Source: Planctomycetota bacterium
GTDB lineage: Bacteria; Planctomycetota; Planctomycetia; Gemmatales; Gemmataceae
DNA: 36,817 nt
Direction: 5' to 3'
NCBI GenBank assembly: GCA_021413735.1
Contig: JAIOPV010000163.1
Span: 1 to 36,817 of the forward strand
Shown: positions 1-36,817 of the stretch, one piece after another
Layout of the letters: every line of letters begins with the position of its first letter
Position numbering within the stretch: the first letter of the stretch is position 1
The notes under the pieces: model-generated
What the model saw: only the letters and a program-made list of their open reading frames with translations
The model's database searches: none
What the model was told of the DNA's origin: nothing
Made by a program: the position numbers and the translations under genes

Positions 1-3000
1 GGAGCCGCCCTCCGTTGCTGCCCAGACTCACTCAACGAACACTTACCGCCGTTGCTCGTGCTGCCGCCGTTGAGCATCTTGCTGGCCCGCGCACGAAGCC
101 GATCCGCCACAGCTCGCGCCGGTTCGGTTACTAACGGAACCGCTTCCGGCTTGTACTTCAACTCGCCGTTCTCTCGCGTCAACTTGATCCGGAATAAGTT
201 TTTGCTCAAGAACGCCGTCAGATCGCCCACAGGCGTGTTAATCATTCGCGCCAACACCTGCGAGACGAGCGTATAGAAGTCGAACTTCACGTACTCGCCG
301 CTGATGTCGATTTCTCCGCTGCCGCCCAGGCACAGAGCCTTGCCGATCAAATCGACCTGGTCGACCTTTATACGGTCGCCCTGAATGCGGAACGTGGCGT
401 GGGCTTCGTCGAATGCGGTCTTGTCCGGCACCTGGCCCTTCAGCACCTTCACGAGATCGAGCAGAACCGGCAGGTTGTACATGCGACCGGTTGGTACGTC
501 GATCTTGCCCGAGCCTTCGAGAACCAGCCGACCGGTCTTCGGGTCGGGGCGATTCGCGATCAAGAGTTGAGCCTGCGCGATCCCCTTAAGGTCAGCGTCG
601 GACCCAATCTTGTAGTGCTTGGCCATCTCATCGAGTTGAACGTCGGTGGCGGTGAGCCAGATGTTGAATCGCGGCTGTTCGGTGAGGATCAGGCGACCCT
701 GACCACCGAGGACGCCGTGGAACAGATCGCCAGCGACATCCGTGAACTCCGCTTCGATGGGCAGATACTCGCCAGGCTGCGCGGGGTCGGGTTGCTGTGG
801 TGCGGCCGCCACGCGGCACGAGAAGCGAGTCACCGGTTGACGGGCCACGACTGCACGGTCGAGCCAGATGGCTCCGCGGACGAGCCCGGTGTGGTTGCCG
901 TCGTAACGTCCCCGGCACGCGACCGCACCAAAGACCTGTTCCCAGGCGACACCAGTATCGAGCGATGCACCCGCTAATCGCAGTTCAGCATCCCAGTAGA
1001 CGGTTGCGGCTGTCGATGGTGCGGGTACTGTTGGATCAGTTGGCGTGAACTGCGCTCGTGTTTGGATCACGGTTGGCGCCGACCCCATCGGCGTCGCGAC
1101 GGGCAGCGGAGCGGGTTCCGGCGGCACGGCACGGTTGACCGCAGGCGGATCGAGCACCACGAGATGCTTCACCACCAGTTCCGCGCCGCCCTTGAGTTTC
1201 AACTCCTCGATCGCAGCACCAAGCTGACTTGGAAGCGCCCGTATCAGTGCTTCGTCGGCAATCAACGGCGATGCTTCAATACCGCCGAGGTTCGCCCACA
1301 CGGTGCCGTCGGGTGAGAATCGGATCTCTCCGGCTGACATCTTGAGACGAGTCTGGCCGTGTCGCGCGGCGACGTGTGCCACCCGAAGAGAGCCGTTCTT
1401 GTACTCCATGTAGCCCGACGTGTCGGTCATCTCATACGGCAGAAACGTCGGCGTGACCGTCGGCCCGGAAAAGTTAAACGTCAGCATCAAATCGCTGACA
1501 GGGTTGATGGGCAACCTCTCCGAATCGTGACTGCGAAGCGACCCTGCACGGTCCAGCAATTCCACGTCGGCGGAGAACGTAATTCGACCCGTGGGCTTGA
1601 ATCGCGTCCAGATCGTATCGGCTTTCACGGCGGCGAACGTGGCCTTGAGGTCGGCATCCAGCGGGCAGTTGTTCGCCCCAACGTGCAGCATCAGTTTCTT
1701 GTCGCGGCTGTTCGGAATCGACCGCTTCGATCCGTTCATCCAGACGGCAGCCCCGGCATGAGTTGCGGTGAAACCATCGAGCACGACTTCGTCGCGATCG
1801 GGCAACGGTTCCAGCGGTTCGCCCGGCCGTAGTGGGCGTGTTGGATCAGTGACCGTCGTGCGGACGACGAGCCGCCCCTTCACTTTCTCAAGCGAAAACG
1901 GCACCTCAAGATGGTTCAGGCTCGCATCGCGAACATCGACTCGGAACTCGTTTTCGCACAGGTTCACGCCGGGTTGCTGCACGAATTCAGCCACGAAATC
2001 TCCGCGACCCGCAGCCCGGAATCGACGCACGAGTTCCACGTACTTCGGCGGGAAAGCGTTGACGAGTGTTTCGTCCATCGCGAGGTTGGCGCCGCTGATC
2101 CGCAGATTGATGCCGGGGTCGGCACCATCTCCCACCACTTGACCCTTAACGGTGATGAGTTGACCGCCAGCTGTACCGATCAGGTCGATGGCAACCACAG
2201 GCGGACCGCTCGGCGTGTCGGTGCGTTTGACCCATCCGCGAACATCGGTGACGGGGTATTTGAACTTGTGGTACATCGCGGTCGTCTGCCGCGGGCGAAC
2301 CTCGAACTCGCGCTTCCAACTGCTCGACTCGCGGCTGAACTTGTAACTGATATCCACCTGCCCGACGGGTGAAAACTGTCGGCGATGTTCCTTCGCACGG
2401 TCCGGAAGATGCTTCACGAGTTCATCGTCGATCGTGACGCCAGACACAGTCAGTTCCGCCCGCTCGAGGAGTTCTTCCAGACGCCGCATCGACTCATCGA
2501 ACTTGGTTTCGTTCGTCGTTTTATAAGCCGTCGTTTCGACGAGAGTGTCCTTTGTTTCGAGCGAAAGTTTCACTTTTGCCCCGTTCACTTGCGCGGTCGC
2601 GTCGTCCACCCGCAACTGACCGTTCTTGATCCCGATTGATGCTGTGATCTTGTTGATGGGCCAGGGCAAATCTGTGTGCGTGTACTTCGCGTTCTTCACT
2701 TCGAGCCGCACATCATGCCGCCATTTCTTCGGTGCATCTGGCGTGTAAGAAAGGTCGGCCGTGACTGCAGCCGTCGCCGTGAGTCCCTTGATTTGCGGAG
2801 CGAGTGCGGGAGCGAATTTCTCTGCCGCGAGTGAGGCCACATCGCTGAGCGGGAACTCGGGCATCTCAACCGCAATCGACAACTTCCCGTTGGCGCGATT
2901 GACTTTCCCCCGAATCGAAACCTGCCCGAACGCACCGGCCGTAACCTTCGCCTGCACAGCGATCACGGTGAGCGGATCGTTCAGCAGTGTGAACTGTGCG

Positions 3001-3512
3001 TCGGTGAGTGTCGTCGCGGGAAACGCGTCCGGTGAGTTATCGGTGATGTGGATCGTTCCACCCTTCACGATGAACGTCGGGACCGGAGAATCGGCTGTTG
3101 CGGGCTTCTGCGAAGTGGGCGACTTCAGTACACCTTCGACGTTCCACTTTCCGTCGGCTCCGCGTTCGATCTGGAATACCGGATTCTCGAGTTCGATCTT
3201 TTTGACGACGAGCCGACCGCGATTCAACTGTTCCTTGTCGTGAGAGAGCACGCCCGTCGGCACAGTGAGAAACGGCGTCTCGGCTCCCTGGCGAGTGAGC
3301 CGCACATCGGTGACCGCGATGCCGCCGAAGAGCCGCAAGCGGGCATCGCCGACGTGAACATCGACGCCTTCAAACTGCTCGGAAAGGTTGGCGATCACCT
3401 GCGAACGGATGCGTTCGGGGCTAACCCAGGAGCGCGCGAGCCAGCCCAGGACGGCGAGCGACGCCACCCCAGTCAAGATCAGTCCTCGGATTGCCCAACT
3501 CCGCAGTGACAT
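1..3512 (-). CDS. AsmA/TamB-like inner-membrane-anchored envelope protein (3' end outside window)
   Basis: An open frame starts with ATG at 3512 and reads leftward without a stop to the window edge, giving about 1,170 visible residues. It begins MSLRSWAIRG and has one hydrophobic segment (about residues 8-25), then a long beta-rich region with no further membrane segments. The start of the soluble part resembles AsmA proteins (an SPERIRSQVIANL stretch followed by alternating hydrophobic strands such as VKKIELENPVFQIER), and the end has AsmA C-terminal-like blocks (GSGEIDISGEYVKFDF). AsmA/TamB/YhdP proteins are anchored in the inner membrane, span the periplasm and are implicated in lipid transport and outer-membrane homeostasis; that role here is inferred from fold-level resemblance. 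The C-terminus is missing, so total length is unknown. The gene stands alone, with about 240 bp to the clpS-like gene upstream. Confidence 0.75.
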   Translation of the reverse strand, partial: MSLRSWAIRGLILTGVASLAVLGWLARSWVSPERIRSQVIANLSEQFEGVDVHVGDARLRLFGGIAVTDVRLTRQGAETPFLTVPTGVLSHDKEQLNRGRLVVKKIELENPVFQIERGADGKWNVEGVLKSPTSQKPATADSPVPTFIVKGGTIHITDNSPDAFPATTLTDAQFTLLNDPLTVIAVQAKVTAGAFGQVSIRGKVNRANGKLSIAVEMPEFPLSDVASLAAEKFAPALAPQIKGLTATAAVTADLSYTPDAPKKWRHDVRLEVKNAKYTHTDLPWPINKITASIGIKNGQLRVDDATAQVNGAKVKLSLETKDTLVETTAYKTTNETKFDESMRRLEELLERAELTVSGVTIDDELVKHLPDRAKEHRRQFSPVGQVDISYKFSRESSSWKREFEVRPRQTTAMYHKFKYPVTDVRGWVKRTDTPSGPPVVAIDLIGTAGGQLITVKGQVVGDGADPGINLRISGANLAMDETLVNAFPPKYVELVRRFRAAGRGDFVAEFVQQPGVNLCENEFRVDVRDASLNHLEVPFSLEKVKGRLVVRTTVTDPTRPLRPGEPLEPLPDRDEVVLDGFTATHAGAAVWMNGSKRSIPNSRDKKLMLHVGANNCPLDADLKATFAAVKADTIWTRFKPTGRITFSADVELLDRAGSLRSHDSERLPINPVSDLMLTFNFSGPTVTPTFLPYEMTDTSGYMEYKNGSLRVAHVAARHGQTRLKMSAGEIRFSPDGTVWANLGGIEASPLIADEALIRALPSQLGAAIEELKLKGGAELVVKHLVVLDPPAVNRAVPPEPAPLPVATPMGSAPTVIQTRAQFTPTDPTVPAPSTAATVYWDAELRLAGASLDTGVAWEQVFGAVACRGRYDGNHTGLVRGAIWLDRAVVARQPVTRFSCRVAAAPQQPDPAQPGEYLPIEAEFTDVAGDLFHGVLGGQGRLILTEQPRFNIWLTATDVQLDEMAKHYKIGSDADLKGIAQAQLLIANRPDPKTGRLVLEGSGKIDVPTGRMYNLPVLLDLVKVLKGQVPDKTAFDEAHATFRIQGDRIKVDQVDLIGKALCLGGSGEIDISGEYVKFDFYTLVSQVLARMINTPVGDLTAFLSKNLFRIKLTRENGELKYKPEAVPLVTEPARAVADRLRARASKMLNGGSTSNGGKCSLSESGQQRRAA

Positions 3513-3691
3513 CCGCCACCTTCACGGCCTGCGTCGGCTCCGGGCCACACGCCCTGATAGTTCCGACAAGTCGCGGGACCATACGCAGAGTCCGGAATCT
3601 GGTCAATTGCGAGTGGCGACGGGCAATTTCGTGGGAATTTAGGCGAGTATTTGCCGCAATGTGGCTGATTTGACAGCAAATAAAGTGTAGC
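3513..3691. other. Intergenic region upstream of the AsmA-like gene
   Basis: No reading frame with a plausible start and codon use was found between the AsmA-like start and the clpS-like terminator region. It must hold the AsmA-like promoter on the minus strand, but I could not pick out a convincing -35/-10 pair. Confidence 0.4.
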
Positions 3692-3744
3692 CACCGCCTC
3701 ATCGGGGCGGTGTTATCGTGATGATCGCCACCCCGTTAGGGCGA
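3692..3744 (-). terminator. Tandem hairpins, probable terminator of the clpS-like gene
   Basis: Two stem-loops lie downstream of the clpS-like stop codon on the minus strand. The first pairs 3739-3743 with 3725-3729 (TCGCC/GGCGA). The second is a 7-bp stem, CACCGCC at 3692-3698 against GGCGGTG at 3706-3712, followed on the minus strand by a T-rich tract (TTTATTT around 3677-3684). A weak-to-moderate intrinsic terminator is the simplest reading. Confidence 0.45.
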
Positions 3745-3758
3745 CGGCTCAATAAGCG

Positions 3759-4061
3759 TCACTCCGGTTCGATCGTGGCTGCGAGTCCGCGATCGGCGAA
3801 CTGTTCGACGAACAATTCTGCTCGCTCCAGGTGCGTAACCACCACAAGGGAGCGTCCCCCGTGATGCACTTCCCACATTCGGTGCTCGGCTTCAGCCGTT
3901 CCGAATTTCGTGAGTTCCATGACAACTTTTGCGACGAACAGCAAATTCTTCTCGGCGGTCCGGTGAAGGACGACCTTGAAGCGTCGCGGAAATCGGCTGA
4001 CGGTCCCGAACGCCCAAAAATCCAGGCGATCGTGCTGCCGATGTGGGGGGCGGATGGACAT
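3759..4061 (-). CDS. Divergent ClpS-like adaptor protein
   Basis: This 100-residue protein matches the ClpS fold along its length: FKVVLHRT (strand 1), LLFVAKVVMELTKF (helix), AEAEHRMWEVHHGGRS and THLERAELFVEQFADRGL, ending in TIEPE. ClpS binds ClpA/ClpC and delivers substrates bearing bulky N-terminal residues. In canonical ClpS an NDD-type stretch after strand 1 (Asn34/Asp35 in E. coli) binds the substrate alpha-amino group. Here it is replaced by HRTAEKN, while the pocket histidine is retained in WEVHHGG. It may therefore bind altered ligands or act only as a Clp regulator. ATG at 4061 was chosen because GAGG lies about 6 nt upstream; the frame stays open further upstream but shows no protein-like character there. 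Confidence 0.72.
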   Translation of the reverse strand: MSIRPPHRQHDRLDFWAFGTVSRFPRRFKVVLHRTAEKNLLFVAKVVMELTKFGTAEAEHRMWEVHHGGRSLVVVTHLERAELFVEQFADRGLAATIEPE

Positions 4062-4410
4062 GGCGACCTCGATATTCCCGCTGGACACGGCACCGAGCTG
4101 CCATGCACGCAGGAGACGCCGCCCTGGGAGAGGGGCGGGCGGTCCAAGAAGAACCCCGACCCATTTGTAGCGTACAGCAATCCGGGAGCGCAAGTCAAAT
4201 CTCTGATGAACTTGGCGTGAAGACCTTCGAAAGGGCTGACCGCCCGCGCGGGATTTGCCGATTCCGCAGTCGATGCGAACAATGGGATGGCCGCGAACCT
4301 CAAGCGGAGTGCATGCGTCATTCTCTTGAGCCGATGAGCATTGGGTGAATGAGAACTCGGCAGGCCACCTTCTCATTCAAATGGGGGCTCGCCCCCGCTG
4401 AGAAGACTTC
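4062..4410. other. Divergent intergenic region between the clpS-like gene and rnr
   Basis: About 350 bp without a supported gene. Overlapping frames on both strands look like chance open frames in GC-rich DNA: they lack recognisable motifs, and the frame upstream of the clpS-like gene is arginine-rich noise. A GC hairpin, CCGCCC (4119-4124) with GGGCGG (4133-4138), lies inside. A tight 5-bp G/C hairpin (GGGGG 4383-4387, CCCCC 4392-4396) sits just before the rnr ribosome binding site (GAGAAG, about 4400-4405) and could affect its translation. Promoters for both flanking genes should be here. Confidence 0.5.
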
Positions 4411-6759
4411 ATGACCGACTTACTTTCGCGAATCCTGCACGCTACCACCGCACACAGCTACACGCCCATCAAGGCGAAGCCACTCTTCAAGCGCCTCAAT
4501 CTCGACGATGGGCAGTATCCCGAGTTCCGCAAGACTCTGCGCGAACTGGTTCGCACGGGCCGATTAGCCGTCGGCCGCAACCAGACCATCCGCGCCGCCG
4601 ACCCGCACGGCACCGTTACCGGCATCTATCGCCGCGCGCAAGCCGGCCACGGATTCGTTCGACCGCACACGGTTGACGGAACGATGAAGGCGGACGTTTA
4701 CATCCGCGAAGACAACGGACTCGATGCTGCGACCGGCGACGAAGTTCTCGTTCGCATTACGCGGGCCGCTTCGCACATCAAGGATGCCGCGGGTGAGATC
4801 GTCCGCGTTCTGGAACGAGCCACGCGAACATTCGTGGGCACTTACTTCGAGCGCGACGGTGAAGCGCTCGTTCGCGTCGATGGCACCGTGTTCTCGCACA
4901 GCATTTCCGTGGGTGATCCTGGGGCAAAGGGGGCGAAGCCGCAAGACAAAGTTGTGATTGAGATGCTGCGATTCCCGGGGCAGGACAAGCGCGGCGAAGG
5001 CGTCATCACGGAAGTGCTCGGGGCGAACGGCGATCCCGGCGTCGATACGATTTCAGTGATTCGTGCATTCGGCTTGCCTGAGGCGTTCCCGGAATCAGCA
5101 CTCGCAGAAGCGCGACAGGTCGCGAGTCAGTTCGGCGATGGCGATATCGCTGGCCGCGAGGACTTCACGCAAGAGTTAGTGATAACCATTGACCCGCCTG
5201 ATGCGAAGGATTTCGACGACGCGGTGACGGTGACCATCGACCCGAAAACGAAGCACTGGGTGCTGACGGTTCACATCGCGGATGTCGGTGCGTTCGTGAA
5301 ACTTGGTGGGGCACTCGATGTCGAGGCTCGCAAGCGTGCGACGAGTGTGTACCTGCCGCAGAAGGTCATTCCGATGTTCCCGGAGGTGATCTCCAACGGA
5401 TTAGCGTCGTTGCAGGAGGCGAAGCTGCGGTACGTCAAGACGGTGCAAATGGAGTTCACTCCTAGCTTGCAGAAGGGGCACGTCCGATTCGCGAACGGCG
5501 TGATCCGCAATCGCAAGCGATTCACATACGACGAAGTGCAGGCGGTGCTGAATGATTTGGCGAGCGGTGGGTCTTCGCCCTCTCCCCTTGCGGGAGAGGG
5601 CAGCTCGCGAAGCGAGCGGGTGAGGGGTGAAGCCTCAACTGATGTTGGAGCTTTACCCCTCACCCGGCTCGAAGACTCGCCACCCTCTCCCGCAAGGGGA
5701 GAGGGCAAAGACGGGGTTGCCCCCGAAATCGTCTCGATGATTCGCCGAATGCGTGACCTGGCGTTGCTCCTTCGCAAGAAGCGGTTCAAGCGTGGGTCGC
5801 TGGAACTGGAGATGCCCGAGGCGGTGCTGGAATACGATGACAACGGCCGCGTTTCCGGGGCGCACTTCGCGGAACACAACCTGAGCCATCAGATCATTGA
5901 GGAGTTCATGCTCGCGGCGAACGAGGCTGTCGCGGAACACTTCACCAAGTACGAGGTGCCGTTCTTGCGTCGCGTTCACCCTGCACCCGCCGAGGACAAG
6001 CTCGAAGCATTCGCACAGTTCACGGACCTGCTCGGCTACCACATCAAGCGGCCACAAGATCGTTTCGAGTTGCAGCGAGTGCTGAACGAAACGGCCGAGA
6101 AGCCAGAGCGTGCGGCGATCCACTTCGCGCTGTTGCGAAGTCTGAAGCAAGCAACTTACTCGCCGGTGCAAGACGAACACTACGCACTCGCGAGCCAGGA
6201 TTACTGTCACTTCACGTCGCCGATTCGGCGTTATCCAGACTTGCAGGTCCACAGACTGCTCGATCGCTGGATTCGCGAAGGCACCGCGTCGGCGGACATG
6301 TCAGATCTCATGGCACTCGGCGAACACTGCTCGAAGCGCGAACGCCGGGCCGAAACAGCCGAGCGCGAGTTGGTGAAGCTGAAGATCCTGACGTATCTCA
6401 GCGGGAAACTCGGCGAGAAGTTCGACGCGGTGATTACGGGCGTCGCGGATTATGGTTTCTTCGCCCAAGCCGAGCGAATCCCTGCCGAGGGGTTGGTTCA
6501 CATCTCATCGCTGGTTGACGATTACTACTGGTACGACGAGACGGGACACTCGCTGGAGGGTCGCCGCACCAAACGCAAATTCCGGCTCGGTGATCGCGTG
6601 AAGGTGCAAGTGGCACGGGTGGACATTCCGCGTCGGATGCTCGACCTTCGGCTCGCGGAGACGCAGCCGAAGCAAGCCGAACCGGTCGCGGAAGAAGTGC
6701 CGAGTTATGGGAAGTCGCCGCGTATCATTCGCAAGAACAGCAAGCGCCGCGGAAGTTAG
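4411..6759 (+). CDS. rnr: Ribonuclease R (3'-5' exoribonuclease, RNB family)
   Basis: The 782-residue protein has the RNase R architecture: N-terminal helical/cold-shock OB domains (about 1-225, including GTVTGIYRRAQAGHGFVRPH), the RNB catalytic domain (about 240-640) with the metal-binding motif DPPDAKDFDDAV, and a C-terminal S1 domain (about 670-750, starting FDAVITGVADYGFFA). It also has the conserved HFTSPIRRYPDLQVHR block. RNase R degrades structured RNA processively and takes part in mRNA, rRNA and tmRNA-linked decay. Residues of about 389-432 are not RNase R sequence: they are encoded by a 130-bp palindromic repeat inserted in frame in a loop between FTYDEVQAVLNDL and IVSMIRRMRDLALLLRKKRF (see separate entry). 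All catalytic motifs flank the insert intact. The stop codon overlaps that of the convergent hydratase gene (shared TTAG at 6756-6759). Confidence 0.95.
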   Translation: MTDLLSRILHATTAHSYTPIKAKPLFKRLNLDDGQYPEFRKTLRELVRTGRLAVGRNQTIRAADPHGTVTGIYRRAQAGHGFVRPHTVDGTMKADVYIREDNGLDAATGDEVLVRITRAASHIKDAAGEIVRVLERATRTFVGTYFERDGEALVRVDGTVFSHSISVGDPGAKGAKPQDKVVIEMLRFPGQDKRGEGVITEVLGANGDPGVDTISVIRAFGLPEAFPESALAEARQVASQFGDGDIAGREDFTQELVITIDPPDAKDFDDAVTVTIDPKTKHWVLTVHIADVGAFVKLGGALDVEARKRATSVYLPQKVIPMFPEVISNGLASLQEAKLRYVKTVQMEFTPSLQKGHVRFANGVIRNRKRFTYDEVQAVLNDLASGGSSPSPLAGEGSSRSERVRGEASTDVGALPLTRLEDSPPSPARGEGKDGVAPEIVSMIRRMRDLALLLRKKRFKRGSLELEMPEAVLEYDDNGRVSGAHFAEHNLSHQIIEEFMLAANEAVAEHFTKYEVPFLRRVHPAPAEDKLEAFAQFTDLLGYHIKRPQDRFELQRVLNETAEKPERAAIHFALLRSLKQATYSPVQDEHYALASQDYCHFTSPIRRYPDLQVHRLLDRWIREGTASADMSDLMALGEHCSKRERRAETAERELVKLKILTYLSGKLGEKFDAVITGVADYGFFAQAERIPAEGLVHISSLVDDYYWYDETGHSLEGRRTKRKFRLGDRVKVQVARVDIPRRMLDLRLAETQPKQAEPVAEEVPSYGKSPRIIRKNSKRRGS
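5577..5706. repeat. Palindromic REPIN-like element inserted in frame within rnr
   Basis: A 130-bp near-palindrome. The outer arms 5577-5601 and 5682-5706 are inverted copies matching at 24 of 25 positions, and each arm is itself a hairpin (CCCTCTCCC with GGGAGAGGG, loops CTTGC and GCAAG). Inside, 5613-5628 (CGAGCGGGTGAGGGGT) is repeated inverted near 5654-5670 with one extra base. Translated in the rnr frame it gives PSPLAGEG and PSPARGEG, peptides I recognise as typical of GC-rich dispersed bacterial repeats. The element keeps the rnr frame open in both flanks. The insertion mechanism is unknown; no transposase is nearby. Confidence 0.85.
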
Positions 6760-7541
6760 GCGAAGGTCATCTCAACGCGGCCCAGCGTTCCGAAGTCCGC
6801 AGCGAGATGATCGCCAGGATTCGCGAGATACACATCCGTTGTTAAGCCCGTCGTGATCTTGTCGCCGCGACTCAGTCGCCTTCCGAATTTCGGCAACTCG
6901 TTCGCCAGCCACGCGACCACGTTCAGCGGATTGCCGAGCACGGCAGCTCCGGTGCCCGGAAACGTCTTGTCGCGATTCACGATCAATGATGTCGGGTGCT
7001 TCGCGAAGTCGATGCTGTGCCAGTTCGTGTTCGGTTCACCCTCAACCCAACATCCGTGAATGGCATTGTCCGCGAGCAACGACGGTGCCCCGACAGTCTT
7101 CCAGTCGTGGTAACGGTGATCGACAATCTCAATGCTCGGAATCACTGCTCCGATGAACGGCTTGATCGTCTCGGGCGTGTAAGTTATTCCCGACCACACA
7201 TCTTCCGACATCACGAAACCGAACTCGGCTTCGACACATCGGACAACGAAATCCGTGCCCGGCACCGTGACGCCACTGCGATGCGTCGAGTGCGACATCA
7301 GCACGCCAAAGAACGGCGCATCGACGCCGAGAGCCTTCTGCGCGAGGACGCTCGTGCAGGCGATCTTGTAGCCGATGGGTTTGCCGTTGCCGCGTTCGAG
7401 CAACTTCCGCACGAGCAGTTCTTGAACCTGATACCCGCCGGCAAGCGAGTGCGGCCGCACGTCCTCGGGCAACGCCGCGACCTGTCGTTTGTTGACCCGC
7501 ATATCGAAGAGGTAATCGGCACCCGAAGTGATCCGGTCCAT
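6756..7541 (-). CDS. 2-keto-4-pentenoate hydratase-like protein (MhpD / fumarylacetoacetase superfamily)
   Basis: The 261-residue protein has the usual length and motifs of MhpD-type hydratases and 4-oxalocrotonate decarboxylases: YQVQELLVRKLLERG near the N-terminus, GYKIACTS, FFGVLMSH, VEAEFGFVMSEDV (metal-binding acidic motif), PSIEIVDHRY, LLADNAIHG and a C-terminal GDKITTG. These enzymes hydrate 2-oxopent-4-enoate or decarboxylate related oxo-acids in aromatic catabolism, using Mg2+ or Mn2+. No other catabolic genes are nearby, so the substrate is unknown. ATG at 7541 is preferred: the frame extends to 7631, but that stretch runs into an intergenic palindrome. The gene is convergent with rnr and overlaps its stop codon by 4 nt. 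Confidence 0.82.
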   Translation of the reverse strand: MDRITSGADYLFDMRVNKRQVAALPEDVRPHSLAGGYQVQELLVRKLLERGNGKPIGYKIACTSVLAQKALGVDAPFFGVLMSHSTHRSGVTVPGTDFVVRCVEAEFGFVMSEDVWSGITYTPETIKPFIGAVIPSIEIVDHRYHDWKTVGAPSLLADNAIHGCWVEGEPNTNWHSIDFAKHPTSLIVNRDKTFPGTGAAVLGNPLNVVAWLANELPKFGRRLSRGDKITTGLTTDVYLANPGDHLAADFGTLGRVEMTFA

Positions 7542-7583
7542 GTTGTGCGTCCCATGTGGAGAGTGGTACGCAACTAGTTTAGA

Positions 7584-7643
7584 GGTATTCGCCGCTTGCG
7601 GCGTAGCGATTGAGAGAGCGCTACGCCGCAAGCGGCGAATACC
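7584..7643. repeat. REPIN-like palindrome, GCCGCTTGCGGC family, copy 1
   Basis: Perfect 25-bp inverted repeats (7584-7608 and 7619-7643) are separated by a 10-nt loop. Each arm contains the nested palindrome GCCGCTTGCGGC followed by GTAGC. It lies between the stop of the BBP7 gene and the start of the hydratase gene, both on the minus strand. As RNA it would form a very stable hairpin and could separate the two transcripts. Two more copies of the core occur at about 24.05 kb and 25.6 kb. Confidence 0.85.
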
Positions 7644-7653
7644 AAAAACCCAC

Positions 7654-9486
7654 TCACCACCGGAACTCGGCTCCGAACTGCACGCCCGAAATCCACATGT
7701 TCGACTGACGGAACGGCACAGTTGGTCTCGCCAAACCCGACGGCGTCACGGCAGGCGCGTTCGGGACGTTCGAGAGATCCACCACGCCATCAATCTGATC
7801 GCCAGGCCGCACCACGTTCGACCAGTACAGCAGGTTGTACCCCGCATACAGCCGCACGCCCGAAGTCACACGATAGCCCATGTTCACCGTCAGTTCAGGA
7901 ACCACCGAGAACTCATCACGCGAGAAGTTGCCGAGGTTCGGACCAGCCGCGAGCAAGCCGCCACGGAAGGTCATCGGTGCCTTGCCGGGCTGCGTCCGAA
8001 TTTGGAAGCCTTCGATGTTTACTTCTTGATGCGTCACACCGAGCGCCACCGATCCGCGACCTGTGACCGTGAACCGGCCCCAGTTGCGTTCATACAGACC
8101 GCCGATCTGCGCACCGTTGAAGTAGTTGTTCGTCGCGAATGTGTCACGCACGACAACCACGCTTCCGATGGGGTCCGTGATCGACACGCGACCCGCACCC
8201 ACACCGATCACGTTGATGTTTTCCGTGATCGAAACCGATTCCTGCATGTCCACGTTTCGGTAGCCGAAGAACCACTCCGCGTGTGAGTCGCAGCAGGTGT
8301 GCAGGCACTTGCGAATGTTCGCGTCGAAGCCGTAGATCACGCTCTCGGCATGAACCGTAAGCCCTCCCGTGAGGATGCCCGGAACCGTCACCGCTTCGCC
8401 CGTGTTGCCAATCACGCCACCACCCGGAAGCGGATTCGGGCTGAACACCGGCCGCGTAATGATCCCGAACTGATCCGAGGTGAAGGCGATGTCGTTTGTC
8501 TTCTTCGCGAGGTAGAAGAAGCTGCCGTCGATGCCACATCCGCTGCCTTCGCCCAGCCACGTTCCCGCACGAACACGGAAACCGTTGCGGAACGGACTGA
8601 TGATCTGGCCGGGTCCGATGATCGGTGCCGTGCCCGGCTCGCCAAGGAAGCCGAAGCCGCCTTGCGTGTTCGTGGTGCCGAGCAGCGGGATGTTCAACGG
8701 CGACGCCCACCACAACAGATATTCGGCCTGCACGAAGCCGCGGTTGTTGGTGCCGTAATAGCCAGCGGGGCCACCCGGTTGACGGAGGTTCAGTTTCTCG
8801 CGAAATCCGTCGGCGAAGAACGTCGGGAAGTCACGCGAGATGTTGATCGGTTTCGAGCCAAACGTTCCACGCTGACCGGGCACCGTGGCACCAGCGGGAA
8901 CCATCAGATCCGCAGGCGCGACAGGCAGTTCGCCATCGCCCGGTTGTGTGGGCTGGTTCAGCGGCGTCGGCTGCGGAAGCATCTGTTGCGGACCGCCGGG
9001 CAACTCGGGCGGGATCATTTCCAGCGGTTTCGGTGGCTGGAAGAACTCACGAGGCGGCGGCGTTGGCTGCTGCATCTTCTCAGGTTGGTCTTGCACGGAG
9101 CGGAAGCGTGGTGTTTCATCTGCACCTGGAATCGGGAGCGTCATCGCGGGAGCGGCAGATTCCACGCCGCCCGGTTGCGGTAGCGTTCGAGTTGGTGCGG
9201 GAATCGTGGCGCGCGGCTCCGGCATCGCCAACCCGACTCGCGGCGTGATCGGTTGCCACGCGGGTTGACTCGGTGAGACTGCTGGTGTCGGCGCTGGCAA
9301 CGACACGCTCGGAACTGGCATCACGGGCTGAACCGCGACGGCAGGGCTTTCGGGCGTCGTCGCCGGAGTTACCCGAGCGGCGGTCGTCGGTTGGGCAGCT
9401 GGTTGCCACGGACCGTCGGCTCCGACCGCAGTACCGGCCAGCACCGCACACCCAAAACCGATCAGTTTAACCCGGAAGCGTTTCAT
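7654..9486 (-). CDS. BBP7 family outer-membrane beta-barrel protein
   Basis: A 610-residue secreted protein. Residues 1-24 (MKRFRVKLIGFGCAVLAGTA) form a Sec signal peptide. Residues of about 25-230 are low-complexity and Pro/Ala/Gln-rich, consistent with a periplasmic or wall-spanning linker. From about residue 270 comes a beta-barrel with the planctomycete BBP7 hallmark RGFVQAEYLLWWASPLNIP, alternating strands typical of porin-like barrels, a pair of cysteines in CLHTCCDSHAEW, and a C-terminus ending in an aromatic residue (VQFGAEFRW) as outer-membrane proteins do. BBP7 proteins are abundant in planctomycetes and their function is unknown. ATG at 9486 was chosen over the longer frame to 9726 because it has GGGG about 8 nt upstream and starts the signal peptide. 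Confidence 0.85.
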   Translation of the reverse strand: MKRFRVKLIGFGCAVLAGTAVGADGPWQPAAQPTTAARVTPATTPESPAVAVQPVMPVPSVSLPAPTPAVSPSQPAWQPITPRVGLAMPEPRATIPAPTRTLPQPGGVESAAPAMTLPIPGADETPRFRSVQDQPEKMQQPTPPPREFFQPPKPLEMIPPELPGGPQQMLPQPTPLNQPTQPGDGELPVAPADLMVPAGATVPGQRGTFGSKPINISRDFPTFFADGFREKLNLRQPGGPAGYYGTNNRGFVQAEYLLWWASPLNIPLLGTTNTQGGFGFLGEPGTAPIIGPGQIISPFRNGFRVRAGTWLGEGSGCGIDGSFFYLAKKTNDIAFTSDQFGIITRPVFSPNPLPGGGVIGNTGEAVTVPGILTGGLTVHAESVIYGFDANIRKCLHTCCDSHAEWFFGYRNVDMQESVSITENINVIGVGAGRVSITDPIGSVVVVRDTFATNNYFNGAQIGGLYERNWGRFTVTGRGSVALGVTHQEVNIEGFQIRTQPGKAPMTFRGGLLAAGPNLGNFSRDEFSVVPELTVNMGYRVTSGVRLYAGYNLLYWSNVVRPGDQIDGVVDLSNVPNAPAVTPSGLARPTVPFRQSNMWISGVQFGAEFRW

Positions 9487-9706
9487 ACACCCCGCCTCGC
9501 GCACAAGAGCGACTTCAGCTTGTTTCGGCCGATTGGCGTCACGATCCGCAAGGTTTCTCGAATCGTTGGAACAGGTATTTTTCGCAGAGGCTTCCCAGAT
9601 TACCCAGACTCTGATGGCGAAAGCCGTGGTTGACACAGGTGCGGCATTGTGGAATGAGTCAGACGTTGAAGACCGATGCGACAGCGTCGATTGGGGTATT
9701 TGAAGA

Positions 9707-10012
9707 ATGCGAAGCCGAGGCGTCATTCACTGGTTTGGGGCGGCCGCAATCGCGGTGCTGGCGGCCGCCGCCGGTCCGGTTGGGGCGTTCTATTGGTACG
9801 GCCCACCGGAGAAGACGATCATCAATCCTCCGGACAAGGGCAAGCCTGGGAACCCGCCGGAGCATCACAAGCACAAGCACAAACCGCCCCCGGTCACACC
9901 ACCGATTGATGTGCCCCCTGTGGAGCCAACGCCGGAGCCTGGAACGATCCTGGGCGCGATGATCGGGTTGGGCACGCTTGCCGCGAGTCGAACTCTCCGA
10001 CGGCGAAAGTGA
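9707..10012 (+). CDS. PEP-CTERM-type secreted mini-protein
   Basis: This 101-residue protein has an N-terminal signal peptide (hydrophobic AAAIAVLAAAAGPVGA), a short Pro/His/Lys-rich mature region (EHHKHKHKPPPVTPP) and a C-terminal PEP-CTERM-like signal: EPTPEPGTI, a hydrophobic helix (LGAMIGLGTLAA) and a basic tail (RTLRRRK). PEP-CTERM signals are recognised by exosortase (EpsH/XrtA family), which removes the tail and delivers the protein to the surface or exopolysaccharide. The mature peptide is only about 50 residues, so it may be a wall or matrix filler. It is divergent from the BBP7 gene across 220 bp. A strong terminator follows. Confidence 0.78.
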   Translation: MRSRGVIHWFGAAAIAVLAAAAGPVGAFYWYGPPEKTIINPPDKGKPGNPPEHHKHKHKPPPVTPPIDVPPVEPTPEPGTILGAMIGLGTLAASRTLRRRK

Positions 10013-10030
10013 TCGGCAAGCAACTGCCAC

Positions 10031-10062
10031 GAAGCCTCGTTCACGAACGAGGCTTCTTGCGT
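10031..10062 (+). terminator. Intrinsic terminator of the PEP-CTERM gene
   Basis: GAAGCCTCGTTC (10031-10042) pairs with GAACGAGGCTTC (10045-10056); an 11-bp stem with a 4-nt loop is likely. TTGCGTTT follows. It starts 18 bp after the PEP-CTERM stop codon. Confidence 0.7.
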
Positions 10063-10101
10063 TTCAGGGCGAGCGGGGGACGTCAGTTGGTTCCCACCGG
10101 A

Positions 10102-10214
10102 ACCCAGGCCGTTGGCCTGGGCTGAGGGAACGCGGTCCTTCAGACCGCAAAGACATCACCGGATTTTGAGGTCTGAAGGACCGATCTTCCTCAGCCCAGG
10201 CCAACGGCCTGGGT
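10102..10214. repeat. 113-bp nested palindrome (CCAGGCCGTTGGCCTGG family)
   Basis: The outer arms 10102-10127 and 10189-10214 are perfect 26-bp inverted repeats, and each contains the palindrome CCAGGC-CGTTG-GCCTGG. A second perfect 14-bp inverted pair (10133-10146 and 10170-10183, CGGTCCTTCAGACC) sits inside. The layout, two hairpin arms in opposite orientation, matches REPIN-type mobile repeats. It lies between the PEP-CTERM terminator and the YCF48-like gene. No other copy was seen in this window. Confidence 0.8.
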
Positions 10215-10371
10215 CTTGGTTGCTTCACGCAATGTGAAACTTGCAATTGCCGTAACTCACCAGGATCACTTCTGAAACTCGGCTGGTACTTTTTGCAGTC
10301 TTCCCCTATTAGCCCATCCCTCAAAACCCGCCCATTGCCAGGGTGGGGATTGGCGTCCCCGAGGAGATGGC

Positions 10372-13300
10372 ATGCGACATCTGCGGTTCCCCCTCATTGC
10401 GGCGGTCCTGTTCGCCACGACAACACCCACCTTCGCTCAGCCGGCGGTTCCGTTCGCCGACGCGGGCGTTCATGCCGTGCAGTTCATCGACGAGAACGAA
10501 GGCTGGGCAGTTGGCGACGACGGCGTTGTCTGGCACTCAATGGACGGCGGCAAATCCTGGGAACGCCAGAAGACCGGCACTCGCGCCAGCTTGCGAGGCG
10601 TGCATTTCCTGACGCCGTACACCGGTTGGGCTGTCGGTCGGGTGGAATCGCCATGCGGGGCGGGTTCCGTTGGCGTGATGCTTCGCACCACCGATGGCGG
10701 CATCAAATGGGAAGAGGTCGGCATCAACGTACTGCCGGGGCTAAACGCGGTTCGCTTCTTCAACGAGAATTCCGGCATCGTCTACGGCGACGGCAGCGAT
10801 GCGTTCCCCAGCGGCATGTTCCTGACCAACGACGCCGGCAAGTCGTGGGCAGCGATCAAAGGTCCGCGACTGGCGAGCGTGCGGTGTGTCGACCAACGCG
10901 GTTCGCAGTTCGTGGGCGGAGCCTGGGGCACGCTCGGCAGGTTGAAGTCCGAAGTCGTGTGGACACCACCCGTGAAAGGCGATGCCTCGAAGGAAGCGCA
11001 GCCGTTCGGTCCGTTCCAATTCGTCGCGGCTGACGCCGACCCTCTTGGCGGTCGCTCGGTCAACGCCATCGCGATCGGCGATTCAGCAGCATTCGCGGCG
11101 TGCGACGGCGGAGCGGTGCTGACATCATCCGACGTCGAGAAATCGTGGGGCTTCGTGAACCTCGGGCTGCCGCCAGCGGCGCTGGCATCGTGCGACTTCA
11201 AGGCGGTCGCGGCGGTTGGCAAGCATGTGTGGGTGGCTGGCAAACCCGGCGGCTTCGTGCTTCATAGTGCCGACGCCGGCAAGACATGGGAAGTGCAGAA
11301 GACCGAACTGTCGGTGCCGATCAACGGCATGTCGTTCTTGAATGATAAGGTCGGTTTCCTCGTAGGCGAACTCGGCTGCATCTTCGGCACCACCGACGGC
11401 GGCAAGACGTGGAAGGCTCTGCGGGCCGGCGGTCAACGAGCCGCTGTGCTGAGCCTGAACGCGACGCATCGCGCTGTGCCGCTCGATGTGATTTCAACGC
11501 TTGGTCTCGGCGAAGGCTACCTGTGCGCGGCAGTCGCGTTGATGTGTGCTGACCCCGCGACGGCTAATCCGAAGCGAGCCAGCGACGCAGCCCGTCTGCG
11601 GAATGCCATGCGGCTTGCAGGTGGCGCGACCGGTGATGTGAACTGGGCATTCCCAATCGCGGCTCACACGGCAGGGCTTCCGCCGCGTGAACTGATGGCG
11701 TCGTGGGATCGTAAGCACGACGGCAAAGCGACCGAACATCTCCTTCGACAAGCGGTGTGTGCGATTCGCACATGGCAACCCGAGGTGATTCTCGCGGATC
11801 TCGTCGTCGAGAATGGATCGTCCGCGGATGTGCTGGCGTTGCACATGGCGAAGGAAGCATTCGCGAAAGCCGCCGATCCGAATGCGTTCCCTGAACAGAT
11901 CACGACTCTTGGTTTGAAGCCATGGACCGCGAAGAAGCTCTACGCACTCACGCAGGTGAAGGGCGCTCCGGTGCTGCTCGATCAGTCGATCTACTCGACA
12001 GCTCTCGCGGATTCGCCGAAGGACTACGCCGAACCTGCCATTCGCGTTCTCGCCGACGACACGGCGGTGGTCGATCGCCGATGTTTCACGCTGATCGCTC
12101 ACCGACTCGAAGGCGCCGACAAGCACGCCGATCTCATGCAGGGCATCTTGTTGGCTCGCGGCGGCGCTGCTCGTCGGCCCGAGTCAACGGTGGTCCCCGA
12201 TGTCGAAGGCATGGAAGAAAAGAAGAAGGCGGCACAGTCAAGGCGACGCCTGGAAACGCTGGCGACAGTCACGGATGCCGAGCTTGCGGGAGCCGACAAA
12301 GTTCTGGGTTTGCTCGGCGTCGAACTGAAGAAGATGCCCGACGACACGGCTGCTCGCACGGCGTTCGCAGTGGCCAATCGCCTTGCTCGTGACGGTAAGT
12401 GGACCGAGGCTCGCGAAGTGTATGGCTTGCTTGCGACAAACTACCCCGGTCATCCGCTGGCCATCGAAGCGTTCCGCTGGCTGACCCGCTTCTACGCCAG
12501 CAGCGAGGCCCGGCGACGCACCGAGATTCAGCAGAAGTATCTGCTCAAGAACGTGACCTTTGAGACGCTGCCCGGTGCGGGCGGGAAGCTCGTGCAGGCG
12601 AGCGGCACATCATCGGGCATGTCGAAGCCGGTGGTTCAGGAAGACGTGTACCGCGTATACAGTCCCGAGGCGATTCTGCGCTGGCACCAGTCGTGTCTCG
12701 ATCTCGAACCGAAGCTGATGGCGTTCGGTCCGGTGCATTCGCGTGACCCAGCTTCGTGGCTCTGCTTCCTGGCTGCACGCCGGCAAGTCGGTCGGCACAA
12801 CGACGCGATCACGTTCGTTCGCGACTACTTCAAGAACACGCCGGGAGCCGCGACCGCCGCACCCGGTCAGGATGCCTGGCGTGACTGCCTCGCGGCCGAA
12901 CTGTGGATGACGGATCGCGGCATGATCGCGGTGCCGCCGAAGGGGTTGGGTTACGCCCGTCACACGGAAACGCGGCCACTGCTCGACGGCAAACTCGACG
13001 ATGCATGCTGGCAGGACGTGAAGCCGTTGGCATTGGCATCGTTGGCGTCGGACGATGCGAAGGCTGACGAGAAGAAGGCGTTCGCGAGCGAGTTCAAGAC
13101 GGAGACGAAGTTCGCTTACGACGATGCGTTCCTGTACATCTCGGTGTCGTGTGCGCATCCGACCGGCATGAAGGTGGAGCCTGTGACGAAGCGAACCCGT
13201 GACGCGGACATGACCGGTCACGACCGCGTCGACATCTTGCTCGATTTGGACCGTGACTATCAGACGTACTATCGCTTCCAGGTGGATCATCGTGGCTGCT

Positions 13301-13563
13301 TGGCCGAGGACTGCTGGGGCGACAAGACCTGGAATCCGAAGTACTTCGCGGCGTTCAACGCGACCGAGACAGGCTGGACAGCCGAGATTGCGATTCCGCT
13401 GGTGGAGCTGACGAGCGATCGCCCGGCACACGGCCGAACGTGGGCGGCGAATGTGTCGCGTGTGATTCCGGGGAAGGGGATTCAGTCGTGGAACGGCCCC
13501 GCGGACGACACGCCGCGACCGGAGGGCATGGGTCTGTTGCAGTTCCGCAGTGACTCGAAGTGA
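10372..13563 (+). CDS. Secreted YCF48/BNR-repeat propeller protein with C-terminal CBM9-like domain
   Basis: A 1,063-residue protein with signal peptide MRHLRFPLIAAVLFATTTPT. Residues of about 30-350 contain six YCF48/BNR-type blades, recognisable by repeated DGGKSW-like turns (SMDGGKSWERQ, TTDGGIKWEEV, TNDAGKSWAAI, SADAGKTWEVQ, TTDGGKTWKAL) and GWAVG/GFLVG strands. Residues of about 370-850 are helical, with a TPR-like part (EAREVYGLLATNYPGHPLAIEAF). From about 861 to the end (TETRPLLDGKLDDACW, DDAFLYISVSCAHP, DRVDILLDLDRDYQTYYRF, WTAEIAIPLVEL) it resembles a CBM9-like/DOMON sugar- or heme-binding domain. A surface sensor, scaffold or glycan-binding role is inferred; no catalytic motif was seen. 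GAGGAG at 10361-10366, 5 nt before the ATG, supports the start. Confidence 0.8.
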   Translation: MRHLRFPLIAAVLFATTTPTFAQPAVPFADAGVHAVQFIDENEGWAVGDDGVVWHSMDGGKSWERQKTGTRASLRGVHFLTPYTGWAVGRVESPCGAGSVGVMLRTTDGGIKWEEVGINVLPGLNAVRFFNENSGIVYGDGSDAFPSGMFLTNDAGKSWAAIKGPRLASVRCVDQRGSQFVGGAWGTLGRLKSEVVWTPPVKGDASKEAQPFGPFQFVAADADPLGGRSVNAIAIGDSAAFAACDGGAVLTSSDVEKSWGFVNLGLPPAALASCDFKAVAAVGKHVWVAGKPGGFVLHSADAGKTWEVQKTELSVPINGMSFLNDKVGFLVGELGCIFGTTDGGKTWKALRAGGQRAAVLSLNATHRAVPLDVISTLGLGEGYLCAAVALMCADPATANPKRASDAARLRNAMRLAGGATGDVNWAFPIAAHTAGLPPRELMASWDRKHDGKATEHLLRQAVCAIRTWQPEVILADLVVENGSSADVLALHMAKEAFAKAADPNAFPEQITTLGLKPWTAKKLYALTQVKGAPVLLDQSIYSTALADSPKDYAEPAIRVLADDTAVVDRRCFTLIAHRLEGADKHADLMQGILLARGGAARRPESTVVPDVEGMEEKKKAAQSRRRLETLATVTDAELAGADKVLGLLGVELKKMPDDTAARTAFAVANRLARDGKWTEAREVYGLLATNYPGHPLAIEAFRWLTRFYASSEARRRTEIQQKYLLKNVTFETLPGAGGKLVQASGTSSGMSKPVVQEDVYRVYSPEAILRWHQSCLDLEPKLMAFGPVHSRDPASWLCFLAARRQVGRHNDAITFVRDYFKNTPGAATAAPGQDAWRDCLAAELWMTDRGMIAVPPKGLGYARHTETRPLLDGKLDDACWQDVKPLALASLASDDAKADEKKAFASEFKTETKFAYDDAFLYISVSCAHPTGMKVEPVTKRTRDADMTGHDRVDILLDLDRDYQTYYRFQVDHRGCLAEDCWGDKTWNPKYFAAFNATETGWTAEIAIPLVELTSDRPAHGRTWAANVSRVIPGKGIQSWNGPADDTPRPEGMGLLQFRSDSK

Positions 13564-13592
13564 CGCGATGTGAATGTCGTTGATGTGTAGCT

Positions 13593-13618
13593 GCCGCCCC
13601 ACCGGGGCGGCTGTTTTT
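13593..13618 (+). terminator. Intrinsic terminator of the YCF48-like gene
   Basis: GCCGCCCC (13593-13600) and GGGGCGGC (13604-13611) form a perfect 8-bp stem with loop ACC, followed by TGTTTTT. It lies 30 bp after the stop codon, between convergent genes. This is the clearest rho-independent terminator in the window. Confidence 0.85.
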
Positions 13619-13626
13619 CGTGGTCT

Positions 13627-14370
13627 TTACCACGATGGCTCGTGTCCGAATCTCGCCTCGTATACTTCTCTCGCGAGCCAGTCCCCCCTTGCGGTGCGAT
13701 ACGCGAGACGATCGGCTTCCTCGTCCTCAGATGATGCTGCACGCCGCTTGCCTTTCTTTGTCAGGTGTCGCCTTTCGAGCCGGCGAGTCTCTCGGAATGC
13801 ATCGTCGTACGTCTGGAGGAATTCGTTGATGCGTGCGTGTTCGGTTGCGACTTGGGAGTGAAACTCCGAGCCCTGCATCACGACCCAGGCCGAGAAGTCA
13901 GCCCCGTGGTCCCCTGAGCATCCTGTCGTCAGATAGGGGGAGTATTCTTCCCGATAGCACGGGTTAACTTCCGCAGCAGCCCCGCCGAAAGTTTCGTGGT
14001 AAACCGAGAGTGGAAACTCTGGCAATGCCTCCAGCACCCGACGAAGATTGCGCAGGCTCTGATTGGTGGCGTTCACGATTCGCCAGAAGAACGGAGAGTT
14101 GCTGTGGAAATTAGATCGGTCGAACTTCTTCCCGTTCACGCGATACATCCAATCCACGGGCAGTTTGCACTCAAGTTCGATGTACCGGCCAAGGATCGGA
14201 AGGATGGCATCGAGATCGCTACCGAGATGCTGCCGTACGGTTGCCAGCAGCCGAGCGTATTCGCCCCGAGGATCGTCACGTTCTTCGAGCCAATCGGCGT
14301 ACACCAGCAACACTGTGTTGTCGTCAGGTGCCGCTCGGATTGCAGCCAAGAATGCCTTCTCCTCCTTCAT
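13627..14370 (-). CDS. TIGR02996 domain-containing protein
   Basis: The 247-residue protein starts with the TIGR02996 signature, seen here as EEKAFLAAIRAAPDDNTVLLVYADWLEERDDPRGEYARL in outline: a helix ending AAPDD, then VYADWLEE and DPRGEYARL. This short module is strongly expanded in Gemmata-type genomes, often ahead of leucine-rich or other repeats, and its role is unknown. The rest (about residues 60-247) has no recognisable domain; it is rich in aromatic and charged residues and has a Lys/Arg stretch (RRLERRHLTKKGKRR). GGAGGA about 6 nt before the ATG at 14370 supports this start over the upstream one at 14412. It lies 34 bp downstream of the DUF6939-like gene and may be co-transcribed with it. 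Confidence 0.75.
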   Translation of the reverse strand: MKEEKAFLAAIRAAPDDNTVLLVYADWLEERDDPRGEYARLLATVRQHLGSDLDAILPILGRYIELECKLPVDWMYRVNGKKFDRSNFHSNSPFFWRIVNATNQSLRNLRRVLEALPEFPLSVYHETFGGAAAEVNPCYREEYSPYLTTGCSGDHGADFSAWVVMQGSEFHSQVATEHARINEFLQTYDDAFRETRRLERRHLTKKGKRRAASSEDEEADRLAYRTARGDWLAREVYEARFGHEPSW

Positions 14371-14404
14371 GAAGCGTCCTCCGCGAACAATGCAACAGCA
14401 ATGG

Positions 14405-14965
14405 TCAATCATCCCTGCTTCGCGTGTTCCTGGTCAAGCACATCCGGTTGATGTACTGCACCAGCACGGCGGCGTGGGCGAGCGGTTGGTTCGCGTCGTT
14501 GATGTCGCCACTGTCGCCGACATCGTGAATGTACTGCGTCACGCCCGACAACGCCGTTTCAATCATGCCCTCCAGCAACTCCGACGCGATGCAGTGAGTC
14601 AGCATCCACTCGTAAGTCGGAATGTAGATCAGGCGGCGAGCCTCCACGATGCCCAACAGCTTCTTGCCGAAGCGATGACCCGACGGCTTGCCGCCGCGTT
14701 TCGCTCCGTGTCCGTGAAAGTAACGCGGAGCGATCTCGCCGCGAATCACCTTCAAACCCTGCCACACACCTTCAACCGTGTCGGATGTGGTGCCAGTCAT
14801 GCCGGGAACGGGAATGTCGCCGTGAACCCACATCGGGCTGAGCGTGCAGTATGGTTCCGGGGCGTAACTGCTGACGTCAATGATGGTGCTGCCCGTCGGC
14901 AGATTTTCGACGTGATAACGAGGCGTGAAGACAGCTCGTGCGAATGGCAACCGATTGCGAGACAT
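14405..14965 (-). CDS. DUF6939-like protein of unknown function
   Basis: From ATG 14965 the protein has 186 residues. The core resembles a family I recall as DUF6939, known from actinobacteria and others: IDVSSYAPEP, a WVHGDIPVPGM block, SDTVEGVWQGLKVI, GHRFGKKLLG and ARRLIYIPTYEWML. The function is unknown and no catalytic motif can be assigned. The family name comes from memory and needs a profile search. ATG 14965 is preferred over the longer frame (to 15031) because GGGG lies about 8 nt upstream and the longer version would overlap the trailer stem of the permuted tRNA locus. The gene lies directly downstream of that locus on the same strand, so the two could share a transcript. Confidence 0.6.
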   Translation of the reverse strand: MSRNRLPFARAVFTPRYHVENLPTGSTIIDVSSYAPEPYCTLSPMWVHGDIPVPGMTGTTSDTVEGVWQGLKVIRGEIAPRYFHGHGAKRGGKPSGHRFGKKLLGIVEARRLIYIPTYEWMLTHCIASELLEGMIETALSGVTQYIHDVGDSGDINDANQPLAHAAVLVQYINRMCLTRNTRSRDD

Positions 14966-14998
14966 GACAAGCCCCGCGAAGCAAGAAATGATGGCGAT

Positions 14999-15169
14999 GA
15001 ACACTGCGAGCGAACCGCACAAGTCCGGCAAGCTAGTATCACTGAGTGCTCTACCGTTGAGCTACCCCCCGTGAGTCGAGGGGACAGGAGTCGAACCTGT
15101 TGCCACTCCCTTATGAGGGGAACGTGTTTGTAAGCCCGTCGTGTGGGTTGCGATTCGCTCGCAGTGTTC
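14999..15169 (-). ncRNA. Probable precursor RNA of a permuted tRNA, closed by a 21-bp leader/trailer helix
   Basis: On the minus strand a leader arm (15169 down to 15149) and a trailer arm (15019 down to 14999) are complementary over 21 nt. One position is G-U on the minus strand but A-C on the plus strand, so the fully paired form exists only in minus-strand RNA. The arms enclose a permuted tRNA (15044-15119). A 3-bp CAC/GTG pairing (15126-15124 with 15042-15040) lies next to the tRNA break points. A possible -10 box (TATGCT, 15178-15173) precedes the leader, without a clear -35. The transcript ends are inferred from the helix. Confidence 0.55.
15044..15119 (-). tRNA. Circularly permuted tRNA with CAU anticodon (Met-type)
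   Basis: Read 5' to 3' on the minus strand, the 3' half comes first. CC (second part of the anticodon stem), loop CTCATAA with anticodon CAT (15115-15113), stem GGGAG (15110-15106), variable loop TGGCA, T arm ACAGG-TTCGACT-CCTGT (15100-15084), acceptor strand CCCCTCG (15083-15077), A73 (15076). After a 4-nt linker CTCA comes the 5' half: acceptor CGGGGGG (15071-15065), TA, D arm GCTC-AACGGTA-GAGC (15062-15048), A26, CTC (15046-15044). Joined, these give a 72-nt cloverleaf: acceptor 7/7 (with G3-U70), D 4/4, anticodon CTCCC/GGGAG 5/5, T 5/5. No CCA is encoded. The loop is of elongator-Met type; Ile2 with lysidine is an alternative. Odd points are C1-G72, A48 and the Ala-type G3-U70 pair. Two truncated neighbouring tRNAs remain possible, but the coinciding break points argue against that. 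Confidence 0.7.
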
Positions 15170-15229
15170 GCAAGCATAGACACAGCAAGCCGCGGCAGGT
15201 TCGCGGAATTATTCGGTTCTCGGCTGTGT

Positions 15230-15235
15230 TATAAT
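15230..15235 (+). promoter_or_regulatory. Putative -10 box upstream of the sugar dehydrogenase gene
   Basis: A perfect TATAAT lies 39 bp before the ATG at 15275 in an otherwise GC-rich stretch. The region 17 bp upstream (around 15207) is AT-rich but not a good -35 match. The position suits a housekeeping promoter. Confidence 0.45.
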
Positions 15236-15274
15236 CGCCGGCCACGGTCACCTTCCCCACACGGGAACATCACC

Positions 15275-18200
15275 ATGACGGCCCGCATTGTCGCCATCGT
15301 CCTCGCGTTTTCCGCACTGCTCCTCGGCAGCCGCGCTGACGATCCCAAACCCGCCCCCAAGTCCAAGGTCGAAGCGAAGCGCGTCCCCTGGACCACGTCG
15401 AAGATCACCGGTTCGCCGGAACCGCCGCCGAAGTTCAAATCGGTTCGCGTCTTCCCCGAGGTGAAGTTCAACCATCCGCTGCTGATCGCTCGTTGTCCGG
15501 GCTCAGATCGGCTGTTCATCGGCGAGCAAGACGGCAAGTTGTACTCCATCAAGCCCGGTGCCGACGAGAAGGCGTACCTCTTTTTCGATGTGCGAAATGG
15601 AATCAAGACGCTCGACAAGACGCCCGCCGCGAGCGGCACCGGTGATCTGTACGGATTGGTGTTTCACCCGAAATTCGAAGAGAACCGCTACTGCTACGTC
15701 TGCTACGTGCTGAACGCGAAAGACCCCAAGAACGGCTATCTCCCCGATGGCACACGAGTGTCACGCTTCACAGTCACCAAGACGAACCCACCTCGCATCG
15801 ACCCCGCGAGCGAAGAAATCGTCATCACGTGGCAGGGTGGCGGTCACAACGGCGGCGACCTGCATTTCGGTCCCGACGGCATGCTCTACATCTCCAGCGG
15901 CGACGGTCGCGGGCCGAACCCGCCCGATCCGCTGAACACTGGGCAGGACTGCTCGGATCTGCTCTCGTCGGTACTGCGAATTGACGTCGATAAGCGCGAC
16001 CCTGAGAAGAACTACGCAGTGCCGAAGGACAATCCGTTCGTGGGCATTAAGGATGGCGGCACACGAGCAGAAATCTGGGCGTTCGGTTTCCGCAATCCGT
16101 GGCGAATGAGCTTCGACCGTCAGACCGGCGACCTGTGGGTTGGCGACGTCGGTTGGGAAGCGTGGGAGATGGTGCAGAAGGTGCAGAAGGGTGGCAACTA
16201 CGGTTGGAGCATCACGGAGGGGCGACAGGCGGCGAAGCCGAATCAGAAGATCGGCCCAACGCCGATTCTCGCGCCGACGATTGAGTTGCCGCACACGATC
16301 GCGGCGAGCATCACTGGCGGTTACGTCTATCGCGGCAAGAAGTTCCCAGAACTGGTGGGGGCGTACATATTCGGCGACTGGGAGACGCGGCGTATCTGGG
16401 CGGCACGTTTCGAGAATGGCCGCGTGAAGGAGATGCCGGAGATCGTGAAGCCGAGCGTGCGAGTGGTGGCGTTCGGCGAGGACAACGCGGGCGAGCTGTA
16501 CTACCTCGACTACGACACCGGCTTCATGTACACGCTCGACCACAACGACGCGAAGGGGTTGAACACAAAGTTCCCGACGAAGCTCAGTGAAACCGGACTG
16601 TTCAAGGACGTGAAGAAATACGAGACGGCAGATGGCGTCATTCACTTCCGTCCGAACGTTCGGCAGTGGCAGGACGGAGCCTGGGCGGACTACTTCCTCG
16701 CGCTGCCTGGCACAACCTCCGTGACGCTGTTCGAGAAGCCGCGACCGCTCCCGGGACAGGTGGACTGGCATAACTTCCAGATGCAGTTTCCGAAAGACGC
16801 CGTCCTCGTGAAGACCAACTTGCTTGATGTCGCCATTGGGAAGGCCCAAGTTCGAAAGCGAATCGAGACGCAAATTCTGCACTATGACGGCGAGGACTGG
16901 CGGGGGTACACCTACCTCTGGAGCGACGATCAGACTGATGCCGAACTCGCTCCCCCGGATGGTGCTGAGAAGGTGTTCACGGTTGCCACGAGCCTGAGTC
17001 ACGACCGAGAGGGAGATTCCATTCCCAGTGGGACGCGCGAGCAGGTCTGGACGGTTCACAGCCGCACACAGTGCATGACATGTCACAACGCTTGGTCCGA
17101 GTACACGCTCGCATTCAACCCTCGCCAACTGAACGGCGCTCATTTTGGGAACAACCTCTCGGATCAAAATCAACTCGTCGCACTCACCGCCGCGGGCGTC
17201 GTTCAACGGATTTCGGCAGGAGGCCAGCCACTCCCGGCGTTCGACGACGCGGGCGCGGCCAAAGAGCCCGCTCTCGTTGGTGGGTGGAATAAGGACACCA
17301 CCGCCGCCGCGCGGAGTTACCTGCACGTCAACTGTTCACACTGCCATCGCTTTGGCGGTGGCGGAGGGCAAGTCGTGCTGGAGTTGGATGCGTCGCGACC
17401 GCTTAAAGAAACGGGCTTGTTGGACGTGATTCCCAAGCAGGGCGATTTCGGTATTACCAATGGGCGGCTAATTGCTCCTGGCGAGCCTTACCGCAGTGTC
17501 CTCTTCTATCGCATGGCGAAGTTTGGGCGGGGTCGAATGCCTCATCTAGGGTCGGAGCATCCGGACGGTCGGGGACTCGATTTGATGGCCACATGGATCA
17601 GTTCCCTCGCCACGCCACCGAAACCTTGGCAACTCGCGAGACCCGGCAAAGCCGATCTCGATACCGCATTCACATCGATTTCGAATGCGTGGCCGTTCGC
17701 TCGTGCGTTGGCCTCGGGTCGTTTCACGGAACGCGGCGATCCTATTGGCAACAAACTTCGGAGTGGTGCCGAGAAACTCGAACCCGGGTTAATTCGCGAT
17801 CTCTTCGAGGGGTATCTGCCGCCCGACCCCAGAGGACGCAAGCTCGGGTCGAATCCTCGGCCGCAGTCGATTCTCACGCTCACTGGCGACTCAGCCAAGG
17901 GCGAAGCGATCTTCAACAACAAAGACATGAAGTGCGCGAACTGTCACAAGGTCGGTGACAAGGGGGTGTCACTCGGGCCTGATCTCACGGCCATCGGCAA
18001 GACACGCACTCGCGCTGAACTGCTCGAAAGCCTGCTGCAACCGTCCGTGCGTGTCGAACCGCAATTCGCTGCCTACCTCGTTCAAACAAAGGACGAGAAG
18101 ACGTTCACCGGCCTACTCGTAAAACGCGATGAGAAGCAAGTCGTGCTCCGTGACGCCGAGAACAAGGAAATCATTCTCGATGCCGCGAACGTTGAGTCCG

Positions 18201-18301
18201 TGCGACCGTCACGGCTGTCGTTGATGCCCGACGGACAGATGAGCGGATTGCTCCCGCAGGAAGCGGCCGACCTGCTCGAATACCTGGTGCAACGGAAATG
18301 A
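15275..18301 (+). CDS. Secreted PQQ-dependent sugar dehydrogenase fused to three c-type heme sites
   Basis: A 1,008-residue protein with signal peptide MTARIVAIVLAFSALLLGSR. Residues of about 45-430 resemble glucose/sorbosone dehydrogenase beta-propellers (DGKLYSI, GLVFHPKF, GGGHNGGDLHFGPDGMLYISSGDG, IWAFGFRNPWRMSFD, GDVGWEAWEMV, NYGWSITEG). A middle region (about 440-780) has two heme motifs, CMTCH (residue 600) and CSHCH (687). The C-terminal part (about 875-1,008) carries CANCH (887) and LGPDLTAIGKTRTRAELLESLLQPS, the TIGR02603 heme-binding module typical of Planctomycetes and Verrucomicrobia. Such proteins probably oxidise sugars in the periplasm and pass electrons through their hemes; substrate and PQQ use are inferred. 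ATG 15275 starts the signal peptide. The frame is open further upstream, but that part crosses the tRNA flank. The stop codon overlaps the next start (ATGA). Confidence 0.85.
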   Translation: MTARIVAIVLAFSALLLGSRADDPKPAPKSKVEAKRVPWTTSKITGSPEPPPKFKSVRVFPEVKFNHPLLIARCPGSDRLFIGEQDGKLYSIKPGADEKAYLFFDVRNGIKTLDKTPAASGTGDLYGLVFHPKFEENRYCYVCYVLNAKDPKNGYLPDGTRVSRFTVTKTNPPRIDPASEEIVITWQGGGHNGGDLHFGPDGMLYISSGDGRGPNPPDPLNTGQDCSDLLSSVLRIDVDKRDPEKNYAVPKDNPFVGIKDGGTRAEIWAFGFRNPWRMSFDRQTGDLWVGDVGWEAWEMVQKVQKGGNYGWSITEGRQAAKPNQKIGPTPILAPTIELPHTIAASITGGYVYRGKKFPELVGAYIFGDWETRRIWAARFENGRVKEMPEIVKPSVRVVAFGEDNAGELYYLDYDTGFMYTLDHNDAKGLNTKFPTKLSETGLFKDVKKYETADGVIHFRPNVRQWQDGAWADYFLALPGTTSVTLFEKPRPLPGQVDWHNFQMQFPKDAVLVKTNLLDVAIGKAQVRKRIETQILHYDGEDWRGYTYLWSDDQTDAELAPPDGAEKVFTVATSLSHDREGDSIPSGTREQVWTVHSRTQCMTCHNAWSEYTLAFNPRQLNGAHFGNNLSDQNQLVALTAAGVVQRISAGGQPLPAFDDAGAAKEPALVGGWNKDTTAAARSYLHVNCSHCHRFGGGGGQVVLELDASRPLKETGLLDVIPKQGDFGITNGRLIAPGEPYRSVLFYRMAKFGRGRMPHLGSEHPDGRGLDLMATWISSLATPPKPWQLARPGKADLDTAFTSISNAWPFARALASGRFTERGDPIGNKLRSGAEKLEPGLIRDLFEGYLPPDPRGRKLGSNPRPQSILTLTGDSAKGEAIFNNKDMKCANCHKVGDKGVSLGPDLTAIGKTRTRAELLESLLQPSVRVEPQFAAYLVQTKDEKTFTGLLVKRDEKQVVLRDAENKEIILDAANVESVRPSRLSLMPDGQMSGLLPQEAADLLEYLVQRK

Positions 18302-18798
18302 TTCGACCTGCTACGTCCGATGATGTCCCAACCATTGCCCGCCTCATCCGCGCCCTCGCGGCATACGAACGACTCAGCGACCGCGTTGTGTTCGATGAAG
18401 TGAAACTCCGCGAGCACCTCTTCGGCGAACGACGATACGCCGAAGTGCTGCTCGCCGAAGACGAAGGCGAGGTCGTCGGCTTCGCCCTGTATTTCCACAA
18501 CTATTCCACATTCCAGGGCAAGCCGGGAATGTATCTCGAAGACCTGTTCGTAATGCCCGAACATCGCGGCAAAGGGTACGGCAAATCGCTGCTCGCGGCG
18601 CTGGCGAAGCTGGCCGTGGAACGCGGTTGCGGCATGGTTCGGTGGGTCGTGCTGAAGTGGAACGAGCCTGGCATTCGCTTCTACGAATCACTCGGCGCGA
18701 CCGCAATGAATGAGTGGGTTGAGTATCGCATTGCAGGCGATGCGCTGAAGAAAGTCGGAGCGATGGAAGACGCTGCTACGAAGGACGCGGGAAAGTAA
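18298..18798 (+). CDS. GNAT N-acetyltransferase, thialysine/diamine acetyltransferase-like
   Basis: The 166-residue protein has a full GNAT fold: IRPATSDDVPTIARLIRALAAYE (alpha1), VVGFALYFHNYSTFQGKPGMYLEDLFV (beta4) and acetyl-CoA loop PEHRGKGYGKSLL, then MVRWVVLKWNEPGIRFYESLGA. The YLEDLFV and WNEPGIRFYESLGA blocks are characteristic of the SSAT/thialysine N-epsilon-acetyltransferase subgroup, which acetylates small amines; the actual substrate is unknown. It overlaps the preceding gene by ATGA, suggesting translational coupling, although no functional link to the dehydrogenase is evident. Its 3' end overlaps the convergent HisA-like gene by 23 bp. Confidence 0.85.
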   Translation: MIRPATSDDVPTIARLIRALAAYERLSDRVVFDEVKLREHLFGERRYAEVLLAEDEGEVVGFALYFHNYSTFQGKPGMYLEDLFVMPEHRGKGYGKSLLAALAKLAVERGCGMVRWVVLKWNEPGIRFYESLGATAMNEWVEYRIAGDALKKVGAMEDAATKDAGK

Positions 18799-19534
18799 TC
18801 GTTCCGTCGTGCAGTGCGGACGCCACCAGCACCGCGTTCGCACCGGCTTCGCCAAGTCGGTCGATGTCGGCCCACGTTCGCACGCCGCCGCCCGCGATCA
18901 ACTCGACATCCGGAAACTCATCACGAATCGCACGCAGGAGCGGTTCGGTGCCGCACCCCGTGCCGGTGCCGACCCGTGCTAGGTCGAGCACGATCAGCGT
19001 GTGAACGCCAAGTTCCACGACTCGACGTGCCAACCCGAGCGCGTCTCGCTCATTCTCGACGCCCCAATCCGCCCACTTGCCGAGGAGTTTCCCGCCCTTC
19101 AGATCGAGCGAAAAAGCAACTCGTCGCGAACCGCTCGCCGCAAGCGTTTCGGTGAGATGTCGGGGTTCCGACGCGGTTTCCAATCCGACTACAGGCCAGA
19201 CGTGCGGGGAATCTGGCAGCAGCGTTGCTGGTCGCAGCGAGTTGATGCCGATGTCGATCCAGAAGGGTGAGTTGAATTCGCGGAAGAGGCGTTCGACTCG
19301 CGGTGACAACTCCCGACCGCCACGGATGGCGTCGAGGTCCGCGACGTAAAGTTCCGACGCTCCGGTGAGGCCCAACAGATTGGCAGCGACCTGCACCGGA
19401 TGCGTTGAGAGCATCATGCGGCTTTCGATAGGCCGATACTCTTCGCGTCGGCCACCGACTGCACGCACGACCACGCCCGACATCACATCGAGAACGGGAA
19501 TCAGCCGCGGTTGCGGAGAACGAAGTGATGGCAC
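18776..19534 (-). CDS. HisA/HisF-like TIM-barrel protein
   Basis: The 252-residue barrel starts near RLIPVLDVMSGVVVRAVGGRR, where the aspartate matches the first catalytic residue of HisA. It carries FSLDLKGGKLL (second catalytic-type Asp) and phosphate-binding blocks GTGTGCGTEPLL and LIAGGGVRTWADIDRL...GANAVLVASALHDG. True HisA isomerises ProFAR in histidine synthesis, but this sequence is shorter in loops and stands alone, away from his genes. HisA-like paralogues also occur in methanogens and in organisms with methanopterin-linked C1 metabolism, so it may be a different isomerase or synthase. GTG at 19534 is preferred, with GTGAG about 7 nt upstream. The only ATG further up (19624) lies inside an inverted repeat that codes for low-quality sequence. 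Confidence 0.72.
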   Translation of the reverse strand: MPSLRSPQPRLIPVLDVMSGVVVRAVGGRREEYRPIESRMMLSTHPVQVAANLLGLTGASELYVADLDAIRGGRELSPRVERLFREFNSPFWIDIGINSLRPATLLPDSPHVWPVVGLETASEPRHLTETLAASGSRRVAFSLDLKGGKLLGKWADWGVENERDALGLARRVVELGVHTLIVLDLARVGTGTGCGTEPLLRAIRDEFPDVELIAGGGVRTWADIDRLGEAGANAVLVASALHDGTITFPRPS

Positions 19535-19563
19535 GCGGATCTCACGAATCAAGACAAGGAGCA

Positions 19564-19683
19564 GCCACGGATGAACACAGATGAAACACGGATAACACAA
19601 AACAAAGACAATGCAGGGTTTCAAACCACATTCGTCTCTTTGCCTTTTGTCTTATCCGTGTTTCATCTGTGTTCATCCGTGGC
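19564..19683. repeat. 120-bp inverted-repeat element (GCCACGGATGAACACAGATG family)
   Basis: Perfect 32-bp inverted arms, 19564-19595 and 19652-19683, enclose a 56-nt centre. The similarity continues weakly outward (GACAAGGAGCA left, GACAAAGACAGA inverted right). The arm sequence, read as ATCCGTGTTTCATCTGTGTTCATCCGTGG, is one I recognise from dispersed repeats in planctomycete and verrucomicrobial genomes. Unlike the other families it is AT-rich and the arms are not hairpins. It occupies almost all of the gap between the DHH phosphoesterase and HisA-like genes. Confidence 0.8.
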
Positions 19684-19709
19684 TCTGTCTTTGTCCATCT
19701 TCATCCGCA

Positions 19710-20801
19710 TCACGATTGCAGGTTTTCGAGCATTTCCCGGAGCGGCACGAGACGCTGACCCCGCGTATCCTCGATCTTGAACACCTTCAAGAATCGACGG
19801 CGTAACTCCGACTGCAACTCGTCCACCGCCGACTTCGACGTACTCGACAGCGGAATACAACCGCCGGCGCGTCGTTCGTGGCCGCCCGCACGTCCGAGTT
19901 TGCCCACGACCTGCCGCAGCAGTTCGCCGCCGGCCGCGTGTTCAATCGCCGCACGCAGCGACAAAATCAGTTTGTCGCCACAGATGCCAGCACACACCGC
20001 CCAGTCCACCTTCTCGAAGCGAATCATGAAATCGACCACCTCAGCAGCCTGTTCCGGCTGCGGAAGGTCATCGACCCAACTGATGATAAGCCGGTCGTAG
20101 ATGAAGGAGCTTTGCAGTGCTTGAAGCAGCACTTCAAAATGGCTGTGCGGAAGGCGTGCGTTGCGAATCTGCGCGATGAGGTCTTTGTCGGCAAGCGGAT
20201 ACAGATACAGCAGGGCTTCGTCGTCGCCGGGGCCAGCTTCACGCGGATAGCCCGTCACTTCCGTCTCGATGCCGTAGAGCAAGGCAGTCGCAATCTTCTC
20301 GGGTATTGGAACGTCCTGCTCGATCAGATATTTCGTGACGACCGTGGAAGTGGCTCCCGCGGTGGCCCGAATATCGGTGAAGCTGACGCCTTCGAGGTCG
20401 CCCGGCGTGTCGTGGTGATCGAGGACCGCGTACAGCGGGATGGCCTCGGAGAACGTATGGCGGCCGGTTTTGGGTTGGCTATCGACCATGACGACCGCGT
20501 CGTCGGGTCGCCAGTCGATTTCTTCGACGGGAACGAGATCGAGGTGAAGCCCCTCGACCATCGCCAGGTTCTCGGCACGGCCGATGTGGCCATCGCGAGT
20601 CAGGAGTGTCGGCTTCGTGAGCCGCGTTTCGACGAGGTGCGCAAGACCAAGCATGCTGGCCAGGGCGTCCGGGTCGGGGTTGACGTGGGAAACGAGGACG
20701 ACACGTTCCGTGTTCTGCAACCCGGCAAGGAATCGGTCGGACCGGCGCTGGCCGGTGCTTGACCGTGGGACCGTGTCCGAGTCGGCGCTTCGACGCGCCA
20801 T
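19710..20801 (-). CDS. DHH family phosphoesterase (NrnA-like)
   Basis: The 363-residue protein has the DHH phosphoesterase motifs in order: HVNPDPDALASMLG (motif I), VVMVDSQPKT (II), VLDHHDTPG (III, the DHH signature), TAGATSTVV (IV), and a DHHA1-type C-terminus with GGHERRAGGCIPL. NrnA-type enzymes degrade nanoRNA (2-5 nt), pAp or cyclic dinucleotide products using Mn2+; RecJ-type DNA exonuclease activity is less likely at this length. ATG 20801 with GGAGG about 11 nt upstream is preferred to the TTG at 20834. It is divergent from the small membrane protein gene at 21.1 kb. Confidence 0.85.
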   Translation of the reverse strand: MARRSADSDTVPRSSTGQRRSDRFLAGLQNTERVVLVSHVNPDPDALASMLGLAHLVETRLTKPTLLTRDGHIGRAENLAMVEGLHLDLVPVEEIDWRPDDAVVMVDSQPKTGRHTFSEAIPLYAVLDHHDTPGDLEGVSFTDIRATAGATSTVVTKYLIEQDVPIPEKIATALLYGIETEVTGYPREAGPGDDEALLYLYPLADKDLIAQIRNARLPHSHFEVLLQALQSSFIYDRLIISWVDDLPQPEQAAEVVDFMIRFEKVDWAVCAGICGDKLILSLRAAIEHAAGGELLRQVVGKLGRAGGHERRAGGCIPLSSTSKSAVDELQSELRRRFLKVFKIEDTRGQRLVPLREMLENLQS

Positions 20802-21111
20802 AGTGGGGGGAACCTCCAACGGGCGAACCGCCAACTCCTGCGGCGTGTTCGGCGGAATAAATGCGGCATCCTGCCACTTCCTTTTTACCGTCTTTCGGGG
20901 GCGTCGCCAAGCACAGCCGGCACGGTCGCGGCTGTCTCAAATTTGCACAGCCGAAGGGTTTAGCATCTTGTTTGTGGCTCCGCATCGAGTTGCAGAGCTT
21001 TTTGCTGCGGATTCAGACGCTGGCAAAGTTGCTTGAACCCTGGTGGGAATAGGTTACGTTGACGGTGGTTGCGTCGGCGGTGCTCGGAGTGGCAAACGCG
21101 GAGGCGTTCGG
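20802..21111. other. Divergent intergenic region
   Basis: About 310 bp between the DHH phosphoesterase start and the small membrane protein start. Frames here lack recognisable motifs. It must carry promoters in both directions. No strong hairpin or repeat was seen. Confidence 0.4.
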
Positions 21112-21288
21112 ATGTTCGGACTTGGTGGGCAGGAAATTATCCTGTTGGGTCTGCTTGGCGCCGGAGGCGTGGCCGTGTTGGTGGTGGTCTTGATGGGCTC
21201 GAAGAAGGGCACTCGGGTTCGGGAACTGGAAGAAGAGAACCGTCGGCTGCGAGAACGATACGGCGACGAAGATGAGCCACGCCGCTGA
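21112..21288 (+). CDS. Small single-pass membrane protein
   Basis: A 58-residue protein starting MFGLGGQEIILLGLLG, with one transmembrane segment (about residues 8-27, IILLGLLGAGGVAVLVVVLM), then a basic stretch GSKKGTR and a charged, coiled-coil-prone tail (VRELEEENRRLRERYGDEDE). The family was not recognised; the layout recalls short membrane proteins that recruit partners through a cytoplasmic helix. GGAGG about 8 nt upstream of ATG 21112 supports this start over the longer frame from 21043. Confidence 0.65.
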   Translation: MFGLGGQEIILLGLLGAGGVAVLVVVLMGSKKGTRVRELEEENRRLRERYGDEDEPRR

Positions 21289-21630
21289 CGACTGAGCCGA
21301 GACGCAAGAGGCGGACTCGCAAGTTTTGAAGTGGCGTTTCGTGCGGGAGCTGGTCGGTGGACCTGGGCGTTGATCCTCTGGTTGCTTATCCCGCCCCAGC
21401 ACAATTCGCGCTCTCCGCCTGAATGCCCGACGTCCTTGCAACCCCGAAAGATGGCGGTGCCACACACAAATTAGAAAGTTCCCCAACGCGAGACTCGCCT
21501 CCCTCGGTTTCGCGCAGTAGAATCCACTGATCTCGCGGTCTGCTTTTTGCTCGCACGACAAGAAGCAACACCCGCACAACCCTCAGGTCTCCCTGAGGTC
21601 TTCTCTCAACAAAAGACTTCCCAAACTCCC
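21289..21630. other. Intergenic region upstream of the kinase gene
   Basis: About 340 bp without a supported gene. A perfect 7-bp hairpin with a 4-nt loop, CCTCAGG (21581-21587) and CCTGAGG (21592-21598), sits in the presumed 5' UTR of the kinase about 33 nt before its ATG. No clear Shine-Dalgarno precedes that ATG, so the hairpin or a leaderless start could matter for expression. Confidence 0.45.
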
Positions 21631-23376
21631 ATGGGAATACCTGCCACCAGCACGGATTTTCGCTCCCTCATCCTTCAGAGCAATCTGATCGATGCCGCCA
21701 CGTTGAACCGTTACTTCCAAGATCACGCCGAAATCGCCTCGCTCGCCGACCCAACGCAAATCGCAAGCGCTCTCGTTCGGGATGGATTGCTGACACAATA
21801 TCAGGCCCAACAACTCATTCAGGGCAAGTGGAAAGGCTTCTTCATCGGTCGCTACAAAGTCCTCGGCATGCTCGGGGCAGGCGGCATGGGAAAGGTCTTT
21901 CTCTGCGAACACGCCGGGATGCGTCGGCAAGTTGCAATCAAGGTGCTGCCGCCGAAGATGGCCGCGGACCCCGCAACGGTGGAAGGGTTCTACCGCGAAG
22001 CACAGGCGCTCGCCAGCCTCGATCACCGCAACATCATTCACGCCTACGACGCCGCCAATGATGGCGATCTCCATTACCTCGTCATGGAGTACGTCAAGGG
22101 CCGCACGCTCGAAGACATCGTCTCGCGTGACGGCCCCCTCAGTGCTCGACACGCCATCAACTATCTGCGGCAAGCGGCGCTCGGGCTTCAGCACGCTTAC
22201 GAAGCAGGTTTGGTTCACCGCGACATCAAACCGAGCAACTTCCTGGTGACCGAACACGGCATCGTGAAGATTCTCGATCTCGGGCTGGCGCAGTTTTTCC
22301 ACGAACGGGAAAGCGGGATCGCCGCCAGCAGTAAGCCCGCCGAAGTCATGGGCACCGTGGATTACATGTCGCCGGAACAGGGATTGAACGCGGCCGCGGT
22401 CGATATTCGCGGCGACATCTACAGCCTCGGAGCAACGTTCTACTTCTGTCTTGCGGGTCGCTCTCCATATGAAGGCGGCACAACCGCCCAAAAGATTCTC
22501 TGGCATCAGATCCGTGAACCGGAGGCGCTGGCGAACCGCCGCAGCGATCTGCCCGCGTATTTGATTGCCGTCGTCAGTCGAATGATGGCGAAAGACCCCG
22601 CCAACCGCTTCCAAACTCCTGACGAACTGTTGCTCGCGTTGCCGTCGCAGGAAGCCATCGAGGTTCCGGAAGTTCCGCAGCAGGCCGCGATCGACACAGG
22701 GCTCAATCTCGAAAGCGATTCCCCAACTTTGTCGGTGAGGAAACGCCCGCAACCTGCGCCGAAGTGGCGTCCGTCGGTGGGTTTCGTGGCGGGGTTAAGT
22801 GTGGTTTTGGCGATCGCTGCGGTTGCCGTCTACTTCGTGGCATCTCAACCGAAACAGGTTCGACAAGTCGATACGCCAGAGCCGAACATCCCGGACAGAC
22901 CCCCAAGTGGACAGACAACGACGCCGGTCGCTTCCCGAAAGATTTGGCTCTCCGATCTCCCGGAGCAAGATCCAGTTGTCGGCCACGGGCGATTCGGCAA
23001 GGCGGGGCAAACGGGATACGACAACCACAAGATCGTCGTGAAGGGGGAAGCCTCTCCACACGGGCTCTCGCTGCACCCGGCGACGAACAACACTGCAACG
23101 GTGCGATACGAACTGCGGAGCCGTTACCGGAATTTCGCGGGGACGGTGGCGATCAACGACTCTGCGAATGGTCAAACAAAGACCCCGCTGACGTTCGTTG
23201 TGAAGGGTGATGGGAAAGTGCTCTGGGAATCGAAACCGGTTCGTGGGCGGGAAGACGCGCAATCGTTTTCGTTCAACGTCGAGAGCGTCAGTCGCTTGGA
23301 TTTGGAAGTGCGTTGTCCGGGCGACAACGGCGGGGCGCACGCGGTCTGGTTGGAACCGAGTCTCACGATGAAGTAA
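21631..23376 (+). CDS. Membrane Ser/Thr protein kinase with C-terminal NPCBM-like domain
   Basis: A 581-residue protein. Residues of about 70-345 form a Hanks-type kinase: P-loop GMLGAGGMGKVFL, VAIKVL (catalytic Lys), YREAQALASLDH, HRDIKPSNFLV (catalytic loop), DLGLAQ (DFG equivalent), GTVDYMSPEQ and DIYSLGATFYFCLAGRSPY. A transmembrane helix follows (about 386-407, VGFVAGLSVVLAIAAVAVYF), then an outside domain (about 435-580; IWLSDLPEQDPVVGHGRFGK, HGLSLHP, YRNFAGTVAINDS, RLDLEVRCPGDNGGAHAVW) resembling NPCBM, a putative glycan-binding module. An N-terminal region (QSNLIDAATLNRYF...LVRDGLLTQYQAQQLIQGKWKGFFIGRY) is common in planctomycete kinases. It may link a surface carbohydrate signal to cytoplasmic phosphorylation (inference). 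ATG 21631 was chosen; the longer frame starts with TTG and lacks support. Confidence 0.88.
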   Translation: MGIPATSTDFRSLILQSNLIDAATLNRYFQDHAEIASLADPTQIASALVRDGLLTQYQAQQLIQGKWKGFFIGRYKVLGMLGAGGMGKVFLCEHAGMRRQVAIKVLPPKMAADPATVEGFYREAQALASLDHRNIIHAYDAANDGDLHYLVMEYVKGRTLEDIVSRDGPLSARHAINYLRQAALGLQHAYEAGLVHRDIKPSNFLVTEHGIVKILDLGLAQFFHERESGIAASSKPAEVMGTVDYMSPEQGLNAAAVDIRGDIYSLGATFYFCLAGRSPYEGGTTAQKILWHQIREPEALANRRSDLPAYLIAVVSRMMAKDPANRFQTPDELLLALPSQEAIEVPEVPQQAAIDTGLNLESDSPTLSVRKRPQPAPKWRPSVGFVAGLSVVLAIAAVAVYFVASQPKQVRQVDTPEPNIPDRPPSGQTTTPVASRKIWLSDLPEQDPVVGHGRFGKAGQTGYDNHKIVVKGEASPHGLSLHPATNNTATVRYELRSRYRNFAGTVAINDSANGQTKTPLTFVVKGDGKVLWESKPVRGREDAQSFSFNVESVSRLDLEVRCPGDNGGAHAVWLEPSLTMK

Positions 23377-23385
23377 GTCGGTCGA

Positions 23386-23532
23386 TCACTTCTTGTCGGT
23401 GGGCTTGCTGAGTGTCTTGGGCCGGTCGAGATCGGAGTTCTTGTCGCGTTCGACGGCACAGCCACCGCAGCCTGGCAATCCGGCGAGCAACACCACACCC
23501 AGCAGAACTTGTCGCCACGAGATTCGCCGCAC
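23386..23532 (-). CDS. Small lipoprotein (48 aa)
   Basis: A GTG start at 23532 with GGAGG 6 nt upstream opens a 48-residue frame: MRRISWRQVLLGVVLLAG, then the lipobox LPGC, then GGCAVERDKNSDLDRP and a Lys-rich end (SKPTDKK). Signal peptide, lipobox and well-placed ribosome site argue that it is real despite its size. After lipidation at Cys22 the mature peptide would be only 27 residues. The family was not recognised. It is the second of two tiny lipoprotein genes in tandem and ends 10 bp from the convergent kinase gene. Confidence 0.68.
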   Translation of the reverse strand: MRRISWRQVLLGVVLLAGLPGCGGCAVERDKNSDLDRPKTLSKPTDKK

Positions 23533-23565
23533 GAGTTGCCTCCGAGAGAATACCGAGAAATGCCG

Positions 23566-23616
23566 CAGGGCCGGTCGCTCGAAGCCTCAAGTGAGAGGCA
23601 CGAGCAACCGGCCCTG
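23566..23616 (-). terminator. Long hairpin between the two lipoprotein genes
   Basis: CAGGGCCGGTCGCTCG (23566-23581) pairs with CGAGCAACCGGCCCTG (23601-23616) at 15 of 16 positions. An inner GCCTC/GAGGC stem continues toward the loop. The stable stem lies 22 bp after the upstream lipoprotein stop codon. There is no good U-tract, so it could be a weak terminator, an RNA-stabilising structure or a remnant repeat. Confidence 0.5.
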
Positions 23617-23638
23617 TCAGCAAACGATCGGCAACAAT

Positions 23639-23749
23639 TTACGAAGCCTTCTTGGTTTCGGTCTTGCCAGCGGTCGTGGCGCCGCCGCCACAGCCAACGA
23701 GAGCGAACGTGGTGACAGCGAACACGAGTGCGAGGATAACCTTCTTCAT
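23639..23749 (-). CDS. Small lipoprotein (36 aa)
   Basis: ATG at 23749, with GGAG about 6 nt upstream, gives a 36-residue protein: MKKVILALVFAVTTFA signal peptide, lipobox LVGC, then GGGATTAGKTETKKAS. After cleavage the mature lipopeptide would be 17 residues. Such mini-lipoproteins are frequent in planctomycete genomes and easily missed by gene finders; their function is unknown. The frame stays open upstream to 23899 but shows no protein character there. Confidence 0.7.
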   Translation of the reverse strand: MKKVILALVFAVTTFALVGCGGGATTAGKTETKKAS

Positions 23750-23984
23750 GGGAAACTCCAAACTGTGGCCACAGGGTTGAACAACAGAGGTTTGCGTAAG
23801 GGAACAGGACACTCCTGACCCTGCCATCTGTTTTTGGGGTAGTCGACCAGATCCGAACCGTTTTGCATCCGATCCAAGGCGATGTCGTCCGCAACCCATT
23901 CCACGGTTACGGTTTGCGCCACCACAATGGAGTCGGAACGGCCTCTCCGATCACACCCACGCACACATTGATACAAATCCGACG

Positions 23985-23995
23985 AGCTTATTCCC
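23985..23995 (-). promoter_or_regulatory. GGGAATAAGCT motif, possible ECF -35 element (minus strand)
   Basis: The minus strand reads GGGAATAAGCT here, matching 10 of 11 bases with the element at 24151-24161 before the sigma gene. GGAA-type -35 boxes are usual for ECF sigma factors. If used, the transcript toward the lipoprotein gene would have a leader of about 200 nt. Confidence 0.35.
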
Positions 23996-24040
23996 GGAAA
24001 AAATCCGAAGTGGCGGGAATTTCTTCAATTGCCCGGAATT

Positions 24041-24096
24041 TTTAGCCGCTTGCGGCGTAGCGTCCCTCAATGAGCGCTCCGCCGCAAGCGGCTAAA
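24041..24096. repeat. REPIN-like palindrome, GCCGCTTGCGGC family, copy 2
   Basis: Arms 24041-24062 and 24075-24096 are inverted repeats (21 of 22 matching) around a 12-nt loop. They share the core GCCGCTTGCGGC-GTAGCG with copies 1 and 3, while the outer flanks (TTTA) differ. It lies 105 bp upstream of the ECF sigma gene. Confidence 0.85.
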
Positions 24097-24150
24097 CCCA
24101 AATTCGGCACCATCCCAAGACCGGCGATTTCCGAACGAATACCTCTTCCA

Positions 24151-24161
24151 GGGAATAAACT
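24151..24161 (+). promoter_or_regulatory. GGGAATAAACT motif, possible autoregulatory ECF promoter element
   Basis: GGGAATAAACT begins 50 bp before the sigma ATG, leaving room for a -10 and a start site around 24185. It recurs in opposite orientation at 23985-23995. ECF sigma genes commonly transcribe themselves from promoters with GGAA-type -35 boxes; that this sigma factor reads this motif is inference. Confidence 0.4.
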
Positions 24162-24200
24162 GGGTGAGTTCGGGTTCAGAACTATTGAGGATGGCGTGAT

Positions 24201-24791
24201 ATGGGGTCGGCCGCTGGTGGACTGCACGCTCTCATCGACGCCCACTATGAGGCTCTCTACCGCTACGCTTACCGACTCACTGGGTCGGCGGCCGACGCGG
24301 AAGACCTCACACAGGAAGCGTTCGGCAAGGCGTTCGTCCGGATGGGCCAACTTCGTGAAGCGGATCGGGCTCGTGCCTGGTTGTTCCGAATCCTTCGGAA
24401 CCTTTACCTGCACAAAGTCCGCGACGACAAGCGACACCGGATCATTCCGCTCGACGCCGTTGGAGATTTGCCGGGACGCGATGCTGACGAGACGCCAGAC
24501 ATCGATCCGGCGAAACTTCAGCAAGCGATTGACCAGCTCGATGAAGGATTCCGAACGCCGTTGATCTTGTTTTACTTTGAGGAATTCAGCTACCGTGACA
24601 TTGCCGAGCAGATGGAACTGCCGATCGGTACGGTAATGTCGCGACTCGCCCGAGCCAAGGCTTACTTGCGGACAAGTCTGTCTGCTCCCGGTTCGGACGA
24701 GGAAATCGAGGCCACGAAGCCAGAGAAATCCGAAAGGCAGAAAGAAACCCCCGACGCCGTCGTTCGGCGAGCGGGGAACCAGGTGACGTAA
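24201..24791 (+). CDS. ECF-type RNA polymerase sigma factor
   Basis: A 196-residue sigma-70 family factor with only regions 2 and 4. Region 2 spans about 8-75 (YEALYRYAYRLTGSAADAEDLTQEAFGKAFVRM, then RAWLFRILRNLYLHKVRDDKRH) and region 4 about 107-157 (LQQAIDQLDEGFRTPLILFYFEEFSYRDIAEQMELPIGTVMSRLARAKAYLR, a helix-turn-helix). There is no region 1 or 3. A charged tail of about 35 residues follows. The stop shares one base with the ATG of the downstream anti-sigma gene (TAATG), typical of coupled sigma/anti-sigma pairs. An ATG at 24191 is out, because it reaches a stop after two codons. Confidence 0.93.
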   Translation: MGSAAGGLHALIDAHYEALYRYAYRLTGSAADAEDLTQEAFGKAFVRMGQLREADRARAWLFRILRNLYLHKVRDDKRHRIIPLDAVGDLPGRDADETPDIDPAKLQQAIDQLDEGFRTPLILFYFEEFSYRDIAEQMELPIGTVMSRLARAKAYLRTSLSAPGSDEEIEATKPEKSERQKETPDAVVRRAGNQVT

Positions 24792-25543
24792 TGCAGTGCC
24801 GCGACGCACAATTTTATCTGCGACTTCGCCGACCAACCGGCGACGAGTTGGGCGCGGACGTGACTGCCGACCTCGATCGGCACCTCGCCGGCTGCCCGAT
24901 CTGCGCTCCCGAAGCGCGAGTTGCTGACAGCTTTGACCGAAGCGTCGCCACGGCTATGCGGAGCGTTCCGGTGCCTGCGAGTCTGCGGGATAAGTTGCTG
25001 GCTCAGGCTTCGACACATCAAGGAACAGTGATCCGGGGCAAGATTTACCGGGTCGCTGCACTCGCTGCTTCGTTGCTGGTGTTCGCCGGGATCGGATTCG
25101 GAGTCTTCACGGCTTCGCGACCGAAGATCGACCCCGACCAGTGGGCGATGGACACCGACGAGGATGTGCAGAACCCGGACGCCGCACTCAGCAAGTGGCT
25201 GACCAAGCAGAAGCTCCCCGCACAGCTTCCGCTACCGTTCAACACCGATCTGCTGATGATGAAGGGCACCGACAACATTCAGGGAGTGGATGTGCCTGTC
25301 GTGGTGTTCCGGCATCCGACGGAATTCGGCTTCGCGAAGGTCTACATCTTCCGAGCGGATGGCTCGGTGAACCTCACGAAGCTCCGCGACACGAACGCCT
25401 CGCACACAGCCGTCACGGTGATTGAGTCACCGCAGCACCGCGGCGTGAAGTACGTGATTCTCCACACGTTCCACCCAGTCCACGACGGCGAAAACCCACT
25501 CAAGCCGTTCCTGCGTCCGCCCGGAGAACGCGCGAGCCTTTGA
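24791..25543 (+). CDS. Putative zinc-finger anti-sigma factor, single-pass membrane protein
   Basis: The 250-residue protein has an N-terminal cytoplasmic part with an HxxxCxxC motif (H31, C35, C38 in HLAGCPIC), the zinc-binding anti-sigma signature. A transmembrane helix follows at about 86-107 (RVAALAASLLVFAGIGFGVFTA), then an outside domain of about 140 residues with no recognisable family (DVPVVVFRHPTEFGFAKVYIF, HRGVKYVILHTFHP). Position directly after the ECF gene with a 1-nt overlap supports the call. The likely role is to hold the sigma factor at the membrane until an envelope signal arrives. Confidence 0.82.
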   Translation: MQCRDAQFYLRLRRPTGDELGADVTADLDRHLAGCPICAPEARVADSFDRSVATAMRSVPVPASLRDKLLAQASTHQGTVIRGKIYRVAALAASLLVFAGIGFGVFTASRPKIDPDQWAMDTDEDVQNPDAALSKWLTKQKLPAQLPLPFNTDLLMMKGTDNIQGVDVPVVVFRHPTEFGFAKVYIFRADGSVNLTKLRDTNASHTAVTVIESPQHRGVKYVILHTFHPVHDGENPLKPFLRPPGERASL

Positions 25544-25568
25544 GAACGGGATTGATGCGATTCTGTAT

Positions 25569-25621
25569 TCGCCGCTTGCGGCGTAGCACTACAAATGAGA
25601 GTGCTACGCCGCAAGCGGCGA
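25569..25621. repeat. REPIN-like palindrome, GCCGCTTGCGGC family, copy 3
   Basis: Perfect 21-bp inverted arms (25569-25589, 25601-25621) with an 11-nt loop and the same nested GCCGCTTGCGGC-GTAGC core as copies 1 and 2. It lies just after the anti-sigma gene and just before the ceramidase-like gene and may act as a transcript boundary. Confidence 0.85.
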
Positions 25622-25649
25622 TCTCATTTTCCACCCACACGGGGTCATC

Positions 25650-27755
25650 ATGTTCCGCTACCTCCTCGCGGTTCTGGCTGCCCTTCCCTTCGCTTCGCCA
25701 CTCCATGCAGCCGAACCGAAGTTCCGCGCCGGTGCCTCTGCGGTGGATGTCACGCCAGAGAAGTTCCCGGTCGTGGTGAACTGCGGCTTCCTCGAAGCAA
25801 CCGGCACCGCTGCCCGTGATCGACTTCATGCTCGCGCTCTCGTCCTCGACGATGGCACCATTCGGCTCGCCATCGTCATCGTCGATAGCTGCATGATGCC
25901 GAGGGAATTCCTTGATCGCGTGAAGGATCTCATCGCCGAGGAAGCGAAGATCCCGACGAACTGCCAAATGATCGCGGCGACGCACACGCACACCGCACCG
26001 GCCGTCATGGGCTGTCTCGGCACCGACCCCGACCCGAACTACGGGCCATTCCTGGAACGGCAAATCGTGCAGGCTGTGCGGCAAGCGGTCGCGAATCTCT
26101 CTGCGGCGAAAGCGGGTTGGGGCGTCGTGGATGCACACGACCTGACCAACAACCGGCAGTGGATTCTGCGTTCCGACAAGACCCGCAACGATCCGTTCGG
26201 CAATCCCACGGTGCGGTCGAACATGCACCCGGGCTACCAGCATCCGGACTTCGTTGGCCCGTCGGGGCCCATCGACCCGTGGCTGACAGCGCTGTCGATT
26301 CGCACCGCGGACGACAAGCCGCTCGCTGTGCTGGCGAACTTCTCGATGCACTACTTCGGAACGCCGTCGGTTTCGGCCGACTACTTCGGTCGCGTCTGCG
26401 CGAACCTCGAAAAGCGCATCACGGGCACCGACAAGAACTCGAAGTTCGTCGCGCTGCATTCGCAAGGAACCGCTGGCGATCTACACTGGATGGACTACAG
26501 CAAACCCCAAGTGAAACTCACCATCGACGACTACGCGGAAGCTGTCACGGACAAGGTTGAAGCCGCCATCAAGAAGGTGGAGTATCGCACGGACGTCACG
26601 CTCGCGATGGCCGAGGAAAAGTTGACGCTCGACCGCCGTGTGCCCGACAAGGAAAGGCTCGCGTGGGCCGAGAAGATCGTCGCTGGCATGAACGGTGCGA
26701 AGGCGAAGAACCAGCCCGAGGTGTACGCTCGCGAAGCCGTGTTCCTTCACAAAGACCCGAAGCGTGAACTGAAACTCCAGGCGATTCGCATCGGCGAACT
26801 CGGCATCGCAGCGATCCCGAACGAGGTCTTCGCGCTGACCGGTCTGAAGATCAAGGCGAGCAGTCCGTTGGCTGTCACGTTCAACGTGGAACTCGCGAAC
26901 GGAGCCGAGGGGTACATTCCGCCAGCGGAGCAGCACGTTCTCGGTGGCTACACGACCTGGCCCGCACGTTCGGCAGCCCTGGAAGTCGGAGCCGAAGCGA
27001 AGATCACTGAGGCAGTTATTGGCTTGTTGGAGAAGGTCGCCGACAAGAAACGCCGGCCGCTCCCCGACCCCGCGACAGATGCTTACGCGAAGCTGGTTCT
27101 CGCTAACAAGCCCGTCGGCTACTGGCGATTGGGTGATCTTGGGGGCGAGAAGGCAGTCGCCATCGCGGGTAAGAATGCCGGCGAGTACGAGTCAGGGGTA
27201 GTATTCGCGCTCGATGGTCCGCTGTCACGCCGCTTCGACGGACAAACGCTGACGAACCGTGCGGCGCACTTCGCGGGCGGCCGCATGACGGCGAAGTTCC
27301 CGACTCTTGGCGATTCCTATTCCGCAGAGATGTGGTTTTGGAACGGCTTCCCCGGTGAGGCACGCAACATCACAGGCATCGTGTTCGCGCTCGCGGACGC
27401 CGACGGAGCTGGCGATACACTCGAACTCGGCGGCAAGAAGGGCACCCCGGATCGGATCGGCTTTTCCACGTCGCTGAAGGGTGCGGGCATTCAGTCAGCG
27501 AAGACGTTGGTGCCGTTCCGCACCTGGACCCACGTTGCGTTCACTCGCGTCGGCAACCGAGTGCGAATCTACCTGAACGGCCAGTTGGAACTGGACTCGA
27601 AGTTGCCGCGAGAAGTGAAGCCCGATCGCATCATCGTGGGTGGTCGCCCCGACAAGGCGTTCGGCTTCGAGGGTCGCATTGCTGAGGTTGCGGTGTTCGA
27701 CCGAGCGTTGACTGCGGAGGAAGTTGCAAGTCGCGTCAAGACCATCGAAAAGTGA
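25650..27755 (+). CDS. Secreted neutral ceramidase-like hydrolase with C-terminal LamG-like domain
   Basis: A 701-residue protein with signal peptide MFRYLLAVLAALPFASPLHA. Residues of about 25-450 resemble the neutral/alkaline ceramidase N-terminal family: GASAVDVTPEKFPV, LHARALVLDDG, ATHTHTAPAVMG (metal-binding His), NFSMHYFGTPSVSADYFG and HSQGTAGDLHWMD. Ceramidases hydrolyse the amide bond of ceramide with a Zn2+ site, but many planctomycete homologues are uncharacterised and may act on other amides or lactones. From about 475 to the end (LANKPVGYWRLGDLGG, THVAFTRVGNRVRIYLNGQLE, GFEGRIAEVAVFDRALTAEEV) there is a concanavalin-like LamG domain, probably for glycan binding. GGGG 5 nt before the ATG supports the start. 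Confidence 0.82.
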   Translation: MFRYLLAVLAALPFASPLHAAEPKFRAGASAVDVTPEKFPVVVNCGFLEATGTAARDRLHARALVLDDGTIRLAIVIVDSCMMPREFLDRVKDLIAEEAKIPTNCQMIAATHTHTAPAVMGCLGTDPDPNYGPFLERQIVQAVRQAVANLSAAKAGWGVVDAHDLTNNRQWILRSDKTRNDPFGNPTVRSNMHPGYQHPDFVGPSGPIDPWLTALSIRTADDKPLAVLANFSMHYFGTPSVSADYFGRVCANLEKRITGTDKNSKFVALHSQGTAGDLHWMDYSKPQVKLTIDDYAEAVTDKVEAAIKKVEYRTDVTLAMAEEKLTLDRRVPDKERLAWAEKIVAGMNGAKAKNQPEVYAREAVFLHKDPKRELKLQAIRIGELGIAAIPNEVFALTGLKIKASSPLAVTFNVELANGAEGYIPPAEQHVLGGYTTWPARSAALEVGAEAKITEAVIGLLEKVADKKRRPLPDPATDAYAKLVLANKPVGYWRLGDLGGEKAVAIAGKNAGEYESGVVFALDGPLSRRFDGQTLTNRAAHFAGGRMTAKFPTLGDSYSAEMWFWNGFPGEARNITGIVFALADADGAGDTLELGGKKGTPDRIGFSTSLKGAGIQSAKTLVPFRTWTHVAFTRVGNRVRIYLNGQLELDSKLPREVKPDRIIVGGRPDKAFGFEGRIAEVAVFDRALTAEEVASRVKTIEK

Positions 27756-27815
27756 CAGATACGTGTACCCGTTGTTGTTGGTGGCGTCGGCCTTCGTGTC
27801 GGTGTTTCCACGCAG

Positions 27816-27906
27816 CACAGACAAGAACGTCTGTGGTTCGTGGGGCCGGTTCTGGCGGCCTTCTCCAACGCGGGCGGCAGAGCCGGCCCGACAAGAATAT
27901 CTGTGA
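27816..27906. repeat. Degenerate palindromic element with flanking ACAAGAA-TCTGTG repeats
   Basis: The inverted core GGGCCGGTTCT (27843-27853) against AGAGCCGGCCC (27879-27889) matches at 10 of 11 positions, the odd one being G-U compatible. It is flanked by similar copies ACAAGAACGTCTGTG (27821-27835) and ACAAGAATATCTGTG (27891-27905). The left flank also forms a small hairpin (CACAGA/TCTGTG). It lies between convergent genes and may serve as a shared terminator. Confidence 0.55.
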
Positions 27907-27991
27907 CACCAAAACAGACATTTTCATCGGGTTCGTGCATGAGAAAGAAGAAACGCAGAACTGCGTAACTCCTATTTCCATTCCCTCGATT

Positions 27992-30900
27992 TCATGACTT
28001 GGTTTCGGGCGAATCGAACCAGCCGTAGACGGCCGGGATGACGAACAAAGTCAGCAGTGTGGATGTGAGAAGTCCACCAATGACGACCGTTGCCAGCGGT
28101 CGCTGAACCTCTGCCCCGGAACCAACCGACACAGCCATCGGAATGAACCCCAGCGTTGCCACGAGAGCCGTCATCAAGACCGGCCGGACTCGAATCATCG
28201 CTCCCTCGAATGCCGCGTCTTTCGCAGTTCGTCCGGCAGTGCGAAGCCCGACAACATAGGTCAACAGCACAACACCATTCAGGACAGCGACACCGAACAG
28301 GGCGATGAACCCAACACCAGCAGAAATCGAGAACGGCAACCCACGCATCCACAGGGCGAGAATTCCCCCACTCGCAGCCAGCGGGACGTTCAAGAAGATC
28401 AACAGAGCCAATTTGGACGAGCCAAAAGTCGAGTGCAGCAGGACGAAGATCATCACCAACGCCACCGGCACAGCAACCATCAGTCGAGCGCTCGCTTCCT
28501 GAAGATTCTTGAACGTTCCACCCCAAGCAAGCGAGTACCCAGTCGGCAGCTTGACCTCGCGATCCACTGTTGCCTGTGCTTCTCCAACGAACCCTGCCAG
28601 GTCGCGACCGCGAACATTGCACTGGATGATGATTCGCCGTCTCACTGCATCCCGACTGATCTGTGCGGGTCCATCTTCCAGTTTCAATTCCGCGAGTTGT
28701 TCCAGAGGAATCGGACGACCGCCCCGGTCAGCTACACGAATCTGCCGGACGTGATCGAGTTGGTCTCGCCAGTCGGGACCGAGCCGCACTTGAATTGGGA
28801 ACCGTCGTTGGCCTTCGTAAACCTGCCCAACTTCCTTCCCACCGATGACGGCAACTGCGTCCAAAACATCCCGTGCGTTAATGCCGTGGCGACCGATCGC
28901 TTGCCGATTCACGATCACACGCAGATAGGGCAATCCACCCGTCTGTTCGACTTGCACGTCAGCGGCTCCGGGCACCTTCGCGAGCGCCTTGCCAATTTTC
29001 TCAGCGTTCGTTCGGAGCGCGTCGAGATCATCCCCGTACAGACTGATTCCAACGTCCGACTTCACGCCTGCGACCAGTTCCGCTACCCGAAGCTCGATCG
29101 GCTGTGAGAAACTGTACGCGTTCGCGGGCACCTCTGCCTCCAAGGCCTTCTCCATCGCCGTGACGAGTTCTTCCTTTGATTCAAATCTCCAGCCATCACG
29201 CGGCTTCAAGGTAATCATCACGTCCGTCAGGTTCACCATCATGGGGTCGTTGGCGATCTCCGGCCGACCGGTTTTGCAGATTACCGAATCGACCTCGGGG
29301 AATTTCATCAAGCACTGCTCGATCTTGGTCGTCATCTCGATGGATGTTTCCAGCGACACGCTCGGTAGTCGCGTCGCCTGAACTGCGATCGTCCCTTCAT
29401 CGAGCTTGGGAATGAACACAGCCCCAAGCCCCAAGGCCAGCACAACACTCACCATGAAGAGTCCCGCGGCAATGCCGAACGTCAACTTGGGAGCGTTGAC
29501 TGCCTTCAGGAGAAGCGGTCGGTAAATTCGCTTGGCCCACCGGACCAGGAAGGGTTCGTGTTCGCTCACACTGCGAAGGAAAATCGACGCCAGCACCGGC
29601 ATAATCGTGAGAGCCAACACCAGCGACGTGAGCAGAGCGAAGATGACCGTGAGGGCCATCGGCTTGAACATCTTCCCTTCGAGCCCCCGCAGCGACAGAA
29701 TCGGAAGGTACACGAGCAAGATGATCCCAACACCGAAAACCACCGGCCTGGCGACCTCCCGGCTGGCATCGCGGATGATCTCGGCCGGCGCCCGTTCTTC
29801 GCGGTGCTCAGACCGGTGTTCGGCCACACGACGGACCACGTTTTCGATCAGCACGACTGATCCATCCACGATCAACCCGAAGTCGATCGCTCCGAGGCTC
29901 ATGAGATTTCCGGACAGCCCGGCATACCACATCCCCACGAATGCTCCGAGCATAGACAGCGGCACCGCGAGAGCGACCACCAACCCCGCTCGAATGCTGC
30001 CGAGCAAAACCAACAGCACGATCACGACCAGCACACCACCCTCAATGAGATTTTTCGTGAGCGTGTGAACTGTTCGTTCGACGAGTTCCGTGCGATCGTA
30101 GAATGCGTGGATCTCAATTCCAGGCGGAAGAGTCTTCTTGACTTCTTCGAGCTTCTCTTTCACGCGAGCCACGACAGCCCGAGAGTTCTCGCCCGCAAGC
30201 AGCATCACGACCCCCGCAACACCTTCGCCCTTGCCGTCGCGTGTCAGCGCTCCTTGCCGAATCACCGGAGCAAAAACCACTGTGGCCACTTGCCCAAGAC
30301 GAACGGGTGTGCCGTCCGCACGAGTATCGAGCACGATCGCCTCGATATCCGCCTTCGACCCAACCAAGCCCACACCGCGAACGATGCGTTGCTCCTGCGA
30401 GTGAAGTATCAGGTAGCCACCGCCTTCGTTCGCGTTGTTGTCTCGCAGTGCATCGAACACACGGTTAATCGGTATCTTGAAGTCGTGCATCAGTCGCGGA
30501 TCGATTCGCACCTCGTAAGCTCGCAACTCGCCACCGTTCGTGTTCACCTCGATCACTCCGGGTACGCTGCGAAGCTGGAACGCGATCTGCCATTCCAATA
30601 CCTCCCGCAGTTCCATGAGCGACTTCTTGTGTCCTGGCTTTGCACGAACCTCGAACTGATAGATCTCACCCAATCCCGTGGCGATTGGCCCAAGTTTGGG
30701 GCTGGGCACCCCTGGCGGTATGCTCTCGCGGGCACCCTGGAGGCGTTCACCGACTAACTGCCGAGCCCAATAAATGTCTGTACCTTCCTCGAAAACGATG
30801 GTCACAACTGAGAGCCCGAATTGCGAGACGGAGCGAATCTCTTCGACTCGTGGCAAGCCACTCATGGCCGTCTCGACCGGGAAGGTGATGAACTGTTCGA

Positions 30901-31078
30901 CCTCCAACGGACTGAGTGCGGGTGCGGTGGTCATGACTTGAACCTGAACGTTGGTGACGTCCGGCACAGCGTCGACTGGCAATTTCGTCATCGCAAGGAA
31001 CCCGCTCGCAGCGAGGAGCAGCGATCCCAGGATCACGAGAAATCGGTTGTTCAGTGAGAAATCGATAATCGCGGTCAC
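27992..31078 (-). CDS. Heavy-metal RND efflux pump, CzcA/CusA family
   Basis: A 1,028-residue inner-membrane pump with the RND layout: one N-terminal helix (FLVILGSLLLAASGFLAM), a large porter domain, helices 2-7, a second porter domain and helices 8-12. Family motifs include LPVDAVPDVTNVQVQV, PGVPSPKLGPIATGLGEIYQF and, in helix 4, GAIDFGLIVDGSVVLIENVVRR. The acidic residues of that helix match the proton-relay set of divalent-metal (Co/Zn/Cd, CzcA-type) pumps rather than the Cu/Ag CusA type; the metal remains unproven. It is the distal gene of an operon, 12 bp after the adaptor stop codon. No outer-membrane factor (TolC/CzcC) gene is present in the window. Confidence 0.92.
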   Translation of the reverse strand: MTAIIDFSLNNRFLVILGSLLLAASGFLAMTKLPVDAVPDVTNVQVQVMTTAPALSPLEVEQFITFPVETAMSGLPRVEEIRSVSQFGLSVVTIVFEEGTDIYWARQLVGERLQGARESIPPGVPSPKLGPIATGLGEIYQFEVRAKPGHKKSLMELREVLEWQIAFQLRSVPGVIEVNTNGGELRAYEVRIDPRLMHDFKIPINRVFDALRDNNANEGGGYLILHSQEQRIVRGVGLVGSKADIEAIVLDTRADGTPVRLGQVATVVFAPVIRQGALTRDGKGEGVAGVVMLLAGENSRAVVARVKEKLEEVKKTLPPGIEIHAFYDRTELVERTVHTLTKNLIEGGVLVVIVLLVLLGSIRAGLVVALAVPLSMLGAFVGMWYAGLSGNLMSLGAIDFGLIVDGSVVLIENVVRRVAEHRSEHREERAPAEIIRDASREVARPVVFGVGIILLVYLPILSLRGLEGKMFKPMALTVIFALLTSLVLALTIMPVLASIFLRSVSEHEPFLVRWAKRIYRPLLLKAVNAPKLTFGIAAGLFMVSVVLALGLGAVFIPKLDEGTIAVQATRLPSVSLETSIEMTTKIEQCLMKFPEVDSVICKTGRPEIANDPMMVNLTDVMITLKPRDGWRFESKEELVTAMEKALEAEVPANAYSFSQPIELRVAELVAGVKSDVGISLYGDDLDALRTNAEKIGKALAKVPGAADVQVEQTGGLPYLRVIVNRQAIGRHGINARDVLDAVAVIGGKEVGQVYEGQRRFPIQVRLGPDWRDQLDHVRQIRVADRGGRPIPLEQLAELKLEDGPAQISRDAVRRRIIIQCNVRGRDLAGFVGEAQATVDREVKLPTGYSLAWGGTFKNLQEASARLMVAVPVALVMIFVLLHSTFGSSKLALLIFLNVPLAASGGILALWMRGLPFSISAGVGFIALFGVAVLNGVVLLTYVVGLRTAGRTAKDAAFEGAMIRVRPVLMTALVATLGFIPMAVSVGSGAEVQRPLATVVIGGLLTSTLLTLFVIPAVYGWFDSPETKS

Positions 31079-31090
31079 GTTATCCTCGGG

Positions 31091-32599
31091 TCATTCGCTT
31101 GTCAGTTGGTCGCGGAATAATGCGGATTTCAGAACGAACCCGCGCTCGACCACGACCTCATCACCCGGAGAGAGGCCAGCCGTAACTTCGACCCGATCGC
31201 CGCCCTGTCGACCGAGTTCGACATCCACACGATGAAACTCGCCATCCTTGACGTGGACAAAGACGAACGATTTGCCTTGATGTCGCTGGATTGCCGACGC
31301 CGGAACCTGGAGGACTGGTTCCACGCCACCTCGCGGAATCCCAACCTCGACATACATTCCGGGCTTGAGTACCCGCCCGGGGTTCTGTGCGGTTGCTGTC
31401 ACCGTCAACGCACGAGATGCTCGGTCCACGAGATCGCCAGCGTAGAGCACCCCCGCCGCTCGCTCGCTGACTCCCGCCATTGGCGCGCGGAACACCACCC
31501 CTGAACCCTTGAGTTGATGCAGCAGCGGCAGATCAGCCTCAAAGGCGTCGGCCTGGACCCAGACAGCCGACAGATCCGCGATCTGAAAGAGTTGAGATTG
31601 AAGCCCAACTCGCTCCGACCGAATCGCGTGTTTCTCGACCACCGTTCCTGCAAATGGAGCTTTCACTTCAAACCGAGATGCCGCTGCACCCTCCTTGATC
31701 GGGTCCATCGCGTCCACCTGTGCTGGAGTAAATCCCAGTGTCAGCAGTCGCGTTCGAGCAGCTGCGAATCCGGCCAACGTTTCCTGGAGTTTCAGTTCGG
31801 ATTGCCGTGATTGCTGGGTCGCCTGGAATCGGAATTCTTCACAGAGCGCACGGAGCGAAGCCTCGGCAGCATCAAATTCGGCCTCGGTTTTCTGAAGCGT
31901 TGCCCCAGCCACAGTTCCGCTCAGCGCCTTCTGATTCGCCAGCAGGCCGCGGAGATGGTTTCGCTGGGAATAGGCAGCCATCAATGTTTGTCGCCGTTCC
32001 CCAACTGGCCGATCTTTGAATGCTGTGTCGATCTCTGCGATAGCATTTCCTGCCAGCACAGCCTTGATGAGATCGGCCATGTTCGCTGCCGAATCGGATG
32101 CCCAACCAGCTCGTTCGCGTTCGGAGGTTGCCGCCAACTTCGCAGTGACAAGATCGAGTTTGGCCTGCCCTATCTCGCGACTCTCAAGCACGGCGAGAAC
32201 GGTGCCTGCCGCCACATCCTGCCCAAGCCGAACGGGAACCTCGACGATAAGCCCCTCGACGAGCGGACAGATATGCGACACACGATCTTCGTCGAGCATC
32301 ACTCGGCCGGTTCGCCAGACGTGATCCGTGAGCGGAGCAGTTTGCGCTGCCTGTGTCCGAATGCCGGATGCCTGCCACTTCTCCCGCTCAAAGGTGACCA
32401 CACTTGATTCGCTTTTTTCGGGCTCGGATGGGCTAACAGGGGTGGGGTTGGGCGGTGGAGAAAGATACATCGTGGTGCCAACGCCCAGCCCGGCACCAGC
32501 GGCCAGGAAGAGCAACGGCGTGAATCGCCGCAGCGAGATGTTTGAGCGGACGGCGTTGGGTGGCGTCGAAGCAGGCGCAATGGCGGTCGCGATGGACAT
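31091..32599 (-). CDS. RND efflux periplasmic adaptor (membrane fusion protein)
   Basis: A 502-residue HlyD/CusB-type adaptor with an N-terminal membrane anchor (about 25-45, FTPLLFLAAGAGLGVGTTMYL), a barrel-sandwich/lipoyl part (VEGLIVEVPVRLGQDVAAGTVLAVLESREIG), a long helical hairpin (about 155-280, rich in Ala/Gln/Glu), then SRFEVKAPFAGTVVEKH, a beta-barrel and membrane-proximal domain (VPASAIQRHQGKSFVFVHVKDGEFHRVDVELGRQGGDRVEV). It would link the inner-membrane pump to an outer-membrane channel. ATG 32599 was chosen with GGAG about 10 nt upstream; the frame to 32692 reads poorly. Confidence 0.9.
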   Translation of the reverse strand: MSIATAIAPASTPPNAVRSNISLRRFTPLLFLAAGAGLGVGTTMYLSPPPNPTPVSPSEPEKSESSVVTFEREKWQASGIRTQAAQTAPLTDHVWRTGRVMLDEDRVSHICPLVEGLIVEVPVRLGQDVAAGTVLAVLESREIGQAKLDLVTAKLAATSERERAGWASDSAANMADLIKAVLAGNAIAEIDTAFKDRPVGERRQTLMAAYSQRNHLRGLLANQKALSGTVAGATLQKTEAEFDAAEASLRALCEEFRFQATQQSRQSELKLQETLAGFAAARTRLLTLGFTPAQVDAMDPIKEGAAASRFEVKAPFAGTVVEKHAIRSERVGLQSQLFQIADLSAVWVQADAFEADLPLLHQLKGSGVVFRAPMAGVSERAAGVLYAGDLVDRASRALTVTATAQNPGRVLKPGMYVEVGIPRGGVEPVLQVPASAIQRHQGKSFVFVHVKDGEFHRVDVELGRQGGDRVEVTAGLSPGDEVVVERGFVLKSALFRDQLTSE

Positions 32600-32716
32600 C
32601 GATCGAACTCCGGTTAAATAGGCGAACGGTAAGCAACCAGGGCGAACCGGTTTCGGAGTGAAAATGGGAATACGAAGACACAAAGCCTTCAACGAAGCGA
32701 CAGGAAATTGAGGTGG

Positions 32717-33151
32717 CTAGATACGCAGAACGCCGGAGCGGAGATGTGAAATGAGGGGACAGATGCCAGCGGTGTCGGCGGGAGCTACGAAGTGCGTGAT
32801 TGGCGGACGAAAATCCAGCGAGTTGCTGGTCGAATCCCAGAGCGAACCAGCGTCCGAGAGCGGGTTTTCTGGTTCGGCGCATGCGGTTGGGGCCGCAGTG
32901 TCGATCGCGGAGACGGTTGCATCGGGAGTACACTCATCGGATTCACCCGGGAGCGCCTCGAGCTCCACGCCCAAGAGGACGAAATGGCGATGCCTGAAGG
33001 GCAATTCAGCACGATCAAATGGAATCGAAAGGCTCGTCCAGCCAAATCCATGAGTGTGGCCAGGTTTGGGTGTATGCTCGTGGGTGACGACCGTTCCGGT
33101 CGCAACCACGATCACCCAGAAGGTCAACAGCGTGTGTGCGGGAGATGCCAT
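32717..33151 (-). CDS. His-rich small protein heading the metal-efflux operon
   Basis: A 144-residue protein with an N-terminal hydrophobic segment (HTLLTFWVIVVATGTVV) and a His-rich stretch directly after it (THEHTPKPGHTHGFGW, then FRHRHF), ending in a less ordered region with ITHFVAPADTAGICPLISHL. No family is recognised. Its orientation, 117 bp upstream of the RND adaptor, suggests a secreted or membrane-anchored metal-binding accessory (inference). The start is uncertain: ATG 33151 lacks a good ribosome site. A strong AAGGAG upstream instead serves a 17-codon out-of-frame ORF (ATG at 33177) whose stop lies just past 33151, so translation could be coupled. Confidence 0.55.
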   Translation of the reverse strand: MASPAHTLLTFWVIVVATGTVVTHEHTPKPGHTHGFGWTSLSIPFDRAELPFRHRHFVLLGVELEALPGESDECTPDATVSAIDTAAPTACAEPENPLSDAGSLWDSTSNSLDFRPPITHFVAPADTAGICPLISHLRSGVLRI

Positions 33152-33409
33152 CGGGTTGGTGATTCGCAGGTCGGCATGCAACTCCTTGAGTATACGCTGT
33201 CTTCGATCATGATGCAACGAAGGCCGAAGCGATCCGCGATACAGAATCGGCGGCAACATGGTTTCGGCGGAACAACTCCTCGGAACTAATCGCGGGAATG
33301 CGATTGCTCCGCGACCGCTGCGGGAACTCTACCCGCCTGCATAAGCTGAACCACGACACCCACGGTGGCATGGCAACCGACCGAATTCGCGAACCTGAAA
33401 CGATAACGC
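33152..33409. other. Divergent intergenic region between the metal-efflux operon and the CPA2 gene
   Basis: About 260 bp carrying promoters in both directions. On the minus strand it holds an AAGGAG-led 17-codon ORF (33177 down to about 33124, MPTCESPTRWHLPHTRC), which overlaps the start of the His-rich gene. Nothing else could be assigned. Confidence 0.4.
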
Positions 33410-36061
33410 ATGCATGAGTTCCCGCTGATCGCGACAATCGCTGCTGGCTTTACCGCTGCGTGGGTGCTGGGGTTACTCACCCAGTGGCTACGGCTTTCAC
33501 CCATCGTCGGTTACTTGCTTGCCGGGGTGTTAATCGGACCGCACACGCCCGGCTTTCAGGGCGACCTGGGACTGGCCCATCAACTGGCCGAGGTCGGGGT
33601 GATCCTGCTGATGTTTGGAGTGGGCCTTCACTTCCATCTGGAAGATCTCGTCGCCGTCAAGTCTATCGCGATTCCCGGTGCGGTGGTTCAGTGTCTCGTC
33701 GCGACAGTTGCCAGCATGGTTCTCTTCGCGTGGTTCGGCATGGAAGCCCGAACGGGGATCGTGATCGGCATTGCCATGTCCGTGGCGAGTACGGTCGTGA
33801 TGATGCATGTGCTGATGGATGCGGATGTGCTGACCTCACCCGCGGGGCACGTCGCCGTGGGCTGGTCGATCGTACAGGACGTGATGACGGTGATCGTACT
33901 CGTGATGATCCCTGTCCTGGGTGATACCGCGACTCCAGCACAGGAAGCGGGTTTCTGGTCGAGTCCACTGGCAGCGGTTGCAATCGCCCTGTTGAAGCTG
34001 GTTGCGCTCGTCGCGGTTGTGTTCTATGCCGGCGCAAGAGTCGTGCCGTGGGCGCTCACGCAGGTCGCCCGCCTTCGCTCTCGCGAGCTGTTCACACTGA
34101 CGGTCATGGTCTTCTCGATCGCACTCGCGGCAGGATCGTATGCGTTGTTCGGGGCGTCGATGGCGCTGGGCGCATTTCTCGCTGGCATGATGGTCGCCCA
34201 GTCACCGGTCAGTCACCAGGCCGCCGCCGACGCATTGCCGCTTCGTGATGCCTTCGCGGTCCTCTTCTTTGTCTCCGTGGGAATGCTCTTCGATCCCATG
34301 TTTCTTGTGCGTGAGCCACTGATGATGCTGGCTGCACTGGCGATCATTTTGTTCGTCAAGCCGCTTGTCGCGCTGCTCGTTGTCGTGGTGCTGGGGCATT
34401 CGTCCCGGATGGGTCTGACTGTGGCCCTGGGGCTGGCGCAGATCGGGGAGTTCTCGTTCATCCTGTCCGAGTTGGCACACAAGCACGGCCTGATGCCCGA
34501 GGACGGGCACAATGTTCTCGTGGGCGCTGCCATCCTCTCGATTACCGTGAACCCGCTCTTATTCCGTTCCGTGGACCGAATCGAGCGGTGGCTGAAGCGG
34601 AATCCCCGGCTCTGGTCTCTGCTCAATTCCCGTGCCGAACGGAAGGGCAGTCGAGCCAACGCCGAGGTTGCATCGCAAATGACAGGCCACGCCACAGTCG
34701 GCAACCGCCTGGCTGTGGTCGTCGGTTTCGGGCCAGTCGGTCGGACGGTTGATCGACTGCTGCGAGACGCGGGGCTAACCACAGTCGTGATCGACATGAA
34801 CATGGACACGGTGGACGAACTACGACGGGAAGGACAGACCGCCATCTTTGGCGATGCGTCTCGCGAGGCCATCCTGGGGAGTGCTGGCGTTGGCCGAGCG
34901 TCGCACTTGGTGTTGACACTGCCCCACGCCTCGGACCGGGCAGCAGTCGTTGCGGCTGCGAAGAACCTCAACCCCAAACTCAAGACCTTCGTGCGGGCGC
35001 ACTACCTGCGAGAGCGCGAAGAGTTGGAGCAGGTTGGTGTGACTGCCGCGATTTTCGAGGAAGGCGAAGCGGCCGTGGCGCTGGCTCGGCTCGTACTCGC
35101 CGATACCGGTGCGGGCCGCGAGTCGATCGAGAACGCTGTCCGCGATATCCGCACGCGATTGATCCTGGACAATGTGTCGAGCCTTCGCACGCAGCCGATC
35201 CGCAACATCATGGTGCCCTGGACGCGGGTGCGTCGCCTCTCGACATCCGCCAGTCCAGATGAGGTGCGTCGGCAAGTCAGCGAGCAGCGGTTCTCGCGGT
35301 GGCCGGTGGTGCAAGCCGAAACCGGACTGCCAATCGGCTACCTGTTGGCGAAGGATCTGATTGGGCTGAACTCCGGCACCGCGTGGACAAGTCTCGTTCG
35401 CCCGTTTGGAGCTGTCCACCCAGATGATGACGTCGAATCGACGCTGGTGTATTTCCAGCGAGAAGGAGCCACGTTGTGCCTGGTCCGGGATCACGAAAGT
35501 CCCGTGGGCATCGTGACCATCGAGGATGTCCTCGAACAAGTTGTCGGCCGGATCGAGGACGAGTACCCGCGGCACGCGCAACTCGCCCTACACGATCTGG
35601 TAGTGACGGATAGCGACCTGCTGAACCTCTCAGGCCGAACGCCCGAGGAGGCTATCACCGAGATGGCAGCGAGAATCCCTGTAGCCCATCTGCCGGCTGG
35701 TGCGGATGTCGCTGCCCTTGCGATCGAACGGGAACGCGAGTTGCCAACGAACCTCGGCCTCGGCGTTGCGATCCCACACGCACGGTGCGTTCACCTCGCA
35801 AACCCGCTGGTCGTTTTCGGGCGGTCTGCGGACGGTGTCGCGTTCGGTCAGGACTCCTCGGACCTCGTCCACATGATCTTCCTGCTGGTCACACCCGCTG
35901 AACAGCCGAACCTCCATTTGCATTTGCTCGGTCAAGTCGCCAGAATCGCGGGTGATCCCGAGAAACGCCGCAAGCTCCGAGAGGTGGTGTCTTCGGCCGA
36001 GGTCCGCGAGTTGCTTGTCATCACAACCCCGTCCGGTTCAAAGAACCCAACAAAAGGTTGA
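33410..36061 (+). CDS. CPA2 cation:proton antiporter fused to RCK, CBS-pair and PTS EIIA-like domains
   Basis: An 883-residue protein. Residues of about 5-395 form a KefB/YbaL-type CPA2 transporter (PIVGYLLAGVLIGPHTPGF, GVILLMFGVGLHFHLEDL, AMSVASTVVMMHVL, LGLAQIGEFSFILSEL). An RCK/TrkA-N domain follows (about 432-550) with Rossmann motif VVVGFGPVGRTVDRLL, then two CBS repeats (about 600-720; PIRNIMVPWTRVRRLS, GIVTIEDVLEQVVGRIEDEYP). The last part (about 730-870) resembles PTS EIIA type 2, with active-site-like His790 in GVAIPHARC and a partner His in NLHLHLLGQVARI. It probably exchanges K+ or Na+ for H+. The RCK could read NAD(H), the CBS pair adenine nucleotides, and the EIIA-like part phosphorylation state; these roles are inferred. 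There is an ATG at 33410 with no strong ribosome site. Confidence 0.88.
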   Translation: MHEFPLIATIAAGFTAAWVLGLLTQWLRLSPIVGYLLAGVLIGPHTPGFQGDLGLAHQLAEVGVILLMFGVGLHFHLEDLVAVKSIAIPGAVVQCLVATVASMVLFAWFGMEARTGIVIGIAMSVASTVVMMHVLMDADVLTSPAGHVAVGWSIVQDVMTVIVLVMIPVLGDTATPAQEAGFWSSPLAAVAIALLKLVALVAVVFYAGARVVPWALTQVARLRSRELFTLTVMVFSIALAAGSYALFGASMALGAFLAGMMVAQSPVSHQAAADALPLRDAFAVLFFVSVGMLFDPMFLVREPLMMLAALAIILFVKPLVALLVVVVLGHSSRMGLTVALGLAQIGEFSFILSELAHKHGLMPEDGHNVLVGAAILSITVNPLLFRSVDRIERWLKRNPRLWSLLNSRAERKGSRANAEVASQMTGHATVGNRLAVVVGFGPVGRTVDRLLRDAGLTTVVIDMNMDTVDELRREGQTAIFGDASREAILGSAGVGRASHLVLTLPHASDRAAVVAAAKNLNPKLKTFVRAHYLREREELEQVGVTAAIFEEGEAAVALARLVLADTGAGRESIENAVRDIRTRLILDNVSSLRTQPIRNIMVPWTRVRRLSTSASPDEVRRQVSEQRFSRWPVVQAETGLPIGYLLAKDLIGLNSGTAWTSLVRPFGAVHPDDDVESTLVYFQREGATLCLVRDHESPVGIVTIEDVLEQVVGRIEDEYPRHAQLALHDLVVTDSDLLNLSGRTPEEAITEMAARIPVAHLPAGADVAALAIERERELPTNLGLGVAIPHARCVHLANPLVVFGRSADGVAFGQDSSDLVHMIFLLVTPAEQPNLHLHLLGQVARIAGDPEKRRKLREVVSSAEVRELLVITTPSGSKNPTKG

Positions 36062-36073
36062 AGTTCGACAGCT

Positions 36074-36592
36074 ATGCGAACGGAGAGGATCGTATTCCAA
36101 AAATGGACCGCCGATGACTTGCGGCTCGCACTCGCGATTTGGGGTGATCCGCGGGTCACTCGCCTCGTGGCGGATCTTGGCAATCCATCGGAGGAACAGG
36201 CCGTTGAGCGGCTGGAGCGGGAGATCGCGAATCAAGAAAAGTACGGGGTTCAGTACTGGCCCATCTTCCTCCATTCGGGCGAACATCTCGGCTGCTGTGG
36301 CCTTCGCCCGTATCACCCTACCGTCTTCGAGATCGGTGCCCACATCTTGCCTCAGCACTGGGGACAGGGTTACGCCACCGAAGCATTGCAATGTGTCGTC
36401 GCGTTCGCATTCGACACGCTGCGAGCAACCGCTCTCTTTGCTCGTCACAATCCTCACAATCACGGCTCGGGGCGAATCGTACTCAAACTTGGCTTTCGCT
36501 ACACCCACGACGAATACATGCAGCAGACTGGGTTGAACCACCCCTGTTATCTGCTCACTGAACAAGACCGCGGCCGTTGTTATCCGGTGTGA
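36074..36592 (+). CDS. GNAT N-acetyltransferase, RimJ/RimL-like
   Basis: The 172-residue protein fits the RimJ/RimL-type GNAT fold: RIVFQKWTADDLRLALAIWGDPRVTRLV near the N-terminus, EHLGCCGLRPY (strand 4), FEIGAHILPQHWGQGYATEAL (acetyl-CoA binding loop) and ALFARHNPHNHGSGRIVLKLGFRY. Members acetylate protein N-termini, antibiotics or small metabolites; the substrate cannot be told. It begins 12 bp after the CPA2 stop and is probably co-transcribed with it. Confidence 0.85.
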   Translation: MRTERIVFQKWTADDLRLALAIWGDPRVTRLVADLGNPSEEQAVERLEREIANQEKYGVQYWPIFLHSGEHLGCCGLRPYHPTVFEIGAHILPQHWGQGYATEALQCVVAFAFDTLRATALFARHNPHNHGSGRIVLKLGFRYTHDEYMQQTGLNHPCYLLTEQDRGRCYPV

Positions 36593-36699
36593 TTGAGGCG
36601 TGCAAGGGGCTCAAAAGCGTGCGGTATCTCTCTGTGTACACCAACAGGAGAGATGACATGGAAGCACGAATTGATTAGGGTGCAGCCGTTTCCAGACAG
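36593..36699. other. Intergenic region, no supported gene
   Basis: A frame on the plus strand (36593-36781) has no motif and ordinary random composition. The ATG at 36654 follows AGGAG closely but gives only a 42-residue frame with no family resemblance. No hairpin was noted. Confidence 0.4.
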
Positions 36700-36817
36700 C
36701 TATCCGGCCATCGCGAAATCGCATACCAACGGGTCGCTACACCGGACCTGCACAACCTCATACATGACCAGACGCTTCTGATACTGCTCGTCACTCCAGG
36801 CAATGAACATCTCCCAG
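36700..36817 (-). CDS. Hypothetical protein, C-terminal fragment entering from the right edge
   Basis: On the minus strand one frame is open from the window edge for 38 codons to a TAG at 36702-36700, reading WEMFIAWSDEQY, then QKRLVMYEVVQVRC, then DPLVCDFAMAG. The composition is protein-like, but the start lies outside the window and no family can be assigned from so short a stretch. It may be chance. Confidence 0.35.
   Translation of the reverse strand, partial: WEMFIAWSDEQYQKRLVMYEVVQVRCSDPLVCDFAMAG

Follow-up and report, generated by a model that had tools for sequence, protein, structure and literature searches.

Does the locus analysed here hold a circularly permuted tRNA gene, or does it encode another kind of RNA that carries a tRNA-like fold? 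The window, that is, the whole stretch of DNA that was analysed (36,817 nucleotides), is the entire contig C134 of a 9.8-Mb genome. On its minus strand (15119-15044) the 3′ part of a tRNA is followed by CTCA and then by the 5′ part; rejoined, the two parts pair as a cloverleaf. The first-pass annotation had placed this element correctly and had read it as a circularly permuted tRNA gene, of which it knew no bacterial case other than two-piece tmRNAs. We propose that the locus encodes a YrlA-type Y RNA, with a stem handle, a permuted tRNA-like head, a putative divergent Ro60 partner and a presumed tether role, and put the probability of this reading at about 0.9.

Structure of the permuted element

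The features of the locus are collected in Table 1.

Table 1 Features of the Y RNA locus and its surroundings in window coordinates. N16, spacer of 16 nucleotides.
Feature	Position	Strand	Remarks
Promoter-like motif GAACC-N16-GTC	15179..15202	minus	directly upstream of the RNA
Proposed Y RNA, entire (terminal Ro60-type stem and permuted head)	14999..15169	minus	inverted repeat, fold, covariation; ends predicted
Terminal stem, 5′ strand	15149..15169	minus	21 nt, 95% complementary; two-sided changes in 11 of 16 stem pairs
Leader motif CTTACAAAC	15126..15134	minus	TACA[AC]AC in 39 of 43 related units
Anticodon-type stem-loop CCC-CTCATAA-GGGAG	15106..15120	minus	lower two pairs formed with 15046-15045
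CCC	15120-15118	minus	
Anticodon-type loop CTCATAA	15117-15111	minus	
GGGAG	15110-15106	minus	
TGGCA	15105-15101	minus	
T arm, TTCGACT loop	15100-15084	minus	
Acceptor helix	15065..15083	minus	loop A-CTCA (15076-15072); two-sided changes in 7 of 7 pairs
Acceptor 3′ strand CCCCTCG	15083-15077	minus	
A73	15076	minus	
Spacer CTCA	15075-15072	minus	
Acceptor 5′ strand CGGGGGG	15071-15065	minus	
D arm	15062-15048	minus	
A26 and CTC	down to 15044	minus	
Trailer motif ACTTGT	15019..15024	minus	ACTYGT in 41 of 43 related units
Terminal stem, 3′ strand	14999..15019	minus	inverted repeat and ortholog covariation
DUF6939 gene	14408-14968	minus	downstream of the hairpin

The extent first assigned to the element was right for the tRNA-like part and stopped too early: a 21-nt inverted repeat flanks that part on both sides, and together they form one hairpin of about 170 nt (-79.8 kcal/mol; z -5.95; none of 200 shuffles equally stable). 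The break point is ambiguous by one base, the C of position 29 being present at both sides. The acceptor helix is closed by the loop A-CTCA and so has no free 3′ end.

No tRNA was called by ARAGORN on the unaltered window. After scripted rejoining the commonest call was tRNA-Met(cat), in 49 of 304 trial joins; with that many joins tried, the call reads back the anticodon and is no test. A finder for permuted units (T arm, acceptor, spacer of at most 20, acceptor, D arm) returned a single match in the window, with a score of 18; when both strands of 40 dinucleotide-shuffled copies of the window (1.47 Mb) were searched, seven matches at 13-14 and none at 15 or above were obtained.

Conservation and covariation

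A BLAST search with the unit across 95 genomes of the family gave homologs (E < 1e-6) in 10 other genomes; many of the weaker matches resemble the D arm or the T arm alone of ordinary tRNAs. Thirteen orthologs were aligned (alignment A3), one of 14 being left out for its 41-base spacer (L040). RNAalifold recovered the same architecture from the 13 orthologs with no structure imposed (40 pairs, 26 with two-sided changes). For a structure of 46 specified pairs, 92.6% of cells are paired and two-sided changes occur in 28 pairs and 80 cells; shuffled alignments give 13.6 such pairs, none of the 500 reaching 28, and sliding the structure along the alignment gives 7 to 18. Paired cells, two-sided pairs and two-sided cells all exceed the 500 shuffles and the slid versions, of which the latter weigh more since shuffles ignore relatedness. 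Two weak spots were seen: the proposed helix 51-53/144-146 is only 64% paired and has no two-sided change, and 7 of the 13 sequences have no pair at alignment columns 72-139.

Of the pairs that span the break, 42:28 (alignment columns 70-141) shows two-sided changes in two of the 13 orthologs and 43:27 (columns 71-140) in one. The first-pass annotation had argued for a circularly permuted fold over two chance truncations, and the covariation of these pairs bears it out. It had also pointed to relatives as a place where the stems might have decayed; there the locus is conserved, with compensatory changes in the 13 orthologs.

Such changes across species speak against the element being, in its present state, a relic of two truncated tandem tRNA copies or debris from integration into a tRNA gene, and so does the occurrence of units in defined arrays beside one gene (see below). 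We regard a relic as scarcely credible. As to origin, tandem duplication followed by loss has been proposed as a route to permutations, for proteins, in a passage of PMC10085705, and the ordinary CAU tRNAs on contigs C59 and C175 (L177, L187) are followed by A-CTCA, the very letters that close the permuted acceptor loop. This fits descent from tandem tRNAs and is a hint that the permuted units may have arisen in that way. Elsewhere in the same genome, loose 3′ halves that run from the anticodon stem on (L189, C228; L190, C238) are identical to the CAU tRNAs of C59 and C242 and look like attachment-site copies from integrating elements; a dense array on C171 (L103/L186) has 21 ARAGORN tRNA calls in 3 kb, several of them degenerate.

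Anticodon and acceptor

A genuine permuted tRNA(CAU) gene, whose transcript would be cut, ligated at 29/30 and trimmed at the acceptor to serve in translation, as in red algae, would account for the presence of every tRNA stem, of the D-loop GG, TTCGACT and CTCATAA, and for the covariation of the junction pairs. The anticodon is not conserved, however: six different triplets occur among the 13 orthologs (CAT 6, GCT 3, CGA 1, TTT 1, GAT 1, GAG 1; A3 columns 62-64). Among the sibling unit-4 RNAs of the arrays it is likewise variable, and 3 of 12 lack the anticodon arm altogether. The acceptor is a closed hairpin, and neither the long stem nor the linkage to a Ro60-like gene would be explained. 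Counting CAU tRNAs, one of the checks first suggested for a tRNA gene, went against it: three ordinary ones are present elsewhere in the genome (C59, C175, C242; 56.6-69.2 bits, above the Rfam cut-off; ARAGORN tRNA-Met(cat) each), counted together across possible initiator, elongator and Ile classes, so that a further one is not needed for the codon. Two other CTCATAA sites (C171, C238) fail to exceed the Rfam tRNA cut-off. With the anticodon varying, the acceptor closed by a short loop and ordinary CAU tRNAs at hand, the assignment as a tRNA gene was given up; we consider it very improbable.

Arrays of permuted units in relatives

In relatives, the ortholog of the window element opens an array and is termed unit 1; such arrays comprise as many as four permuted tRNA-like units, whose T loops are about 165-220 bases apart (L031, L032, L034, L036, L040); ARAGORN called no tRNA on these five loci. 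By eye, the array members resemble different tRNA types: unit 3 is Leu-like and unit 4 is Ser-like, both with variable arms, and unit 1 is of CAU and other types. The leader and trailer frequencies of Table 1 were tallied over 43 units. Named carriers of such loci include Gemmata sp. IIL30 (L150) and Zavarzinella formosa DSM 19928 (L164).

In the genome of the window, units 3 and 4 lie on contig C41 with a Ro60-like gene and unit 1 stands alone in the window, away from that gene. Unit 1 is likewise set apart in the closest relative found (G022), at about 2 kb from the remaining units. In another genome (G087; L035, 9567-10949) a transposase-like frame, IS66-like by eye, splits the unit-1 Y RNA in its acceptor loop.

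A second kind of permuted tRNA-like unit, often in tandem pairs, was seen at L042, L043, L046, L047, L048, L050, L100 and L101; these units have TAGCCCAACGG and TCGCCTAACGG D arms, and one has a long anticodon-side stem. In L046 they lie upstream of a tRNA nucleotidyltransferase gene (PolyA_pol, E 4.1e-30), as, judged by eye, they do in L042 and L043. Of the L048 units, one has a fold of chance-level stability (z -0.46) and the other has z -2.28.

Match to YrlA

Covariance models, named as a check in the first-pass annotation, favour a Y RNA: the best family for the window unit is Rfam YrlA (RF02553; 36.4 bits, E 1.7e-6), matched in the same permuted order, as against 22.5 bits for the plain tRNA model. 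At curated thresholds no Rfam family was found at the locus. Only model positions 23-89 align, and the score lies below the curated YrlA cut-off of 69; we therefore call the unit YrlA-type and do not file it as a member of RF02553. One array member (L031) aligns with YrlA end to end at 51.6 bits. The window unit has the T arm, acceptor hairpin and D arm in the YrlA order and a long stem formed by its paired 5′ and 3′ ends; as a candidate Ro60-binding sequence in the terminal stem, the ACTYGT trailer resembles AcUuGu of the 3′ strand in Rfam YrlA, the window alignment being confined to model positions 23-89.

Matches below the cut-off were also found in 9 of 14 control genomes, so the score alone proves little. 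Such matches were not counted as Y RNAs on their own, both for this reason and because tandem ordinary tRNAs can look permuted (L049, L094). As a positive control, classical TROVE genes are present in 15 of the 95 genomes of the family, with a YrlA-model match within about 1 kb in 8 of the 15. In L089 a YrlA match above the curated cut-off (74.7 bits) adjoins a frame that resembles the TROVE protein of the genome of the window (tblastn, 22% identity); the TROVE profile search of the L089 genome gave no match.

Bacterial Y RNAs have reportedly been surveyed (Chen 2014), and a further paper (Wang 2018) is said to be tied to YrlA or bacterial Y RNA. Structure 6CU1 is that of Salmonella YrlA. According to PMC11472068, the bacterial Y RNA in 6CU1 can be superposed on tRNAs once their order is circularly permuted; the description of Y RNA as a circularly permuted tRNA is thus already in print. 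With this and the Rfam match in the same order, the notion that such permutation is unknown in bacteria is not supported. PMC8394870 describes YrlA as a tether between Rsr and PNPase, built of a long stem and a tRNA-like domain similar to the D, T and acceptor arms.

A predicted divergent Ro60-type protein beside the arrays

The arrays lie directly upstream of a gene for a protein of about 530 aa with a vWA-type DKSGSM motif. The C41 protein matched no Pfam family at E 0.01 and the L031 homolog one unrelated family at E 10; there was no NCBIfam match of note and no useful PDB sequence match. Assignment to TROVE by sequence was thus tried and failed with Pfam, NCBIfam, the PDB sequence search and BLASTP against the TROVE protein of the same genome. 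PADLOC reported nothing for the Ro60-like or the TROVE protein.

An AlphaFold model built with 23 homologs (pLDDT 83.4, pTM 0.70) has a ring of helical repeats and a vWA fold. In Foldseek against the PDB its best 13 matches are all Ro60/Rsr/TROVE (E 2.4e-12 to 7.4e-9); aligned to Ro60/Rsr with VIA-align it gives Z 18.9-22.8, rmsd 3.8-5.0 and 417-439 residues, and the next rows are vWA domains alone (Z 16.1). An earlier model from 10 sequences (pLDDT 65.7) had pointed to the same family (TM 0.39-0.45), with Z slightly above or level with the vWA-only rows and an aligned length twice theirs. The second model settled the assignment to a predicted Ro60 fold, which came to light through structure and not through sequence. 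From the Foldseek and VIA-align results, the predicted fold marks the protein as a divergent member of the Ro60 type; similarity of fold does not establish RNA binding.

The Ro60-like protein is encoded by 24 of the 102 genomes from the order and by 9 of 392 genomes sampled across the phylum, the genome of the window among the 9. Permuted units lie within 1.5 kb upstream of its gene in 15 of the 24, again including this genome; a score-13 finder match inside a coding sequence (L132) was left out of the count. The other nine have no intact upstream unit: three genes lie at contig edges (G025, G042, G029), one unit is split (G087) and five genomes have none (G004, G027, G030, G043, G050). Among 25 Ro60-like loci from the contig collection, which overlap with the 24 genomes, units are nearby in 18; in L165 they are downstream only, at about 1.9 kb. 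These loci include bins labelled Phycisphaeraceae, Abditibacterium and Thermoflexales, the latter two as single bins.

The genome of the window also has a classical TROVE gene, on a separate contig (C128; L054). This gene lies beside that of a sigma-54 activator, RtcR-like by eye, in divergent orientation, as in RNA repair operons; no permuted unit was found beside the TROVE gene. On C213 (L055) there is another TROVE-like frame, a weak one that contains a single in-frame TGA. For some Ro60-like proteins (L123, L124, L126, L129) the frame is longer, being extended at the N terminus, and no Y RNA unit lies upstream; the L129 protein (592-4005, G027) has an intein at the vWA MIDAS motif (Intein_splicing, E 4.6e-12; LAGLIDADG_3, E 3.5e-17).

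Promoter-like motif and downstream gene

The motif GAACC-N16-GTC lies upstream of unit 1 at a near-fixed distance in 12 of 14 unit-1 loci, that of the window included; its density in this DNA, with spacers of 15-19 allowed, is 0.18 per kb of strand. It resembles ECF-sigma promoters. As the motif was picked by reading the orthologs, that is, after the sequences had been seen, and the loci are related, its standing as a candidate ECF-type promoter of unit 1 is suggestive only. A scan of the minus strand for sigma-70-type promoters gave nothing.

Instead of being a free RNA, the hairpin might act in cis, as the leader of the DUF6939 gene that lies downstream. The hairpin ends 30 bases from a plausible ATG, picked by eye, and no intrinsic terminator was seen on the minus strand between 14900 and 15350, both of which would suit a leader. 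Against it, units lie upstream of the Ro60-like gene in 15 genomes, and tblastn of 34 loci around units gave no DUF6939 relative; the chance that the hairpin acts as a leader is very small.

Proposed function

We infer that the Y RNA is transcribed and that it is bound by a Ro60-type protein, its partner being probably a highly divergent Ro60 relative. The ends of the RNA would pair into the long stem, a putative Ro60-binding handle, and the head would be a tRNA-like module with its own 5′ and 3′ ends where the anticodon stem would open; it is the place of these ends that makes the tRNA look permuted. On the YrlA architecture as given in passages of PMC8394870 and PMC11472068, the 29/30 break would be the entry point of the Ro60-type stem. 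No circularisation or religation would be required, and the permuted molecule itself would be the working form. The partner would be the divergent Ro60 ring (helical-repeat ring and vWA domain) encoded beside the arrays in relatives and on C41. The RNA could tether this ring to a reader of tRNA shape, either PNPase or a tRNA-binding or tRNA-modifying enzyme, and so may direct how structured RNA is degraded or handled under stress.

Within the Y RNA reading, and with odds that overlap its own, the RNA could serve chiefly as a decoy or sensor of tRNA-cutting or tRNA-modifying enzymes and not as a nuclease tether. The array members do differ in the tRNA type that they resemble (see above), and PMC7790460 considers that YrlA might competitively inhibit an anticodon nuclease; the anticodon loops, on the other hand, drift among orthologs, and we hold a chiefly decoy role to be possible and rather doubtful. 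Equally tentative is the idea that a library of near-complete tRNA mimics (CAU-type, Leu-like, Ser-like with a long variable arm) hangs on one divergent Ro60 ring under an ECF-type promoter, as a stress-induced device for tRNA surveillance or as bait against nucleases, in which the type of tRNA mimicked would set the target.

The claim of a first bacterial permuted tRNA gene is removed and is replaced by that of arrayed Y RNAs which mimic whole tRNAs and are tied to a Ro60 family missed by the profile libraries tried. Whole-tRNA mimicry of several types in arrays, the divergent Ro60 family and the conserved ECF-like promoter motif are seemingly new; in one open-licence library no paper joining YrlA with planctomycetes, or Ro60 with Gemmata, was found. 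Since related loci occur in planctomycetes and in the Abditibacterium and Thermoflexales bins, Ro60/Y RNA systems are likely under-counted. Since the tRNA type varies between array members, recruitment by the tRNA-like head becomes testable.

Comparison with known systems

With permuted (two-piece) tmRNA the locus shares a permuted tRNA-like domain in bacteria; tmRNA was rejected, as no tmRNA family matches at the locus. The protein resembles Ro60/Rsr (Pfam TROVE, PF05731) in predicted fold over about 430 residues, but at 12-16% identity and with no TROVE profile match. YrlA is like the RNA described here in its long terminal stem followed by T arm, hairpin acceptor and D arm in the same permuted order, and in its linkage to a Ro60-fold gene, here in relatives. 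The RNA differs from YrlA in scoring below the Rfam cut-off, in its anticodon-type stem-loop (a long variable arm in siblings), which is no consensus feature of the Rfam model, in the arrays of up to four RNAs and in a partner protein outside Pfam TROVE. Algal and archaeal permuted tRNA genes likewise encode the 3′ half ahead of the 5′ half, and yield mature tRNAs after circularisation according to a passage of PMC10085705; here, in contrast, the anticodon is not conserved and the permuted form is itself likely the working form.
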